The position numbers and the translations under genes were made by a program. Of a DNA stretch of 64,000 bases, positions 1 to 64,000 are shown piece after piece. The notes under the pieces are model-generated. The model saw nothing but the letters and a program-made list of their open reading frames with translations, was not told the origin of the DNA and made no database searches. The stretch covers positions 62,001 through 126,000 of the forward strand of contig NZ_QQZY01000002.1 in assembly GCF_003351045.1 (NCBI RefSeq). The letters are read 5' to 3'. Numbering within the stretch: the first letter of the stretch is position 1; every line of letters starts with the position of its first letter. This DNA comes from Gaiella occulta (lineage in GTDB: Bacteria > Actinomycetota > Thermoleophilia > Gaiellales > Gaiellaceae).

Positions 1-462
1 CGCCCGTGCCCGTTGGAGGTCGTCGACCTCGACCTGCAGCTGCTCGTGCGCGAGGTGCAGCCGCTCGTCGCCGGCATCGTCCGGCCACACGTCGACCTCT
101 CGCTCGAGCTCGCGCCGGCGGCCGTCCGCGCCGACCGCACGCAGGTGCAGCAGCTGCTGCTCAATCTCGTCACGAACGCCGTGGACGCGATGCCGGCCGG
201 CGGCACGCTCCGCCTCGAGACGGGCTGTGACAGAGCGCGGAGCCGTGCCCGGCTCGTCGTCGCCGACACCGGCGTGGGCATGGACGCGGCGACGCGCGAG
301 CGCTGCTACGAGCCATTCTTCACGACGAAGGGGGAGGGGCGGGGGACAGGCCTCGGGCTCGCTACCGTCTACGGGATCGTCATGGGGCTCGACGGCACGA
401 TCGAGCTCGAGAGCGAGCCGGGCGCGGGCACCCGGTTCACGATCGAGCTGCCCGCGGCGTAG
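1..462 (+). CDS. Sensor histidine kinase, C-terminal ATPase domain (5' partial)
   Basis: The reading frame is open from the first base, so only the C-terminal about 153 residues of a larger protein are present. What is visible is a complete HATPase_c (GHKL) domain: N-box LLLNLVTNAVDAMP, G1-box ADTGVGMD, an F-box with EPFFTTK, and a G2-box GTGLGLATVYG. This order and spacing are typical of NtrB/PAS-type two-component kinases that phosphorylate a partner regulator. The sensor and His-phosphoacceptor regions lie upstream of the window, so the stimulus cannot be named. The next gene, a prenyltransferase, starts 22 bp after the stop and shows no functional link. Confidence 0.88.
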   Translation, partial: RPCPLEVVDLDLQLLVREVQPLVAGIVRPHVDLSLELAPAAVRADRTQVQQLLLNLVTNAVDAMPAGGTLRLETGCDRARSRARLVVADTGVGMDAATRERCYEPFFTTKGEGRGTGLGLATVYGIVMGLDGTIELESEPGAGTRFTIELPAA

Positions 463-484
463 GCGGAGCAGTACGATCGGCGCC

Positions 485-1396
485 GTGCCCGAGGCCGCCG
501 CCAGCGCCGACGCCGTGGAGCTGCCGCGTCGCCGCTCGCCGCGCCGAGCCGCGCTCGTGGCGCTGCGCCCGCGGCAGTGGGCGAAGAACCTGCTGCTCTT
601 CGCCGGCATCATCTTCGCCGCCAAGCTCGGCGAGGTCGTGCGGTGGGCCGAGGCGCTCACCGCGTTCGCCGTCTACTGCGCCGCCTCGAGCGCCGCCTAC
701 ATCGTCAACGACGTGCAAGACGCCGACGACGATCGCCGTCATCCGGTCAAGAGGCGCCGCCCGGTGGCCGCCCGCGAGCTCACGAACCGGCAGGCGCTCA
801 TGCTCGCCGCCGTTCTGGGGGTCGCCGCCCTCGTGCTCGCCGCCGCGCTCGGGGCGCCGTCGGTCGCGCTGCTCGCTGCGTTCGCGCTCCTGCAGGCGGC
901 GTACACCCTGCAGCTCAAGCACGTCGCCCTCGTCGACGTGCTCGTGATCGCGGGGCTGTTCGTGATCCGGGCGGCCGCCGGGGCGGCGGCCGTGGACGTC
1001 CGCATCTCCCCGTGGCTGCTCGTCTGCACGGGGCTGCTGGCGCTCTTCCTCGCTCTCGGCAAGCGCCGCGCGGAGCTCGTGCTCGTCGAGCGCACCGCGC
1101 ACCGTGGACGGCCGGTGCTCGACGGGTACTCGATCGTGCTCGTCGACCAGCTCCTGACGGTGGTCGCCGCCGCCACGATCGCGGCGTACACCGTGTACAC
1201 GCTGACGGCCCGCGACACGCCGGCGCTCGCCGCCACCGTGCCATTCGTCGTCTTCGGGCTCCTCCGCTACCTGCTGCTCGTCCACCGGCACTCCGCCGGG
1301 GAGGAGCCGGAGAACGTGCTGCTCGGCGACCTGCCGATCCTCGTCGCCGTCGCGGGCTGGGCGGTCACCTCTGCCGCGATCCTCGCCTTCGCGTAG
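485..1396 (+). CDS. UbiA-family prenyltransferase, likely decaprenyl-phosphate phosphoribosyltransferase
   Basis: 303-residue polytopic membrane protein of the UbiA prenyltransferase superfamily. The first Mg2+-diphosphate motif is NDVQDADDD beginning at about residue 75, followed by RRHPVKRRRP, and about eight or nine hydrophobic helices follow. The N-terminal RPRQWAKNLLLF segment and the later GYSIVLVDQ segment resemble actinobacterial 5-phosphoribosyl-1-diphosphate:decaprenyl-phosphate transferase (Rv3806c type), which makes the precursor of the arabinose donor used for cell-wall arabinan. A different prenyl acceptor cannot be excluded. The GTG start at 485 is chosen because the family match begins about 25 residues later and upstream sequence in this frame overlaps the kinase gene. 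Confidence 0.8.
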   Translation: MPEAAASADAVELPRRRSPRRAALVALRPRQWAKNLLLFAGIIFAAKLGEVVRWAEALTAFAVYCAASSAAYIVNDVQDADDDRRHPVKRRRPVAARELTNRQALMLAAVLGVAALVLAAALGAPSVALLAAFALLQAAYTLQLKHVALVDVLVIAGLFVIRAAAGAAAVDVRISPWLLVCTGLLALFLALGKRRAELVLVERTAHRGRPVLDGYSIVLVDQLLTVVAAATIAAYTVYTLTARDTPALAATVPFVVFGLLRYLLLVHRHSAGEEPENVLLGDLPILVAVAGWAVTSAAILAFA

Positions 1397-1398
1397 GA

Positions 1399-1414
1399 GC
1401 CTCCGTCAGGAGGC
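1399..1414. terminator. Hairpin between convergent genes
   Basis: A 6-bp perfect stem GCCTCC/GGAGGC with the 4-base loop GTCA lies directly after the UbiA stop and overlaps the stop of the convergent coiled-coil gene. A compact GC stem between converging genes can serve as a bidirectional terminator; there is no U-tract, so this is a modest call. Confidence 0.35.
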
Positions 1415-1849
1415 GGCCGCGACGTGCTCGGAGCGCAGCGGCACGACCTCGCCGCCGGCGGCCGACTCGATCCGCTGCAGGCGGCCGTCGACGCCCCGCC
1501 AGCCCGACGAGACGAGGTCGACGAGGAGCGTGAGATCGTCGAGGCGCGCGTTGCGCTCGGCGATCAGCTCCTGCTCGAGCCGCTCCAGGCGACCGATCAC
1601 GTTGTTCAGCAGACCGCGAATCTCGCCCAGGTTGCGCGCGACCGGCAGCACCTCGCGGCGCAGTCCTTCCTGCACCGCGTCGCCGACCCGATCCGGCACC
1701 GCCGCCGCAAGCGCCGCCGCGACCCGGCCGAGCGCCTCCACCTCCTCGCGCGAGCGCTGGAGCGCCGCCTCGAACCGTGCTTCCTCGCGGCGACCCTCGC
1801 GCGCCTCCGCGATGCGCCGCTTCGCCCGTTCCAGTGCCTGCTCGTCCAT
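1406..1849 (-). CDS. Hypothetical coiled-coil protein
   Basis: 147-residue soluble protein dominated by charged heptad-like helices (ERAKRRIAEAREGRREEA; later RLERLEQELIAERNARL). It has no signal peptide, membrane segment or Cys. The pattern suggests two coiled-coil stretches separated by an alanine-rich helix, as in small scaffolding or granule-associated proteins, but no named family is recognised. The ATG at 1849 lies 26 bp from the divergent queA start, so the two probably share a promoter region. Its stop converges on the UbiA gene. Confidence 0.72.
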   Translation of the reverse strand: MDEQALERAKRRIAEAREGRREEARFEAALQRSREEVEALGRVAAALAAAVPDRVGDAVQEGLRREVLPVARNLGEIRGLLNNVIGRLERLEQELIAERNARLDDLTLLVDLVSSGWRGVDGRLQRIESAAGGEVVPLRSEHVAAAS

Positions 1850-1875
1850 GGGCGCAAGGCTACTCTGGCCGTCGG

Positions 1876-4312
<2,437 letters not shown>

Positions 4313-4325
4313 CCTTCCCGCTCAC

Positions 4326-7037
4326 ATGACCCGCCGCGCAGCCCTCGTCGTCGTCTCGCTCGTCGTCGTCGCACTCGTCGGCGTGGCGCTGCTCGCGATC
4401 CCCGGCTCGCCCATCCACAAGAAGACGACGCTCGGGCTCGACCTCCAGGGCGGCCTCGAGGTGACGCTGCAGGCCGTGCCGCCGAAGGACCGGCCGCTGA
4501 CCAAGGCCGACCTCGAGCGCTCCGTCTCGATCATGCGCGACCGCGTCGACCGCCTCGGCGTGTCCGAGCCGGAGATCCGCACGCAGGGCTCGGACCAGAT
4601 CGCGATCCAGCTGCCCGGCGTCAAGGATCCCGCCGCGGCCGCGAAGATCATCGGCAAGACGGCCACGCTCGAGCTCTACGACCTCGAGGCGAACCTGGCG
4701 CCGCCCTCGATCGACGCACGCCGGTTTCCGGTCGAGAAGGCATCCGTGTACGACCTCCTCGCAGGCCAGCAGGCGCTCGCCGCCAGGGGCGCTCCCGACC
4801 AGTACTGGCTCTTCGACGGCAAGAAGAAGCTGGTCGCCGGGCCCGTCTCCACGAAGGCGGCAGCCCTGCGCAAGTTCGGCGGCAGGGTGCCGAAGGCGTT
4901 CAAGCTCTTCGCCGTGCCGCCCGGCACCGTCGTCGTCTCGTGCGCCCCCGGCGACATCTGCCCCACGCAGTCGGGCGGCAACATCGCGCCCGTGCGCCTC
5001 TGGTACCTGCTGAAATACGATCCGCCGGCCGTGCCCGAGATGACCGGCGCCGACCTGAAGCTCTCCGGCACGCGGCAGGACTTCGACACGCAGACCAACC
5101 AGCCGATCGTGACGATGCAGTTCACGAAGGCGGGCGCCCGCAAGTTCGCCGAGATCACCCGCCGCGAGGCCCAGCGCGGCAAGCTGCTGACGAACACGAT
5201 CGGCGGCGGCCAGAAGATCGAGCAGCACTTCGCGATCGTGCTCGACCGCGAGATCAAGTCGTTTCCGTCGATCGACTGGGAGCGCTATCCGGGCGGCATC
5301 TCCGGCTCGAACGGCGCGCAGATCACCGGCAACTTCACGATCCAGGAAGCCAAGGACCTCGCGCTCGTCTTGCAGACCGGCGCGCTGCCCGTGAAGTTCG
5401 TCACGCTCGACCAGACCGCGATCTCGGCCACGCTCGGCAAGGACTCGCTCAACGAGGCCAAGAAGGCGGCGCTCATCGGCCTGCTCGTCGTCGCCCTCTT
5501 CCTGCTGCTCTTCTACCGCCTGCTCGGACTCGTCGCGGTGCTCGGGCTCGGCATCTACGCCGCCTTCCTCTACGCCGCGATCCTGCTCTTCAACGTCACC
5601 CTGACGTTGCCGGGCTTCGCCGGCCTCGTGCTCACGCTGGGAGTGGCCGCCGACGCGAACGTCGTCATCTTCGAGCGCATCAAGGAGGAGTCGCGCGCCG
5701 GCCGGAGCGTGCGCGCGGCGATCCAGACCGGCTACACGAAGGGCTTCCACACCATCGTCGACGCCAACGTCGTCACCGCGATCACCGCGCTCGTGCTGTT
5801 CGCCGTCGCCACCGCCTCGGTGCGCGGCTTCGCGTTGATGCTGCTGATCGGCACCGCGGTCTCGATGCTCACCGCCGTGCTCGCGACGCGCGCGCTGCTG
5901 TCGCTGCTCGCGGGCTTCAAGTGGTTCGAGAGCCCGCGCTTCGTCGGCGCCGAGGGCCGCGGCATCCCCGGCTGGCTGAAGCTCGACTACATCGGCCGCC
6001 GTCGCATCTGGCTCACGATCTCCGGCGTCGTGGTCGCGGTCTCGATCGTCGCGCTCCTGTTCCTGCGCCTCAACCTCGGCATCGACTTCAAGGGCGGCAC
6101 GCAGCTGTCGTTCAAGACGGCGGCGCCGGTCTCGCTGGAGGCCGTCCGCGCCGAGACCGCCAGAGTGGGCAGGGCGAGCGCCGTCATCCAGGGCCGCGGC
6201 ACGGCGACGAACGGCAAGTATCGGAGCTTCCAGCTGCGTACGGAGACGCTGACGGCCGCCGAGACGGCTCAGCTGCAGTCGAGCCTCGCGCGCTCGGTCG
6301 ACGCGGAGGCGTTCGGCGCGAAGAACGTGTCGTCGAGCTTCGGACGCCAGATCGCCCGCAGCGCGATCTTCGCGATCGTCGTCTCGCTGCTGCTCATCGT
6401 CGGCTACATCTCGACGCGCTTCCAGTGGCAGTTCGCGGCGCCGGTGATCATCGCGCTCGCACACGACGTGATCATCACCGTCGGCGTGTACGCGCTCGTC
6501 GGGCGAGAGGTGACGACGTCCACGGTTGCCGCGGTGCTGACCGTGCTCGGGTACTCGATCTACGACACGATCATCATCTTCGACCGCATCCGGGAGAACG
6601 TGCCGCTCATGAAGCGCGGCTCCTACCGCCAGATCGTCAACGTGTCGCTGTGGGAGACGATCCCGCGCTCCCTCGCCACCTCGTTCATCACGCTGCTGCC
6701 GATCCTCGCGCTGCTCGCGTTCGGCGGCGACACCCTCAAGGACTTCGCGTTCGCGCTGCTCATCGGCATCGCCTCCGGCGCCTACTCGTCCATCTTCGTG
6801 GCGGCGCCCATCCTGTCGATGATCAAGGAGCGCGAGCCCGAGTACGCGCGCCGCAAGCACGAGGACGTGGCCGGCATCCAGTCGGTCGGCGGAGTCGTCG
6901 TCGAAGCGGCTCCCGCGCCCGCGCCCGCTCCCGCTTCCGCGCCCGCGCCCGCCGCCCCCGCCGCCGTTCCGTCGTCGGCGAAGCGCGAGCGCCGGCGCCA
7001 GCGCCGCTCGAATCGCCCGCACGGCCGCGCCCGCTAG
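4326..7037 (+). CDS. secDF: Fused protein-export membrane protein SecDF
   Basis: 903 residues carrying SecD and SecF in one chain, as in Bacillus and some deep actinobacteria. SecD (about residues 1-530) has the GLDLQGGLEV motif, a large periplasmic P1 domain and the FAGLVLTLGVAADANVVIFE transmembrane motif. SecF (from about residue 550) begins WLKLDYIGRRRIWL, contains GIDFKGGTQLSF and VLTVLGYSIYDTIIIFDRIRE. About twelve membrane helices are expected. SecDF uses proton flow to pull translocated proteins out of SecYEG. The last roughly 45 residues are an Ala/Pro-repeat then Arg-rich cytoplasmic tail. ATG 4326 follows yajC by 13 bp. Confidence 0.97.
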   Translation: MTRRAALVVVSLVVVALVGVALLAIPGSPIHKKTTLGLDLQGGLEVTLQAVPPKDRPLTKADLERSVSIMRDRVDRLGVSEPEIRTQGSDQIAIQLPGVKDPAAAAKIIGKTATLELYDLEANLAPPSIDARRFPVEKASVYDLLAGQQALAARGAPDQYWLFDGKKKLVAGPVSTKAAALRKFGGRVPKAFKLFAVPPGTVVVSCAPGDICPTQSGGNIAPVRLWYLLKYDPPAVPEMTGADLKLSGTRQDFDTQTNQPIVTMQFTKAGARKFAEITRREAQRGKLLTNTIGGGQKIEQHFAIVLDREIKSFPSIDWERYPGGISGSNGAQITGNFTIQEAKDLALVLQTGALPVKFVTLDQTAISATLGKDSLNEAKKAALIGLLVVALFLLLFYRLLGLVAVLGLGIYAAFLYAAILLFNVTLTLPGFAGLVLTLGVAADANVVIFERIKEESRAGRSVRAAIQTGYTKGFHTIVDANVVTAITALVLFAVATASVRGFALMLLIGTAVSMLTAVLATRALLSLLAGFKWFESPRFVGAEGRGIPGWLKLDYIGRRRIWLTISGVVVAVSIVALLFLRLNLGIDFKGGTQLSFKTAAPVSLEAVRAETARVGRASAVIQGRGTATNGKYRSFQLRTETLTAAETAQLQSSLARSVDAEAFGAKNVSSSFGRQIARSAIFAIVVSLLLIVGYISTRFQWQFAAPVIIALAHDVIITVGVYALVGREVTTSTVAAVLTVLGYSIYDTIIIFDRIRENVPLMKRGSYRQIVNVSLWETIPRSLATSFITLLPILALLAFGGDTLKDFAFALLIGIASGAYSSIFVAAPILSMIKEREPEYARRKHEDVAGIQSVGGVVVEAAPAPAPAPASAPAPAAPAAVPSSAKRERRRQRRSNRPHGRAR

Positions 7038-7105
7038 CACAGCTCCGCGACAGGCTGTCACGAGAGCCCCGCCGGGAGAGCCGCCCGTCTGCTACTCCTA
7101 CGCCG

Positions 7106-7450
7106 ATGGTCGAGACGGGCGACGCGCCGAACGGCACGTACGAGCGGACGCTCGAGCAGCTCCTGCTCGCCGGCCTCGGCTGGGTCTCGCTCGGCGCCGA
7201 GGCCGCCGACCAGGTCGCCGACGAGCTCGCGCGGCGCGTCGGCATCGACCGTGACGAGATGCGGGGCGCCTTCCGCGACACGGTCACGAGCTGGCGGCGG
7301 GAGGCCGAGCGTCTCGGCACGCGGCGCGGCGAGGCCGGCGACAGGGCGCTGCGGCGGCTCGGCCTCGCCCGTCGCGAGGACGTCGAGGATCTCGCCCTCC
7401 GCGTGGCCCAGCTCGAGCACCGGCTGCGCCTCCTCGAGAGGCGCTCCTGA
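7106..7450 (+). CDS. Hypothetical helical protein, phasin-like
   Basis: 114-residue soluble protein without Cys or signal peptide. The N-terminal half has a short hydrophobic helix (TLEQLLLAGLGWVSLGAEAADQVADELARR) and the C-terminal half ends in a leucine-zipper-like stretch (VAQLEHRLRLLERR). This composition resembles PhaF/PhaI-like granule-associated proteins or small coiled-coil adaptors, but the resemblance is only in pattern. It sits 68 bp after secDF and 55 bp before the UbiB-like kinase on the same strand; proteins of this type are sometimes neighbours of UbiB genes. Confidence 0.7.
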   Translation: MVETGDAPNGTYERTLEQLLLAGLGWVSLGAEAADQVADELARRVGIDRDEMRGAFRDTVTSWRREAERLGTRRGEAGDRALRRLGLARREDVEDLALRVAQLEHRLRLLERRS

Positions 7451-7505
7451 CGCCTCGAGCGCGCGACCTCTTCGCATCGGGACTGCGCGCGTCCACAATG
7501 CGCAC

Positions 7506-9140
7506 ATGAGCCCCGTGCGGCCCCAGCGCAAGATCGGCCGGCTCTCCGAGATCGGGCGCGTCGCCACCCGGCACGGCTTCGGCTACCTCGTCGACCGGCG
7601 CCGTCGGGACGATCGACGCGAGCCCGCCGACCGGGGGCGCCGGCTGCGCGAGATGCTCGACGAGCTCGGCCCGACGTTCGTCAAGTTCGGCCAGCTGCTC
7701 TCGACCCGCCCGGACCTCGTGCCGCCCGACATCGTCGCGGAGCTGCGCGGGTTGCAGGACGACGTCAGCCCGTTCCCGTTCGCCCAGGTGCGCGAGGTCG
7801 TCGAGACGGAGCTCGGGCTCACCGTCGAGCAGGCGTTCACCGCCTTCGACGAGCATCCCATCGCCGCCGCGTCGATCGGCCAGGTACACCGGGCGACGCT
7901 CCCGAACGGGCAGCAGGTGGTCGTCAAGGTGCAGCGCCCCGCGGCTCCGCGCCAGGTGGAGTCAGACCTGCAGTTGATGCGCTCGGCCGCCCGCGTCGTG
8001 CGCGAGCGCGTGCGGGCGCTCGACTTCATCGACGCGGAGGCGCTCGTCGAGGAGTTCGCGCGCTCGATCCACCAGGAGCTCGACTACGGCAACGAGGCCC
8101 GCAACGCGGAGACGTTCCGCCGCAACTTCGGCGACTCCGAGCAGGTCGTCGTGCCGAAGGTGATCCGGCCCTACTCGGGGGAACGGGTGCTCACGCTCGA
8201 GTACCTCGAGGGCGCGCAGTTCGCCGACCTCGATCTCGAGTCGCGCTCCCCGGAGGAGCGGCGCGAGCTCGCCTACCGCATGACCGACGCGTGGATGACG
8301 ATGATCTTCCGCCACGGCTTCTTCCACGGCGACCCCCACCCGGCCAACATCCTGCTGCTCGAGGACGGCCGCATCGGCCTCGTCGACTTCGGCCTCGCCG
8401 GCCGCCTTACCGAGGAGGACATGACCCGCCTGACGCGGCTGTTCGTCGACGCCGCGACGGAGAACGTGGAGGCGCTGCCGCGCCGCCTCTCCGAGCTCGG
8501 CCTGCGCTACCCGAAGGAGCGCGAGGACGAGCTGCGCGCCGCGATCGAGGACCTGTACTACCGCTACTACGGCTCGAGCCTCTCCGAGATCGATCCGATC
8601 GAGGTGATCCGCGAGGGGCTCGACCTCATCTACTCGCTCAACCTGCGCCTGCCGAGCAGGTTCGTCGTGCTCGACAAGACGATCGCGACGCTCGGCGCCG
8701 TCGGCATCGAGCTCTACCCGGAGTTCAACGTGTTCGAGGTCGCGCGGCCGTACGCGCGCGGCCTGCTCGCCGACCGCTTCTCGCCGCGACGGATGTCGCT
8801 GCGCGCCCAGCACGAGGTGCGCGAGCTCGCGGGGATCGCGCGCGAGCTCCCCTACCAGGCGCGCGACGTGCTCGAGCAGGCACGGCAGGGGCAGCTCGAG
8901 CTGCAGCTGCGCAACCCGGGGCTCGACGACCTCGCCTACCACATCGACCACGCGCTCAACCGCCTGGCGGTAGCGCTGATCGTTCTCGGCGGCCTCGTCG
9001 GCTCGTCGATCGTCGGCGTGCTCGCCAAGGAAGGGCCGCGCGTGATGGGCCTCCACGCGCTGTCGTTCGTCGGCTTCGTGATCTCGAGCCTGTTCGGCCT
9101 CTGGCTCGTGTGGGGCATCGCCCGCTCCGGCCGGCTGTAG
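7506..9140 (+). CDS. UbiB/ABC1/AarF atypical kinase family protein
   Basis: 544 residues. The ADCK/UbiB hallmarks are present: the KxGQ motif in FVKFGQLLSTRPD (K60), the Ala-rich nucleotide loop PIAAASIGQVHRA, the VVVKVQRP lysine, catalytic-loop FHGDPHPANILL near residue 275 and metal-binding LVDFGLAG. Two membrane helices at the C-terminus (LIVLGGLVGSSIVGVL and FVISSLFGLWLVWGIA) anchor it. Family members support ubiquinone or other isoprenoid-lipid synthesis by ATPase activity rather than ordinary protein phosphorylation; with no quinone genes nearby the exact lipid pathway is open. Confidence 0.93.
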   Translation: MSPVRPQRKIGRLSEIGRVATRHGFGYLVDRRRRDDRREPADRGRRLREMLDELGPTFVKFGQLLSTRPDLVPPDIVAELRGLQDDVSPFPFAQVREVVETELGLTVEQAFTAFDEHPIAAASIGQVHRATLPNGQQVVVKVQRPAAPRQVESDLQLMRSAARVVRERVRALDFIDAEALVEEFARSIHQELDYGNEARNAETFRRNFGDSEQVVVPKVIRPYSGERVLTLEYLEGAQFADLDLESRSPEERRELAYRMTDAWMTMIFRHGFFHGDPHPANILLLEDGRIGLVDFGLAGRLTEEDMTRLTRLFVDAATENVEALPRRLSELGLRYPKEREDELRAAIEDLYYRYYGSSLSEIDPIEVIREGLDLIYSLNLRLPSRFVVLDKTIATLGAVGIELYPEFNVFEVARPYARGLLADRFSPRRMSLRAQHEVRELAGIARELPYQARDVLEQARQGQLELQLRNPGLDDLAYHIDHALNRLAVALIVLGGLVGSSIVGVLAKEGPRVMGLHALSFVGFVISSLFGLWLVWGIARSGRL

Positions 9141-9215
9141 CGGCCTTGGCGCGGGCGGCGTCGCCCGTGCCGGCAGTGGACGGACCCCACGCACCCGTCC
9201 CTTCCGGGCGGCTGG

Positions 9216-9239
9216 GGACGGATGGTCACACATCCGTCC
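9216..9239. promoter_or_regulatory. Inverted repeat upstream of the response-regulator gene
   Basis: Perfect 9-bp arms GGACGGATG and CATCCGTCC around the 6-base spacer GTCACA. It lies about 50-70 bp before the regulator start, in a position suited to an operator, and is a plausible self-binding site for that regulator. It could alternatively be a weak terminator for the UbiB gene. Confidence 0.4.
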
Positions 9240-9286
9240 GAATGGACATCTGGCGCGGCGCGCGGCGGAGCTCTAGCGTGGCGCCC

Positions 9287-9955
9287 GTGCCCACCGAGCT
9301 GCTTCTCGTCGAGTCGGAGCCCGAGACGCGGGGGTTCCTCGAGCGCCATCTGCGCTCCGACGGCTTCCGCGTGCACGAGGCGGGCTGGGACGCGCAGGCT
9401 CTCGACATCGCCGAGCGCTCGCGCCCGCACGTCGTGATCGCGGGGGAGCCCGATCTGTGCGCGCGGCTGCGGGAAGGGGAGCCCGGCCGTCGCTGGGACC
9501 GGAACGTCCCCGTGATCGTGCTCGCCGACCCCGATGCCGACCCCGTCGACCGCGTGCGCGCGTTCGAGAAGGGAGCCGACGACGTGGTCGAGCGCCACCT
9601 GTACCTCGAGCTCGTGGCGCGGATCCACGCGCTGCTGCGCCGCTCCGGCGTCGGCCTCGCGGACGTGCTCGAGGTCGGCGACCTTGTCATCGACCACCGT
9701 GCCCGGCAGGTGCGCCTCGGCGGCGTCCCGGTGCCGCTCGCCGCGAAGGAGTTCGACCTCGCGGCGCGACTCGCGAGCGACCCGGAGCGCGTGTTCTCGA
9801 AGGAGGAGCTCCTCCGCGACGTCTGGGGGCTGAGGGGCCGGCTCGTGACACGGACGGTCGACTCGCACGCCTCCCGGCTGCGGCGGAAGCTGCGCGCCGC
9901 GGGCGACGGACGCTTCGTCGTCAACGTGTGGGGGAAGGGCTATCGCATGCTGTGA
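9287..9955 (+). CDS. OmpR/PhoB-family regulator with degenerate receiver domain
   Basis: 222 residues: an N-terminal receiver-like domain (about 1-115) and a C-terminal winged-helix DNA-binding domain (about 125-222) with the OmpR signature AAKEFDLAARLASDPERVFSKEELL and TVDSHASRLRRKL ending in VWGKGYRML, each part recognisable. The receiver keeps the fold (LLLVESEPETRGFLE, VPVIVLADP, GADDVVE) but lacks the acidic pair (E-S instead of D-D), has Ala/Gly where the phosphoacceptor Asp belongs (VVIAGE), and lacks the conserved Thr and Lys. It is thus expected to act without phosphorylation. Start choice: GTG 9287; GTG 9278 or ATG 9242 are alternatives. Confidence 0.88.
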   Translation: MPTELLLVESEPETRGFLERHLRSDGFRVHEAGWDAQALDIAERSRPHVVIAGEPDLCARLREGEPGRRWDRNVPVIVLADPDADPVDRVRAFEKGADDVVERHLYLELVARIHALLRRSGVGLADVLEVGDLVIDHRARQVRLGGVPVPLAAKEFDLAARLASDPERVFSKEELLRDVWGLRGRLVTRTVDSHASRLRRKLRAAGDGRFVVNVWGKGYRML

Positions 9956-10021
9956 AGCTGTTTGCGGAGCGTCCTCGGGGCTTCCGGCGGCGCGCGGCGA
10001 GGGGTCGAGTAGCGTGCGCGC

Positions 10022-11488
10022 ATGGAGCCCGGACGCCGCGTACGCCTGCTGACCCTGCTCGCGACCGCGCTCGGGTCGTCGCTCGCGTTCCTCGACACCA
10101 CGGTCGTGGTGGTGGCGCTGCCGCGGATGGAGGAGGACCTCGGCCTCGGCCTCTCGGGCCAGCAGTGGGTGTATCTCGCCTACGCGCTGTCGCTGTCGGC
10201 CTTCTACCTCGTCGGCGGCGCCGTCGGCGACCGCGTCGGGCTGCGGCGCACGTTCGTCCTCGGGGTGGTCCTGTTCGCCGCCGCGTCGCTGCTGACGGCG
10301 CTCGCGCCCGGCGAGGGCGTCCTCGTCGCCGGGCGCGCGCTGCAGGGGGTCGGCGGCGCCGTGCTGACGACGACGAGCCTCGCGCTCCTGCGCGTCACGT
10401 GGGCGGGAGAGGCCGGTCGCGCGATCGGGCTGTGGACGGCACTGACGAGCATCGCCACGATCGGCGGGCCCGCGCTCGGCGGTCTCATCGTGCAGACCGT
10501 CTCGTGGCGCCTGGTGTTCCTCATCAACGTACCGCTTGCGGTCGTGACGATCGCGCTCGCCGCGGCGGGCCGTGGCGCGGACGAGCGCTCGCGGGGCCGC
10601 TCGACGCTCGACCTCGTCGGCTCCTCCCTCGTCGCGGTCGGGCTCGCCGGCGTCAGCTACACCCTCGTCGAGGTGCGCGAGCGCGGCCTCGCCCACGTCC
10701 TGCCGATGCTCGCCGTGGGGCTGCTCGCGCTCGCCCTGCTCGTCGCGTGGACGCGCCGGGTCGCCGACCCCATCGTCCCGCCCGCGCTGCTACGGGTGCC
10801 GGGCCTCGCGGCTGCGAACCTCGTCACGCTCGTCATGTACGCGGCTCTCGGCGCGCATGTGCTGTTCCTTCCGGTCTACCTGCAGTTTCTCGGCCTCGGG
10901 CCCGTACTCGCCGGGCTCGCGTTCGCGCCGCCGAGCATCGCCCTGATCCTGCTCGCGCCGCGGCTGGGACGGTACGCCGACCGCAACGGGCCGCGGCTGC
11001 CGATCGCCGCCGGAGCGGCGACGATCGGGGTGGCGGCGCTCCTCCTGCTGCAGGTCGCGACACGCGCGCAGGCGTGGACGTGGGGCCTGGCGAGCATCGT
11101 CGTCTTCTCGCTGGGGCTCTCGGCGGTGGTGGCGCCGGTCACCGCCGCTGCCCTCTCATCCGCTCCGGAGGCGCTCGCCGGCGTCGCGACCGGACTCAAC
11201 CAGACGGTCGCGCGCGTCGGCGGCATCCTCTCGGTTGCCGCGATCGGCGCGCTCGCGGGCGCGCTCTTCGCGCGACGTGGCGGAGCAGGCGACACGCCCT
11301 TCGACCCGCGGGCGTCGGGGGTGGCGCGCGACGCGGGGGTGAGCGCCTTCCACGCCGTCGCGCTGTCGGTGGCAGCGCTCGCCTTCGCGGCGGCGCTGCT
11401 GGCAACGGCATGCCTGCGCGGCAGCCGTCAGAGGAACACGCCTTCGAGCCGCAGCAGCGTCTCCTTGCGCTCGAGCCCACCCGCGTAG
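10022..11488 (+). CDS. MFS transporter, EmrB/QacA (DHA2) family
   Basis: 488 residues with about 14 hydrophobic segments, matching the drug:H+ antiporter-2 family. Motif FLDTTVVVVALP in helix 1, the QWVYLAYAL segment, motif A-like GDRVGLRRTFVLG between helices 2 and 3, and motif C-like GPALGGLI in helix 5 are visible. The substrate is likely a hydrophobic drug or metabolite exported in exchange for protons. The last 20 codons overlap the 3' end of the convergent ogt gene by 61 bp, and the preceding atypical regulator ends 66 bp upstream on the same strand, so it may control this pump. Confidence 0.93.
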   Translation: MEPGRRVRLLTLLATALGSSLAFLDTTVVVVALPRMEEDLGLGLSGQQWVYLAYALSLSAFYLVGGAVGDRVGLRRTFVLGVVLFAAASLLTALAPGEGVLVAGRALQGVGGAVLTTTSLALLRVTWAGEAGRAIGLWTALTSIATIGGPALGGLIVQTVSWRLVFLINVPLAVVTIALAAAGRGADERSRGRSTLDLVGSSLVAVGLAGVSYTLVEVRERGLAHVLPMLAVGLLALALLVAWTRRVADPIVPPALLRVPGLAAANLVTLVMYAALGAHVLFLPVYLQFLGLGPVLAGLAFAPPSIALILLAPRLGRYADRNGPRLPIAAGAATIGVAALLLLQVATRAQAWTWGLASIVVFSLGLSAVVAPVTAAALSSAPEALAGVATGLNQTVARVGGILSVAAIGALAGALFARRGGAGDTPFDPRASGVARDAGVSAFHAVALSVAALAFAAALLATACLRGSRQRNTPSSRSSVSLRSSPPA

Positions 11489-11988
11489 CCGACGAGGCTG
11501 CCGTTTGCGCCCACGACGCGGTGGCAGGGCAGCACGATCGGCACCGGGTTGCGGTTCATGATCATGCCGACCGCCCGCGCCGCCTTCGGGTTGCCCGCGC
11601 GCGCGGCGAGAGCCGCGTAGGTCGCCGTCGCGCCGAAGGGCACGCGGGCGAGCTCGGCGAGCACGCGCTCGGTGAAGGGCGGCGCGGCGCGCAGGTCGAT
11701 CGCGAGGTCGAAGGCGCGCCGGCGGCCGGCGAAGTACTCGTCGAGCTCGCGGCGCACCGGGTCGACGCGCGACGGCGCGCGCAGCACGCGTGGGCCGGCC
11801 TGCCGTGCGAGCCGCTCGAGGTGGTGCTCGGGCTCGTGGTCGAACGAGATGCGCAGGACGCCGCGGTCGGTCGCCGCGACGAGGAGCGGCCCGATCGGGC
11901 TGTCGACGATGTCGTAGCCCGCGTCGAGCAGGCCGGCGCGGACGGCGGCCTCGCGGAAGCGGCGGTCGAGCTCGGTGGGAACGCTCAT
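11428..11988 (-). CDS. ogt: Methylated-DNA--[protein]-cysteine S-methyltransferase
   Basis: 186 residues. The active-site motif IVLPCHRVVG with its alkyl-accepting Cys is intact, preceded by the helix-turn-helix region ATYAALAARAGNPKAARAVGMIMNRNP and the arginine-finger segment; the N-terminal domain (SPIGPLLVAATDRGVLRISF) is also present. It directly repairs O6-alkylguanine by suicide transfer. Its ATG overlaps the stop of the upstream sigma-factor gene (ATGA), which implies co-expression. The 3' end runs 61 bp antisense into the MFS gene. Confidence 0.96.
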   Translation of the reverse strand: MSVPTELDRRFREAAVRAGLLDAGYDIVDSPIGPLLVAATDRGVLRISFDHEPEHHLERLARQAGPRVLRAPSRVDPVRRELDEYFAGRRRAFDLAIDLRAAPPFTERVLAELARVPFGATATYAALAARAGNPKAARAVGMIMNRNPVPIVLPCHRVVGANGSLVGYAGGLERKETLLRLEGVFL

Positions 11989-12449
11989 GCCTTCCTCTCC
12001 TTCCGCAGGCGGCGGACGCCGGCGGATGCGGCCTGCCGGGCGGCGTCGGGGCTCGAATCGAGGGCCGACGCGATCTGGTCGTAGGCGAGGTCGTAGCCGT
12101 AGCGCAGCACGACGGCGGCCCGCTCCTTCGGCGGCAGCCCGTCGGTGAGGTCGCCGAGGTCCTCGTAGGCGGGCCGCGCGTCCTCGTGCGGCAGCTCCGG
12201 CAGCTCGGCGGTCGGGGTTGCGCGCCGCTGCGCGTCGAGCGCGACACGCGAGGCGATCGTCAGCACCCAGGCGCGCAGGTGCGTGCCGTGCTCGAGCCGA
12301 TCGTAGGCGCGCAGCGCCCGCAGGAACGTCTCCTGGAAGGCGTCGTCGGCGCGGTCGCGTCCGAGCCTGCGGCGCAGCAGCCCCAGCACCTCGGAGCTGT
12401 GCGCCTCGTAGAAGACCTCGAAAGGTGGAATGGCCACCGCGCTCATCAT
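11985..12449 (-). CDS. ECF-like sigma-70 family RNA polymerase sigma factor
   Basis: 154 residues, a minimal sigma factor. Region 2 spans FEVFYEAHSSEVLGLLRRRL to AYDRLEHGTHLRAWVLTIASRVALDAQRR with the DDAFQETFLRALRAY core that binds the beta-prime clamp and the -10 element; region 4 is PPKERAAVVLRYGYDLAYDQIASAL with a helix-turn-helix for the -35 element. The linker lacks an extra domain. No anti-sigma gene is adjacent; instead ogt is coupled by a 4-bp overlap. Tandem ATGs at 12449 and 12446 both fit. The reading frame stays open upstream through the 16-bp repeats, but the family match starts just after these ATGs. Confidence 0.9.
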   Translation of the reverse strand: MMSAVAIPPFEVFYEAHSSEVLGLLRRRLGRDRADDAFQETFLRALRAYDRLEHGTHLRAWVLTIASRVALDAQRRATPTAELPELPHEDARPAYEDLGDLTDGLPPKERAAVVLRYGYDLAYDQIASALDSSPDAARQAASAGVRRLRKERKA

Positions 12450-12562
12450 CACGTGAAACGCCGCGCGCCGGCGCCGCGTGAGATGCCCGGACGGCGCGGG
12501 CTGGACGACGGCCGTCGCGATGCGGCCGCGAAGCACGGCGCCGCCTGCTCGGCCGGCGGCGT

Positions 12563-12621
12563 TTCTGGGACACGTGGTCTCTGGGACGCGTGGTCTCTGG
12601 GACACGGGGTTTCTGGGACAC
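12563..12621. repeat. 16-bp tandem repeats in a divergent promoter region
   Basis: About 3.7 head-to-tail copies of a 16-bp unit with core CTGGGACACGTGG; starts at 12563, 12579, 12595 and 12611. The invariant core TCTGGGAC recurs exactly every 16 bp, with variation in the spacer. The array fills the space between the divergent sigma factor and the PfkB kinase and ends 8 bp before the kinase ATG. Regular spacing suggests a multi-site protein-binding array or a recently expanded satellite. Confidence 0.85.
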
Positions 12622-12628
12622 TGCGCCG

Positions 12629-13441
12629 ATGCGGGTCGCCGTCGTCGGGCACGTCGAGTGGATCCGGTTCGCCCGGGTCGAGCGCATGCCCGGGGAGGGC
12701 GAGATCGCGCACTCGAGCGGGAGCTGGGAGCAGGCGGGCGGCGGCGGCGGCGTCGCCGCGATCCAGCTCGCGCTGCTGGCCGACGAGGCGACGCTGTTCA
12801 CCGTGCTCGGCGACGACGAGCTGGGACGGCGGGCGCGCGAGGAGCTGGAAGCCCGCGGCGTGCGGGTGCGTGCCGCGGTCGATCCCCGCCCGCAGCGCTG
12901 GGCGTTCGTGCACGTCGACGAGGTGGGGGAGCGCACGATCACGACGGTCGGTTCGAAGCTCCGACCGCGCGGGCACGACGACCGCCTGCCCTGGCACGAG
13001 CTCGCGGAGATGGACGCGGTGCTGTTCATCGCCGGTGACGTCGACGCGCTCTGCTGCGCCCGGCGCGCGCCGGTGCTGACGGCGACCGCGCGCGAGCTCG
13101 ACACGCTGCGCCGGGCCGGGCTGCAGCTCGATGCGCTCGTCGGGAGCGGGGAGGACGAGGCGGAGCGCTACCGCCCCGGCGATCTCGACCCGGAGCCGTC
13201 CCTCGTCGTGACGACCTCAGGCGCGCTCGGCGGCTGGATGCAGCCGGGCGGCCCGTACACGGCCGCGCCCGTGCCGGCCCCGCGCGAGGATGCCTACGGC
13301 TGCGGAGACTCGTTCATGGCCGGGCTCACCTACGCGCTCGGCGCCGGTGTCGGCCCCCACGAGGCCGTCGCCTTCGCGGCCCGCTGCGGCGCGGCCGCGT
13401 TGACGGGCCGTGGCGTCGCGCCGCAGCCCGTCGCGCTGTAG
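12629..13441 (+). CDS. PfkB-family carbohydrate kinase
   Basis: 270 residues, on the short side for the ribokinase/PfkB superfamily (usually about 300). Near the N-terminus the Gly-rich substrate region SWEQAGGGGGVAAIQLALL corresponds to PfkB signature 1, and the C-terminal signature EDAYGCGDSFMAGLTYAL holds the anion hole and catalytic Asp (GCGD, where GAGD is usual). These enzymes phosphorylate sugars, nucleosides or related alcohols with ATP; the substrate is not evident. It is transcribed divergently from the sigma factor/ogt pair, with the repeat array as its leader. Confidence 0.88.
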   Translation: MRVAVVGHVEWIRFARVERMPGEGEIAHSSGSWEQAGGGGGVAAIQLALLADEATLFTVLGDDELGRRAREELEARGVRVRAAVDPRPQRWAFVHVDEVGERTITTVGSKLRPRGHDDRLPWHELAEMDAVLFIAGDVDALCCARRAPVLTATARELDTLRRAGLQLDALVGSGEDEAERYRPGDLDPEPSLVVTTSGALGGWMQPGGPYTAAPVPAPREDAYGCGDSFMAGLTYALGAGVGPHEAVAFAARCGAAALTGRGVAPQPVAL

Positions 13442-13521
13442 CCGACGCGCCGCCCCGGCCCGCGCCGGCGAGGGATCGGAGAGCGCCCCGCACGGCGGCG
13501 CTCGCCCGTGGTAGCGAGGGG

Positions 13522-13550
13522 TTGCAAAGTGGGGATTAGTGGTCTAAAGT
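13522..13550 (+). promoter_or_regulatory. Putative promoter of the dcw cluster
   Basis: A sigma-A-like pair TTGCAA (13522-13527) and TAAAGT (13545-13550) is separated by 17 bp, about 35 bp before the mraZ ATG. It coincides with the MraZ boxes, so bound MraZ would block polymerase. Confidence 0.5.
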
Positions 13551-13563
13551 GGGGATCCGTGGG
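13529..13563 (+). promoter_or_regulatory. MraZ operator: four GTGG(G) boxes at 10-bp spacing
   Basis: GTGGG at 13529, GTGGT at 13539, GTGGG at 13549 and GTGGG at 13559 are spaced exactly 10 bp apart, the spacing known for MraZ binding upstream of mraZ in other bacteria. They overlie the putative promoter and end 21 bp before the mraZ start, consistent with autorepression of the cell-division cluster. Confidence 0.85.
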
Positions 13564-13584
13564 AACAACCCGGGAGCCCCGACC

Positions 13585-14019
13585 ATGTTCTTCGGCGAGT
13601 ACGAGCACGCGATCGACGACAAGAGCCGGCTCACGCTGCCGGCTCGCTTCCGTGACGCGATGGCAGGCGGGGTCGTCCTCGCGAAGGGCCTCGACGGCAG
13701 CGTCGACGTCTACCCGCGGGCGACGTGGGAGATGAACGTCGTCGAGCGCATCGGCCGTCTCGACCCGCTGCTCCCGGACACCAGGCTGCTGCAGCGCCAC
13801 TTCTTCGGCGGCGCCTCGGAGGACACGCCCGACAAGCAGGGACGGGTGCACCTGCCGGCCGCGCTCGTGCGCCACGGCAAGCTCGCGAAGGAGGTGACGG
13901 TGGTCGGGAACTACGACCACCTCGAGATCTGGGATCGCGCCGCCTGGGCGGAGCGACTGGAGAGGATCGAAGGGAGCGCGGACAATGTTGCCCAACGTCT
14001 TGCCGAGCAACACGGCTGA
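13585..14019 (+). CDS. mraZ: Transcriptional regulator MraZ
   Basis: 144 residues with two AbrB-like SpoVT halves: FFGEYEHAIDDKSRLTLPARFRD at the N-terminus and DTPDKQGRVHLPAALVRHGKLAKEV in the second half. MraZ forms a ring that binds repeated GTGGG boxes and controls the mra/dcw operon; four such boxes lie immediately upstream. The ATG at 13585 gives the standard MFxGEY N-terminus. The rsmH start lies 35 bp inside its 3' end, so the first two cluster genes are coupled. Confidence 0.97.
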   Translation: MFFGEYEHAIDDKSRLTLPARFRDAMAGGVVLAKGLDGSVDVYPRATWEMNVVERIGRLDPLLPDTRLLQRHFFGGASEDTPDKQGRVHLPAALVRHGKLAKEVTVVGNYDHLEIWDRAAWAERLERIEGSADNVAQRLAEQHG

Positions 14020-14941
14020 TCACACCCCCGTCCTCGCGGACGCGGTGCGCGCCCTGCTCGCCGTGAAGCCCGGCGAGACGGTCGTCGATGCCACGTTCGG
14101 CGCGGGAGGGCACGCGCGCCTGCTCGCCGACGACCTCCACGGCCGCGGCAAGCTCGTGGCGATCGACCGCGACCCGAGCGTCAAGCCCTACTTCGACCGC
14201 CTCAAGGCACGGACCGGCGCCGACCTGCGCTTCCTGCGCGGCGACTTCGCCATCGTGCTCAGCCAGCTCGCCGCCAACGGCGTCAAGGCCGACGCGATCC
14301 TGCTCGACATCGGCGTCTCGTCGATGCAGATCGATCGTCCCGAGCGCGGCTTCTCGTACGCCACCGACGCGCCGCTCGACATGCGCATGGACCCCTCCGC
14401 CGAGGTGACGGCGGCGACGATCGTCAACACCTGGGACGAGCGCGAGCTCGCCACGATCTTCCGGCGCTACGGCGAAGAGCGCTTCGCCGCGCCGATCGCA
14501 GGCGCGATCGTGCAGCGGCGCGCGCGGCAGGCGTTCTTCCGCACCGCCGACCTCGTCGACGTGATCAAGGCGGCGATCCCGACGCCGGCCCGCTTCGGCG
14601 AGGGCCACCCGGCCAAGCGCGTCTTCCAGGCGCTGCGGATCGCCGTCAACGACGAGCTCGGACAGCTCGAAGCCGCGCTTCCCGCCGCGCTGGAGATGCT
14701 CCGTCCCGGCGGGCGCATCGCGGTGATCAGCTTCCACTCGCTGGAGGACCGCATCGTCAAGCAGTTCTTCGCCGCGCGCGCGAAGGGCTGCACCTGTCCG
14801 CCCGACTTCCCGATCTGCGTGTGCGGGAAGGAGCCGCAGCTGCGCGTGCTCACCCGCAAGCCGGTGCGGCCGTCGGCGCACGAGCGCGACGACAATCCCC
14901 GCTCCGCGTCGTCGCGGCTACGCGCCGCGCTGAAGGTCTGA
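13985..14941 (+). CDS. rsmH: 16S rRNA (cytosine(1402)-N4)-methyltransferase
   Basis: 318 residues, full length. The N-terminal HTPVLADAV, the SAM-binding VVDATFGAGGHARLLA, the LLDIGVSSMQID segment, PLDMRMDP and the C-terminal GRIAVISFHSLEDRIVKQFF are diagnostic for RsmH (MraW). It methylates N4 of C1402 in the 30S P-site. ATG 13985 overlaps mraZ by 35 bp; a TTG at 14000 is a possible alternative. The stop codon overlaps the ftsL ATG (TGATG). Confidence 0.97.
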   Translation: MLPNVLPSNTADHTPVLADAVRALLAVKPGETVVDATFGAGGHARLLADDLHGRGKLVAIDRDPSVKPYFDRLKARTGADLRFLRGDFAIVLSQLAANGVKADAILLDIGVSSMQIDRPERGFSYATDAPLDMRMDPSAEVTAATIVNTWDERELATIFRRYGEERFAAPIAGAIVQRRARQAFFRTADLVDVIKAAIPTPARFGEGHPAKRVFQALRIAVNDELGQLEAALPAALEMLRPGGRIAVISFHSLEDRIVKQFFAARAKGCTCPPDFPICVCGKEPQLRVLTRKPVRPSAHERDDNPRSASSRLRAALKV

Positions 14942-15291
14942 TGTCCACCATCGCCGAAACCCGTCCCGCGCGCGTACGAGCGCGCCGCGGCGGCCGCACC
15001 GCTTCGGCGGCCGCCACCCGGCGGCCGTTCGCCGGCGGCATCGCCTGGATCGTTCTCGTCGGCGTCCTGCTGGCAGGCGTCGTCGCCGTCAACGTCGTCG
15101 TGCTGCAGCTCAACGTGCAGCTCGACGGGCTCGGCCGCGAGCGCGCGCAGCTGAAGGCCGACAACGCGCGGCTGCGCTCCCGCCTCTCCAGCGCCTCGGC
15201 GAGCGTACGCATCGAGCAGGCCGCCGCCGCGAACGGGCTCCAGGCGGCCGATCCGCTCACCACCACCTACGTGCGCCTGAGCACCCGATGA
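14941..15291 (+). CDS. ftsL: Cell division protein FtsL-like
   Basis: 116-residue bitopic membrane protein. A basic Arg/Ala-rich cytoplasmic segment is followed by one transmembrane helix (GIAWIVLVGVLLAGVVAVNVVVLQL) and a periplasmic coiled coil (LGRERAQLKADNARLRSRLSS), the FtsL/DivIC layout. Position between rsmH and ftsI and 4-bp overlaps on both sides (TGATG-type before, ATGA after) support the assignment more than sequence identity, which is low in this family. Confidence 0.88.
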   Translation: MSTIAETRPARVRARRGGRTASAAATRRPFAGGIAWIVLVGVLLAGVVAVNVVVLQLNVQLDGLGRERAQLKADNARLRSRLSSASASVRIEQAAAANGLQAADPLTTTYVRLSTR

Positions 15292-16994
15292 GCGAACGGA
15301 TCGCGAACCGCCGCATCCGCCTGCTCGTCGTCTGCTTCGCCCTCGTCTTCGCCGTCAGCCTCGGCCGCGCCGTCTGGGTGCAGGCGCTGCAGCACGACCG
15401 CCTCGCGGCGATGGCCTCGACCCAGCGCCGCGAGACGATCGAGATCCCCGCCGGCCGCGGCACCATCTACGACCGCACGGGCGAGCCGCTCGCAATCGGC
15501 GAGCAGGCGACGACGGTGTACGCCGACCCGCGAAACATCGCCGACGCCCAGAAGGCGGCGAGCGTGGTCGGGCGGACGCTCGGGCTCGACCCGTCCAAGC
15601 TGTACCAGTCGCTCAAGGATCGCTCGAAGGGATTCGTCTACGTGCAGCGCAAGGCCGACCCCGCCAAGGCCGAGGCGCTGACGAAGCGCGACATCCCCGG
15701 CCTCGGCTTCTATCCGGAGGAGCTTCGCGCGTACCCGCAGGGCACCGTCGCCGCGCATGTGCTCGGCTTCGCCGGCACCGACAACCGCGGGCTCGACGGG
15801 CTCGAACGCGCGCTCGACAAGACGCTCTCCGGTCGCGCCGGCTCCGAGACGATCGTCAAGGATCCGTTCGGGCGGGCGATCGACGTCGTCACCTCCCGCC
15901 CCGAGCGTGCCGGCCGCAACGTCACGCTGACGATCGACCACCAGATCCAGGCAAACGCCGAACAGGTGCTCGCCGCGACGGTCAAGCGGTTCAAGGCCAG
16001 GGGCGCGGCGGCGATCGTGATGGATCCGCGCACCGGCGCGATCCTTGCGATGGCGAACTACCCGACGTTCGACGCCAACGCGTTCGGCAAGGCCTCACCC
16101 GAGGCGCGCCGCAACCGCGCCGTCACGGACGCGTACGAGCCCGGCTCGACGTTCAAGATCGTGACGATCGCCGCCGCGCTCGAGGACAACGTCGTCACGC
16201 CGGCGTCCAAATTCACGCTCGCGCCGACGATCAGGGTCGCCGACCGCGTCATCCACGAGGCCGAGTCACGTGGCACGGAGCGCATGACCGTGAAGGAGAT
16301 CCTCTCGAAATCGTCCAACGTCGGCACGATCACGATCGCGCAGCTGCTCGGCGCGGGCGAGCTGTCGAGCTGGATCGACCGCTTCGGCTTCGGCAAGCCG
16401 ACCGGCATCGACTACCCCGGTGAGAGCCGCGGGCTCGTGCTCCCGCTCGAGCAGTGGTCCGGGTCGACGATCGGCACGGTGCCGATCGGGCAGGGCATCG
16501 CCGTGACACCGCTGCAGATGGTGTCGGCCTACGCGACGATCGGAAACGGCGGCGTCCGGCGCACGCCGTACCTCGTCGAGAAGGTCGGCAGCCGCAAGGC
16601 GCGCGTGCCCGCCGGGCGCCGCGTCGTCTCGACCGCTACCGCGCAGCGGATGATGGCGATGTTCCGCGGCGTGGTCGTCGAGGGCACCGGTACCGAGGCC
16701 GCAGTTCCCGGCTACACCGTGGCGGGGAAGACGGGTACCGCGCAGAAGGCGGAAAGAGGGCGCTACGTGCGCAAGTACGTGGCCTCCTTCGTCGGTCTCG
16801 TGCCCGCGAAGAAGCCGCGCCTCGCGATCCTCGTGATGGTCGACGAGCCGCGCGGGAACATCTACGGCGGCGTCGTCGCCGCACCGGCTTTCCGCGACAT
16901 CGCGCGCTTCGACCTCCAGTACCTCGAAGTGCTGCCGGATGCGCCGGAGACGAAGCCCGCGCTCACCGCGGCCGCCGGTCCTCCGAACCAGTGA
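15288..16994 (+). CDS. ftsI: Septal penicillin-binding protein (peptidoglycan transpeptidase)
   Basis: 568-residue class B PBP. One N-terminal membrane helix (LLVVCFALVFAVSLGRAVW), the dimerisation region with IPAGRGTIYDRTGEPLA, and a transpeptidase domain with the active-site motifs STFK (S287), SSN in LSKSSNVG and KTGT in VAGKTGTAQ. It crosslinks septal peptidoglycan with FtsW. No PASTA domains follow the transpeptidase, unlike several actinobacterial relatives. ATG 15288 overlaps the ftsL stop by 4 bp. Confidence 0.96.
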   Translation: MSERIANRRIRLLVVCFALVFAVSLGRAVWVQALQHDRLAAMASTQRRETIEIPAGRGTIYDRTGEPLAIGEQATTVYADPRNIADAQKAASVVGRTLGLDPSKLYQSLKDRSKGFVYVQRKADPAKAEALTKRDIPGLGFYPEELRAYPQGTVAAHVLGFAGTDNRGLDGLERALDKTLSGRAGSETIVKDPFGRAIDVVTSRPERAGRNVTLTIDHQIQANAEQVLAATVKRFKARGAAAIVMDPRTGAILAMANYPTFDANAFGKASPEARRNRAVTDAYEPGSTFKIVTIAAALEDNVVTPASKFTLAPTIRVADRVIHEAESRGTERMTVKEILSKSSNVGTITIAQLLGAGELSSWIDRFGFGKPTGIDYPGESRGLVLPLEQWSGSTIGTVPIGQGIAVTPLQMVSAYATIGNGGVRRTPYLVEKVGSRKARVPAGRRVVSTATAQRMMAMFRGVVVEGTGTEAAVPGYTVAGKTGTAQKAERGRYVRKYVASFVGLVPAKKPRLAILVMVDEPRGNIYGGVVAAPAFRDIARFDLQYLEVLPDAPETKPALTAAAGPPNQ

Positions 16995-17073
16995 CCGGGG
17001 CGGCGCCGGGCCGCTGCGGCGCCGGGCCGCGACCCGGCGTCCCGGGCTGAGCTCGCCCGTACAATCCGCTCCC

Positions 17074-18525
17074 GTGGATCTCGCCGCGATGATCCGAGCG
17101 CTCGCGCCCGGCGAGGTGGCCGCCGGCCGCGACGTCGAGATCGCCGACCTCTGCTACGACTCCCGCCGCGCGCTGCCCGGGTCGCTCTTCTTCTGCGTGC
17201 CCGGGGCCCACGTCGACGGCCACGATTCGGCCGGCGAGGCGGTCGCGGCCGGCGCCGTCGCCCTCGTCGTCGAGCGGCTGCTCGACCTCGACGTGCCGCA
17301 GCTGCTGGTCGAGGACGCCCGCGTCGCGATGGCGGTCGCGGCCGACGTCTTCTTCGGGGAGCCCACGCGCGAGCTCGAGGTTGCCGGCGTCACCGGCACG
17401 AACGGCAAGACGACGACCGCCTTCCTCCTCCGCTCCGTGCTCGCGGCCGCAGGTCGCCGGCCGGGGCTCGTCGGAACGGTCGCATGGGAGGTGGGCGGCG
17501 AGCGCCGCGCCGCGCCCCACACGACGCCGGAGGCGATCGACCTGCAGCGACTCTTCCGCGAGATGCTCGACGCCGGCGACCGCAGCGTCTCGCTGGAGGC
17601 ATCCTCCCACGGCTCCGTCCTGCACCGGCTCGACCGCGTCCGCTTCGACGCGCTCGTGTTCACGAACCTGTCGCAGGATCATCTCGACCTGCACGGATCG
17701 ATGGAGGACTACTACCAGGCGAAGCGACGCCTGTTCACGGGAGCGCAGCCGCCGCCGGCGGCCGTCAACGTCGGCAACGAGCACGGCCGCCGCCTCGCCC
17801 TCGAGCTCGCCGAGGCGCACCGCGCGCCGCTCGTCACGTTCGCTGTCAGCGAAGCGGCGGATGTGCGCCCCGAAGGCCTCGTGCTCGATGCGCGGGGCAG
17901 CCGCTTCACCGCGGCCGGCGTCGAGATCGAGACGCCGCTGCGCGGCCGCTTCAACGTCGAGAACGTGCTCGGTGCGATCGCCGCCGGGCTCCTGCTCGAC
18001 ATCGCCGACGACGTGATCGCTCGCGGGATCGCCGCGATGACCGGCGTGCCGGGCCGCTTCGAGGCGGTCGACGAGCAGCAGCCGTTCGCGGTCATCGTCG
18101 ACTACGCGCACACCCCCGACTCGCTCGACATCGTCCTGCAGGCGGCGCGCGACCTGGGCGACGGCAGGGTGATCTGCGTGTTCGGCGCGGGTGGCGACCG
18201 CGATCGCGGGAAGCGGCCGCTGATGGGCAGGATCGCCCGCGCGCGCGCCGACGTCGCCATCGTGACCTCGGACAACCCTCGCAGCGAGGATCCGCTGGCG
18301 ATCATCGAGGACATCCTGCAGGGGGCCGGCACGGACGTGGAGGTCGACCCCGACCGCCGCGCCGCCGTCCAGCGGGCGATCGCCCTCGCCGAGCCGGGAG
18401 ACGTCGTCGTGATCGCCGGCAAGGGACACGAGCAGGGCCAGGACGTCGGCGGCGTCGTGACGCCCTTCGACGACCGCGAGGTCGCGCGCGAGGCGCTGCG
18501 GGAGCGAGGCTGGGCGTCCGCGTGA
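17074..18525 (+). CDS. murE: UDP-N-acetylmuramoyl-tripeptide synthetase (meso-DAP adding)
   Basis: 483 residues. ATP-binding GVTGTNGKTTT at residues 106-115, SLEASSHGSVLHRL with the conserved Ser/His, FTNLSQDHLDLHGS with the metal-binding acid, and the substrate-specificity motif DNPR (D400-R403) within TSDNPRSEDP. DNPR marks enzymes that add meso-diaminopimelate rather than lysine, so the wall should be A1gamma type. GTG 17074 is the start; the preceding 79 bp after ftsI hold no gene. Confidence 0.97.
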   Translation: MDLAAMIRALAPGEVAAGRDVEIADLCYDSRRALPGSLFFCVPGAHVDGHDSAGEAVAAGAVALVVERLLDLDVPQLLVEDARVAMAVAADVFFGEPTRELEVAGVTGTNGKTTTAFLLRSVLAAAGRRPGLVGTVAWEVGGERRAAPHTTPEAIDLQRLFREMLDAGDRSVSLEASSHGSVLHRLDRVRFDALVFTNLSQDHLDLHGSMEDYYQAKRRLFTGAQPPPAAVNVGNEHGRRLALELAEAHRAPLVTFAVSEAADVRPEGLVLDARGSRFTAAGVEIETPLRGRFNVENVLGAIAAGLLLDIADDVIARGIAAMTGVPGRFEAVDEQQPFAVIVDYAHTPDSLDIVLQAARDLGDGRVICVFGAGGDRDRGKRPLMGRIARARADVAIVTSDNPRSEDPLAIIEDILQGAGTDVEVDPDRRAAVQRAIALAEPGDVVVIAGKGHEQGQDVGGVVTPFDDREVAREALRERGWASA

Positions 18526-18595
18526 GCGCCCGCGCAGAGACGGCTCGGAGCGACGTGACGAAGCCGTCGCGGATCGCGGCCGCAAGGAGCGCTGC

Positions 18596-19876
18596 GTGAT
18601 CCCGGTCGCATGGGACGAGGTCGCCGCGCTCGAGCTCGGCGCCCTCGAAGGAGGCGGCACGATCACCGGGATCACGGCAGACTCGCGTCTCGCCGGCCCG
18701 GGAGACCTCTTCGTCGCGCTCAACAGCGGCGTCGCCTACGTCGGCGAGGCCCGCGCGCGCGGCGCGTCGACGCTCGTCCCCGACGACCAGCACGCCGCGC
18801 TCGCGGCGCTCGCCTCGCTCGTGCGCGGGAAGAGCCCCGCCCGTATCGTCGCCGTCGTCGGCTCCACCGGCAAGACGTCGACGAAGGACATCCTGGGAGC
18901 GCTGTGCGCCGCCGTCACGCCCACCGTCTGGGCGGACGCGAGCCAGAACAACGAGATCGGCCTGCCGCTCACCGTCTGCCGGCTCGAGGTCGAGACGCGC
19001 GTGCTCGTGACCGAGATGGGCATGCGCGGGCTCGGCCAGGTCGGCGATCTCTGCGCGATCGCCCGTCCGCACGTCGCGGTCGTCACCTCGATCGGGCCCG
19101 AGCATCTCGAGCTCGTCGGCTCGATCGAGAACGTGGCACGCGCGAATGCCGAGGCGATCGCCGCGCTTCCCCCCGGGGGCGTCGCCGTCGTCCCCGCCGA
19201 CGCACCGCAGCTGGAGCCGTTCCTCGGCCGAACGGACATCGAGATCCGCCGCTTCGACCGCTCTGCCGCGAACCTCGACGGCGGCGCCTGGCGCTTCGCG
19301 CTTCCCGGGCGGGATCTCGTCCTCGAGCTTCCGTTCCGCTCACGCCACATGGCGGAGAATGCGCTCGCGGCCCTCACCGCCTACGACGCGCTCGGCCTCC
19401 CGCTCGGGCGCGCACAGGAGGGAGCATCGCGGATCGTGCTGTCCCGCTGGCGCGGGGAGGAGACGTCGCTCCCGGGGGGAGGCATGGTCGTCAACGACGC
19501 CTACAACGCCAACCCCACGTCGATGCACGCCGCGCTCGTCGACCTCGCGGAACGTGCCGGCGGGCGTCGGCGCGTCGCGATCCTCGGCGAGATGGCCGAG
19601 CTCGGCGACGACGCCGACCGCTACCACCGTGAGATCGGCGCGCTCGTCGCGCGGATCGGCATCCACGTGCTCGTCGCCGTCGGCGAGAACGCGCGCGGCT
19701 ACCTGCAGCCGGGCGTCGACGAGATGCATTGGATCCCGAACGTCGAAGCGTTCGACACCGTCGTGGGAGTCCTGCGGCCGGGCGACGCGGTGCTCGTCAA
19801 GGGCTCGCGCGCCGTCGGGCTCGAAGGCATCCCGGCCCGCATCGAGAAACTCGGCAGGACATGGTTCGCGTCCTGA
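18596..19876 (+). CDS. murF: UDP-N-acetylmuramoyl-tripeptide--D-alanyl-D-alanine ligase
   Basis: 426 residues. Mur ligase signatures: TADSRLAGPGDLFVAL at the N-terminus, P-loop VVGSTGKTSTKDILGAL, the NNEIGLPLTV motif, TEMGMRGLGQ and VNDAYNANPTSM. MurF completes the pentapeptide precursor. A strong ribosome-binding sequence (AAGGAG) precedes the GTG start by 6 bases. The 3' end overlaps mraY by 16 bp. Confidence 0.96.
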   Translation: MIPVAWDEVAALELGALEGGGTITGITADSRLAGPGDLFVALNSGVAYVGEARARGASTLVPDDQHAALAALASLVRGKSPARIVAVVGSTGKTSTKDILGALCAAVTPTVWADASQNNEIGLPLTVCRLEVETRVLVTEMGMRGLGQVGDLCAIARPHVAVVTSIGPEHLELVGSIENVARANAEAIAALPPGGVAVVPADAPQLEPFLGRTDIEIRRFDRSAANLDGGAWRFALPGRDLVLELPFRSRHMAENALAALTAYDALGLPLGRAQEGASRIVLSRWRGEETSLPGGGMVVNDAYNANPTSMHAALVDLAERAGGRRRVAILGEMAELGDDADRYHREIGALVARIGIHVLVAVGENARGYLQPGVDEMHWIPNVEAFDTVVGVLRPGDAVLVKGSRAVGLEGIPARIEKLGRTWFAS

Positions 19877-20874
19877 TCGCAGGGCTCGTCGCGATGGTGA
19901 TCGCCGTCGTGATCGGGCCCACATTCATCGACTGGCTGCGCCGAGCGGGCGTCGGCCAGCAGATCCGCGAAGAGGGGCCGGCGCGCCACATCGTCAAACA
20001 GGGGACGCCGACGATGGGCGGGCTGCTCATCCTCGCCTCGGCGATCGCCCCGTTCCTGCTCCTCTCCCGCTACACGATGCCCGGTCTCGCGCTCCTCTTC
20101 GCCACCGTCGGTTGCGGGCTGATCGGCTTCACCGACGACTACCTGAAGGTGCGCAGACGACGCTCGCTCGGGCTCTCCGGCCGCTGGAAGATGCTCGGGC
20201 TCGTCCTGATCACGATCGGGATCGGCTGGGTGGTCGGGCGCGTCGGCTACCTCGACACCGAGATCTACTTCCCTGTCGTCGACGTCAACATCGACCTGCG
20301 CTGGCTCTACTACCCGTTCCTGTTCGTCGTCATCGCGGGAACCGCGAACGGCGTCAACCTCACCGACGGCCTCGACGGCCTCGCCGCAGGGACGTCGGCG
20401 ATCTCGCTGCTCACGTTCCTCGCCATCGCGGCGATCTCGTGGATCCGCTCGGGCCCCCCCGGAGATCGCAGCAGCAACTACCTCGATGTCGCGATCTTCG
20501 CCGCCGCGCTGATCGGCGGCGTGATCGGGTTCCTCTGGTTCAACGCGTTCCCGGCAGAGGTGTTCATGGGGGACACCGGCTCGATGGCGCTCGGAGGCGC
20601 TATCGCCGTCCTCGCCGTGATGACCCAGACGGAGGTGCTGCTCGTCTTCATCGGCGCCATCTACCTGATCGAGGCGCTCTCCGTGATGATCCAGGTGGCG
20701 AGCTTCAAGCGCACAGGCCGGCGCGTGTTCCTGATGGCTCCGATCCACCACCACTTCGAGATGAAGGCGTGGTCGGAGACCAAGATCATGGTGCGGTTCT
20801 GGATCGTTGGGGCGATTCTCTGCACGATCGGGTTCGTGCTCTTCTACCGCTACTACCTGAGCTTCAAGAGATAG
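19861..20874 (+). CDS. mraY: Phospho-N-acetylmuramoyl-pentapeptide-transferase
   Basis: 337-residue integral membrane enzyme with about ten helices that makes lipid I from UDP-MurNAc-pentapeptide and undecaprenyl phosphate. Diagnostic loops: RHIVKQGTPTMGGLLI, the catalytic FTDDYLKVRRRRSLGL, GTANGVNLTDGLDGLAAG and MAPIHHHFEMKAWSE with the HHH motif. The ATG at 19861 lies within the murF 3' end. Downstream the dcw cluster is interrupted by an AT-rich insert before murD. Confidence 0.97.
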   Translation: MVRVLIAGLVAMVIAVVIGPTFIDWLRRAGVGQQIREEGPARHIVKQGTPTMGGLLILASAIAPFLLLSRYTMPGLALLFATVGCGLIGFTDDYLKVRRRRSLGLSGRWKMLGLVLITIGIGWVVGRVGYLDTEIYFPVVDVNIDLRWLYYPFLFVVIAGTANGVNLTDGLDGLAAGTSAISLLTFLAIAAISWIRSGPPGDRSSNYLDVAIFAAALIGGVIGFLWFNAFPAEVFMGDTGSMALGGAIAVLAVMTQTEVLLVFIGAIYLIEALSVMIQVASFKRTGRRVFLMAPIHHHFEMKAWSETKIMVRFWIVGAILCTIGFVLFYRYYLSFKR

Positions 20875-20994
20875 CAGCGGCGTCTCTAGCTGCCCATCCG
20901 GAGTGCGCATTGTCCGACCCGACGCCGAGAAAAGATCACCCGATCAGGTAGTACGTATCTGTCCTGAGGCAAACTATTCTCGACTGCGATCAAC

Positions 20995-21093
20995 TTGTTC
21001 GACAAGGAGGGTGCCACAAAGACCAGGAAGGCTTCGAGAGACATCGGTTTGACTGCGGCATTGATCAACCAATTCAACTTGAAGGAATCATGA
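20995..21093 (+). CDS. Possible short leader ORF in the AT-rich insert
   Basis: A 32-codon frame with a TTG start, reading FDKEGATKTRKASRDIG and ending NQFNLKES. Its TGA overlaps the ATG of the secreted protein gene by 4 bp, the same coupling style used elsewhere in the window. There is no clear Shine-Dalgarno sequence before the TTG, and no family is recognised, so it may be a leader peptide, a gene remnant or chance. Confidence 0.28.
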   Translation: MFDKEGATKTRKASRDIGLTAALINQFNLKES

Positions 21094-21455
21094 GAAGGTT
21101 TCTCATTGCCTCAGTTCTGATCAGCCTCGTAGCTCTTGCGTCCTTCTCTGGAGTCGGGCGAGCCAGGATCTCCGCTACATGCGATCCGACGAACCTCCGC
21201 ATGACCACCGGCGGCGGCACGGTAACGGCGCGGGCCACCGCCCCTTGCGGGTTCACCGCCTACGATGTCTGTTTGCAGAACAATAGCGGCAGCGGATGGA
21301 GTTCTTCCTTCGCCTGCAACCATTGGGAAGTCATCTCGGGCCCGATGGCGATCAACTCCCAGGCATGGTCGTACGGGTGCGGCACCGCCTACAGGCCGGT
21401 TGCTAGGAAGAGCGGCAACGCTTGGGTAGTTGGGGCATCTAGCTTCTTCTGCTAG
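21090..21455 (+). CDS. Secreted six-cysteine protein of unknown function
   Basis: 121 residues. An N-terminal signal peptide is clear (MRRFLIASVLISLVALASF, likely cleavage after GVGRA), and the mature part of roughly 95 residues has six Cys (in ATCDPT, APCGFT, YDVCLQ, FACNHW, YGCGTA and a C-terminal FFC), enough for three disulfides, plus a Gly/Thr-rich beta-like pattern. A good AAGGA ribosome-binding site precedes ATG 21090. Base composition is far below the neighbours, suggesting acquisition. It lies between mraY and murD, where no accessory gene is normal. No family is recognised. Confidence 0.75.
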   Translation: MRRFLIASVLISLVALASFSGVGRARISATCDPTNLRMTTGGGTVTARATAPCGFTAYDVCLQNNSGSGWSSSFACNHWEVISGPMAINSQAWSYGCGTAYRPVARKSGNAWVVGASSFFC

Positions 21456-21568
21456 TGGCCCATGTCTAAGGTCTGATCGCGCCGAACGCCTGCGACCTAG
21501 AACTCACCGCACCTGACGGCGCCGGGAGTTCTAGCGGCGGGACAACATCAAGCGTCTAGGCTTCCGGG

Positions 21569-22813
21569 ATGGCACCGATCCCCGATCGCGTGGTCGTCGT
21601 CGGGCTTGCCCGCTCCGGACGGGCGGCGGCGGCGGCCCTGCGGGCCCACGGCTCCGATGTCGTCGCCTACGACGCCGACGCCGCGGTGGACGTGGTGGGA
21701 ATCGACGCCGAGATCCGGCTCGGCGACTGGGACGACGCGCTTCTCGACGACAGCGGGCTCGTCGTCAAGAGCCCCGGCGTGCCGGAGGAGTCGCCGCCGG
21801 TGGCGGCCGCACGCGCCCGCGGGATTCCCGTCGCGTCCGAGATCGAGCTCGGCGCCCGCCTGCTCGCCAACCCGATCATCGGCATCACCGGCACCAACGG
21901 GAAGACGACGACGACGGCGCTGCTGGGGGCGATCTTCGCGGCCGCCGGCGCCCCGGCCGAGGTCGCGGGCAACATCGGCCGGCCGCTCACGAGCCTCGTC
22001 GGCGCCGTCGACGAGGACGCGTGGATCGTCTGCGAGCTCTCGTCGTTCCAGCTCGAGGACGTCGACACGCTGCGCCCGCGCATCGCGGTGCTGCTGAACC
22101 TCGAGCCCGACCACATCGACCGCCACGGCAGCTTCGAGGCGTACCGTGCCGCGAAGCTGCGGATCTTCGAGAACCAGGGGCCGGGCGACGTCGCCGTGGT
22201 GCCGCGCGGATTCGCGCCGCTGCCGGGCCGCGCCGCACGCGTCGAGTTCTGCGCAGACGACCCGCTGCCCGCCGAGCCGCGCATCCCCGGTGCGCACAAC
22301 CGTGAGAACGCCGCAGCCGCCGTCGCGGCCGCACGCGCGGCCGGCATCGGCGAGGGGGCGATCGCCGCAGCGCTCCGTGCCTTCCCGGGCGTCGAGCACC
22401 GGATCGAGGAGGTCGCCGTCGTCGACGGCGTGCGCTATGTCAACGACTCGAAGGCGACGAACGTCGCCGCTGCCCTGCGGGCGCTCGCGTCGTTCCCGGG
22501 CGCGCGGCTGCACGTCGTGCTCGGCGGCCTCGGCAAGCGCGAGAGCTACGCGCCGCTGGCGGCGGCGCTCGGGCCGGAGGACAGGGCCTACCTGATCGGA
22601 GACGCCGCAGGCGACATCGCGGCGGCGCTCGAGGCCGCGAGCGTGCGGTTCACGCACGAGGGCGCACTGGAGGCTGCGATCGCCGCCGCGCGCCGTGCGG
22701 CTGCCCCGGGCGACGTCGTGCTGCTCTCCCCGGCGTGCGCGAGCTTCGACCAGTTCACGAGCTTCGAGCAGCGCGGGGAGGAGTTTCGCAGGCTGGTGCA
22801 GAACCTCCAGTAG
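21569..22813 (+). CDS. murD: UDP-N-acetylmuramoylalanine--D-glutamate ligase
   Basis: 414 residues. N-terminal Rossmann-like VVVVGLARSGRAAAAAL, VVKSPGVPEESP, P-loop GITGTNGKTTTTALL, CELSSFQLEDVDTL, LNLEPDHIDRHGS and the C-terminal VNDSKATN and LLSPACASFDQFTSFEQRG are all present. MurD adds D-glutamate to UDP-MurNAc-L-Ala. ATG 21569 follows a 113-bp gap after the Cys-rich gene, so it may need its own promoter. Its TAG overlaps the ftsW GTG by one base. Confidence 0.97.
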   Translation: MAPIPDRVVVVGLARSGRAAAAALRAHGSDVVAYDADAAVDVVGIDAEIRLGDWDDALLDDSGLVVKSPGVPEESPPVAAARARGIPVASEIELGARLLANPIIGITGTNGKTTTTALLGAIFAAAGAPAEVAGNIGRPLTSLVGAVDEDAWIVCELSSFQLEDVDTLRPRIAVLLNLEPDHIDRHGSFEAYRAAKLRIFENQGPGDVAVVPRGFAPLPGRAARVEFCADDPLPAEPRIPGAHNRENAAAAVAAARAAGIGEGAIAAALRAFPGVEHRIEEVAVVDGVRYVNDSKATNVAAALRALASFPGARLHVVLGGLGKRESYAPLAAALGPEDRAYLIGDAAGDIAAALEAASVRFTHEGALEAAIAAARRAAAPGDVVLLSPACASFDQFTSFEQRGEEFRRLVQNLQ

Positions 22814-24048
22814 TGCGAGGGAAGGGCCAGCTCGAACAGCGTCTCCTCGTCCTCGTGACGCTGGGGCTCGTCGCGTTCGGCCTCGTGATGGTGTTCAGCG
22901 CCACATCGGCCTCCGCGGCGCTCGGCGCCGGAGACCCGATGACCTTCCTCGTCAAGCAGGGCGCGTACGCGCTCGTCGGGCTCGTGGCGCTCACGCTCGC
23001 CTCGCGCCTCGACTACCACCGCCTGCGGTCGCTCGCGCCGATGCTCCTCGTCGGCGCGCTCGGCCTCTGCATCGCGGTGCTCGCCGTCGCGCCGCCGGTC
23101 AACGGCGCCCGGCGCTGGTTCCTGCTCGGGCCGATCAGCGTGCAGCCGTCGGAGGTGGCGAAGATCGCGGTCCTGGTGTGGGTCTCCGCCACCCTCGCGC
23201 GCCGGCCGACGCCGCGCACGATGGGAGAGCTGATGAAGCCGCTCGGCATCGTCGTCGGGCTCTTCAGCCTGCTCATCCTGCTCGAGCCCGACCTCGGCAC
23301 GACGATCGCGCTCGGCCTGATGGTGGCGGGCGTCCTGCTCGTGTCGGGGGTGCGGCTGCGCCTGTTCGCGCTCGCAGGCACGTTGGCGCTCGCACTCGGC
23401 GGCGCTGCGATCTACATGGAGCCGTACCGGCGTGCCCGCTTCCTCAGCTTCCTCGATCCCTGGCAGGATCCGCAGGGGGCCGGCTTCCAGACGGTGCAGG
23501 CGATGATCGGCATGGGATCGGGCGGCATCACCGGCCAGGGGCTCGGGCAGGGCATCTCGAAGATCTTCTACCTCCCCGAGGCCCACACCGACATGATCTT
23601 CGCCGTCGTCGGCGAGGAGATCGGCCTGATCGGCTCGACGCTCGTCATCGGCGCCTTCGCGGTGTTCGCGTGGGCCGGCTTCCGGATCGCCCTGCAGTGC
23701 CGCGATCCCTTCGGCAAGCGGCTCGCCGCCGGCGCCACGACGCTCGTCTGCGGCCAGGCGGCCGTCAACCTCGCGGCCGTGATGGGCATCGCGCCGCTGA
23801 CCGGTATCCCGCTCCCGTTCGTCTCCTACGGGGGGTCGTCGCTCATCATGTTGCTCGCCGCCGTCGGCGTTCTCCTTAACATCGCCGTGAATGATCGCGT
23901 CGTCGCAACTCGCAGTAGTGATCGCGGCCGGCGGGACAGCCGGACACGTCCGGCCCGCGCTCGCAGTGGCGGAAGCGCTGCGCGCGCGCGGCGTGAGCGT
24001 GACGTTCGCCGGCAGTCCCGACCGCGTCGAGTCGCGGCTGGTTCCTGA
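22813..24048 (+). CDS. ftsW: Septal peptidoglycan polymerase FtsW (SEDS family)
   Basis: 411 residues, about ten membrane helices. SEDS signatures include MVFSATSASAALG, NGARRWFLLGPISVQPSEVAKIAVLVW, EPDLGTTIAL, GIGQG-like TGQGLGQGISK, PEAHTDMIFAVVGEEIGLIG and the C-terminal PLPFVSYGGSSLIM. FtsW polymerises glycan strands with FtsI. After VLLNIAVND the protein continues for about 50 Arg/Ser-rich residues encoded in another frame of the first 158 bp of murG, an unusually long same-strand overlap. GTG 22813 is the start. Confidence 0.95.
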   Translation: MRGKGQLEQRLLVLVTLGLVAFGLVMVFSATSASAALGAGDPMTFLVKQGAYALVGLVALTLASRLDYHRLRSLAPMLLVGALGLCIAVLAVAPPVNGARRWFLLGPISVQPSEVAKIAVLVWVSATLARRPTPRTMGELMKPLGIVVGLFSLLILLEPDLGTTIALGLMVAGVLLVSGVRLRLFALAGTLALALGGAAIYMEPYRRARFLSFLDPWQDPQGAGFQTVQAMIGMGSGGITGQGLGQGISKIFYLPEAHTDMIFAVVGEEIGLIGSTLVIGAFAVFAWAGFRIALQCRDPFGKRLAAGATTLVCGQAAVNLAAVMGIAPLTGIPLPFVSYGGSSLIMLLAAVGVLLNIAVNDRVVATRSSDRGRRDSRTRPARARSGGSAARARRERDVRRQSRPRRVAAGS

Positions 24049-24961
24049 GGCGGGCTTCGAGCTCGACACGTTCGCGATCTCGGGCCTCCCCCGCACGCCC
24101 TCGCCCGCGCTCGTGCGGGCGCTGTGGCGCGCGGCCGCGGCGCCGCTCGCCTGCACGCGGATCCTGCGGCGCCGCAGGCCCGACGTCGTGCTCGGGGGCG
24201 GCGGCTACGTGGCGGGACCGATGGTGCTCGCCGCGCGCCTGCAGGGGATCCCCGCGGCGCTCACCGAGGCCGACGCGCACCTCGGGCTCGCCAACCGCCT
24301 GGCGGCGCCGTTCGCACGGCGCGTGTTCCTCGCCTACGAGGTGGAGGGGCGGAGCGGACCGAAGTACGCCGTCGTGGGAAGGCCGATCCCGCAGGCACAC
24401 CTCGGCGCCACGCGCGCGCAGGGGCGGGCCCGCTTCGGCGTCCCCGACGGCGCGAGCGTCGTCGCCGTGTTCGGCGCGCTCGCCGGCGCCCGCTCCCTCA
24501 ACGAGATGGCGGTGGAGGCCTGGGCGGACGCCGGCCCGTTCGTGCTGCACGTCTCCGGCGAGCGCGACTTCCCCGCGCTGCGGGCCCGCGTGCGCCGCGA
24601 CGGGTACGTGCTGATGGCGCAGAGCGGCCATTTCGGCGAGCTGCTCGCGGCGGCCGACATCGCCGTCTCGCGGGCCGGCGGCACGGTCTGGGAGCTCGCG
24701 GCGGCGGGCGTGCCGTCGATCCTCGTGCCGTACCCGCACGCCACCGCCGACCACCAGACGCTCAACGCTGCTCACTTCGAGCGCGGCGGCGGCGCCGTCG
24801 CCGTCCCCGACTCCGAGATCGCGCGAGTGCCCGCGATCGTCGACGAGCTGCTCGCCGACCCCACGCGACGCGCGCGCATGGCCGAGGCGATGCGCGCGAT
24901 GGCGCGACCGGATGCCGCCGACCGGATCGCGGATGAGGTGATCGCACTTGCCCGGCGATGA
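23891..24961 (+). CDS. murG: UDP-GlcNAc:lipid I N-acetylglucosaminyltransferase
   Basis: 356 residues of the GT-B glycosyltransferase fold. VIAAGGTAGHVRPALAVAEAL is the N-terminal glycine-rich loop, VVLGGGGYVAGP and LTEADAHLGLANRL follow, and the C-terminal donor-binding region is VSRAGGTVWELAAAGVPSILVPYPHATADHQTLNA. Makes lipid II on the cytoplasmic face. ATG 23891 lies 158 bp before the end of ftsW; its own 3' end overlaps murC by 14 bp. Confidence 0.97.
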   Translation: MIASSQLAVVIAAGGTAGHVRPALAVAEALRARGVSVTFAGSPDRVESRLVPEAGFELDTFAISGLPRTPSPALVRALWRAAAAPLACTRILRRRRPDVVLGGGGYVAGPMVLAARLQGIPAALTEADAHLGLANRLAAPFARRVFLAYEVEGRSGPKYAVVGRPIPQAHLGATRAQGRARFGVPDGASVVAVFGALAGARSLNEMAVEAWADAGPFVLHVSGERDFPALRARVRRDGYVLMAQSGHFGELLAAADIAVSRAGGTVWELAAAGVPSILVPYPHATADHQTLNAAHFERGGGAVAVPDSEIARVPAIVDELLADPTRRARMAEAMRAMARPDAADRIADEVIALARR

Positions 24962-26156
24962 GGCTCGCCGCGGCGTGCACGCACGGCCGCTCGCGGGCCG
25001 CAGGCTCTACTTCGTCGGTATCGGCGGGTCGGGGCTGTCCGCCTACGCGAACATCGCGCGCGCGCTCGGCGCCGAGGTGCGCGGCTGGGACGCGCGCGAG
25101 ACGATCTTCCTGTCGACGCTCGCGGGCGTCGACATCGACCTCGGCGGCGAGCCGGCAGCGCCGGACGGCTGGGAGGCGATCGTGTCGACGGCGCACCTGC
25201 ACCGCTGCGCGGGCACGCCGCGCGCGGAGTTCCTCGCCGAGCTCGTCGCAGCCCAGCCGGCGATCGTCGTCGGCGGCGCCCACGGGAAGACGACCACGGC
25301 GGGCATGATCGCCTTCGTCCTGCGCGAGACGGCCCGAGACCCGTCGTGGGTCATCGGCGGCGTCGTCCCCCAGCTCGGCGGCAACGCCGGGGTCGGAGCG
25401 GGATGGCTCGTCGTCGAGGGCGACGAATCCGATCGCTCGATCGGCGCGTTGCGCCCGCAGATCGCCGTCGTCACGAACGTCGAGCTCGACCACCATGCGA
25501 CGTACGGCTCGGAGGCCGAGCTGCGATCGTTCTTCGACGACTGGCTCGCCGGCGTGCCGCACGTCGTGCGCGGCTGGGAGCTCGAGCCGGTCGATCTCGA
25601 GCTGGCCGTGCCGGGCGCGCACAACCGGCGGAACGCCTCCGCGGCGCTCGCGGCGCTCGAGCTGGCAGGCGTGCCCCGTGGCGAGGCCGAGCAGGCGATC
25701 GTCCGCTTCGCGGGAGTGGGCCGGCGCTTCGAGCTCGTGGGCGAGCGCGGCGGCGTCGCGGTCTACGACGACTACGGGCACAACCCCACCGAGATCGAGG
25801 TGACGCTGCGCACCGCGCGCGAGCGCACGTCCGGCAGGCTGATCGCCGTCTATCAGCCGCACGTGGTCGAGCGCACGAGGCAGCTCCACCGCGAGCTCGG
25901 CGCCGCGCTCGGGGCCGCCGACGTCGCCATCGTGACCGACGTGACCGGGGCCCGCGACGCTCCGCGCGCGGGCGTCAGCGGCAAGCTCGTCGTCGATGCG
26001 CTGCCGGAGCACGTGCGCGCCGGCTGGGCGCCGTCGCTCGACGACGCGGCGCGGCTCGTCCTCGCCTGGGCCCGGCCGGGCGACGTCGTCGTCACCTTCG
26101 GCGTCGGGGAGCCGTGGAAGATCGCCCGCGCGATCGTGGACGGGTTGCCCGCATGA
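24948..26156 (+). CDS. murC: UDP-N-acetylmuramate--L-alanine ligase
   Basis: 402 residues, shorter than the usual 450-480. N-terminal LYFVGIGGSGLSAYANIARALGAEVRGWD, IVVGGAHGKTTTAGM P-loop, VVEGDESDRS, LDHHATYGSEAELRSFF, PGAHNRRNASAA and YDDYGHNPTEIE confirm MurC, the first amino-acid-adding Mur ligase. The start used is TTG 24948 inside the murG 3' end. The stop overlaps the murB ATG by 4 bp. Confidence 0.95.
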   Translation: MPGDEARRGVHARPLAGRRLYFVGIGGSGLSAYANIARALGAEVRGWDARETIFLSTLAGVDIDLGGEPAAPDGWEAIVSTAHLHRCAGTPRAEFLAELVAAQPAIVVGGAHGKTTTAGMIAFVLRETARDPSWVIGGVVPQLGGNAGVGAGWLVVEGDESDRSIGALRPQIAVVTNVELDHHATYGSEAELRSFFDDWLAGVPHVVRGWELEPVDLELAVPGAHNRRNASAALAALELAGVPRGEAEQAIVRFAGVGRRFELVGERGGVAVYDDYGHNPTEIEVTLRTARERTSGRLIAVYQPHVVERTRQLHRELGAALGAADVAIVTDVTGARDAPRAGVSGKLVVDALPEHVRAGWAPSLDDAARLVLAWARPGDVVVTFGVGEPWKIARAIVDGLPA

Positions 26157-27031
26157 GGCCCGCCGGCGGCGTTGCGCTCGCGCGCTACACGACGATCGGC
26201 ACCGGCGGCCCGGCGCGGGCGCTCGCCGAGCCCGGCACGCTGGCGGAGCTCGAGCAGGCCCTGCGCTCGGCCGCCGAGCGCGGGCTCGCGGTTGCGACCG
26301 TCGGCCTCGGCTCGAACCTGCTCGTCGCGGACGAGGGCGTCGACGCCCTCGTCCTGCGCCTCGGCGGCGAGCTCGCGGCGGCGAAGGTCGAGGGAGACAT
26401 GCTGGTCGCCGGAGGCGGCGCCGCCAATGCCGTCTGCCTGCACCGCGCGCGCGCGGCGGGGCTCGGCGGGCTCGAGTTCGCGTGCGCGATCCCCGGCACG
26501 GTCGGCGGCGGCGTGTGGATGAACGCGGGCGCCTACGGGAGCGACTGGAGCACGATCCTCGAGCGCGCGCTGGTGGCGACCTGCGACGGCGTGGGATGGA
26601 TGACCCCGGCCGAGCTCGGGCTCTCGTACCGCCACTCGGCGCTTCGGCACGGCCAGGTCGTGGCGGCGGTCGAGCTGCGGCTGCGGCCGCGGCCGCCTGC
26701 CGAGATCAAGGCGGCGGTGGCAGATCTCGTCGCGCGCCGCAAGGGCACGCAGCCGACGAACAGGCGGACGTTCGGCTCGGTGTTCAAGAACCCGCCGGGA
26801 GAGCTGGGGGCGGGGCGGATGCTCGAGCTGTGCGGCCTCAAGGGCTTCCGCAGCGGCGGAGCCGTCATCTCCCCCAAGCACGCGAACTTCATCGAGAACG
26901 CGGGCGGAGCCACGACGGCGGACTGCCTCGCCCTCATGGCCGAGGCGCGGCGGCGTGCGCGCGAGCAGTACGGGGTCGAGCTCGAGCACGAGGTCGTGCT
27001 GCTCGGGGAGATCGGGCTGCCGCCGATCTGA
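26153..27031 (+). CDS. murB: UDP-N-acetylenolpyruvoylglucosamine reductase
   Basis: 292 residues, type II-like flavoprotein. YTTIGTGGPARALAEP at the N-terminus, LGSNLLVADEGV, AIPGTVGGGVWMNAGAYG (FAD-binding), LSYRHSAL, FGSVFKNPPG with the proton-donating Ser region, LKGFRSGGAVISPKHANFI are characteristic. It reduces enolpyruvyl-UDP-GlcNAc to UDP-MurNAc with NADPH. ATG 26153 overlaps the murC TGA. Confidence 0.97.
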   Translation: MRPAGGVALARYTTIGTGGPARALAEPGTLAELEQALRSAAERGLAVATVGLGSNLLVADEGVDALVLRLGGELAAAKVEGDMLVAGGGAANAVCLHRARAAGLGGLEFACAIPGTVGGGVWMNAGAYGSDWSTILERALVATCDGVGWMTPAELGLSYRHSALRHGQVVAAVELRLRPRPPAEIKAAVADLVARRKGTQPTNRRTFGSVFKNPPGELGAGRMLELCGLKGFRSGGAVISPKHANFIENAGGATTADCLALMAEARRRAREQYGVELEHEVVLLGEIGLPPI

Positions 27032-27077
27032 TCGCGACACGCGCAGGGAACCGGAATACGAGCACGAAAGCACCGGT

Positions 27078-27938
27078 GTGGCCAGCGGGGGACGAGTCGA
27101 GCGCGGATCGCGCCCCCGCGCGCGCGCGGCGAGCGTCGTCGTCCCGTTCCCGCGCCGGAATCCGGGCGATCGCCTCGATCTCGTGCGGCTCGTCCCCTCC
27201 GGCCGCTCGCTGCTGCTCGCGTTCGCCGTCCTCGGCGGTGCGTTCCTGCTCTGGTTCGCGGCGCGCGAGACGTCCGTCTTCGGCGTCCGCAGCGTCGACG
27301 TCGAGGGCGCTCCGCCCGGCGTCGCCGTCCAGGTGCGCAACGTGCTGTCGGCTGTCCGCGGCACGAGCCTGCTCAAGCTCGATCTGGCGGCGGCCGAGCG
27401 CCGCGTCGAGGCGATCCCCAGCGTCGAGTCCGTCGTCTTCGACCGCGCCTTCCCGCACACGCTGCGGGTGGTCGTCGCGCCCGAGCGTCCCGTCGCCGTC
27501 GTGCGCCAGGGCGCGTCGTCGTTCCTCGTGTCGGCGCGGGGGCGGGTGATGGCGAGCGTCGAGCGCCGCGCCCGCCCGACGCTCGCCCGCATATGGGTCA
27601 AGCGGGACGTCCGCCTCGCGCCCGGCGAGCGCGTCCAGGGCGATCTGCTCACGGCGGTCGATGCCGTCGGCCCGCTCGTCGGCACCCGCTTTCCCGGCCG
27701 CGTCGCGTCGGTCACGGCGACGCCGGACGATCTCACGCTGCGCCTGCGCGCGGGGCTCGAGGTGCGCCTCGGCGACCCGTCCGACGTCGATCTCAAGCTC
27801 GCGGTCGCCGCCCGGGTGATCCCGCTGCTCGCGACCGGCACCGCATATCTCGACGTCGCCGTTCCCGACCGTCCGGTGGCCGGTACAACTCTAGACTCTC
27901 AGGTAAAGGTTGAGAGTACGCCCTCGACCTCCCCTTGA
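27078..27938 (+). CDS. ftsQ: Cell division protein FtsQ
   Basis: 286 residues. A basic cytoplasmic N-terminus (RGSRPRARAASVVVPFPRR), a single membrane helix (SLLLAFAVLGGAFLLWFA), a POTRA domain (SVFGVRSVDVEGAPPGV) and the FtsQ beta domain (ERRVEAIPSVESVVFDRAFPHTLRVVV). It links early and late divisome proteins. GTG 27078 is chosen as the first start after the murB stop. The ftsZ promoter lies just after its stop codon. Confidence 0.92.
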   Translation: MASGGRVERGSRPRARAASVVVPFPRRNPGDRLDLVRLVPSGRSLLLAFAVLGGAFLLWFAARETSVFGVRSVDVEGAPPGVAVQVRNVLSAVRGTSLLKLDLAAAERRVEAIPSVESVVFDRAFPHTLRVVVAPERPVAVVRQGASSFLVSARGRVMASVERRARPTLARIWVKRDVRLAPGERVQGDLLTAVDAVGPLVGTRFPGRVASVTATPDDLTLRLRAGLEVRLGDPSDVDLKLAVAARVIPLLATGTAYLDVAVPDRPVAGTTLDSQVKVESTPSTSP

Positions 27939-27946
27939 GGTTTCTG

Positions 27947-27976
27947 TTGACAATGCCGACAAGGAGTCCGTACCCT
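27947..27976 (+). promoter_or_regulatory. Putative ftsZ promoter
   Basis: A perfect -35 hexamer TTGACA (27947-27952) and a -10-like TACCCT (27971-27976) are separated by 18 bp in the 115-bp ftsQ-ftsZ gap, about 78 bp before the ftsZ ATG. A dedicated ftsZ promoter is usual in actinobacteria. Confidence 0.55.
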
Positions 27977-28053
27977 GGCTTCGAAAGCCGGTTCCTGACA
28001 ACCCAATGGCTCGATGAGAGCTTGACGTCCAGGCAGGTCGAGGTGATGAGGCG

Positions 28054-29121
28054 ATGAACACGCAAGGCGGGAACTACCTGGCGGTGATCAAGGTCGTCGG
28101 TGTCGGCGGCGGCGGCACCAACGCCGTCAACCGGATGGTCGAGTCCGGCCTCAGCGGCGTCGAGTTCATCGCGGTCAACACGGACGCGCAGGCGCTCCTG
28201 ATGACGGATGCCGACGTCAAGATCCACATCGGCTCGAAGGCGACGCGCGGTCTCGGCGCCGGTGCCGACCCCGCGGTCGGTCTCGCGGCGGCCCAGGAGA
28301 CGCGGGACGAGTTGAAGGAGGCGCTGAAGGGCGCCGACATGATCTTCGTCACGGCCGGCGAGGGCGGCGGCACCGGCACCGGGGCGGCCCCCGTGGTGGC
28401 GGAGCTCGGCCGCGAGCTCGAGGCGCTCACCGTCGGCGTCGTCACGCGGCCGTTCGGGTTCGAGGGGCGCCGGCGCGCGGAGCAGGCCGAGGTCGGGATC
28501 CAGAGCCTGCGCGACCGCGTCGACACGCTGATCGTGATCGAGAACGACCGTCTGCTCCAGGTCGTCGACAAGAAGACGCCGGTGACGGAGGCGTTCCGCA
28601 TCGCCGACGACATCCTGCGCCAGGGCGTGCAGGGCATCACCGATCTGATCACCGTCCCCGGCCTCGTCAATCTCGACTTCGCCGACGTGCGCACGATCAT
28701 GCGCGACGCGGGATCGGCGCTGATGGGCATCGGCACCGCCTCCGGCGAGAACCGCGCCGCCGACGCGGCGAACGCCGCGGTCTCCTCGCCGCTGCTCGAG
28801 ACGACTCTCGACGGCGCGACCGGTGTGCTGCTCAACATCACGGGTGGCCCCAACATCGGCCTGTTCGAGGTGAACGAGGCGGCCGAGGTCGTCACCGGGC
28901 ACGCCGACGCGAACGCCAACGTCATCTTCGGCGCCGTCATCGACGAGTCGATGGGCGACGCGGTGCGCGTGACCGTGATCGCCACCGGCTTCGGCGGCCG
29001 GCCGCGCCGCAGGCGCATCGAGGCCCCCGGCGGGGCCGCCTCCACGCCCGAGCGTCGCTTCGAGGCTCCGGGCGCCGCCGACGCCGAGATCGAGATCCCG
29101 AGCTTCCTGCGCGAGGACTAG
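28054..29121 (+). CDS. ftsZ: Cell division GTPase FtsZ
   Basis: 355 residues. [25 protein letters not shown], the tubulin signature [24 protein letters not shown] with the catalytic T7-loop acids, and the C-terminal partner-binding peptide [11 protein letters not shown] are all intact. FtsZ polymerises into the Z ring. The linker before the terminal peptide is short, about 30 residues. Downstream is gcvT instead of the yggS/sepF genes seen after ftsZ in many Gram-positives. Confidence 0.98.
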
Positions 29122-29167
29122 AGGCTTCATCCCCACCCGGCGGCACCTCTGGCGCTAGAGTCGGGCC

Positions 29168-30226
29168 GTGACCGATGCCGTCCTCCAGCGGACGCCGCTC
29201 TACGAGCGACACGTCGCCCTCGGCGCCCGTATGGTTCCCTTCGCCGGATGGGAGATGCCCGTCCAGTACGAGGGCGTCATCCCCGAGCACCTCGCGGTGC
29301 GCCGCGATCGCGGCGTCTTCGACGTGTCGCACATGGGGCAGCTGCACGTCGAAGGGCCGAAGGCGCACGAGCTGCTGCAGGGGCTGCTGTCGAACGACCT
29401 CGACCGCATCGGCGACGGCGAAGCGCAGTACACGTTGCTCACGAACGAGCACGGCGGCATCGTCGACGACCTGATCGCGTACCGCATCGGCCCCGCCCAC
29501 TACCTGCTCGTGGTCAACGCCGGCAACCGCGAGGCGGCGTTCGCGTGGATCAAGGAGCGCGAGATCCGCGGCTCCGAGGTGCGCGACGCCTCCGACGAGT
29601 ACGCGCTGCTCGCCGTCCAGGGCCCGACGGCGATCGAGGCGCTCGGCCTGCCCGACGCGCCCCCGTTCACACACGCGATGGGCGAGGTCGGCGGTGTCGA
29701 GGTGATGGTGTGCCGCACGGGCTACACGGGCGAGAAGGGAGTCGAGCTGATGTGCGCGGCCGACGACGCGCCGGCGCTCTGGGACGCGGTGGTTGCCGGC
29801 GGTGCCACGCCGTGTGGCCTCGGAGCGCGCGACACGCTGCGGCTCGAGGTCTGCTATCCGCTGCACGGCAACGACATCACGCAGGAGACGGACGCGATCT
29901 CGGCGGGCCTCTCGTGGACGTGCGCGCTCGACAAGGAGTTCACCGGCGTGGCGGCGCTGCGCCGGATCAAGGCCGAGGGGCCGCGGCGGCGGCTACAGGC
30001 GTTCGTGATGGAGGAGCGTGCGATCCCGCGCCACGGCATGGCGATCGACGGCGGCGGCGAGGTCACCTCGGGCACCCACTCGCCGATGCTCGACGTCGGC
30101 ATCGGGATGGGCTACGTGCCGGCGGCCGCCGCCGCGGTGGGCAGCGAGCTCGTGATCGACGTCCGCGGCAAGCCGAGGCGGGCACGCATCGTCAAGAAGC
30201 CGATCTATTCCAAGGAGGAGACGTAG
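29168..30226 (+). CDS. gcvT: Glycine cleavage system T protein (aminomethyltransferase)
   Basis: 352 residues. N-terminal TPLYERHVALGARMVPFAGWEMPVQY, FDVSHMGQL, LLTNEHGGIVDDLIAYR with the catalytic Asp, CRTGYTGEKGVE, ARDTLRLE and GHLG-like C-terminal GTHSPMLDVGIGMGYV identify GcvT. It releases ammonia from the aminomethyl-lipoyl arm and gives 5,10-methylene-THF. GTG start 46 bp after ftsZ; gcvH starts at the next base after its stop. Confidence 0.97.
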   Translation: MTDAVLQRTPLYERHVALGARMVPFAGWEMPVQYEGVIPEHLAVRRDRGVFDVSHMGQLHVEGPKAHELLQGLLSNDLDRIGDGEAQYTLLTNEHGGIVDDLIAYRIGPAHYLLVVNAGNREAAFAWIKEREIRGSEVRDASDEYALLAVQGPTAIEALGLPDAPPFTHAMGEVGGVEVMVCRTGYTGEKGVELMCAADDAPALWDAVVAGGATPCGLGARDTLRLEVCYPLHGNDITQETDAISAGLSWTCALDKEFTGVAALRRIKAEGPRRRLQAFVMEERAIPRHGMAIDGGGEVTSGTHSPMLDVGIGMGYVPAAAAAVGSELVIDVRGKPRRARIVKKPIYSKEET

Positions 30227-30622
30227 GTGGCAGCCGTAGAGAGCTACCCGGACGACCTGCTCTACCACCCCGAGCACGACTGGGCGCGCGTCGAGGGCGA
30301 CGAGGCGGTGCTCGGCATCACCTGGTGGGCGCAGGACGCGCTCGGTGAGCTCGTCCACTTCGAATGTCCCGCGGTCGGGAGCACGACGACGAAGGACCAG
30401 CCGTACGGCGAGGTCGAGTCCGTGAAGGCCGTGTCGGACGTGATCGCGCCGCTCTCGGGAGAGATCCTCGAGATCAACCAGAGGGCGGTCGACGAGCCGG
30501 AGACGATCAACGACGACCCCTACGGCGCCGGCTGGCTCGTCCGCATCCGCCTCTCCGACCCGGCGGAGACCGAGACGCTCATGGACGTCGCGGCCTACAC
30601 CGCGCACGTCGCGGAGCAATAG
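30227..30622 (+). CDS. gcvH: Glycine cleavage system H protein (lipoyl carrier)
   Basis: 131 residues. The lipoyl-lysine is in EVESVKAVSDVIAPLSG (K in ESVKA), preceded by HDWARVEGDEAVLGITWWAQDALGELV. The usual GITDYAQ is here GITWWAQ. H protein shuttles the methylamine group between P, T and L subunits. The GTG start directly abuts the gcvT stop, and its TAG overlaps the gcvPA GTG by one base. Confidence 0.97.
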   Translation: MAAVESYPDDLLYHPEHDWARVEGDEAVLGITWWAQDALGELVHFECPAVGSTTTKDQPYGEVESVKAVSDVIAPLSGEILEINQRAVDEPETINDDPYGAGWLVRIRLSDPAETETLMDVAAYTAHVAEQ

Positions 30623-31956
30623 TGACCGCCGGCTACCTGTCGCTCACCGAGCGCGACCGCGAGGAGATGCTCGAGGCGATCGGCGTCTCCTCGATGGAGG
30701 AGCTGTTCGCGCAGATCCCCGCCGCCGTCCGCCTCGACCGCGAGCTTGACGTCCCGCCCGCGCTCACCGAGGCCGAGCTGTTCCGCCACCTGGAGGAGCT
30801 CGCGGCGAAGAACGCGCACGCGGGCGTCGAGCTGTCGTTCCTCGGCGCCGGCATCTACGACCACTACGTGCCCGCCATCGTCGACACCGTGCTGCAGCGG
30901 GGAGAGTTCCTGACCGCCTACACGCCCTACCAGCCGGAGATGAGCCAGGGCGTGCTGCAGGCGATCTTCGAGTACCAGACGGTGATCTGCGAGCTAACCG
31001 GCATGGACGTGTCCAACGCGTCCGGCTACGACGGCTTCACCGTCGCCGCCGACGCGTGCTTCATCGCCAAGCACCACACGGGCCGCTCGAAGGTTGTCCT
31101 CTGCGAGACGCTGAACCCGCAGCTGCGCCAGGTCGTGAAGACCTACGCGCCCGGATTCGGCCTCGAGATCGTGGAGGTTCCCCACGACGGCGGCACCACC
31201 GACCCGGAGCGGCTCGCCGCGGCCGCGGTCGGCGCGGGCATCGTGATCTTCCCGCAGCCGAACTTCTTCGGCTGCCTGGAGCCGGCCCCCGACCTCGCGC
31301 AGGCGGCGAAGGAGGCGGGGGCTCTCGCCGTCGCCCATGTCGACATCACGTCTCTCGGCGTGCTCGAGGCACCCGGCGCCTACGGGTGCGACATCGCGAT
31401 CGGCGAGGGGCAGGGCATCGGCAACGCGCAGAGCTACGGCGGCCCGCACTACGGCTTCCTCGCCGCGCGCTCGGAGTTCATCCGCCGCATGCCGGGGCGG
31501 ATCGTCGGCGAGACGACCGACCTCAACGGCGACCGCGGCTTCGTGCTGACGCTGCAGACGCGCGAGCAGCACATCCGCAGGGAGAAGGCGACCTCGAACA
31601 TGACCACGAACCAGACGCTGCTCTCGCTGGGCGGCCTCGTCACCCTGGCCTGGCTCGGCCCGCAGGGGCTGCGCGAGCTCGGCGAGACGTGCATGGCGCT
31701 CGTCGGCTACGCGGCGGAGCGCATCCACCTGCCGGCGGCGTTCGACCGACCGGCGTTCAAGGAGCTGGCCCTGCGCACGCCGATCCCGGCCAGGGACGTC
31801 ATCCGCGCAGCCCGTGAGCGGGGCGTCCACCCAGGGTATGCACTCGGGCGCGACGTCGAGGGGATGGACGACGTCCTCCTCGTGGCGTTCACCGAGAAGC
31901 GGACGCCGGCCGAGATCGACCGCCTCGCCGGCGTGCTCGCGGAGGTGTGTTCCTGA
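30622..31956 (+). CDS. gcvPA: Glycine dehydrogenase (decarboxylating) subunit 1
   Basis: 444 residues, N-terminal half of the split P protein. SLTERDREEMLEAIGVSS, FLGAGIYDHYVPAIVD, FLTAYTPYQPEMSQGVLQAIFEYQT, ELTGMDVSNASGYDG and SYGGPHYGFLAAR are diagnostic. It forms a heterotetramer with GcvPB to decarboxylate glycine; the cofactor lysine is in subunit 2. The stop overlaps the gcvPB ATG (ATGA). Confidence 0.97.
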   Translation: MTAGYLSLTERDREEMLEAIGVSSMEELFAQIPAAVRLDRELDVPPALTEAELFRHLEELAAKNAHAGVELSFLGAGIYDHYVPAIVDTVLQRGEFLTAYTPYQPEMSQGVLQAIFEYQTVICELTGMDVSNASGYDGFTVAADACFIAKHHTGRSKVVLCETLNPQLRQVVKTYAPGFGLEIVEVPHDGGTTDPERLAAAAVGAGIVIFPQPNFFGCLEPAPDLAQAAKEAGALAVAHVDITSLGVLEAPGAYGCDIAIGEGQGIGNAQSYGGPHYGFLAARSEFIRRMPGRIVGETTDLNGDRGFVLTLQTREQHIRREKATSNMTTNQTLLSLGGLVTLAWLGPQGLRELGETCMALVGYAAERIHLPAAFDRPAFKELALRTPIPARDVIRAARERGVHPGYALGRDVEGMDDVLLVAFTEKRTPAEIDRLAGVLAEVCS

Positions 31957-33431
31957 TGGAGCTCATCTTCGAGAAGAGCCAGGCCGGACGTCGTGCCGGC
32001 CGCGTCCCCTCCTACGGCCTGCCCGTGCCGGAGGTGCCCGCCGGGCTCGCGCGGAGCACGCCGCCGCGCCTGCCGGAGCTCGCCGAGAACGAGATCGTGC
32101 GCCACTTCACCAACCTCGCCGATCGCAACTTCGGCATCGACACGGGCTTCTACCCGCTCGGGTCGTGCACGATGAAGTACAACCCGCGCGTCAACGAGAA
32201 GCTCGCCGCGCTGCCGGGCTTCGCCAACCTGCACCCGCACCAGGAGGACGAGGGCGCGCAGGGGGCGCTCGAGCTGATGTGGGAGCTGCAGCAGATCCTC
32301 GCCGAGGTGGCGGGGCTGCCGGCGGTGACGTTGCAGCCCGCCGCAGGCTCGCAGGGCGAGCTGACGGGGCTGATGCTGATGCGGGCCTACTTCAACGACC
32401 GGGGCGAGGGCGGTCGGCGCGACACGATCATCACCGCGGACACGGCGCACGGCACCAACCCGGCGAGCGTGACGATGGCCGGGTTCAGGCTCGAGAAGGT
32501 CGCCACGACAGAGCGCGGGAACCTCGACCTCGACGACCTGCGCGCGAAGGTGAACGAGCGCACCGCCGGGCTGATGCTGACGAACCCGTCCACGCTCGGC
32601 CTGTTCGACGAGAACATCGTCGAGGTGGCGGAGATCTTCCACGACGCGGGGGCGCTGCTCTACTACGACGGGGCCAACCTGAACGCCGTCGTCGGCATCT
32701 CCCGGCCGGGCGACATGGGCTTCGACATCGTCCACTACAACCTGCACAAGACGTTCTCGCAGCCGCACGGCGGCGGCGGGCCCGGCGGCGGGCCGGTGGC
32801 GGTGCGCGACGCGCTCGAGCCGTTCCTGCCCTCGCCGCAGGTCGTGCGCGACGGGGACGTGTTCCGGCTCGACCACGACCGCCCGAAGTCGATCGGCCGC
32901 GTGCGCGGGTTCGCCGGCCCGTTCGGGGTGTTCGTACGGTCGTACGCGTTCATGCGGGCCTACGGCCCCGAGCTGCGGGCCATGTCCGAGACGGCGGTGC
33001 TGAACGCGAACTACCTGCTCGCGCGCCTGAAGGACGCCTACGAGCTGCCGTACGACCGCCTCTGCATGCACGAGTTCGTGCTCTCCGCGCGCCGCCTCAA
33101 GCGCGAGCACGGCATCACCGCGCTCGACGTCGCGAAGCGGCTGATGGACTACGACATCCACCCGCCGACGGTGTACTTCCCGCTCGTCGTGCCCGAGGCG
33201 CTGATGATCGAGCCGACCGAGACGGAGCCGAAGGAACGCCTCGACGCGTTCGTCGACGTGATGCTGCGGATCGCGGCGGAGGCGGCCGATGCGCCCGAGC
33301 TGCTCAAGGACGCGCCGCACGAGCGGCCGGTGCGCCGGCTCGACGAGGTGAAGGCCGCGAAGGAGCCGATCGTCAAGCACGGCTTCGGCGACGCGGCGCG
33401 GGAGGGTGCGCTGCGGGCGGCCGGCAGGTAG
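31956..33431 (+). CDS. gcvPB: Glycine dehydrogenase (decarboxylating) subunit 2
   Basis: 491 residues, C-terminal half of the split P protein. VRHFTNLADRNFGIDTGFYPLGSCTMKYNP, DTAHGTNPASVTMAGF and the pyridoxal-phosphate lysine region HYNLHKTFSQPHGGGGPG are clear. Split P proteins occur in thermophiles, Firmicutes and deep actinobacteria, whereas most actinomycetes have a single chain. No gcvL (lipoamide dehydrogenase) is in the window. ATG 31956 is preferred over GTG 31947 because of the 4-bp overlap. Confidence 0.97.
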   Translation: MELIFEKSQAGRRAGRVPSYGLPVPEVPAGLARSTPPRLPELAENEIVRHFTNLADRNFGIDTGFYPLGSCTMKYNPRVNEKLAALPGFANLHPHQEDEGAQGALELMWELQQILAEVAGLPAVTLQPAAGSQGELTGLMLMRAYFNDRGEGGRRDTIITADTAHGTNPASVTMAGFRLEKVATTERGNLDLDDLRAKVNERTAGLMLTNPSTLGLFDENIVEVAEIFHDAGALLYYDGANLNAVVGISRPGDMGFDIVHYNLHKTFSQPHGGGGPGGGPVAVRDALEPFLPSPQVVRDGDVFRLDHDRPKSIGRVRGFAGPFGVFVRSYAFMRAYGPELRAMSETAVLNANYLLARLKDAYELPYDRLCMHEFVLSARRLKREHGITALDVAKRLMDYDIHPPTVYFPLVVPEALMIEPTETEPKERLDAFVDVMLRIAAEAADAPELLKDAPHERPVRRLDEVKAAKEPIVKHGFGDAAREGALRAAGR

Positions 33432-33435
33432 GCCG

Positions 33436-33591
33436 GGACGTTCCGTCACGAGCGCCGCGCTCGCGCTCGTGTTCGCATTCTTCTCGCTTCTCGACGGGCC
33501 CCGGCCGCGACAACGGGCAGTTCGCGATCGGACTGGCTGCCGGCGTCGTGTTCGATGCGACGATGATCCGCGCGTCGCTCGTACCGTCGTC
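33436..33591 (+). pseudogene. Decayed C-terminal fragment of an MMPL/RND-family transporter
   Basis: Two short pieces in adjacent frames read like the end of an MMPL lipid transporter. Frame one gives GRSVTSAALALVFAFFSLL at 33436-33510, matching the typical I-T-S-A-A helix; about 33506 the match shifts by one frame to QFAIGLAAGVVFDATMIRAS then LVPS, matching the terminal helix with its conserved D-A-T-x-x-R-x-x-L-V-P. No start, no upstream transporter and a frameshift mark it as a relic, lying between gcvPB and rlmN. Confidence 0.72.
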
Positions 33592-33610
33592 CGCCCGCCC
33601 GCGCCCGGCT

Positions 33611-34621
33611 TCAGGCCGGCGCGACGGGCGTGCGGCGAGGCTTCGTCGGCGCGGCCAGCTGGCCGCACGCGGCGGCGATGTCGCGGCCGCGCGTGAGCCG
33701 CACGGTGGCGGGGATGCGGGCGCGGTCGAGCACCTGCTTGAAGGCGGCGATCGTGTCGCGCGACGAGCCCTCGAACATCCCGGTCGGGTTGTAGGGGATG
33801 AGGTTCACCTTGAACGCCTTCGCGTCGAGCACCTCTGCGAGCTCGCGCGCGTGCGAGGGGGAGTCGTTGACGCCCGCGAGCATCACGTACTCGACGTAGA
33901 CCTTGCGATTGCGCAGCTCGACGTAGCGGCGGCACTCGGCGAGCACGTCGGCGAGCGGATAGCGGTCGTTCACCGGCATCAGCCGCGACCGCAGCGGCCC
34001 GCCCGCCGCGTGGAGCGACAGCGCCAGCCGGATCGGCTCGTCGACCTCGTCGACGAACCGCGACAGCCCCGGCATCCAGCCGACGGTCGAGATCGTCGTG
34101 CGGCGGTGGGTGATCCCGGCGTCCGGCAGCCTGCGCGCGGCGGCGAGCACGTTGTCGAGGTTGAGGAACGGCTCGCCCATGCCCATGAACACGCAGTGGT
34201 CGAGCTCCTCCAGCCGGCGGAAGTGCAGCGCCTGGTCGAGGATCTCCGACGGTGTCAGGTTGCGCCCGAAGCGCATCGCGCCGGTGGCGCAGAACGTGCA
34301 CGTCAACGGGCAGCCGGACTGGGACGAGACGCAGATCGAGCGGCGCCCGTCGCGGTAGCGCATCAGCACCGCCTCGACCGGATGCCCGTCCTGGGTGCGG
34401 AAGAGGGTCTTCAGCGTGCCGTCGCGCGAGAGAGCCTCGCTCTCCACCGTCAGCGTCGAGTACGGCACCTGCTCGGCGAGCGCATCCCGCAGGGCTCGGG
34501 GAACGTTCGACATCGCCTCGTAGCCGGGAGCGCCGCGGGCGGCCCACTCCCACACCTGACGCACGCGGTAGGCCGGCTCGCCGCGCCCGGCGATCGTCGT
34601 CTCGAGCAGGCCGAGATCCAT
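33611..34621 (-). CDS. rlmN: 23S rRNA (adenine(2503)-C2)-methyltransferase, radical SAM
   Basis: 336 residues. Radical-SAM cluster motif CPLTCTFC within SSQSGCPLTCTFCATG, plus FMGMGEPFLNLDNV, TISTVGWMPG, LALSLHAA, VEYVMLAGVNDS, NLIPYNPTG and the mechanistic C-terminal Cys in RGRDIAAACGQL. RlmN methylates C2 of A2503 in 23S rRNA and A37 of some tRNAs. ATG 34621. The universal stress protein gene ends 54 bp upstream on the same strand. Confidence 0.97.
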   Translation of the reverse strand: MDLGLLETTIAGRGEPAYRVRQVWEWAARGAPGYEAMSNVPRALRDALAEQVPYSTLTVESEALSRDGTLKTLFRTQDGHPVEAVLMRYRDGRRSICVSSQSGCPLTCTFCATGAMRFGRNLTPSEILDQALHFRRLEELDHCVFMGMGEPFLNLDNVLAAARRLPDAGITHRRTTISTVGWMPGLSRFVDEVDEPIRLALSLHAAGGPLRSRLMPVNDRYPLADVLAECRRYVELRNRKVYVEYVMLAGVNDSPSHARELAEVLDAKAFKVNLIPYNPTGMFEGSSRDTIAAFKQVLDRARIPATVRLTRGRDIAAACGQLAAPTKPRRTPVAPA

Positions 34622-34675
34622 GGCTGGAGTGTACGGGCGGGGCCGGCCTCGCCCGCCGTCGCGCCGCCGGCGCCG

Positions 34676-35113
34676 TCAGTCGCGCGGCGCCGGCACGACG
34701 AGCACCGGGCAGCGCGCGTGCTGCACGACGTCGTGGCTGACCGACCCCAGCACGAGCGTCTTGATCGCTCCGTGGCCGCGCTGCCCGACGACGATCAGCT
34801 CGGCGTCGTGCGCGTTCTCGAGGATCGCCCCGGCGGCGTGGCCCTCGACGGCGGCGAGCTCGACGTCGGCGGCCTTCTCGCCCGCGACGGCGGCGACGGT
34901 GGCGGAGAGCAGCTCCGCCGCGGCGTCGCGGATCGGCTCGATGTCGATCGGCGGCACGACGCCCGGGCCGGTCAGCGCGACCGGCAGCACGGGCAGCCAC
35001 GCGTGGACGGCGCGGACGCGCGTGCCGCGCAGGGCTGCCTCGTACAGCGCCAGGCGCAGCGCCTCCTTGGAGACGTCCGAGCCGTCGATCCCGACCACGA
35101 TCACATCCGGCAC
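34676..35113 (-). CDS. Universal stress protein (UspA family)
   Basis: 145 residues, one UspA domain. DVIVVGIDGSDVSKEAL starts the fold and the C-terminal ATP-binding motif is GQRGHGAIKTLVLGSVSHDVVQHARCPVLVV (G-x2-G-x9-G-S/T pattern), so it should bind ATP. Such proteins promote stress survival, but the trigger is not readable here. GTG 35113 is used; an ATG at 35131 would add six residues. It is divergent from the threonine aldolase gene with little or no gap. Confidence 0.9.
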   Translation of the reverse strand: MPDVIVVGIDGSDVSKEALRLALYEAALRGTRVRAVHAWLPVLPVALTGPGVVPPIDIEPIRDAAAELLSATVAAVAGEKAADVELAAVEGHAAGAILENAHDAELIVVGQRGHGAIKTLVLGSVSHDVVQHARCPVLVVPAPRD

Positions 35114-35147
35114 GGTACCAGCGCAGGACATGCAGAATGCGCGGGCC

Positions 35148-36191
35148 GTGATCGACCTCCGCTCGGACACCGTCACCCGTCCCACGGATGCGATGCGCGC
35201 CGCGATCGCCGCGGCCGCGGTCGGCGACGAGCAACAGCGCGAGGATCCGACCGTCAACCTGCTGCAGGAGCGCGCGGCGACCCTGCTCGGCCACGAGCGG
35301 GCGCTGTTCCTGCCGACCGCGACGATGGCGAACCAGATCGCGCTGCGGCTGCACGGGCGGCCGGGCGACGTGCTCGTCGCCGAGGAGCTGTCGCACGTGC
35401 TCGTGTACGAGTTCGGCGGCGCCGCCCTGCACGCGGGGCTCGTGACGGTCGGGCTGCGCGGCTCCTACGGCCGCATCCGCGGCGAGCAGGTGCGGTCGGT
35501 CGCCGCTCGCAGCGCCTACGACGTCGACCAGCGTCCGGCCGTGCTCGCGCTCGAAGACACGCACAACAGCGCGGGCGGGACCGTGTGGCCGCTCGACGAG
35601 CTCGACGACGTCGTCGCCGCCGCCCGCGAGGCGGGCATGGCCGTCCACCTCGACGGAGCGCGGCTGCTCAACGCCGCCGTCGCGCAGGGGCTGGCCCCGT
35701 CGGAGATCGCCCGGCGTTGCGACACCGTGACGCTCTGCCTCTCGAAGGGGCTCGGCTGCCCGCTCGGCGCCGTGCTCGCGGGCTCGGAGGCGCTGATCGA
35801 GCGCGCGTGGCGCGAGAAGCACCTCTTCGGCGGCGCGATGCGGCAGGCGGGCATCGTCGCCGCGGCGGGCCTGCACGCGCTCGACCACCACGTCGACCGC
35901 CTCGCCGACGACAACGCCCGTGCGCGGCGCCTCGCCGAGGCCTGGCACGCGGCCGGCGTGCCGATCGACCTCGAGAGCGTGCAGACGAACTTCGTCCAGA
36001 TCGACCTGGCCCCGCTCGGCCTCGGCCGCGACGAGGCCCTCGAGCGGGTGCGTGCCGCCGGCGTCGCCCTGTCGGCCACGATCCACGAGACCCGCGTCAG
36101 GGCGGTCACGCACCTCGACGTCGACGACGACGACGTCGAGCGGGCGATCGCGTGCGTGCCCGCGGCGCTCGGCGCGCGGGCGTCGCGCTGA
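35148..36191 (+). CDS. Low-specificity L-threonine aldolase
   Basis: 347 residues, fold-type I PLP enzyme. IDLRSDTVTRPTDAMR is the family N-terminus; GDEQQREDPTVNLLQE, PTATMANQIAL, ALEDTHNSAGGTVW, HLDGARLLNAAVA (PLP-binding Asp) and CLSKGLGCPLGAVLAGS (PLP lysine) follow. It cleaves threonine or allo-threonine to glycine and acetaldehyde. This fits near the glycine-cleavage operon, although in a separate transcript. GTG 35148 matches the usual N-terminus; ATG 35130 is possible. Confidence 0.94.
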   Translation: MIDLRSDTVTRPTDAMRAAIAAAAVGDEQQREDPTVNLLQERAATLLGHERALFLPTATMANQIALRLHGRPGDVLVAEELSHVLVYEFGGAALHAGLVTVGLRGSYGRIRGEQVRSVAARSAYDVDQRPAVLALEDTHNSAGGTVWPLDELDDVVAAAREAGMAVHLDGARLLNAAVAQGLAPSEIARRCDTVTLCLSKGLGCPLGAVLAGSEALIERAWREKHLFGGAMRQAGIVAAAGLHALDHHVDRLADDNARARRLAEAWHAAGVPIDLESVQTNFVQIDLAPLGLGRDEALERVRAAGVALSATIHETRVRAVTHLDVDDDDVERAIACVPAALGARASR

Positions 36192-36241
36192 GCCCGCGAG
36201 CGGGGCGGCTGCCGCTGGCAGACGGGCACAATGCGGCGACG

Positions 36242-37576
36242 ATGCCCGAGACCGCCCCCGAGGCGCTGACCCGCGAGCTCGACCGCCTGCTCGCCGTCGC
36301 GCAGGCAGAGCAGCGCATGCCCTCGGTCAGCGCGTGCGTCTTCCGCGACGGCGCCGTCATCTGGGAATCGACGCTCGGGCTTGCCGACGTGGGCGGCGCC
36401 GCCGCGGCGACGCCCGAGCACCAGTACCGCATCGGCTCGATCACGAAGACGTTCACGGCGGTGCTGGTCATGCAGCTCGTGCGCGAGGGGCGCGTCGACC
36501 TGGACGCGCCGATGCGCACCTATCTGCCCGAGGCCCCGGCGGGCCCGACGATCCGGATGGCGCTCTCGCACACGACCGGCGTGCAGCGCGAGCCCCCCGG
36601 AGAGATCTGGGAGTCGATGCGGCCGCCGACGCGCGAGGAGCTGATCGCGGGCCTCGACGGCGCGGAGCTCGTGCTGCGCCCGGGCGAGCGCTGGCACTAC
36701 TCGAACCTCGTGTTCGCGCTGCTCGGCGAGATCGTGATGCGCACGGGCGGCGCGGGCTACGCGGAGATCCTGCGCGGTCGCGTGCTCCACCCTCTCGGGC
36801 TCGAGCGCACGTCGCTCGAGCCCGCGGAGCCGAAGGCGACCCCCTACTTCGTCGAGCCGTACGCGGACGGGGTCCGCATCGAGGCCGATCCCGCGGTGAC
36901 GGAGTCGACCGGGGCCGCCGGCTGGCTGTGGTCGACCGCGCGCGACCTCGCACGCTGGGGCATGTTCCTCGCCGACGGCGACGACGCCGTGCTGCCGCGG
37001 GCGGCGCTCGACGAGATGACCCGCGTGCAGGCGATGGTGGACGAGGAGCGCTGGAGCGCCGGCTGGGGCCTCGGCCTCGCGCTGTACCGTCGTGGCGAGC
37101 GCGTGTACGCCGGCCACGGGGGAGCGATGCCGGGCTTCCTCGCGGGCCTCTGCGTGCAGCGCGTGGAGCGGACGGGGGCGGCGGTGCTCACCAACACCGG
37201 CGCGGGGGCGGCACCCGAGGCGCTCGCCCTCGATCTGGCGGAAGCGGCGCTCGAGGCGCTGCCGCGCCGTCCCGACCGCTGGCAGCCGGACGGCGGCGCG
37301 CCGCCGGAGCTCGCGCCGCTGCTCGGGCGCTGGTGGACGGAAGGCGAGGAGATCGTGCTGTCGGTACGGGGCGGACGCTTCCGCGCCGAGCTCGTCGGCG
37401 CCGCCCCGGGGAGCGGCGTCTCCTGGCTGGAGCCCGACGGGCCCGACCGCTGGCGTGTCGTCGAGGGCCGCGAGCGCGGGGAGCTGCTGCGCGCCGTCCG
37501 TGACGGCGCCGGCGCGGTGACGAAGCTCTACCTCGCGACGTACCCGCTGACGCGCGAGCCGGCGACGTTCGGCTAG
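36242..37576 (+). CDS. Serine hydrolase, class C beta-lactamase/esterase family
   Basis: 444 residues. Catalytic motifs: S-x-x-K in GSITKTF (S66, K69), Y-x-N as YSN (Y153-N155), and HGG near H292 in GHGGAMPGFLAG. The last about 120 residues form an extra C-terminal beta domain (LGRWWTEGEEIVLSVRGG), common in D-aminopeptidase- or esterase-like members. No signal peptide is seen, so a cytoplasmic esterase or peptidase is more likely than a secreted beta-lactamase. Its TAG overlaps the convergent antiporter stop within the 4 bases CTAG. Confidence 0.9.
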   Translation: MPETAPEALTRELDRLLAVAQAEQRMPSVSACVFRDGAVIWESTLGLADVGGAAAATPEHQYRIGSITKTFTAVLVMQLVREGRVDLDAPMRTYLPEAPAGPTIRMALSHTTGVQREPPGEIWESMRPPTREELIAGLDGAELVLRPGERWHYSNLVFALLGEIVMRTGGAGYAEILRGRVLHPLGLERTSLEPAEPKATPYFVEPYADGVRIEADPAVTESTGAAGWLWSTARDLARWGMFLADGDDAVLPRAALDEMTRVQAMVDEERWSAGWGLGLALYRRGERVYAGHGGAMPGFLAGLCVQRVERTGAAVLTNTGAGAAPEALALDLAEAALEALPRRPDRWQPDGGAPPELAPLLGRWWTEGEEIVLSVRGGRFRAELVGAAPGSGVSWLEPDGPDRWRVVEGRERGELLRAVRDGAGAVTKLYLATYPLTREPATFG

Positions 37577-38616
37577 CCGGGCCGGTCGCCGGCGACGAGG
37601 AACGCGATCGCGATGCCGACGTAGGCGAGGACGAGGGTGCCGCCACGCAGGCGCGAGGACTTCCCGCCCGCGGTCGCCACGGCGACGACCGCGAGCGCCG
37701 CCGCGAGCGCCGCCACCTCGACCTGACGGAACCCGAGCGCGAGCGGGTCGATCAGCCACGAGAGCAGGGCGACCGCCGGGATGAGGAACACCGCGACCTG
37801 TGCCGCCGAGGCGAGCGCGATCTCGGCCGCGAGCTTGATCTTGCCCCGGTAGGCGACGATCACCGCTCCTCCGTGCTCGGCCGCGTTGCCCACGATCGCC
37901 ACGATCACCGCCGCCACGAAGAAGTCGGACAGCCCGGCCTGACGGGAGAACTCCGTGAGCGAGCCGACGAGGGTCTCGGCCACGAGCGCGGTGGCGACGG
38001 TCGCGACGCCGAGCACTCCGAGCGAGAGACGCAACGACCAGCCCTCGATCTCCTCGTCGCTCGAGACGTGGACGATGCGGTGGCGTCGCAGCGAGTACAC
38101 CGTCGCCACGAGGTAGACGACGAGCAGGACGACGGCGACCGGCACGGACAGGTCGGCGATCTGCCGGCGGTCGGGATTGCCGTCCCAGCTCGGTATCGCC
38201 GGCACGAGGAAGAGCGCGAGCGCGAGCGCGATGGCCCCGAGCGACATGAAGCTCGACCAGCGCTCGATCTCGCCGCGCCCGCCGGCGACGAGCGAGAACC
38301 CGAGCACGAGCAGCAGGTTACCGACGACGGAGCCGGTGAGCGAGCCGCGTACGACCTCCGTCAGCCCCTCGTTCACCGCGATGAGCGCGATGATCAGCTC
38401 CGGCGCGTTCCCGAACGTGGCGTTGAGGAAGCCGCCGACGCCCGGCCCCGTGTGCTCGGCGGCGTGCTCGGTCGCCTCGCCGATGAGCCAGGCGAGAGGG
38501 ATGAGGGCGAGCGCCGACAGCAGGAACAGGGTCGTGTCGCCGAGCTCCGTCAGGGAATGGAGCGCGACGACGACGGGCGCGAGAGCCAGTCCGGAGATGA
38601 GGATCCTGCGTACCAC
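37573..38616 (-). CDS. Calcium/proton exchanger (CaCA family, CAX-like)
   Basis: 347 residues with about eleven membrane helices arranged as two alpha-repeats. The first repeat contains GFLNATFGNAPELIIALIAV and the second VAIVGNAAEHGGAVIVAYRGK, i.e. the GNxxE and GNAxEH motifs of H+/Ca2+ antiporters. An acidic linker (HVSSDEEIEG) separates the halves. Likely exports Ca2+ or a related divalent ion. GTG 38616 lies 26 bp from the divergent HAD gene. Confidence 0.93.
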   Translation of the reverse strand: MVRRILISGLALAPVVVALHSLTELGDTTLFLLSALALIPLAWLIGEATEHAAEHTGPGVGGFLNATFGNAPELIIALIAVNEGLTEVVRGSLTGSVVGNLLLVLGFSLVAGGRGEIERWSSFMSLGAIALALALFLVPAIPSWDGNPDRRQIADLSVPVAVVLLVVYLVATVYSLRRHRIVHVSSDEEIEGWSLRLSLGVLGVATVATALVAETLVGSLTEFSRQAGLSDFFVAAVIVAIVGNAAEHGGAVIVAYRGKIKLAAEIALASAAQVAVFLIPAVALLSWLIDPLALGFRQVEVAALAAALAVVAVATAGGKSSRLRGGTLVLAYVGIAIAFLVAGDRPG

Positions 38617-38642
38617 GAGGCTCGCGCTACCCTACCCGCCCC

Positions 38643-39362
38643 GTGATCCGCGCTGTTCTCTTCGACTGGGGTAACACGCTCGCCGCGTGGGAGTACGACC
38701 ACGAGCTGCTCGTCGAGGGACACCGCCGTGGCCTCGAGGCCTTCGGTCGCGGCGCTCCCGGCCGCGAGGCCTTCACGCGCGCCTACGAGGAGCGTCTGCT
38801 TCCCGAGCTGCTCGCTCCGCGCGAGCTCGAGGTCGACTACGGTCAAGCGGTGGCGGATCTGCTCGCGGATGCGGGGGCAGCGGGGATCGAGAGCGCGTCC
38901 GTGGCGCGCTTTCTCGCGGCCGAGCAGCGCGTGTGGCGTCCCGCGCACAGGCTCGAGGCGTCGGTGCCCGCGCTGCTCGACGCGCTCCGCGCACGTGGCC
39001 TTCGCGTCGGTCTCGTCTCGAACCTGTTCGACCCGCCGGCGCTCGTGCGCGACCTGCTCGGCGAGATGGGGCTCCTCGAGCGCCTCGACGCCGTCGCGCT
39101 GTCGGCCGAGGTCGGGCGGCGCAAGCCGCACGCGGCGATCTTCGAGCGCGCGCTCGCCGATCTCGGCGTCGAGCCGGAGGAGGCGGTCATGGTCGGGGAT
39201 CGGCTGCGCGAGGACGTCGGCGGCGCGCAGGCGCTCGGCCTGCGCACGATCCAGGCGCTGTGGTTCGCAGCCGACGACGAGGGCGAGCTCGAGCCGGACG
39301 CGCAGGCGTTCACGCCGAGCGATGTCCTGCGGCTGGTCGAGCGGTGGCGCCGCGAGGCATGA
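38643..39362 (+). CDS. HAD-superfamily hydrolase
   Basis: 239 residues, subfamily IA fold. Motif I is AVLFDWGNTLAAW: the nucleophile Asp is present but the usual second Asp is Gly (DWGNT), as in a subset of HAD proteins. Motif II is VGLVSNLFDP, motif III Lys lies in RRKPHAAIFERAL, motif IV is MVGDRLREDVGGAQALGL. The cap domain is helical. Phosphatase activity may be weak without the acid/base residue. Substrate unknown. GTG start 38643, divergent from the antiporter. Confidence 0.9.
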   Translation: MIRAVLFDWGNTLAAWEYDHELLVEGHRRGLEAFGRGAPGREAFTRAYEERLLPELLAPRELEVDYGQAVADLLADAGAAGIESASVARFLAAEQRVWRPAHRLEASVPALLDALRARGLRVGLVSNLFDPPALVRDLLGEMGLLERLDAVALSAEVGRRKPHAAIFERALADLGVEPEEAVMVGDRLREDVGGAQALGLRTIQALWFAADDEGELEPDAQAFTPSDVLRLVERWRREA

Positions 39363-39441
39363 GCGACCGTCGCCGCTGCCTGAAAACTGCCGCGCTGTCA
39401 AGTCTTGCGCAGGGTGCGCGCATGCTGCCACCATCCCTCGC

Positions 39442-39855
39442 ATGACCGAGCAGGCCGCCCCGCCGACCGAGCTGCCGCTGCGCCCGCAGGACGAGCTGCA
39501 GTGCCGGCGCTGCGAGGTGCACTGCGACAAGGTCGTCCATCCGGGCGCCTGCATCGAGCGCTCGTGCCCGTTCGTCTACGCGTACGAGGCCTTCGGGCAC
39601 ACCTACATGGGGTGCATGCAGCGGGTGTTCGACGTCGAGATCGATCTCGACCTGCTGCGGGCGTCAGAGCACCGCCGCGGCGGCTTCGGCGGCGTGATGG
39701 CGCGGCGAGCGCCGCTGCCGATGTGCAGGATCGAGGTGTCGTCCTGCTACGAGCAGCGCAGCGACGAGATCGGCTGCCGCAATCCCGAGTTCTTCGAGCT
39801 GCCGCTGGCGAGCCCGAGCTTCCGCGTGTTCGCGCACGTCGACGACCGCCCGTAG
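39442..39855 (+). CDS. Cysteine-rich conserved-looking protein of unknown function
   Basis: 137 residues with nine cysteines. The N-terminal cluster CRRCEVHC (C21, C24, C28) followed by C37 and C42 (GACIERSCPFVYAY) resembles a metal or Fe-S site; further Cys are C58 (MGCMQR), C95, C102 and C112. No signal peptide or membrane segment, so the Cys are probably metal ligands in the cytoplasm. The ATG at 39442 is the only sensible start, 79 bp after the HAD gene on the same strand. No family is recognised. Confidence 0.75.
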   Translation: MTEQAAPPTELPLRPQDELQCRRCEVHCDKVVHPGACIERSCPFVYAYEAFGHTYMGCMQRVFDVEIDLDLLRASEHRRGGFGGVMARRAPLPMCRIEVSSCYEQRSDEIGCRNPEFFELPLASPSFRVFAHVDDRP

Positions 39856-39887
39856 GGCGCGTCTCCCGCGAGCGCGCGAGGGCCTCG

Positions 39888-40742
39888 TCAGGCGCCGGCA
39901 AAGCGCGCGTGCAGCTCGCGCAGCAGCCGCACCTCGCCGGCATCCGGCCCGTTCCCGTCGGGCCCGGGTGTCTCGAGAATCGCGGGCAGTCCCTGGAAGG
40001 CGGGATGCGCGAGGAAGACGCCGAGGTGCTCGCCCATCAGCCCGAGGCCGATCGAGGCGTGGCGGTCGCGGTTCGAGCCGAGCTCGGCCTTCGTGTCGTT
40101 GACGTGCAGGCAGCGCAGCCGGTCGAGCCCGATGCGCGCGTCGAGATCGGCGACGGCGGCGTCCAGCGCCGCTGCGGCGGTGACGTCGACGCCGGAGACG
40201 TACCAGTGGCACGAGTCGAGGCAGACGCCGAGCCGGGGGTGGCGGTCGAGCGCCTCGAAGAGCGCGGCGAGCTCGTCCGTGGAACGGCCGATCGTGCCGC
40301 CGGCGCCGGCGGAGTTCTCCATCAGGAGCCACAGATCGTCGCCGGTCAGCTCGAGCAGCCCGCGCAGGGCCGGCACGGCGCGCTCGAGCCCCGCCTCGAA
40401 GCCGGAGCCGAGGTGGGAGCCGACGTGGAAGACGACGCCCTCCGCGCCGATCGCGGCGGCCGCCTCGAGCGAGGCGCGCATCGCGGCCACGGACTTGTCG
40501 TAGACGGCGGCGTCGGGGCTCGCGAGGTTGACGAGGTAGAGCGCGTGACAGACGACGGCGCCGATGCCCGCCTCCTCGCGGCGCGCGCGAAAGCGCGCCG
40601 CCTCGTCCGGAGCGTGCTCCGTCGGGCGCCACATGCGCGGGCTCTGGGTGAACACCTGCACCGCGTCGCAGCCGAGCGCTTCGGCGCGGTCGATCGCCCT
40701 GGAGATTCCCCCGGAGGACGAGACGTGAGCGCCGAAGAGCAT
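39888..40742 (-). CDS. nfo: Deoxyribonuclease IV (endonuclease IV, AP endonuclease)
   Basis: 284 residues, TIM-barrel with zinc ligands. GAHVSSSGGISRAIDRAEALGCDAVQVFTQSPRMW, VCHALYLVNLASPD, VVFHVGSHLGSGFEAGL, LLMENSAGAGGTIGRS, GVCLDSCHWYVSG, HVNDTKAELGSNRDRHASIGLG and ILETPG match Nfo motif by motif. It nicks DNA at abasic sites in base-excision repair. ATG 40742 is 19 bp from the divergent MFS gene. Confidence 0.97.
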   Translation of the reverse strand: MLFGAHVSSSGGISRAIDRAEALGCDAVQVFTQSPRMWRPTEHAPDEAARFRARREEAGIGAVVCHALYLVNLASPDAAVYDKSVAAMRASLEAAAAIGAEGVVFHVGSHLGSGFEAGLERAVPALRGLLELTGDDLWLLMENSAGAGGTIGRSTDELAALFEALDRHPRLGVCLDSCHWYVSGVDVTAAAALDAAVADLDARIGLDRLRCLHVNDTKAELGSNRDRHASIGLGLMGEHLGVFLAHPAFQGLPAILETPGPDGNGPDAGEVRLLRELHARFAGA

Positions 40743-40761
40743 CGGCGTACGCTACCCGGCG

Positions 40762-42003
40762 ATGGGTGTGCCGCTTCGCGTAAGGCTCGGTCCGCTGCAG
40801 GAGCGCGACTTCCGCCTGCTCTTCGCCGGCACGACGATCACGACGATCGGAGACCGGCTCGCCTCCATCGCGCTCGCGTTCGCCGTCCTCGACGCGGGCT
40901 CGGTGACGGATCTCGGGGTCGTGCTGGGCGTGCGGCAGGCGGTCGAGGCGGTCGTGCTCATCTTCGGCGGCGTTCTCTCCGACCGCATGCCGCGCAACCT
41001 CGTCCTCGTCGGCGCGTCGCTCCTGCAAGGGGCGGCACAGGCGGCGACGGCGGCGGTCGTCCTCACGGGCGGCTCCTCGCTCGCGTGGCTCGTGGCTCTG
41101 CAGGCCGTCTACGGAGTCGGCGCGGGCATGGTCGTTCCGGCCGAGGTCGGGCTCGTGCCGCAGACGGTCAGCGCACCGCGCCTCCAGGAGGCGAACGCCA
41201 TGCAGGGGATGTCGCGGAACCTCGTCGGCGTGCTCGGCCCGGCCTCCGGCGGCGTTCTCGTGGCGCTCGCGAGCCCGGGCGTCGCGCTCGGCGTCGACGC
41301 CGCCTCGTTCGTCGTCTGCGCGGCGCTGCTCGCGCGTATCCGGGTCACCCCGCGCGCCGCGGCGCTCGTGCGCACGACCTACCTGCGCGAGCTGCGCGAC
41401 GGGTGGAGGGAGTTCCGGTCGCACAGCTGGCTCTGGTCGACCGTGGGCGTGTTCGGGCTCTCGAACATGTTCTACGTCGGCTGCTGGGCCGTCCTCGGGC
41501 CGGAGATCGCCAACCGGGAGCTCGGCGGCGCCGGCGCGTGGGCGCTCATCCTCAGCGCGGGCGGCGTCGGCGCGGTGCTCGGCGGCGTCGTCGCACTGCG
41601 CTACCGGCCGGCGCGGCCGCTGCTCGCTTCCGTGCTCGCGCCCATGCCGATGACGCTGCCGCTCGTCGGGCTCGCGCTCGGCTGGCCGCCGTGGCTGATA
41701 GCCGCGGTGAACGTCGCAAGCGGCGTCGGCCTGTCGGTGCACATGACCCTGTGGTTCACCGTCTTCCAGCGCGAGATCCCGGAGCACGCGCAGTCGCGCG
41801 TGAGCTCGTACGACGCGCTCGGCTCGTTCGTGCTGATCCCGTTGGGGATGGCGTTCGTCGGGCCGGTCGCGGTCGTCGCCGGCGTCGACGCGACGCTCTG
41901 GCTCGCGGTCGCGGTCTTCGTCGTGGCCACGGCGGTGATCGCGTCGGTCCCGTCGGTGCGGGCGATGCGCGCGCCGCAGGCGGCTGTCGCCGCCGCGGCG
42001 TGA
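40762..42003 (+). CDS. MFS transporter, MFS_3/enterobactin-exporter type
   Basis: 413 residues with about 12 membrane helices. The N-terminus LGPLQERDFRLLFAGTTITTIGDRL, the loop motif GGVLSDRMPRNLVLVG, PAEVGLVPQTVSAPRLQEANAMQGM and GPASGGVLVAL are those of the EntS-like group that exports siderophores or drugs. Substrate not evident. ATG 40762; it ends 16 bp before gltX. Confidence 0.9.
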   Translation: MGVPLRVRLGPLQERDFRLLFAGTTITTIGDRLASIALAFAVLDAGSVTDLGVVLGVRQAVEAVVLIFGGVLSDRMPRNLVLVGASLLQGAAQAATAAVVLTGGSSLAWLVALQAVYGVGAGMVVPAEVGLVPQTVSAPRLQEANAMQGMSRNLVGVLGPASGGVLVALASPGVALGVDAASFVVCAALLARIRVTPRAAALVRTTYLRELRDGWREFRSHSWLWSTVGVFGLSNMFYVGCWAVLGPEIANRELGGAGAWALILSAGGVGAVLGGVVALRYRPARPLLASVLAPMPMTLPLVGLALGWPPWLIAAVNVASGVGLSVHMTLWFTVFQREIPEHAQSRVSSYDALGSFVLIPLGMAFVGPVAVVAGVDATLWLAVAVFVVATAVIASVPSVRAMRAPQAAVAAAA

Positions 42004-42019
42004 CTACGATGGCCCGGCG

Positions 42020-43276
42020 ATGAGCGTCCGCGTGCGCATGGCCCCGAGCCCGACCGGCTTCCTCCATATCGGCGGGGTGCGGACGTTCCTGTTCAACTGG
42101 CTCTATGCGCGCGGACGCGGCGGCGAGTGCCTGCTGCGCATCGAGAACACCGACACGAGCCGCGAGGTGGCGGAGTCGGTGGAGCAGATCGAGCGCTCCC
42201 TGCGCTGGCTCGGGATCGAGTGGGACGGCGCCACCCGCTTCCAGCTCGACGGGGCGGAGCGCTGCCGCGCCGAGGCGGCCCGGCTCGTCGCCGAGGGCAA
42301 GGCGTACGAGGACGGCGGCGCGGTCCGGATCCGCATGCCGAGGGAGGGCGTGATCGACTGGGACGACGCCGTCAAGGGCCACATCGAGTTCCCCGCCGCC
42401 GAGCTCGAGGACATGGTCATCCTGCGCTCGGACGGCCGACCCGTCTACAACTTCGCCTCGCCGGTCGACGACTGGGTCGACGGCATCACCCATGTCATCC
42501 GGGGCGACGATCACGTCTCGAACACGCCGAAGCAGATCGTCGTGCTGCGGGCGCTCGGTGCCGAGCCGCCCGTCTACGCCCATGTGCCGAACGTGAACGG
42601 AGAGGACGGCAGGAAGCTCTCCAAGCGCCACGGCGCGGTCTCGGTCGACGAGTTCCGCGCCGCCGGCTACGTGGCGCCGGCGCTGATGAACTTCCTCGCG
42701 CTGCTCGGATGGGCGCCCGACGGCGAGACGACGATCATGTCCCGCGACGAGCTGATCGAGCGCTTCACGCTGGAGCGGGTCGGCGTCAGCCCCGCGACGT
42801 TCGACTACGCCAAGCTCGACTGGATGAACGGCGTCTACCTGAGGGAGATGCCCGTCGACGCCTACGCCGGCGCGCTCGTCGCCTTCCTGCGCGAGCGGGG
42901 CATCGACTGGGACGAGTCGCGCGTGCGTGCGGCCGCGCCGCTCGTGCAGGAGAAGATCGGGCGGCTGGGCGAGTTCCCCGACTTCGCCGGCTTCCTCTTC
43001 CACGACGTCGAGCCCGACCCGTCGCTCCTCGACGAGCGCCTTCTCCGCGCCGCGGAGAAGGCGCTCGACGGGGTGGCCGAGTGGAACGCCGCGGAGATCG
43101 AGGCTGCGCTGAAGGGGCTCTGCGAGGATCTCGGGGAGAAGCCGCGCACGGTGTTCGGCCCGATCAGGGTGGCCGTCACCGGCTCGCGCATCTCGCCCGG
43201 GCTCTACGAGAGCCTCGAGCTGCTCGGGCGGGACGTCGCGCTCGCCCGGATACGCGCGGGGGCCGCCGTCGCGTGA
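42020..43276 (+). CDS. gltX: Glutamyl-tRNA synthetase
   Basis: 418 residues, shorter than the usual 460-500. Class I signatures: HIGG in RMAPSPTGFLHIGGVRTFLFNWL and KLSKRHG (K199-R203) in NGEDGRKLSKRHGAVS; also RIENTDTSREV and VIRGDDHVSNTPKQI. The zinc-binding insertion is absent and the C-terminal anticodon-binding domain is compact. Whether it charges tRNA-Glu only or also tRNA-Gln cannot be told. Its TGA overlaps the peptidase GTG (GTGA). Confidence 0.96.
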   Translation: MSVRVRMAPSPTGFLHIGGVRTFLFNWLYARGRGGECLLRIENTDTSREVAESVEQIERSLRWLGIEWDGATRFQLDGAERCRAEAARLVAEGKAYEDGGAVRIRMPREGVIDWDDAVKGHIEFPAAELEDMVILRSDGRPVYNFASPVDDWVDGITHVIRGDDHVSNTPKQIVVLRALGAEPPVYAHVPNVNGEDGRKLSKRHGAVSVDEFRAAGYVAPALMNFLALLGWAPDGETTIMSRDELIERFTLERVGVSPATFDYAKLDWMNGVYLREMPVDAYAGALVAFLRERGIDWDESRVRAAAPLVQEKIGRLGEFPDFAGFLFHDVEPDPSLLDERLLRAAEKALDGVAEWNAAEIEAALKGLCEDLGEKPRTVFGPIRVAVTGSRISPGLYESLELLGRDVALARIRAGAAVA

Positions 43277-44772
43277 CCGGGACGCTGGCGCCCGACGCGT
43301 TCGAGGAGCGGCTCGGCCGGTACCTGCGCGACCGCGCCGAGGAGGCGCGGGCGGTGCGCGTGGGGGAGAAGGAGGTTTCCGAGCAGGCCGCCGTCGTGGC
43401 CCGCTACGCGGATCTGTTCACGCGCGCCCAGCTCGAGGCGCTGCGCGCGCACGAGGACAGGGCCCCGCCCGGGCCGGCGGAGCGGCTGCACCGGCTGCGC
43501 GCGGCCTGCGAGGGCGGGATCGTGGCGGCGGCGCTCGCGGAGCGCGGCGACGCGCTCGAGAACGGGCTGCTCGCCGTGCGCATCCCCTGGCGGGGGGCGC
43601 GGATTCCGCTGCGGACGGCGCAGGCGCTGCTTGCGACGACGCCGGACTACGCCGACCGCGACGCGCTCGGAACGCTCCAGCTCGAGGCCTCCGCACGCCT
43701 CAACGAGGATCGCCGCGCCCTGCTCGCCGCGCGGGAGGAGCTCGACGCCGAGCTCTCCGGGCAGCCCGATCCCGTGCGCCGCAGCGGCGAGGAGAAGCAG
43801 ATCTCGCTGCAGGCGCTCGCGGACGCGGTCGACGCGGCCCGTGTGCGTACGACGCCCGCGTTCGAGCGGATACGCACGACCTGGTTCGAGCGCCTGCTCG
43901 GCCCCGAGCGGGACGACGTGCCGACCTCGGCGCACGCGGCGTGGCTGCGGCGTCTGTCGACGCTCGAGGACACCTACACGAAGGAGCTCTCGCTGCCGGT
44001 CTGCGTCGCGACGTTGCGGTCGCTCGGCTTCGACATCGAGCGCGAGAGCGGGATCCGGCTCGATCTGGACGACCGCCCGCAGAAGTCGCCGCGCGCGTGC
44101 GTGATCGCGTCGGATCCGCCGAGGGTCGTGCACCTGATCACGCGCTCCCAGGGGGGTCTGCACGACTACGCCTCCTTCCTCCACGAGGCGGGCCATGCGC
44201 TGCACTACGCGGGCTGCGATCCGTCGCTGCCGCTGACCTTCCGCCTTCTCGCCCGCGATCACGCGCTCACCGAGGTCTACTCGTTCCTCGTCGAGTCGGT
44301 CGCCCGGGAGCCCGGGTGGCATGCGCTGCACTTCGGTCTCTGCGACGCCCGGGCGCGCGAGCACGCGGAGGCGACGGTCTTCCTCCACGCGCTGCTGTTC
44401 CGGCGCTACAGCGCGAAGCTCGGCTTCGAGCTCGACTTCTGGCGCCGCTTCGCCTACGACGGCGGCACGCCCGCCGGGTACGCGGAGAAGCTCACCGCGG
44501 CGACGGGAATACGCTACCGCGCCGAGGGCTTTCTCGCCGACATGGACGCCGGCTTCTACGCGGCCGACTACCTGCGCGCCTGGGTGCGCTCGGCGCAGGT
44601 GCGCCGCCACCTGCGTGCGGCGATCGGGCACGAGTGGTGGCGGCGCCCGGAGACCGGCGACCTGCTGCGCGGGCTGTTCCGGGAGGGTACGCGGCCGTCG
44701 AGCGAGGAGATCGCGACGCGGCTCGGCTACGACCCGCTCGACACGGCGCCGCTCGAGGCGGAGCTGTCGTAG
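43273..44772 (+). CDS. M3-type zinc metallopeptidase (oligoendopeptidase-like)
   Basis: 499 residues. The zinc motif HEAGH (H304-H308) in FLHEAGHALHYAG, with a downstream Glu (DHALTEVYSFLVESV) as the third ligand, places it in the gluzincin M3/oligoendopeptidase clan. The first roughly 300 residues are helical and Arg/Ala-rich, as in M3 lids. No signal sequence, so it probably trims cytoplasmic peptides. Its start overlaps the gltX stop by 4 bp, an unusual partnership. Confidence 0.83.
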   Translation: MTGTLAPDAFEERLGRYLRDRAEEARAVRVGEKEVSEQAAVVARYADLFTRAQLEALRAHEDRAPPGPAERLHRLRAACEGGIVAAALAERGDALENGLLAVRIPWRGARIPLRTAQALLATTPDYADRDALGTLQLEASARLNEDRRALLAAREELDAELSGQPDPVRRSGEEKQISLQALADAVDAARVRTTPAFERIRTTWFERLLGPERDDVPTSAHAAWLRRLSTLEDTYTKELSLPVCVATLRSLGFDIERESGIRLDLDDRPQKSPRACVIASDPPRVVHLITRSQGGLHDYASFLHEAGHALHYAGCDPSLPLTFRLLARDHALTEVYSFLVESVAREPGWHALHFGLCDARAREHAEATVFLHALLFRRYSAKLGFELDFWRRFAYDGGTPAGYAEKLTAATGIRYRAEGFLADMDAGFYAADYLRAWVRSAQVRRHLRAAIGHEWWRRPETGDLLRGLFREGTRPSSEEIATRLGYDPLDTAPLEAELS

Positions 44773-44773
44773 C

Positions 44774-44825
44774 AGCCTCCGACACCGTGGCCACGGCGCG
44801 CTGCTTCCTCGTCGTGTCGGAGGCT
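44774..44825. terminator. 12-bp inverted repeat after the peptidase gene
   Basis: Perfect arms AGCCTCCGACAC (44774-44785) and GTGTCGGAGGCT (44814-44825) around a 28-base loop begin immediately after the peptidase stop. It could end transcription from gltX-peptidase; no U-tract follows, so a binding site is also possible. Confidence 0.55.
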
Positions 44826-44854
44826 CCGTTCTAGGCTCGCCGGCGCACGAGCTC

Positions 44855-44878
44855 GCGGATCTCGCGCGCGAGATCCGC
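44855..44878. repeat. Perfect 24-bp palindrome
   Basis: Left half GCGGATCTCGCG is followed without spacer by its exact reverse complement CGCGAGATCCGC. It lies 123 bp before the -35 element of the liv operon. A perfect 12-bp dyad with no loop is more typical of a dimeric-protein site than of an RNA hairpin. Confidence 0.8.
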
Positions 44879-45001
44879 CACCTGCTCGGGCCGGTCTGCG
44901 CGACCGGGCCCGCCGTCGCGGGGCGACCGGCGAGGTCGGGAGGTTCGAGTCGGCGGAGCCCGCCCACCGGCTCCGCGACGGCCTGTTCGCGCGCCGCCCT
45001 C

Positions 45002-45029
45002 TTGACATCGTCCGCGACCCTGTTATAAG
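45002..45029 (+). promoter_or_regulatory. Putative promoter of the liv/acyl-CoA operon
   Basis: Perfect -35 TTGACA (45002-45007) and -10-like TATAAG (45024-45029) with 16-bp spacing, the most AT-rich patch in this neighbourhood, about 50 bp before the binding-protein ATG. Confidence 0.7.
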
Positions 45030-45031
45030 AG

Positions 45032-45051
45032 ACCTGAATCGGGTCTCAGGT
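45032..45051. promoter_or_regulatory. Candidate operator overlapping the transcription start
   Basis: Inverted arms ACCTGA and TCAGGT around an 8-bp spacer, starting 3 bp after the -10 element. The 20-bp dyad size and position fit a TetR-type repressor site, and a TetR gene is in the same operon. The link is inferred from context only. Confidence 0.5.
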
Positions 45052-45077
45052 TGACCCGCACGTCCAACGGAGGGCAC

Positions 45078-46268
45078 ATGCAGCGGTGGCACAAGATCGT
45101 GGGGCTCGTCGCAGCGCTCGCGCTTCTCGCCGGCGTCGGCGCGACCGCGCAGGCGGCTCGGACCACGTCCACGGCCGAACCGGTCAAGGTCGGCATCATC
45201 TATTCGAGAACGGGATTCCTCGCCGCCTACGGCGCCGAGTACATCCAGGGGCTCCGCTACGGGCTCGCGTACGCGACCAGGGGCACCAACGCGGTCGGCG
45301 GCCGCCCGATCGAGCTCACGCTCGTCGACGATGCCGGTGATCCGGCCAAGGCCGTCTCGGCGGCGAAGGACCTGATCGGGAAGGGCTACAAGATCCTCGC
45401 CGGCACCGTGTCGTCGGGCGTCGCACTGCAGCTCGCGCCGCTCGCCGCGCAGAATCAGATCCTCTACATCTCCGGCCCGGCCGCGACGGACGCGCTCACG
45501 GGGATCAACAGGTACACGTTCCGGTCGGGTCGTCAGAGCTACCAGGACGTGCTCGCCGCGAGCTCGTACCTCGGCGGCGGCGTCGGGAAGAACGTGACCG
45601 TGTTCGCCCAGGACTCGGCGTTCGGCCTCGGCAACTTCCTCGCCGTCAACCAGGTCATGGGGAACCTCGGCGGCCAGAAGGTGAGCCGCGTGCTGGTGCC
45701 GCTGTCGGCGCAGGACTTCACGCCCTTCGCCCAGCAGGTGAAGCAGCAGAAGACCGATCTCCTCTTCGTCGCGTGGGCCGGCACCACCGCCCCCGCGATG
45801 TGGCGGGCGCTCGAGCAGCAGGGCATCTTCGCGGCGACGGACAAGGTCGTCACCGGCCTTGCCGAACGGGCCACCTACGCGACGTTCGGCCTGGTCGCGT
45901 CGCAGATCTCGTTCCTCTCGCACTACGTCTACACGGCGCCGAAGAACAAGGTCAACGACTACCTCGTCAGATCCATGAGGAAGCGCAACCAGGTGCCCGA
46001 CCTGTTCACGCCGGACGGGTTCGTCGCCGGCCAGATGATCGTGCGGGCGCTCGAAAAGGGCTCCGCCACCGACGTCGACAGGATGATCGCGGCGCTCGAG
46101 GGCTGGAGCTTCACCGGGCCCAAGGGGCAGCAGACGATCCGCGCGTCGGATCATGCGATGCTGCAGCCGATGTTCCAGGTCAAGCTGACCCAGAAGGACG
46201 GCAAGTACGTCCCGGTCGTGCTCAAGTCGCTGCGCGCGAAGTACACGGCGCCGCCGGAGAAGAAGTAG
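45078..46268 (+). CDS. ABC transporter substrate-binding protein, Liv/branched-chain type
   Basis: 396 residues. Signal peptide MQRWHKIVGLVAALALLAG to about AQAA, then a Peripla_BP_6 fold: KVGIIYSRTGFLAAYGAEYIQG, VDDAGDPAKAVSAAKDLI, and YISGPAATDALTG. It lacks a lipobox Cys, so it is released or held by other means. Liv-type receptors bind amino acids, aromatic acids, amides or urea; the downstream CoA genes favour a carboxylic acid. ATG 45078 with RBS CGGAGG. Confidence 0.92.
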   Translation: MQRWHKIVGLVAALALLAGVGATAQAARTTSTAEPVKVGIIYSRTGFLAAYGAEYIQGLRYGLAYATRGTNAVGGRPIELTLVDDAGDPAKAVSAAKDLIGKGYKILAGTVSSGVALQLAPLAAQNQILYISGPAATDALTGINRYTFRSGRQSYQDVLAASSYLGGGVGKNVTVFAQDSAFGLGNFLAVNQVMGNLGGQKVSRVLVPLSAQDFTPFAQQVKQQKTDLLFVAWAGTTAPAMWRALEQQGIFAATDKVVTGLAERATYATFGLVASQISFLSHYVYTAPKNKVNDYLVRSMRKRNQVPDLFTPDGFVAGQMIVRALEKGSATDVDRMIAALEGWSFTGPKGQQTIRASDHAMLQPMFQVKLTQKDGKYVPVVLKSLRAKYTAPPEKK

Positions 46269-46295
46269 CGGCGACCGGCCGGACGACGCAGGATC

Positions 46296-47057
46296 GTGGC
46301 CACCGTGACTCCGATCCTCGCCACCCGTGACCTCGGGCTCGACATCGGCGGCGCGCGCATCGTCGCCGATGTCTCGCTCGAGGTGCGGGAGGGCGAGTTC
46401 GTCGGCATCATCGGGCCGAACGGGGCGGGCAAGACCACGCTCTTCAACCTCCTCTCCGGACTGGCGCACCCGACGGCCGGAACCGTGGAGCTCGACGGGC
46501 GGGACATCACCGGCGAGCCGCCGTTCCGGCGCACGCAGGCGGGACTCGGGCGCACGTTCCAGGTGTCGAGCGTCTTCCCGCTGCTCGACGTGGGCGAGAA
46601 CGTCCGTCTCGCGGCCGAGGCGCGGCTCGGCGGCGCCTTCAGCCTGCGGCGCCGTGCCCGCCGCTTCCGCCCGGCGCTCGACCGCGCCGCATGGGCGCTC
46701 GCGCGGGTGGGCCTCGCCGACCGCGTCGCGACCCCGGCGGGGATGCTCTCCCACGGCGACAAGCGCAAGCTCGAGCTCGCGATGCTGCTCGCCGGCGAGC
46801 CCCGCGTGATCCTGCTCGACGAGCCGATGGCCGGCGTCTCGTTCGAGGACGTCGACGACCTCGTCGCGCTGATCGCGTCGGTGCACCGCGAGGAGGGCAA
46901 GACGGTGCTGATGGTCGAGCACCGCATGGAGGTCGTGGTCGGCCTCGCCGAGCGGATCGCGGTCATGCACCACGGCGCGCTGCTCGCCTTCGACGCCCCG
47001 GACGCCGTGATGGCGAACGAGACGGTGCAGACGGCCTACCTGGGAGAGCCGCTGTGA
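46296..47057 (+). CDS. ABC transporter ATP-binding protein, LivG type
   Basis: 253 residues. Walker A GPNGAGKTT, signature LSHGDKRKLELA (the LSHGD variant of LivG), Walker B VILLDEPMAG and switch His in MVEHRMEVV. GLGRTFQ in the Q-loop region is LivG-typical. Supplies energy to the importer with the following LivF-type ATPase. GTG 46296 or GTG 46305 start; ends in GTGA overlap with the next gene. Confidence 0.95.
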   Translation: MATVTPILATRDLGLDIGGARIVADVSLEVREGEFVGIIGPNGAGKTTLFNLLSGLAHPTAGTVELDGRDITGEPPFRRTQAGLGRTFQVSSVFPLLDVGENVRLAAEARLGGAFSLRRRARRFRPALDRAAWALARVGLADRVATPAGMLSHGDKRKLELAMLLAGEPRVILLDEPMAGVSFEDVDDLVALIASVHREEGKTVLMVEHRMEVVVGLAERIAVMHHGALLAFDAPDAVMANETVQTAYLGEPL

Positions 47058-47776
47058 GCCCGGCATCCGCCCTCTCCGTCTCCGATCTGCACACCTACCT
47101 GGGCGAGTCGCACGTCCTGCAGGGAGTGTCCTTCGACGTCGCCGCGGGCGGCGTCACCGCGCTGCTCGGGCGCAACGGCGTCGGCAAGACGACGACGCTG
47201 CGCGCGATGCTCGGGCTCGTGCCCCGCTCGCGGGGCACGGTCGCGCTCGCCGGCGACGACGTCACGCGACTGGCGACGCACGCTATCGTGCGGCGCGGCG
47301 TCGGGTACGTGCCCGAGGATCGCGACGTCTTCGCCGGGCTCACCGTGGACGAGAACCTGCGGCTCGCCGAGCGAGGCCGCGACCCGCGCTACGAGCTCGT
47401 CTACGACCTCTTCCCGGATCTGCGCCGGCGCGGCGCGCAGCGCGCGGGCACGCTCTCGGGCGGGCAGCAGCAGATGGTCGCGATCGCCCGCGCGCTGCTC
47501 AACGACAACCGCGTGCTGCTCGTGGACGAGCCGACGAAGGGGCTGTCGCCGCTGCTCGTGAGCGAGGTCGCGAGTGCGCTCGAGCGGGCGGCGCAGCTGA
47601 CGACGGTGCTGCTCGTGGAGCAGAACCTCGGCGTCGTGCAGCGGCTCGCCCGCCACGTGGTCGTGCTCGACGGCGGACGCGTCGTCTACGAGGGCGTCGC
47701 CGAGGAGCTGCTGGCCGACCACGCGCGCGTGCGGCAGCTGCTCGGCGTGCACGGCGAAGGGCGGCCCGCGGCATGA
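47054..47776 (+). CDS. ABC transporter ATP-binding protein, LivF type
   Basis: 240 residues. Walker A GRNGVGKTT, signature LSGGQQQMVAIARAL, Walker B VLLVDEPTKGLSP, switch in LLVEQNLG; VGYVPEDRDVFAGLTV is the LivF Q-loop region. Pairs with the LivG-type ATPase. GTG 47054 overlaps the previous stop by 4 bp, and its stop overlaps the permease ATG by 4 bp. Confidence 0.95.
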   Translation: MSPASALSVSDLHTYLGESHVLQGVSFDVAAGGVTALLGRNGVGKTTTLRAMLGLVPRSRGTVALAGDDVTRLATHAIVRRGVGYVPEDRDVFAGLTVDENLRLAERGRDPRYELVYDLFPDLRRRGAQRAGTLSGGQQQMVAIARALLNDNRVLLVDEPTKGLSPLLVSEVASALERAAQLTTVLLVEQNLGVVQRLARHVVVLDGGRVVYEGVAEELLADHARVRQLLGVHGEGRPAA

Positions 47777-48654
47777 GCACCTTCGTGCTCCTCACGATCA
47801 CGGGGCTGGGCCTCGGCGCGATGTACTTCCTCGTCGCCTCCGGCCTGTCGCTCATCTACGGGCTGATGGGCGTGCTCAACTTCGCCCACGGCGCGTTCAT
47901 CACCGTGGGGGCCTACGCGGCCTGGTGGACGGCGGGACACGTCGGCGGCGCCGCCGGCGCCAGGCTCGTGGCGGGAGGCGCTTTCGGCCTCCTCGTCGGC
48001 GCGGTGCTCGCGGCGCTCGTCGAGCTCGTCTTCATCCGGCCGCTCTACCGGCGGCCCATCGAGCAGGTGCTGGTCACGGTGGGCCTCGCTCTTGCGCTCG
48101 GGGCGCTCGTGCAGGGCACCTGGGGCAACGACGCGCGGCCGTTCCCGGTGCCCGCCTGGATGGTCGACACGACGACGGTGCTGGGTGCGAACATCCCGAA
48201 CGACCGCTTCGTCGAGATCGCGGCGGCGGCGGTCGTGCTCGCGGCGCTGACGGCCTTCCTGCGCCGGACGCGCTTCGGCCTCGTCATCCGCGCCGGCGTC
48301 GAGAACCGCGCGATGGTGACTGCGCTCGGAATCGACGTGCGCCGGGCGTTCACGCTCGTGTTCGCGCTCGGCGGCGCGCTCGCGGCGCTTGCCGGCGTGC
48401 TCTCCGGCGTCTACTACGGCTCGGTCGACCCGAGCCGCGGCACCGCGCTGCTGATCTTCGCGTTCATCGTCGTCGTCATCGGCGGGTTCGGCTCGATCGG
48501 CGGCTCGGCGATCGCCGCCGTCGCGGTCGGCCTGCTCCAGCAGTACGCGAACTTCTACGCATCGAGCGGCACCGGGGATCTCGCGGTCGTCCTCCTCCTC
48601 GCCGCCGTGCTGCTCGTGCGGCCGGGCGGGCTCGCGCCGAAGGTGGCGCATTGA
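47773..48654 (+). CDS. ABC transporter permease, LivH type
   Basis: 293 residues, about eight membrane helices. GLGAMYFLVASGLSLIYGLMGVLNFAHGAFITVGAY is the LivH N-terminal signature and GVENRAMVTALGIDVRR the coupling (EAA-like) loop. Forms the pore with the LivM-type permease. ATG 47773; stop overlaps the next gene start. Confidence 0.95.
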   Translation: MSTFVLLTITGLGLGAMYFLVASGLSLIYGLMGVLNFAHGAFITVGAYAAWWTAGHVGGAAGARLVAGGAFGLLVGAVLAALVELVFIRPLYRRPIEQVLVTVGLALALGALVQGTWGNDARPFPVPAWMVDTTTVLGANIPNDRFVEIAAAAVVLAALTAFLRRTRFGLVIRAGVENRAMVTALGIDVRRAFTLVFALGGALAALAGVLSGVYYGSVDPSRGTALLIFAFIVVVIGGFGSIGGSAIAAVAVGLLQQYANFYASSGTGDLAVVLLLAAVLLVRPGGLAPKVAH

Positions 48655-49703
48655 GCCGCATGCGCCGGATCGGTCCCGCGGCGACCGCGCTCCTCCTGCT
48701 CGCCCTCGCGCCGGCGCTTGCGATCGACGTCCCGGTCGTCTTCACGGGGCCGCTCGACAGCCCGGGCACGCTGCAGCTGCTCGCGCTCTGCTTCGTCTTC
48801 GCGGGGGTCGCGCTCAGCTACGACCTGCTGTTCGGGTTCACCGGCCTGCTCTCGTTCGGACACGCGCTCTACGTCGCCGTCGGCGTCTACGCGACCGCGA
48901 TCGCGCTGACGAAATGGGAGTGGGGCCTGTGGCCGACGCTCGCGTTCGTCGCCTTCGTCGCGCTCGCGCTGCCGCTCGTGCTCGGCGCCGTGAGCCTGCG
49001 CGTGGGAGGCATCGCCTTCGCGATGGTGACGCTCGCGTTCGCCCAGGCGGGCACGGTGCTCGTGCAGAAGAACCCGTACGGCTGGACAGGCGGCGAGGAG
49101 GGTATCGGGCTCGCCTTCGACCACGTGCCCGACGTCTTCGTCGGCGTCCTCAACACGAAGAACCTCTACTGGCTGGCGCTCGGCTACGCAGCCGCGGTGT
49201 TCGTCGTCGTGCGGCTCGCCGTCGGCTCGTCCGCCGGTCACGTCTGGCGGGCGATTCGCGAGAACGAGCGGCGCGTCGAAGTGATCGGGCTGCGGCCGTT
49301 CCCGTTCAAGCTCGCCGCCTTCGTGCTCGCGTCGTTCCTCGCCAGCGCCGGCGGGGTCGTGTGGCTGCTGCTGATCGGCGGCGCCACCCCGGAGGTGACG
49401 ACGGCGAACTTCACCCTCTCGCTGCTCGTGATGGTGGTGCTCGGCGGCGCCGGCACGCGCTACGGCGCGATGATCGGAGGGTTCCTCTACACGCTGCTCG
49501 ACCAGCGGCTCGGCTCGCTCGGCGGCTCCTCCGCGGTGCAGGGTCTGCCCGACGTGCTGCGGGTGCCGCTCTCGGAGCCCCTCTTCCTGCTCGGCGCGCT
49601 GTTCGTCGCGGTCGTCTTCTTCGTCCCGGGCGGGCTCGGCGGCCTGCCGCTGCGGCTGCGCGGCCTGTGGACGCGCCGGGCGCAGCCGGAGGCGGGATCG
49701 TGA
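48651..49703 (+). CDS. ABC transporter permease, LivM type
   Basis: 350 residues, about ten membrane helices. YDLLFGFTGLLSFGHALYVAVGVY is the LivM signature, and the coupling loop is AIRENERRVEVIGL. TTG 48651 keeps the operon's 4-bp overlap (TTGA) and has GGTGG four bases before it; ATG 48660 is the alternative. The stop overlaps the hydrolase GTG. Confidence 0.93.
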   Translation: MSRMRRIGPAATALLLLALAPALAIDVPVVFTGPLDSPGTLQLLALCFVFAGVALSYDLLFGFTGLLSFGHALYVAVGVYATAIALTKWEWGLWPTLAFVAFVALALPLVLGAVSLRVGGIAFAMVTLAFAQAGTVLVQKNPYGWTGGEEGIGLAFDHVPDVFVGVLNTKNLYWLALGYAAAVFVVVRLAVGSSAGHVWRAIRENERRVEVIGLRPFPFKLAAFVLASFLASAGGVVWLLLIGGATPEVTTANFTLSLLVMVVLGGAGTRYGAMIGGFLYTLLDQRLGSLGGSSAVQGLPDVLRVPLSEPLFLLGALFVAVVFFVPGGLGGLPLRLRGLWTRRAQPEAGS

Positions 49704-50482
49704 GCATCCACATCGCGTGGGAGCGCCGCGGCAGGGGGACGCCGCTCGTGCTCGTGCACGGCCTCGGCTACGGGCGCTGGGGCTGGGAGCCGGTCGCGGA
49801 CGAGCTCGCCCGCCGCTTCGGCGTCGTCCTGCTCGACAACCGGGGCATCGGAGCGAGCGATGCGCCCCCCGGGCCGTACACGGCCGCGGAGATGGCGGCC
49901 GACGTCGTGCAGGTGATGGACGAGGCGGGGCTCGAGCGTGCGCACCTGCTCGGCACGAGCCTCGGCGGCATGGTCGCGCAGGAGCTCGCGCTCGCCCATC
50001 CCGAGCGGGTCGACCGGCTCGTGCTCGCCTGTACGACGCCGGGTGGGCCGAACGCGCACCCGCTCCCGCAGGAGACGCTGCGCCTCGTCGAGGAGGCCCC
50101 GTCGCTCGCACCCGAGGTGGCGCTGCGCCGCTTCGTCGAGAACGCTCTCGCGCCGGCGACCCCGGCAAGACGGCCCGAGCTCGCAGAGCGGATCGTCGCG
50201 CTTCGCCTCGCCGCGCCGCAGAATCCGGCCGCGTGGGCGGCGCAGGCGGCAGCCGCAGCGTCGTTCGACGCCTACGGACGCCTCGGCGCGCTCTCGGCGC
50301 CGACGCTCGTCCAGCACGGCACGGCTGACCGTGTCGTCGACGTGCGCAACGGCGAGCTGCTCGCCGGTCTCATCCCCGCAGCGCGACTCGAGATCTTCGA
50401 AGGAGCCGGTCACCTCTTCTTCTGGGAGCAGCCCGAGGCCTTCGTCGCCTCCGTCGTCTCGTTCCTGGAGGATCGCAGCTGA
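49700..50482 (+). CDS. Alpha/beta hydrolase
   Basis: 260 residues. Oxyanion segment LVHGLGYGRWGW, nucleophile elbow GTSLGG (S87), acid D210 in GTADRVVD and H238 in GAGHLFF complete the triad. LDNRGIGASDAPPGPYT matches 3-oxoadipate enol-lactonase-like and related esterases. In this operon it may hydrolyse an ester or lactone before CoA activation. GTG 49700 overlaps the permease stop; its TGA overlaps the ligase ATG. Confidence 0.9.
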   Translation: MSIHIAWERRGRGTPLVLVHGLGYGRWGWEPVADELARRFGVVLLDNRGIGASDAPPGPYTAAEMAADVVQVMDEAGLERAHLLGTSLGGMVAQELALAHPERVDRLVLACTTPGGPNAHPLPQETLRLVEEAPSLAPEVALRRFVENALAPATPARRPELAERIVALRLAAPQNPAAWAAQAAAAASFDAYGRLGALSAPTLVQHGTADRVVDVRNGELLAGLIPAARLEIFEGAGHLFFWEQPEAFVASVVSFLEDRS

Positions 50483-51975
50483 TGGGGGCGCAGCTCACGA
50501 TCGGGCGCTGGCTGGCAGACAGGGCGCGCAACTCGCCGCGCCGGGTCGCGGTCGAGTTCCTCGGCGGCCGCATCACGTACGCGGAGCTCGACGCCCGCAC
50601 GCGCCGCGTCGCCGCCGGGCTCGCCGCCCGCGGGCTGCGTCGCGGCGACCGGCTCGCCACGCTCACCGCGACCTCGCCCGATCACGTCGCCGTCCTCTTC
50701 GCCTGCGCGCGCCTCGGCGTGGCGCTGCAGCCGCTCTCGTGGCGGCTGTCGCCGGCCGAGCTCGCCTACCAGCTCGAGGATGCGCAGCCGTCCCTGCTGC
50801 TCGTGTCGGCGGAGCACGACGGGCTCGCGCGCCGGACGGGGACGGCCGTGCCCGTGGAGCGGATCGGCGATGCGGCGCTCGAGCGCGACGGCGACGTGCA
50901 GGACGTCGCCGAGGACGACGACGCGCTGCTGCTCGTGTACACGTCGGGCACGACCGGGAAGCCCAAGGGGGCCGTCCTCACACACGCGAACTGCTTCTGG
51001 ACGAACCTCTCGTTCGACCGCACGAGCGGTCTGCGCGACACCGACGTCGTCCTGCAGGTGCTTCCGCAGTTCCACGTCGGCGGCTGGAACGTGCAGCCGC
51101 TGCTCGCCTGGTGGAAAGGCGCCACGGTCGTGCTCGAGCCGTCGTTCGCGCCGGAATGCACGCTCCGGCTCATCGAGGAGCGTCGCGTGACGACGATGAT
51201 GGGCGTGCCGGCGACGTACCTGTTCCTGGCGCAGGATCCGCGTTTCGACGAAGCCGACCTCTCGAGCCTGCGCCTGGCGGTCGTCGGGGGCGCGCCGATG
51301 CCGGAGCCGCTGCTCGAGAGGTGGCGCGACCGCGGTGTCGAGATCGTCCAGGGCTACGGGCTCACCGAGGCGGCGCCGAACGTGCTCTGCCTGCCGCCCG
51401 AGGATGCGGCGCGCAAGCTCGGTTTCGCCGGCAAGCCGTATCCGCACGTCGACGTGGCGCTGCGCGATCCCGACACGGGCGCCTTGCTGGAGGGAGCCGG
51501 CACGGGGGAGCTCGTCGTGCGCGGCCCGAACGTGTTCGCCGGCTACTGGCGCGATCCGGGGGCGACGGCGGCGGCGTTCGCGGACGGCTGGCTGCTCACC
51601 GGCGATCTGGCCGAGAGGGACGCCGAGGGCTACTACCGCATCGTCGGCCGCAGCAAGGACATGATCATCTCCGGCGGCGAGAACGTGTACCCCGCCGAGA
51701 TCGAGGATGTCCTGCATGCCCACCCGGCCGTGGCGGAGGCGGCCGTGATCGGCGTGCCCGACGAGCGCTGGGGCGAGGCGTGCCTCGCGTTCGTGGCGCT
51801 CGTGCCCGGGCGGGACGCGAACGAGGACGATCTCCTCGCCCATTGCCGGGGCCGCCTCGCGCGCTTCAAGGTGCCGCGGGCGGTGCGGTTCGTGGAGGCG
51901 CTGCCACGCTCGGGGACGGACAAGGTGTCGAAGGACGATCTGCGCTCGCTCGCGGCGCGGGAGGAGGCTCGGTGA
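50482..51975 (+). CDS. Acyl-CoA synthetase (AMP-forming)
   Basis: 497 residues, ANL superfamily. P-loop YTSGTTGKPKGA at 153-164, VIQGYGLTEAAPN-like IVQGYGLTEAAPN (A5), LTGDLAERDAEGYYRIVGRSKDMIISGGENVYP (A7-A8) and the C-terminal catalytic Lys in SGTDKVSKDDL. It should activate a carboxylic acid to its CoA thioester. The binding pocket cannot be read for substrate. Lies directly after the hydrolase and before the TetR gene, with 4-bp overlap. Confidence 0.94.
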   Translation: MGAQLTIGRWLADRARNSPRRVAVEFLGGRITYAELDARTRRVAAGLAARGLRRGDRLATLTATSPDHVAVLFACARLGVALQPLSWRLSPAELAYQLEDAQPSLLLVSAEHDGLARRTGTAVPVERIGDAALERDGDVQDVAEDDDALLLVYTSGTTGKPKGAVLTHANCFWTNLSFDRTSGLRDTDVVLQVLPQFHVGGWNVQPLLAWWKGATVVLEPSFAPECTLRLIEERRVTTMMGVPATYLFLAQDPRFDEADLSSLRLAVVGGAPMPEPLLERWRDRGVEIVQGYGLTEAAPNVLCLPPEDAARKLGFAGKPYPHVDVALRDPDTGALLEGAGTGELVVRGPNVFAGYWRDPGATAAAFADGWLLTGDLAERDAEGYYRIVGRSKDMIISGGENVYPAEIEDVLHAHPAVAEAAVIGVPDERWGEACLAFVALVPGRDANEDDLLAHCRGRLARFKVPRAVRFVEALPRSGTDKVSKDDLRSLAAREEAR

Positions 51976-52595
51976 CCGGGACGATCACGGGCGCGGACGG
52001 GAGGCCGCTGTCAGCGCGGGGGGAGCGCACGCGCCAGCGCCTGCTCGAGGCGGCGGAGGACGTGTTCGCCGATCTCGGCTACCACGACGCGTCGATCGTG
52101 AAGATCACCGAGGCGGCGGGCGTGGGACAGGGAACCTTCTACCTCTACTTCACCGGGAAGAAGGGGATCTTCGACGAGCTCGTGCTCGACCTGAACCATC
52201 GCGTGCGGCAGGCGATGACCGAGGCCGCGGAGCAGGGAGCGACGCGCGCCGAGAAGGAGCAGCTCGGCTTCGCCGCGTTCTTCCACTTCACCGCGGAGCA
52301 TCCCGCGCTGTATCGCATCATCCGCCAGGCCGAGTTCGTCTCGCCCGAGATCCTGCAACTCCACTACGAGCGCCTCACCAACGGCTACGTGGCGGGGCTG
52401 CGCCAGGCGATGGAGGCGGGCGAGATCGAGGGCGGCGACCCCGAGCTGCTCGCCTGGGCGCTGATGGGGATCGGCGAGCTCGTCGGCATGCGCTGGATCC
52501 TGTGGGCGGGTCGCGACGCCCTGCCCGCCGAGGTGTCCGCGGAGCTCGCGAGCATCATCGCCCGCACGATCGGCGCGCGGAGCGGGGCGGCGTGA
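51972..52595 (+). CDS. TetR-family transcriptional regulator
   Basis: 207 residues. N-terminal helix-turn-helix RTRQRLLEAAEDVFADLGYHDASIVKITEAAGVGQGTFYLYFTGK is the classic TetR_N pattern; the C-terminal ligand domain is helical with AFFHFTAEHPALYRIIRQAEF. It is encoded inside the operon and probably represses it, with an acyl-CoA as a plausible inducer. Candidate operator at 45032-45051. GTG 51972, 4-bp overlaps on both sides. Confidence 0.93.
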   Translation: MTGTITGADGRPLSARGERTRQRLLEAAEDVFADLGYHDASIVKITEAAGVGQGTFYLYFTGKKGIFDELVLDLNHRVRQAMTEAAEQGATRAEKEQLGFAAFFHFTAEHPALYRIIRQAEFVSPEILQLHYERLTNGYVAGLRQAMEAGEIEGGDPELLAWALMGIGELVGMRWILWAGRDALPAEVSAELASIIARTIGARSGAA

Positions 52596-53608
52596 GCGGC
52601 GCAATCGGGCTCGCCGCGACCGCCCACTACCTGCCCGAGCGCTGGCTCAGCGCCGCCGAGATCGGCGCGGCCGCGGCCATCCCCGAGCAGGTGATCGTGG
52701 AGAAGTTCGGCCTGCGCGGCAAGCACGTGGCCGCGCCGGACGAGCACGTGAGCGATCTCGCCGTCGCCGCGGCGTCCCGCCTGCTCGGCGAGCACGGCGT
52801 CGATCCGGCGTCCGTCGGCGCGGTCGTCTACTACGGCTCGACCTGGAAGGACTACATGGTGTGGCAGGCGGCGCCGGCGATCGCGCACCGGCTCGGCTGC
52901 GCGAACGCATACGCGGTGGAGTACGACAACGTCTCGATGGGGACGCCGGTGGCGCTGCGATTCGCCCGTGCGCTGCTCGTCGCCGAGCCGGATCTCGGCA
53001 GCATCCTGCTCGTCGCCGCCTGCCGCGAGTCGTACCTGCTCGACTACGGCAACGCGCGCTCCCGCTTCATGTTCAACTTCGGCGACGGCGCCGTCGCAGG
53101 GCTGCTGACGGCGGGAGCGGACAGGAACCTGCTGCTCGGCTCGCACGCGATCACCGACGGCTCGTTCGCGCTGCAGGTGAAGGTGCCTGCCGGGGGAAGC
53201 GTCGAGCCTGCCTCGCATGCGTCCGTCGACGGCCGGCGGCACTTCCTCGACGTCGCCGATCCGTCCGCGATGAAGGACGGCCTCGACGAGGTGTCGCTGC
53301 CGAACTTCGTCGCCGTGGCAGAGGGGGCGCTCGCGCGCTCCGGTGCCCGGCTCGAGGATGTCTCGTACCTCTGCGGCATCCACATGAAGCGGTCGATGCA
53401 CGAGCAGATCGTCGCCGCGCTCGGCCTCGCGCCGTCGCGCGCCGCCTACCTGGACGACACCGGCCACATGAGCGGCGTCGACCCGCTGCTCGCGCTCGAC
53501 CGCGCGGTGCGCGCCGGCGAGGTGGTCGACGGCGACCTCGTGCTGCTGCTCGCCGCCGGCACCGGCTACACATGGGCGGCGAGCGTCGTACGCTGGGGTC
53601 CGGCGTGA
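52592..53608 (+). CDS. KAS III-like thiolase-fold protein with Ser in place of catalytic Cys
   Basis: 338 residues. Fold markers of FabH-type ketoacyl synthases are present (SDLAVAAASRLL, MFNFGDGAVAGLL, AAGTGYTWAASVV). The active site is altered: at the nucleophile position EYDNVSMG has S115, where FabH has a Cys; H264 in GIHMKRS corresponds to the catalytic His; and GHMSGVDP puts His292 where FabH has Asn (GNTS). DpsC-like homologues with Ser act as acyltransferases/starters. So a condensing role is doubtful; acyl transfer or thioester cleavage is plausible. GTG start, overlaps on both ends. Confidence 0.85.
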   Translation: MSGAIGLAATAHYLPERWLSAAEIGAAAAIPEQVIVEKFGLRGKHVAAPDEHVSDLAVAAASRLLGEHGVDPASVGAVVYYGSTWKDYMVWQAAPAIAHRLGCANAYAVEYDNVSMGTPVALRFARALLVAEPDLGSILLVAACRESYLLDYGNARSRFMFNFGDGAVAGLLTAGADRNLLLGSHAITDGSFALQVKVPAGGSVEPASHASVDGRRHFLDVADPSAMKDGLDEVSLPNFVAVAEGALARSGARLEDVSYLCGIHMKRSMHEQIVAALGLAPSRAAYLDDTGHMSGVDPLLALDRAVRAGEVVDGDLVLLLAAGTGYTWAASVVRWGPA

Positions 53609-54039
53609 GCGCGATGCGCGAGCTGATCGGCACCGAGCTCGGTCCGAGCGCGTGGCTCGAGGTCTCGCAGCAGCGGATCGACGCGTTCGCGGGAGCGACC
53701 GACGACCCGCAGTGGATTCACACCGATCCGGCGCGCGCGGCCGCGGGGCCTTTCGGCAGGACGGTCGCGCACGGCTTCCTCACCCTGTCGCTGTGCGTGC
53801 CCTTGCTCGCCGGCATGCTTCCCCTGGACGGCTACCGGCTGACCGTCAACTACGGGCTCAACCGTGTTCGCTTCCCGGCGCCGCTGCCGTCCGGCTCGCG
53901 CATCCGCGCGCGCTTCACGGTCGTCTCGGTCGACGAGGTCGCCGGCGGCGACCAGGCCGTCGTGGCGGCGACGGTGGAGTGCGAGGGCGTCGAGAAGCCG
54001 GTGTGCGTGGCCGAGCTCGTGCTGCGGCTGCTGCGGTGA
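53605..54039 (+). CDS. MaoC-family (R)-hydratase-like protein
   Basis: 144 residues, single hot-dog domain. The hydratase motif DPQWIHTDPARA (Asp and His of the D-x4-H dyad) and FGRTVAHGFLTLSL match MaoC/PhaJ-type enoyl-CoA hydratases. It would hydrate an enoyl-CoA to a 3-hydroxyacyl-CoA, feeding the next enzyme. GTG 53605 gives a 4-bp overlap; ATG 53614 is an alternative. Confidence 0.92.
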   Translation: MSAMRELIGTELGPSAWLEVSQQRIDAFAGATDDPQWIHTDPARAAAGPFGRTVAHGFLTLSLCVPLLAGMLPLDGYRLTVNYGLNRVRFPAPLPSGSRIRARFTVVSVDEVAGGDQAVVAATVECEGVEKPVCVAELVLRLLR

Positions 54040-54779
54040 GCGGCGTGCGCGTCGCGGTCGTCAGCGGGGCGGCGAGCGGGATCGGACGGGCGATCGCGCA
54101 ACGGCTGCAAGGCGACGGCTGGCGCGTGCTCGCCGTGGACCTCCGTCCCGACGAGGCCGGTCCGGGCGAGCCGTTCGCGGCCGACCTGACGACGCGCGAG
54201 GGGAACCGCGAGGTGGTGGATGCGGCGCTCGCACGGTTCGGTCGTCTCGACGCGGTCGTCGCGAACGCGGGATTCCAGCACGTGGCGCCGGTCGAGGAGT
54301 TCCCGGAGGATCGCTGGGACGCGCTCGTGGCGCTGCTGCTGACGAGCCCGTTCCTGCTCGCGAAGCGGGCCTGGCCCGCGCTCGCGGAGAGCGGCGACGG
54401 GCGCTTCCTCGCGGTGGCGTCGGTGCACGGGCTCGTCGCCTCGCCGTTCAAGGCGGGGTACGTGGCGGCCAAGCACGGCGTGCTGGGGCTCGTGAAGGTG
54501 CTCGCGCTCGAGGGCGCGTCGCGCGGGATCAGCGTGTCCGCGTTGTGCCCCGCGTATGTGCGGACGCCGCTCGTGGAGGCCCAGATCTCCGATCAGGCGC
54601 GGGCGCACTGCCTGCCCGAGCAGCGCGTGCTGGAGGACGTGCTGCTCGCTCCACAGGCGGTGAAGCGGCTGCTCGAGCCCGAGGAGGTGGCGGCGGCGGC
54701 GGCGTTCCTGCTCGGCCCGGACGGGCGCGCCGTGACCGGCGCGCCGCTCGTGCTCGACCTCGGCTGGACGGCACGCTGA
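54036..54779 (+). CDS. Short-chain dehydrogenase/reductase
   Basis: 247 residues. Rossmann motif SGAASGIGRAIA, VVANAGFQH, catalytic Ser in AVASVHGLV and YVAAKHG; the C-terminal CPAYVRTPLV and GRAVTGAPLVLDLGWT resemble 3-hydroxybutyrate dehydrogenase-like SDRs. Asp after the second strand (LAVDLRP) suggests NAD+ preference. Likely oxidises the hydroxyacyl product of the MaoC-like enzyme. It is the last gene of the operon; GTG 54036 overlaps the previous stop. Confidence 0.92.
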   Translation: MSGVRVAVVSGAASGIGRAIAQRLQGDGWRVLAVDLRPDEAGPGEPFAADLTTREGNREVVDAALARFGRLDAVVANAGFQHVAPVEEFPEDRWDALVALLLTSPFLLAKRAWPALAESGDGRFLAVASVHGLVASPFKAGYVAAKHGVLGLVKVLALEGASRGISVSALCPAYVRTPLVEAQISDQARAHCLPEQRVLEDVLLAPQAVKRLLEPEEVAAAAAFLLGPDGRAVTGAPLVLDLGWTAR

Positions 54780-54781
54780 CC

Positions 54782-54797
54782 GCAGCCGCTCGGCTGC
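54782..54797. terminator. Hairpin after the acyl-CoA operon
   Basis: A 6-bp stem GCAGCC/GGCTGC with a 4-base loop starts 3 bp after the SDR stop, between convergent genes. There is no T-run, so only a candidate. Confidence 0.35.
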
Positions 54798-54846
54798 CGG
54801 CCTCGGCCTCCATCACGGGCGCGTCGCGTGTCGTGCGCCGCAGCTC

Positions 54847-55779
54847 CTACGGATCGATGAGGATCGACTCGCCGGCGCTGAGGATGCGGTACTCCTGGCG
54901 CAGGCGCTCGCATTCGGCGATGAACCGAACCGGGCTCGCGGTGTCGGAGCGGAACATCTCGTAGTGGCAGGGGACGGCGATGCGCGCCTGGGCCTCGTGG
55001 GCGAGCCGTGCCGCGTCGGCGCCGTCCATGTTGCCGTGCTTGCCGTTGACGGGGAGGAGGGCGACGTCGACGGCGTGGGGGGCGACCGCCTCGGCGATGC
55101 CCTGCACGCGCCGGGTGTCGCCCGCGTGGTAGAGGATGAAGGGGCCGTTGCGGATCACGTAGCCGACCGCCTCGGGCGCGCCGTCGTGGTAGGCGGGAAC
55201 CGCGGTGATGTGGAAGCCGCCGATCTGGGCGTCCTCGCCCGCGGCGAGCGCGACGGCGGGGGGCTTGCCGGCCCGCTCCTGTGCGAGCGCCTGGGTGCCT
55301 GCGGCGCACACGAGCTGCGCGCCGCCGGAGAGAACGCCCGGGAGCGTGCCGGGATCGAGATGGTCGATGTGGGCATGGCTCGAGGTGACGACGTCGACGA
55401 ACGCGAGCCGCTCCGGCGCGATGACGTTGCGCGTGAGCCGCTCCTGCGGCGTCTCCGCGCCGGCGGACGTCCCGGCCGGCGTGTCGGACAGATACGGGTC
55501 GAGCAGCAGGTGCTCGCCGTCGATCTGCACGAGGAAGCCGCTCTGGCCGAGCCACCAGAGATGGAGGCCGGCCTCCGCGCGTGCGTCCTCGATGTCTGCC
55601 AGCAGGTCGTCGTCGCTGAGCAGCGGCTCGATCAGCTCGCCCGGCGGCGGCAGCTCGGGATGGGTCGGGGGAGGGGCCGGCGGTCCGGCGACCGTCTCCG
55701 CGGCGCGCTGCCTGATCGCGCTCAGGAAGCCGGCGCGCGTGACCGCGGGTCTGCCGGCCGGGGTCTCGTCGGCTTCCAT
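54847..55779 (-). CDS. Metallo-beta-lactamase-fold hydrolase (UlaG/YtnP-like)
   Basis: 310 residues. The metal motif HxHxDH is SSHAHIDHLD, with later ligands in VPAYHDGA, LYHAGDTRR and VPCHYEMF. WWLGQSGFLVQIDGEHLLLDPYLSD is typical of the UlaG-like group that includes lactonases and N-acyl hydrolases. Substrate unknown. It is convergent to the acyl-CoA operon rather than part of it. ATG 55779 used; ATG 55800 also in frame. Confidence 0.88.
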   Translation of the reverse strand: MEADETPAGRPAVTRAGFLSAIRQRAAETVAGPPAPPPTHPELPPPGELIEPLLSDDDLLADIEDARAEAGLHLWWLGQSGFLVQIDGEHLLLDPYLSDTPAGTSAGAETPQERLTRNVIAPERLAFVDVVTSSHAHIDHLDPGTLPGVLSGGAQLVCAAGTQALAQERAGKPPAVALAAGEDAQIGGFHITAVPAYHDGAPEAVGYVIRNGPFILYHAGDTRRVQGIAEAVAPHAVDVALLPVNGKHGNMDGADAARLAHEAQARIAVPCHYEMFRSDTASPVRFIAECERLRQEYRILSAGESILIDP

Positions 55780-55847
55780 CGCCCGGATCCTACGCCCCAT
55801 CGGCCGCGCGGCTCAGGGAGCATGCGACGACGGCCGGTGGAGGGAGC

Positions 55848-55940
55848 ATGACCTCGCCGGACATCGACCTCTCCTCGCTTGCGGACGACGAGCTCGCGGC
55901 GGCGCTCGCCGAGCAGCTCCGGCGGCGAGCCGGCCGCTGA
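55848..55940 (+). CDS. Candidate small protein (30 aa)
   Basis: Reads MTSPDIDLSSLADDEL then a helical AALAEQLRRRAGR tail. GGAGG lies four bases before the ATG. It is divergent from the MBL-fold gene and isolated. Acidic-then-basic helical composition could be a real small protein or chance in GC-rich DNA. Confidence 0.3.
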   Translation: MTSPDIDLSSLADDELAAALAEQLRRRAGR

Positions 55941-56041
55941 CGCGCTCTCGCGCCGTTCCGCCCGGCTGACGCCGCCGCGGCGCTGCTCCGACGCGCCCGA
56001 CCCACGGCTTCGAGCCGGTCGCGCGGGGTCGAGCGGAGGAA

Positions 56042-56114
56042 AGGCCCATACGGGATTCGAACCCGTGCCGCCGCCGTGAGAGGGCGGTGTCCTAGGCCAC
56101 TAGACGAATGGGCC
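56042..56114 (-). tRNA. tRNA-Glu (anticodon CUC)
   Basis: 73-nt cloverleaf on the minus strand. Acceptor GGCCCAT/ATGGGCC pairs fully (56108-56114 with 56043-56049); anticodon stem CCGCC/GGCGG closes the loop CTCTCAC, giving anticodon CUC (codon GAG); T-arm ACGGG-TTCGAAT-CCCGT is perfect. The D-arm TCTAGTGGCCTAGGA is Glu-like. CCA is not encoded, and the discriminator is U. Confidence 0.95.
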
Positions 56115-56183
56115 CTGCGGCGGCTGAGTGTAGCGAAGCTGGATGCTCCGCAGGGCGGCAAGGAGCGGGCGGCGGGGTCGGCG

Positions 56184-56414
56184 TCAGGCGGGAGGCGCGG
56201 GTGCGCCGGCGTCGGCGTCGCGCGCGTCGATGCGGGCCTCGAGCCCGACGCGGATGTCCTCGCCGGTTGCGAGCAGCGTGTCGTAGCGCGCGCGTCGCGG
56301 CGGCAGCTTGACGATGCGCACCGAGTCGTCGCGGTCGCCGTGACAGCGCGCGTACGCGGCCGCCTCGTCGAGGGGCCTCAGGCGCTCACCGCTCCGCCGA
56401 AGCCATGCCACCAC
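56184..56414 (-). CDS. Small hypothetical protein (76 aa)
   Basis: Starts MVAWLRRSGERLRPLDEAAAY and contains RIVKLPPRRARYDTLL and GEDIRVGLEARIDARD. No signal or membrane segment. The coding pattern (third-position GC, ordered helices/strand VRIVKLP) looks genuine. It lies 69 bp upstream of tRNA-Glu on the same strand. No family recognised. Confidence 0.55.
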   Translation of the reverse strand: MVAWLRRSGERLRPLDEAAAYARCHGDRDDSVRIVKLPPRRARYDTLLATGEDIRVGLEARIDARDADAGAPAPPA

Positions 56415-56503
56415 CGGACACCTACCACGTCAGCGCTGCCCTGGGAACCCGGCCGGCCGGCCGGGCTCCGCAGTTTGCGCACGAAACGTGGGGACGTGCG
56501 AGC

Positions 56504-57058
56504 TCAGCTCCACGGCTTGCACGACCACGGGCTCCAGTCGCGACCGGACGCGACGAAGTACCGGTGGGCGGCGCGCACCTGCGCGAGGGCGCTAGGGCCG
56601 TGGCCGAAGAGGCGCCGTTCGCTCGCGCCCATCTGGAACAGGCCGAGGTACTGGCCGTTCTGGGCATCGGTCTGGAAGCCGGACTCGCAGCGGGACACCG
56701 CGAGCGCCTCCGCGCAGTAGCTGCCGAACACCTGGCAGATCACCTCCTGCGGCGACGCCTGTGCGACGGACGCGAGCTGCCGCACCTTGTTCCGTCGCAG
56801 CAGCCGCGCGCGGGTGGCGGCGAGCTTCGACCGGGTGCGGGCGAAGCTCGCCGTGTGGAGTGTCAGCTGCCGCCTGGCCTCGCCGGAAAAGCGCGGGTCG
56901 GAGAGGAGCCAGGGGTGCCGGGCGAAGAACGTGATCACCTGCCGGTCCTTCTTCAGGGTCTGGACGTGGCGCGTCAGCTGTGCGCCGAGGTCGGCACCGG
57001 ACTGCGACTGCGCAGTGGCCGGCACGACGAGCAACATCAGGGCGCACGCGCCCGTCAC
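56504..57058 (-). CDS. Secreted lysozyme/transglycosylase-like protein
   Basis: 184 residues. A short signal peptide (TGACALMLLVVPATAQS) is followed by a helical region (TLHTASFARTRSKLAATRARLL) and a C-terminal lysozyme-like domain: EALAVSRCESGFQTDAQNG with the catalytic-type Glu, QYLGLFQMGASERRLFGHG, then AAHRYFVASGRDWSPWSC. This is the SLT/Rpf-like fold common in actinobacterial peptidoglycan hydrolases. Cys pairs may form disulfides. GTG 57058 start; a structured, AT-rich leader lies upstream. Confidence 0.82.
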   Translation of the reverse strand: MTGACALMLLVVPATAQSQSGADLGAQLTRHVQTLKKDRQVITFFARHPWLLSDPRFSGEARRQLTLHTASFARTRSKLAATRARLLRRNKVRQLASVAQASPQEVICQVFGSYCAEALAVSRCESGFQTDAQNGQYLGLFQMGASERRLFGHGPSALAQVRAAHRYFVASGRDWSPWSCKPWS

Positions 57059-57100
57059 AAGGGCTCTCAGGATCGGACCTCCATCTCGGGGACAGGGCCA

Positions 57101-57173
57101 CGGCTCCGCATGATGCCGGGGAGCCGCTCGTGTCTCTCGCTCGCGAAACCGTAGCTGACGTGCTACAAGCGAG
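57101..57173 (-). promoter_or_regulatory. Structured leader before the lysozyme-like gene
   Basis: Read on the minus strand, CTCGC-TT-GTAGC pairs with GCTAC and GCGAG (57140-57173 region), followed by a second hairpin CGGCTCC/GGAGCCG (57101-57107 with 57120-57126). Two stable hairpins in the untranslated leader suggest post-transcriptional control; peptidoglycan hydrolase genes in actinobacteria often carry riboswitch leaders. I could not confirm a known riboswitch class. Confidence 0.3.
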
Positions 57174-57238
57174 GATGAAAGTCCTTACAAAATCTTTGAA
57201 AAGAGCGTCACGATCGTTGTCATTCCAAGGAACGACAA

Positions 57239-57258
57239 GAGCCCCCTCGCGGGGGCTC
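57239..57258 (-). terminator. Intrinsic terminator of tRNA-Gln
   Basis: Perfect 8-bp stem GAGCCCCC/GGGGGCTC with loop TCGC. On the minus strand it lies just after the tRNA-Gln 3' end and is followed by a T-containing stretch (TCTTGTCGTTCC), a good Rho-independent terminator. Confidence 0.8.
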
Positions 57259-57265
57259 GAGAAGA

Positions 57266-57336
57266 CTGCGGGACAGGGACTCGAACCCCAACTTCCGGAA
57301 CCAGAATCCGGCGTCCTACCATTAGACGATCCCGCA
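57266..57336 (-). tRNA. tRNA-Gln (anticodon CUG)
   Basis: 71-nt cloverleaf on the minus strand. Acceptor TGCGGGA/TCCCGCA pairs fully, with U1-A72 as is usual in tRNA-Gln; anticodon stem CCGGA/TCCGG closes the loop TTCTGGT, giving CUG (codon CAG); T-loop TTCGAGT. Discriminator G. CCA not encoded. An intrinsic terminator follows. Confidence 0.94.
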
Positions 57337-57422
57337 CTGCTCGCGCGGGATCGTAGCAACGCGCCCGCGCCGAGACCCGCGCTGCGCCCCGAGCGAGGGC
57401 GGCCGTAGCGCCCGGCGGCTCG

Positions 57423-58301
57423 TCAGGCGTCGAGGCGGTACACGGGCACGAGCCGCTTCTCGTTCTCCGTGTCGATGTGCGCGATGACCTCCACGTACGG
57501 CTCGAGGCCCGACCCTCGCAGCTTCGCCTTGAGCAGCCCGTCGACCTGGAACAGCCCGGAGGAGTTGTTCATCACGATCTCGATCCTGACCGGCTTGTCG
57601 GCGCCGTCGTCGATGATCACCTCGTCGATCGCGGCAGCCGACAGCGAGTGCATCGACACCGAGCCACGCTCGAACGGAATGCGCGAGCGGCCCTTGGCCA
57701 TGTCGAGCGCGTCGGCGACGCGCAGGATGCCCGCCTCGAGGGCGAGCGGCTCGCCGTCGGAGCGGTGGCTCGTGATCGCCTGCAGCACCTCGGAGACGAC
57801 GACGGTGCGCTCGGGCTCGTCGTAGATGCCGTCGAGCAGCTCGCGCATCTTGGGCTCGGACAGGAAGAGGCTGAAGTCCTCGTGACCGCGCCGGTGCACG
57901 GACATGCCGACGCAGTGCATGAGCGCCGACAGGACGACGACGACCTCGGCGTCGTCGTCGCTCATGCCGTAGTCGCGCACCAGGGACGGCTCCACCCCGT
58001 GCTTGGTGAGCTGGCGCAGCAGCTTCAACGCGATGTTCGCGACGATCTGGATGTGCACCCAGGAGTGGTCGTTGATCTGCATGCGCACGACGGCGTTGAC
58101 GTTCGCGACGTGCCACCACGCCTTCAGCACCGGGTCGCCGTTGGCCCGCTCGAGCACCCTGCGCAGCTTGCGGTTGCCTCGCACGGGCAGCTTGATCTGC
58201 ATGCCGCGGATCGCCTCGGAGGGCGTCAGGCGCGTGTCGCGCACCGCCTCGGCCGACACGGGCTCGTCGATGCGCTGCTCGGTCTCCGGGTCGAGCGTCA
58301 C
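57423..58301 (-). CDS. HD-domain phosphohydrolase-like protein with degenerate HD motif
   Basis: 292 residues. The overall plan follows a family of soluble HD-domain proteins: VHIQIVANIALKLL with the first His (H83), then where H-D is expected the sequence is LMHCVGMSVHRRGHEDFSLF (H129-C130), and RVADALDMAKG with the last Asp. Replacing the metal-binding Asp with Cys may abolish or alter metal catalysis. A C-terminal alpha/beta domain (VRIEIVMNNSSGLFQVDGLL) may bind a ligand. GTG 58301 with AAGGAG eight bases upstream; 43 bp after a membrane-protein gene. Confidence 0.82.
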   Translation of the reverse strand: MTLDPETEQRIDEPVSAEAVRDTRLTPSEAIRGMQIKLPVRGNRKLRRVLERANGDPVLKAWWHVANVNAVVRMQINDHSWVHIQIVANIALKLLRQLTKHGVEPSLVRDYGMSDDDAEVVVVLSALMHCVGMSVHRRGHEDFSLFLSEPKMRELLDGIYDEPERTVVVSEVLQAITSHRSDGEPLALEAGILRVADALDMAKGRSRIPFERGSVSMHSLSAAAIDEVIIDDGADKPVRIEIVMNNSSGLFQVDGLLKAKLRGSGLEPYVEVIAHIDTENEKRLVPVYRLDA

Positions 58302-58344
58302 GGCAAGGGCTCCTTCACGCCGGGCGCGGTCGCGACGGCGGCGC

Positions 58345-59034
58345 TCACGCGTCCGCCGCCCGGCGCTCCACGAGCTTGAAGTACATGATCGTGACCGCGA
58401 TCGCCCCGAACGGCGCGACGATCGCGCCCGAGAGCGCGCCGCCGATCCAGCGGCCGAGCAGGCCGGGGAGGAAGCCGAGGATGCCCGTGAGAACGCTGTC
58501 GGCCACGAGCGAGAGGAGGCCGGTGGCCAGCATCACGCCGAACACCGTCCAGCCGTGCCCGCGCACGAGCTCGCGCGAGCGGGCGAACGCGCCGCCGACG
58601 CCGGTGTGCTCGAGCACGAGCACCGGCGACAGCAGCGCCCACCAGGTGAGCAGCACGAGGCCGGGGACGACGAGGAGGATCATGCCGGCGGCGATACCGA
58701 GCGCTCCGAGGAAGCCGGCCAGGACGAGCTGCCCGAGAAACGGCTTCACCTTCTGGAAGATCTGGTCGGTGGTCGCGTCGAAGGAGCCGTCGCGGACGTC
58801 CTGCACCGCCAGCACGAACGCTCCCTGCAGCCAGAAGCTGCCGACGATGATCACCGCGAACGCCGCCACGCCGACGAGGAACGCCGACAGCGACGAGTTG
58901 GCGCCGACCGACTCCGCGAGCACGGAGCTCGCGAGGTTCGTGATCAGGAAGACGACGGCGGCGAGGAGGAAGAAGCGGGTGAAGAACCTCGTGTAGAGGC
59001 CCCAGGCTTCAGCGAGGACGGAGCCGAGGGTCAT
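58345..59034 (-). CDS. Polytopic membrane protein (glycerophosphodiesterase membrane-domain-like)
   Basis: 229 residues with about six hydrophobic helices, two being FFLLAAVVFLITNLASSVL and GMILLVVPGLVLLTWWALL. The LVVPGLVLLTWWALLSPVLVLE stretch with following FARSRELVRGHGW is typical of the YciC/GDPD-membrane domain group of unknown function. ATG 59034. It probably shares a transcript with the HD-like gene 43 bp downstream. Confidence 0.82.
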   Translation of the reverse strand: MTLGSVLAEAWGLYTRFFTRFFLLAAVVFLITNLASSVLAESVGANSSLSAFLVGVAAFAVIIVGSFWLQGAFVLAVQDVRDGSFDATTDQIFQKVKPFLGQLVLAGFLGALGIAAGMILLVVPGLVLLTWWALLSPVLVLEHTGVGGAFARSRELVRGHGWTVFGVMLATGLLSLVADSVLTGILGFLPGLLGRWIGGALSGAIVAPFGAIAVTIMYFKLVERRAADA

Positions 59035-59119
59035 GGCGCGATCGTAGTCGAGGACGAGCCGGCGCCGAGCCGCCGCGGCGACGTTCGTTCCCGCGCCGCG
59101 AGCTGCCGGGCGTGTGAGA

Positions 59120-59722
59120 TCACCCTGGCGTGGCCGCCCGCGCGAGCTCGCGGCGGGCATGGGCGAGGGCCTTGCCGAGGCGGGCCCGGTTCGTCGGGTC
59201 GCCGAGCCATCCGCTTGCCCCCGACGGGTGCGGCAGCGGGATCACGACCGCGTCGTCGACGACGAAGCTCTTGCCGACGCAGGCCGCGAGGGTCGGGGCG
59301 CCGACGAGCGCCCGCGCGGCGAGACCTCCGACCGTCACCACGAGCGGGAGGCGCAGGAGGCGCAGCTCTTCTCGCCACCAGGGAGCGCAGAGCGTGCGCT
59401 CCGCCGCCGTGGGCGTGCGGTCGCCGCGCCCGGACGGCGGCCGTCCCGGATAGCAGCGCGTGACCGACGCGCAGTAGAACGTCGCGTAGAACGCCTCCTC
59501 GTCGAGACCGAGCCAGCGGCGGAGCGTCGCGCCGGCGCGCCCCCGCCACGGGCGCCCCTCGGCCCCCTCGACGATCCCCGGCGCCTGTCCGAGGAGAAAG
59601 GCGCGCGGGTCGGTGGCCCGCTCGATCACGGGCGTGGAGGCGATCGGGAAGCCGGCCTGCGCGCATCTGCGGCAGGCCGCGAGATCGCGGTGCAGGGCTG
59701 CGATCGATCGGTAGCGGGTCAC
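59120..59722 (-). CDS. Uracil-DNA glycosylase, Fe-S cluster type (family 4/5)
   Basis: 200 residues. Active-site motif A FLLGQAPGIVEG, the GRPWRGRAGATLRRWLG segment, and motif B PLPHPSGAS with the catalytic His. Four Cys (CRRC near the N-terminus, then in YCASVTRC and RTLCAPW) can ligate a 4Fe-4S cluster. It removes uracil or related bases from DNA. GTG 59722, 22 bp from the divergent formimidoyltransferase gene; it is a second base-excision enzyme in the window besides nfo. Confidence 0.92.
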   Translation of the reverse strand: MTRYRSIAALHRDLAACRRCAQAGFPIASTPVIERATDPRAFLLGQAPGIVEGAEGRPWRGRAGATLRRWLGLDEEAFYATFYCASVTRCYPGRPPSGRGDRTPTAAERTLCAPWWREELRLLRLPLVVTVGGLAARALVGAPTLAACVGKSFVVDDAVVIPLPHPSGASGWLGDPTNRARLGKALAHARRELARAATPG

Positions 59723-59744
59723 GGCGGCTCGTAGAGTAGGGCAG

Positions 59745-60623
59745 GTGACGCCGCTCGAGTCTGTTCCGAACGTGTCCGAGGGGCGCGACCCCGCGGTGGT
59801 CGCCGCGCTCGCAGCCGCGTTCTCGGGGTCGGCGCACCTGCTCGACGTGCACTCGGACGCCGACCATCACCGCTCGGTGCTCACGCTCGTCGCCGACGAC
59901 GACGCACTCGTCGACTCGCTCGTCGCCGGCATCGCGGCCGCGGCGTCGCTCGTCGACCTGACCGAGCACACCGGCATCCACCCGCGCGTCGGCGCCGCCG
60001 ACGTCGTCCCTCTCGTGCCGCTCGACGGCGACATGGGGCGAGCGCGACGGGCGGCTCTCGAGGTGGGTCGGCGGGTGGGCGGGGAGCTCGGCCTGCCCGT
60101 CTTCCTCTACGGCGAGAGCGGCGGCGGGCGCCGGCCGGCGTTCTTCCGGCGCGGCGGCCCGGACGAGCTGCAGCGACGCGTCGACGCGGGCGAGCTCGCG
60201 CCGGACTTCGGCCCCGCGCGGCTGCACCCGACCGCGGGCGCGGTGCTCGTCGGCGCGCGCCCGCTGCTCGTCGCCTTCAACCTCGAGCTCGCGGAGGACG
60301 ACCTTGCCGCCGCGCGGGCGATCGCGGCGGCCGTGCGCACGTCGAGCGGCGGCATGCCGGGCGTGCAGGCGCTCGGGCTGCGTCTCCCCTCGACCGGCAC
60401 GGTGCAGGTGTCGCTGAACGTCATCGACGTCGCCGCCGCGCCGCTCGCCGACGTCGTCGCGCGCGTCCGCGAGGAGGCCGCCGCACGGGGGGTCACGGTC
60501 GCGCGCGGGGAGCTCGTCGGCCTGCTGCCGGAAGCGGCCGCGGCACCGGCCGGAGCGCTCGCGCTCGAGGCGCTGCCCGACGACCGCGTGCTCGAGCGCC
60601 GGCTGCGCGCGCTCGGGCTCTAG
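59745..60623 (+). CDS. Glutamate formimidoyltransferase
   Basis: 292 residues. FTCD N-terminal domain: ESVPNVSEGRDPAVVAAL, LLDVHSDADHHRSVLTL, DLTEHTGIHPRVGAADVVPLVPL, PVFLYGESG and VGARPLLVAFNLEL. Transfers the formimino group of formiminoglutamate to tetrahydrofolate, the last step of one histidine-degradation route. It precedes hutH by 80 bp on the same strand. GTG start. Confidence 0.95.
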   Translation: MTPLESVPNVSEGRDPAVVAALAAAFSGSAHLLDVHSDADHHRSVLTLVADDDALVDSLVAGIAAAASLVDLTEHTGIHPRVGAADVVPLVPLDGDMGRARRAALEVGRRVGGELGLPVFLYGESGGGRRPAFFRRGGPDELQRRVDAGELAPDFGPARLHPTAGAVLVGARPLLVAFNLELAEDDLAAARAIAAAVRTSSGGMPGVQALGLRLPSTGTVQVSLNVIDVAAAPLADVVARVREEAAARGVTVARGELVGLLPEAAAAPAGALALEALPDDRVLERRLRALGL

Positions 60624-60703
60624 GCCGTGGTCGACGCCTCCTGCGGGGCGGCGCTTCGGCGCGGAGCGCCTCCGCATCGCGCCCGCGCGTAGACTCGCCC
60701 TCC

Positions 60704-62233
60704 GTGGACGACGCGCTGCTCCTGACCGGCGACGACCTGACCGTGGACGACGTCTGGGACGTGGCCGTCGGAGGGCGCGCCGTCGCGCTCTCCGCGACGG
60801 CGAAGGAGAAGATGACGGCCTCCCGGGCGCTGCTCGAAGAGAGCAGAGGCGAGCACACCTACGGCGTCAACACCGGTTTCGGCCGCTTCGTCTCCGAGTC
60901 GATCCCCGACGACCAGGCCGAGGAGCTGCAGCTACGCCTCCTGCGCAGCCATGCCTGCGGCGTCGGCGCGCCCTATCCCGACGAGGTCGTGCGCGCGGCG
61001 ATGTTGCTGCGCGCGAACGCCCTCGCCAAGGGGTACTCGGGCGCGCGCGTGACGACGGTCGAGCTGCTGCTCGCGATTCTCGACGCCGGCGTCGTCCCGT
61101 ACGTGCCCGCCCGTGGCTCGGTCGGCGCCAGCGGCGACCTCGCGCCGCTCGCGCACCTGGCGCTGCCGCTCGTCGGCGAGGGTGAGGCATGGGTCGGCGG
61201 CGAGCGAGTGCCGGGAGCCGAGGCGCTCGCGCGCGCGGGGCTCGAGCCGGTGCGCCTCGCGGCGAAGGAGGGGCTCTCGCTCGTCAACGGCACCCAGTTC
61301 ATGACGGCGATGGCCGCGCTCGGTCTCGTGCGCGGGCGCCGGCTGGCCATCGCCGCGGACATCGCCTGCTCCATGTCGCTCGAAGCGCTGCAGGGCTCGC
61401 TCGCGAGCTTCGAGGAGGCGATCCACAGGGCGCGGCCCCATCCGGGGCAGCTCGCGTCGGCGGCGAACGTGCGCCGGCTGCTCGAGGGCTCCGCGATCAT
61501 CGAGTCGCACCGCTGGTGCGACAAGGTGCAGGACGCCTACTCGCTGCGCTGCGCGCCGCAGGTGCACGGTGCGTCGCGCGACCTGCTCGACTACGTCGGC
61601 CGCACGGTCGCCGTCGAGATCAACGCCGCCACCGACAACCCGCTCGTCCTCCTCGACGAGGGCACGATCGTCTCCAACGGCAACTTCCACGGCCAGCCCG
61701 TCGCGTTCGCGCTCGACTGCCTCGCGATCGCCGTCGCGGAGCTCGCGAGCATCTCCGAGCGGCGCGTCGAGCGCATGGTCAACCCGAGCCTGTCCGACGG
61801 TCTGCCCGCCTTCCTCACGCGCGAGGGTGGCATCAACTCCGGGTTCATGATCCTCCAGTACGTCTCGGCGGCGCTCGTGTCCGAGAACAAGGCGCTCGCC
61901 CATCCCGCCAGCGTCGATTCGATCCCGACGAGCGCCGGGCAGGAGGATCACGTCTCGATGGGCAACGCCGCCGGGTTGAAGGCGCTGCAGGTTCTCGCCA
62001 ACGCCGAGGCGTCGTTGGCGATCGAGCTGCTCGCCGGCGCGCAGGCGGTCGAGTTCCTCGCCCCGCTCGAGCCGGGACGTGGGGTTGCCTGCGCCCGAGC
62101 CTTCGTTCGCACGCTGTCGCAGCGGCTACGGGAGGACAGGTCGCTCTCGGCCGACATCGAGCGCATGGCGGCTGCGCTGCGCGACGGCAGCCTCGCCGCC
62201 GCCGTCGAGTCGGAGATCGGAGCGCTCGGCTGA
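60704..62233 (+). CDS. hutH: Histidine ammonia-lyase
   Basis: 509 residues. MIO-forming tripeptide A142-S143-G144 in GSVGASGDLAPLAHLAL, YGVNTGFGRF, EGLSLVNGTQFMT, QDAYSLRCAPQVHGASRDLL, TDNPLV and SAGQEDHVSMG are diagnostic. Converts histidine to urocanate and ammonia. GTG start; its TGA overlaps the following ATG (TGATG). Confidence 0.97.
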   Translation: MDDALLLTGDDLTVDDVWDVAVGGRAVALSATAKEKMTASRALLEESRGEHTYGVNTGFGRFVSESIPDDQAEELQLRLLRSHACGVGAPYPDEVVRAAMLLRANALAKGYSGARVTTVELLLAILDAGVVPYVPARGSVGASGDLAPLAHLALPLVGEGEAWVGGERVPGAEALARAGLEPVRLAAKEGLSLVNGTQFMTAMAALGLVRGRRLAIAADIACSMSLEALQGSLASFEEAIHRARPHPGQLASAANVRRLLEGSAIIESHRWCDKVQDAYSLRCAPQVHGASRDLLDYVGRTVAVEINAATDNPLVLLDEGTIVSNGNFHGQPVAFALDCLAIAVAELASISERRVERMVNPSLSDGLPAFLTREGGINSGFMILQYVSAALVSENKALAHPASVDSIPTSAGQEDHVSMGNAAGLKALQVLANAEASLAIELLAGAQAVEFLAPLEPGRGVACARAFVRTLSQRLREDRSLSADIERMAAALRDGSLAAAVESEIGALG

Positions 62234-62526
62234 TGGCACGGCGGCACATCCGGCGGGAACGGCGCGAGTTGCGGATTCCGAAGCACCCGTACCGCGACAC
62301 GGCGATCCTGAACGCCACCATGGCGGTCGTGCTCGTTCTCGTGGCAGCGCTGACGGGCGGCGATCTCGTGCGCGCCCTGACGGTCGCCGTGGCGTTCCTC
62401 GTCGTCGCGACGGCCTGGAGCTGGTGGAGGCTGCGTGAGCGAATCAGGGAGCAGGATCGGCGCGCCGCGGATCGGAGCGGCACGCCCGGGACAGGCGGCG
62501 ACGGAGAGGAGAGCGGACGGGGATGA
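62233..62526 (+). CDS. Small two-helix membrane protein between hutH and hutU
   Basis: 97 residues. A basic N-terminus ([20 protein letters not shown]) precedes two hydrophobic helices ([17 protein letters not shown] and [18 protein letters not shown]) and a charged, Gly-rich tail. Coupled by overlaps to hutH upstream and hutU downstream, so it belongs to the hut operon. No family recognised; possibilities are a transporter accessory or unrelated hitchhiker. Confidence 0.78.
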
Positions 62527-64000
62527 GGGACGTGGACACGGCTGTGGAGGCGCTCTGCGGCGATCTGTCGGCGATACGCGCGCCTCGCGGATCGGCGCTG
62601 AGCGCGCGCTCGTGGCAGACGGAGGCGCCGCTGCGGATGCTGCTCAACAACCTCGATCCCGAGGTGGCCGAGCATCCGCAGGAGCTCGTCGTCTACGGCG
62701 GGTCGGGCCGCGCGGCGCGCTCGCACGACGCGCTGCGCGCGATCGTGCGGACGCTGCTGCGGCTGGCGGACGACGAGACGCTGCTCGTGCAGTCGGGCAA
62801 GCCCGTGGGGGTGTTCCGGACGCACGAGGGCGCGCCGCGGGTGCTCATCGCGAACTCGCTGCTCGTGCCGGCCTGGGCGTCGTGGAGCGAGTTCCGCCGC
62901 CTCGAGGCGGCGGGGCTGACGATGTTCGGCCAGATGACGGCGGGCTCGTGGATCTACATCGGCACGCAGGGGATCTTGCAGGGCACCTACCAGACGTTCT
63001 GCGCCGCCGGCGAGCGGCACTTCGGGTCGCCCGATCTCTCCGGGCGCACGATCTTGACGGCGGGGCTCGGCGGCATGGGCGGCGCGCAGCCGCTCGCGGC
63101 GACGATGGCCGGGGCGGCGATCCTCTGCGTCGACGTCGACCAGCGATCGATCGATCGCCGGCTCGCGACCCGCTACGTCGACGAGCAGGCCGGCACGCTC
63201 GACGATGCGCTGGCCCGCGTCCGCGCCGCCGCGGCGGCGCGGCGACCGCTCTCCGTGGCGTTGCGCGGGAACGCCGCCGACGTCTTCCCCGAGCTCGTCG
63301 CGCGCGGCGAGCGCTTCGATCTCGTCACGGATCAGACGGCCGCCCACGATCCGCTCACGGGCTACGTCCCCGCCGAGGTGCCGTTCGAGGAGGCGGCCGG
63401 CCTCAGGGCGCGGGATCCGCAGCGGTACCTCGAGCTCGCGTCGCAGTCGATCGTGGCTCACGTGCGCGCGATGTGCGACTTCGTCCGCATGGGATGCTAC
63501 GTTTTCGACTATGGCAACAACCTGCGAGGTGAGGCCCGTGCCGGTGGGCTAGAGGAAGCGTTCTCATACCCGGGCTTCGTCCCGGCCTATATCCGGCCCC
63601 TGTTCTGCCGCGGCATCGGCCCGTTCCGTTGGGCGGCGCTGTCAGGCGATCCGGCAGACATCGCCGTCATCGACCGCGCGTTGCGGGCGTTGTTCCCCGA
63701 TGACGTGCTGCTGCAGCGTTGGCTTGCGATGGCTCCCGGCAAGGTCGCCTTCCAGGGTCTGCCGGCACGTATCTGCTGGCTCGGCTACGGCGACCGTGTG
63801 AAGGCCGGCCTCGCGATCAACGAGCTCGTCCGCGTGGGCGAGGTGTCGGCGCCGGTCGTGATCGGCAGGGATCACCTCGACTCCGGTTCGGTTGCCTCCC
63901 CCTACCGCGAGACCGAGGCGATGCAGGACGGCTCCGACGCGATCGCCGACTGGCCGATCCTCAACGCGCTACTCAACACCGCGGCGGGCGCGACCTGGGT
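62523..64000 (+). CDS. hutU: Urocanate hydratase (3' partial)
   Basis: 492 codons are visible before the window ends; the full protein is usually about 550. [58 protein letters not shown] with its NAD+-binding loop, [33 protein letters not shown] and [19 protein letters not shown] match urocanase throughout. It hydrates urocanate to imidazolonepropionate. ATG 62523 overlaps the small membrane gene by 4 bp. Confidence 0.97.

What the first reader, a model, noticed from the sequence alone, without database searches (positions are those of the whole stretch)
20875..21568. Low-GC insert in the dcw cluster encoding a secreted Cys-rich protein
Between mraY and murD, normally adjacent, lies a roughly 690-bp segment of much lower GC (28 of 60 bases, 47%, in 20941-21000). 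It carries a signal-peptide, six-Cys protein with good RBS. Such an insert in an essential operon suggests recent acquisition, possibly a toxin, inhibitor or wall-interacting factor.
Basis: partly seen in the sequence, partly recalled or inferred. Interest (0 to 1): 0.6.

Follow-up and report, generated by a model that had tools for sequence, protein, structure and literature searches.

The report
Orphan secreted-protein gene at cell-wall junction
Between two essential cell-wall genes that are usually joined, this actinobacterium carries a small AT-richer gene for a secreted cysteine-rich protein of unknown function; relatives show that this junction repeatedly takes up unrelated genes, and the downstream essential gene appears to have its own start signal that would make this harmless.

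Summary
20875-21568 separates mraY from murD, has 58.8% GC against 72.6% for the window (its only stretch below 60%), and carries a 121-codon ORF (21090-21455, +) with a Sec-type signal peptide and six Cys. The ORF is probably real: length, signal peptide and Cys together occur in 1 of 3000 shuffles, although length alone is unremarkable. It is an orphan: no Pfam, NCBIfam, PHROGs or PADLOC hit, no convincing PDB hit, no convincing relative in sampled class and phylum genomes, plasmids or phages; only a tentative paralogue in the same genome.

The 'insert in an essential operon' reading needs changing. In this bacterial family the mraY-murD junction is a recurrent insertion site: 29 of 80 loci have >=150 bp there, versus 0-1 at five neighbouring junctions. 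Occupants are unrelated (SAM-methyltransferase and shortened versions, EamA transporter, phosphoesterase, PIN). Four of six genus-mates carry EamA there. In six of seven genus members murD has a TANNNT box exactly 6 nt before its start, a predicted leaderless promoter; the member with overlapping genes lacks it. So the gene most likely sits between two transcription units. Toxin, inhibitor or wall-factor roles are unsupported; the protein's function remains undetermined.

The parts
20875..21568 (.). segment between mraY stop and murD start; 694 bp, 58.8% GC
20875..21089 (+). non-coding, lowest-GC (53%) 5' part upstream of the ORF; presumed leader/promoter region, no promoter detected
21081..21086 (+). 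moderate Shine-Dalgarno-like GAAGGA, 3 nt before the ORF start
   Evidence: sequence
21090..21455 (+). ORF of 121 aa (stop included in coordinates): signal peptide about residues 1-25 and six-Cys mature part of about 96 aa; no known family
21497..21534 (+). strong hairpin between ORF and murD (17-nt arms, 82% complementary; fold of 21490-21545 -26.1 kcal/mol, z -3.4), no T-tract; possible terminator
21557..21562 (+). TAGGCT, predicted -10 box of a leaderless murD promoter, exactly 6 nt before ATG
21569..22813 (+). murD, start of the downstream dcw transcription unit (inferred)
19861..20874 (+). mraY, upstream neighbour, intact to its C-terminus

Best explanation
A species-level accessory gene for a small, Sec-exported, probably disulfide-bonded (six Cys) protein sits in a tolerated insertion site between two transcription units of the dcw cluster. 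Shown: the gene is absent at this junction in all relatives examined, the junction is repeatedly occupied by unrelated genes in this family, and it is tight in the sister families sampled. Inferred from sequence: in the ancestor of the window's sub-clade the mraY-murD overlap was opened and murD gained a leaderless promoter (TANNNT-N6-start), so murD and the genes after it no longer depend on read-through from mraY; genes can then come and go in the gap (EamA in four genus-mates, this gene here) without harming the essential genes. Weakest inference: the product acts outside the cytoplasm as a small disulfide-stabilised domain in a non-essential role, and is not part of wall synthesis.
For: Junction statistics: mraY-murD gap >=150 bp in 29/80 loci (>=300 bp in 23), against murE-murF 1/67, murF-mraY 0/75, ftsW-murG 0/70, murG-murC 1/65, murC-murB 1/61. 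In 17 genomes of other families of the order this gap is -13 to +51 bp. Occupants: SAM-methyltransferase and shortened versions, EamA, metallophosphoesterase, PIN, a 742-aa minus-strand ORF. Tree of mraY+murD: G006 (overlap, no insert) is sister to a 99%-supported clade of the window, G001, G002 and G004, the latter three with EamA; at least 7 changes between occupied and empty. murD box TA[CG]GCT-N6-RTG in 6/6 genus members with an interrupted junction, absent in G006; background 10 of 5486 RTG triplets. TANNNT about 12 bp before the start is the published mark of leaderless genes, on average about 19% of actinobacterial genes (PMC3160421; see also PMC3898074). Gene plausibility 1 of 3000 shuffles.
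Against: No transcript or protein data. The ORF has no clear homologue, so selection on it cannot be measured, and its length alone is within chance. No promoter was found for it. The order of events (EamA lost here, or never present here) is unresolved: the tree shows a polytomy, and the G004 row has a split murD and a long branch. Outside the genus, most loci with insertions do not show the murD -10 box, so the promoter explanation covers the genus and not all insertions.
Confidence: 0.6

Rival explanations
1. Recently acquired foreign gene (by horizontal transfer) that encodes a secreted toxin, protease inhibitor or wall-acting factor, co-expressed with wall synthesis from the mraY promoter.
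For: Atypical GC and GC3, signal peptide and six Cys, same strand as the operon, species-restricted. The Streptomyces subtilisin inhibitor appears among weak PDB matches over residues 29-112 (E 0.24).
Against: No toxin, inhibitor or defence family hit; no immunity or partner gene in the segment; no donor found in genome, viral, plasmid or phage collections; other genes at this spot are housekeeping-like and unrelated; a hairpin and a separate murD promoter argue against operon membership.
Confidence: 0.12
2. Diverged member of the small secreted Cys-containing family found at G000:C5:7632-8042 (L067) and in G009 (L068), which in its other members is paired with a membrane protein and, in G009, an ECF sigma factor; this copy moved away from that pair into the mraY-murD gap.
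For: phmmer match to L067 E 0.005 in the whole genome and the reverse E 0.005; best of 10,438 ORFs to a profile of the family, E 0.024; local alignment of the mature N-terminal half RxxATCxP...AP..AYDVxLxN beaten by 3 of 3000 shuffles; similar codon-position GC profile.
Against: Match confined to the first ~45 mature residues; no significant match to L068 (270 of 3000 shuffles as good); the family's conserved C-terminal YINVxGxGxSDTSG is absent; conserved neighbour is missing.
Confidence: 0.3
3. Not a functional gene: intergenic DNA (for example the decayed remains of an earlier inserted gene) with a chance ORF.
For: ORF length is reached in 9% (ATG only) to 19% of shuffles; no homologue; GC is near what relaxed drift towards AT would give; shortened versions of other inserted genes occur at this junction.
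Against: Signal peptide plus Cys content almost never arise in shuffles (1 of 3000); moderate SD in place; no trace of EamA or methyltransferase in the segment.
Confidence: 0.15

Closest known systems
L067/L068 small secreted proteins (this genome, contig C5, and family member G009); no database name
   Same: Signal peptide, mature start A/S-R-x-x-A-T-C-x-P, AYDVxLxN-like motif, low GC3, C-terminal Cys
   Different: Longer (132-137 aa), fewer Cys, conserved C-terminal YINV motif, paired with a conserved membrane protein; match to the window protein is borderline
EamA transporter gene between mraY and murD in G001, G002, G003, G004 (same genus)
   Same: Same junction, same strand, followed by a murD start with the TA[CG]GCT-N6 box; hairpin in G002
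   Different: Unrelated protein (PF00892), normal GC 68-75%
SAM-methyltransferase-like genes at the same junction in other genera of the family
   Same: Same junction and strand
   Different: Unrelated protein, begins overlapping the mraY stop, normal GC, several truncated forms
Streptomyces subtilisin inhibitor (SSI)
   Same: Small secreted disulfide protein of an actinobacterium; weak PDB sequence match E 0.24
   Different: No Pfam match at E up to 10; more Cys here than the SSI pattern (from general knowledge two disulfides)

Membership tests
Conserved dcw-cluster gene | present at the same position across the class | tested here: not met
   absent at the junction in all other 79 family loci and 17 loci of other families; no convincing homologue in 299 class and 396 phylum genomes
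Streptomyces subtilisin inhibitor family | profile match | tested here: not met
   no Pfam or NCBIfam match at E up to 10; PDB phmmer E 0.24 only
iota-carbonic anhydrase | sequence match over the domain | tested here: inconclusive
   whole-sequence E 1.7e-4 comes from three repeats each with i-Evalue 9-71 over 37-41 residues; not credible alone
L067/L068 secreted family | significant similarity over the mature protein | tested here: inconclusive
   E 0.005 and 3/3000 shuffles against L067, N-terminal half only; not significant against L068
L067/L068 secreted family | adjacent conserved membrane protein | tested here: not met
   neighbours are mraY and murD; the membrane protein is next to L067, L068 and L069
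Toxin-immunity or toxin-antitoxin unit | partner gene and a known toxin or immunity domain | tested here: not met
   no second plausible gene in 694 bp; no PADLOC, Pfam, NCBIfam match
Mobile element or repeat copy | further copies in the genome, flanking repeats, mobility gene | tested here: not met
   no second copy, no long flanking repeats, no mobility ORF
Integron gene cassette | attC site | not tested
   only looked at by eye; no dedicated attC search was run
Leaderless gene (murD) | TANNNT about 12 bp before the start codon, no SD | tested here: met
   TAGGCT at 21557-21562; conserved box and spacing in 6/6 genus members; criterion from PMC3160421
Leaderless gene (murD) | mapped transcript start at the start codon | not testable with these tools
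   needs RNA

The most novel reading that the evidence does not exclude
The mraY-murD junction of this actinobacterial family is a real insertion hotspot inside a cluster thought to have essentially no gene gain: a relocated leaderless promoter upstream of murD split the cluster into two units and created a safe, well-expressed landing site, and the window's gene is a newly born or newly acquired secreted protein of a fold not yet described.
Probability: 0.3. Interest if true: 0.55.

Novelty: new variant of a known kind. Interest (0 to 1): 0.4.

Why it matters
[quoted passage not shown] Repeated gene gain at one junction in one family, with a conserved promoter at the downstream gene, gives a testable account of how a locked essential cluster opens. 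The secreted protein itself is one more orphan among many; it matters mainly as one occupant of the site.

Tried and rejected
Class-wide hits of the protein at residues 61-118 (E about 1e-3): read through and recognised as short-chain dehydrogenases matched by chance. Other sub-threshold hits were out-of-frame or arginine-rich antisense frames. Structure prediction of the mature protein alone: mean pLDDT 48.7, too poor for a fold search, so none was run. Rfam: no RNA family in 20800-21700. sigma-70 promoter and T-tract terminator scans: nothing. Second copies or mobile-element repeats: none. Remnants of EamA or methyltransferase in the window's segment: none. Genome contigs, viral contigs, plasmids, phages: no close relative; family alignment found only the record of G009. 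The 10-bp perfect inverted repeat 20851-20860/20944-20953 is expected by chance at this length and was dropped.

Full report
Observation. The stretch 20875-21568 lies exactly between the mraY stop (20874) and the murD ATG (21569). Its GC is 58.8% against 72.6% in the window; it holds every 300-bp window below 60% GC, and the stated 28 of 60 in 20941-21000 is exact. The composition is uneven: 53% in the non-coding 5' 215 bp, 61% in the ORF, 64% downstream. The ORF 21090-21455 encodes MRRFLIASVLISLVALASFSGVGRARISATC..., a clear Sec-type signal peptide (judged by eye) and six Cys in about 96 mature residues. A 121-codon ORF is not rare in shuffles of this segment (9% for ATG starts), but one with a signal-peptide-like start is (9 of 3000), and with five or more Cys rarer (1 of 3000). 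I take it as probably a gene.

What the protein is. No match in Pfam, PHROGs, NCBIfam or PADLOC at E up to 10. PDB matches are weak: an iota-carbonic anhydrase score summed over three poor repeats, and subtilisin inhibitor at E 0.24. 299 genomes of the class and 396 of the phylum gave only chance hits, mostly short-chain dehydrogenases; plasmid, phage, viral and genome collections gave none. One ORF of the same genome, G000:C5:7632-8042 (L067), matches at E 0.005 in both directions, over the start of the mature part only (RxxATCxP...AYDVxLxN); 3 of 3000 shuffles do as well. L067 has a solid homologue in G009 (E 7.5e-20) and a fragment in G003; next to all three is a homologous membrane protein (E 1e-10 to 1e-20), and in G009 an ECF sigma factor. 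The window protein may be a diverged relative, but this is not established. An AlphaFold2 model without alignment has mean pLDDT 48.7 and says nothing useful.

What the place is. I fetched the dcw region of 80 genomes of the same family and measured the gap at each junction. mraY-murD is >=150 bp in 29 of 80 and >=300 bp in 23, while murE-murF, murF-mraY, ftsW-murG, murG-murC and murC-murB together give 3 such cases. murD-ftsW (10/77), murB-ftsQ (10/57) and ftsI-murE (21/60) are also variable. In 17 genomes from other families of the order the mraY-murD gap is -13 to +51 bp. The occupants are unrelated: a SAM-methyltransferase (PF13847/PF08241) full-length in four loci and shortened in others, EamA (PF00892), a minus-strand metallophosphoesterase (PF12850), a minus-strand PIN-like gene, a 742-aa minus-strand ORF, and here the Cys-rich protein. 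On a tree of mraY+murD the occupied state needs at least 7 changes; the methyltransferase accounts for most loci and may be old, so these are fewer events than the 29 loci suggest.

Within the genus. G001, G002, G003 and G004 have EamA at this junction; G004 also the 742-aa ORF; G005 has a divergent Xan_ur_permease gene upstream of murD, its mraY lying at the edge of another contig; G006 has overlapping mraY and murD. The tree puts G006 sister to the window, G001, G002 and G004 (99% SH-aLRT; G003 and G005 were not in the tree). The window's genome has no orthologue of that EamA (best 29% identity) and no remnant of it in the segment.

Why it is tolerated. In all six genus members with an interrupted junction the murD start is preceded at exactly 6 nt by TA[CG]GCT (TAGGCT TCCGGG ATG in the window); G006 has none. 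The chance rate for TANNNT at that offset before any RTG is 10 of 5486. This is the published signature of leaderless genes in high-GC actinobacteria (PMC3160421; PMC3898074). A hairpin without T-tract lies between ORF and murD (z -3.4), and a stronger one follows EamA in G002 (z -6.6) but not in G001. I infer that murD starts its own transcription unit in this genus, so a gene in the gap is not within an essential operon. Outside the genus most loci with insertions lack this box, often because the inserted gene overlaps both neighbours and may be translationally coupled.

Interpretation. Best account: a lineage-specific accessory secreted protein in a tolerated landing site (0.6). Foreign toxin/inhibitor/wall factor: 0.12. 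Relative of the L067 family: 0.3, compatible with the first. Non-gene: 0.15. Whether the gene came by transfer or arose in place cannot be told; low GC alone does not decide it, since L067 and L068 have a similar profile.

Identity of the organism is not given. A record identical in length to the G009 contig is titled 'Actinobacteria bacterium isolate AC_30', so the family belongs to the actinobacteria in the broad NCBI sense; I did not determine it further.

Noticed in passing
L122, L142, L149, L111 (full); L126, L128, L134, L139, L146 (about 157 aa); L138, L148, L151, L152, L154, L159 (about 80-85 aa): A SAM-methyltransferase-like gene at the mraY-murD junction occurs in full-length and in two shortened forms; the shortest keep 60-72% identity among several species, as if a half-domain remnant were under selection.
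   Followed up: partly
L067 1501-1911 (-), L068 1492-1887 (-), L069: A small secreted Cys-containing protein is next to a conserved unnamed membrane protein in three genomes, with an ECF sigma factor in G009: an undescribed putative signalling or stress module.
   Followed up: partly
L163 (G004), between EamA and murD: A 742-aa minus-strand ORF resembling a glycoside-hydrolase-like secreted protein by eye, without Pfam match for its first 498 residues.
   Followed up: no
family dcw loci, ftsI-murE junction: The ftsI-murE gap is also variable, with inserts of about 1.2 kb and 2.2-2.4 kb in seven loci; contents not examined.
   Followed up: no
window 21004-21010: A perfect AAGGAGG Shine-Dalgarno-like heptamer in the 5' non-coding part without a suitable start codon behind it.
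   Followed up: no
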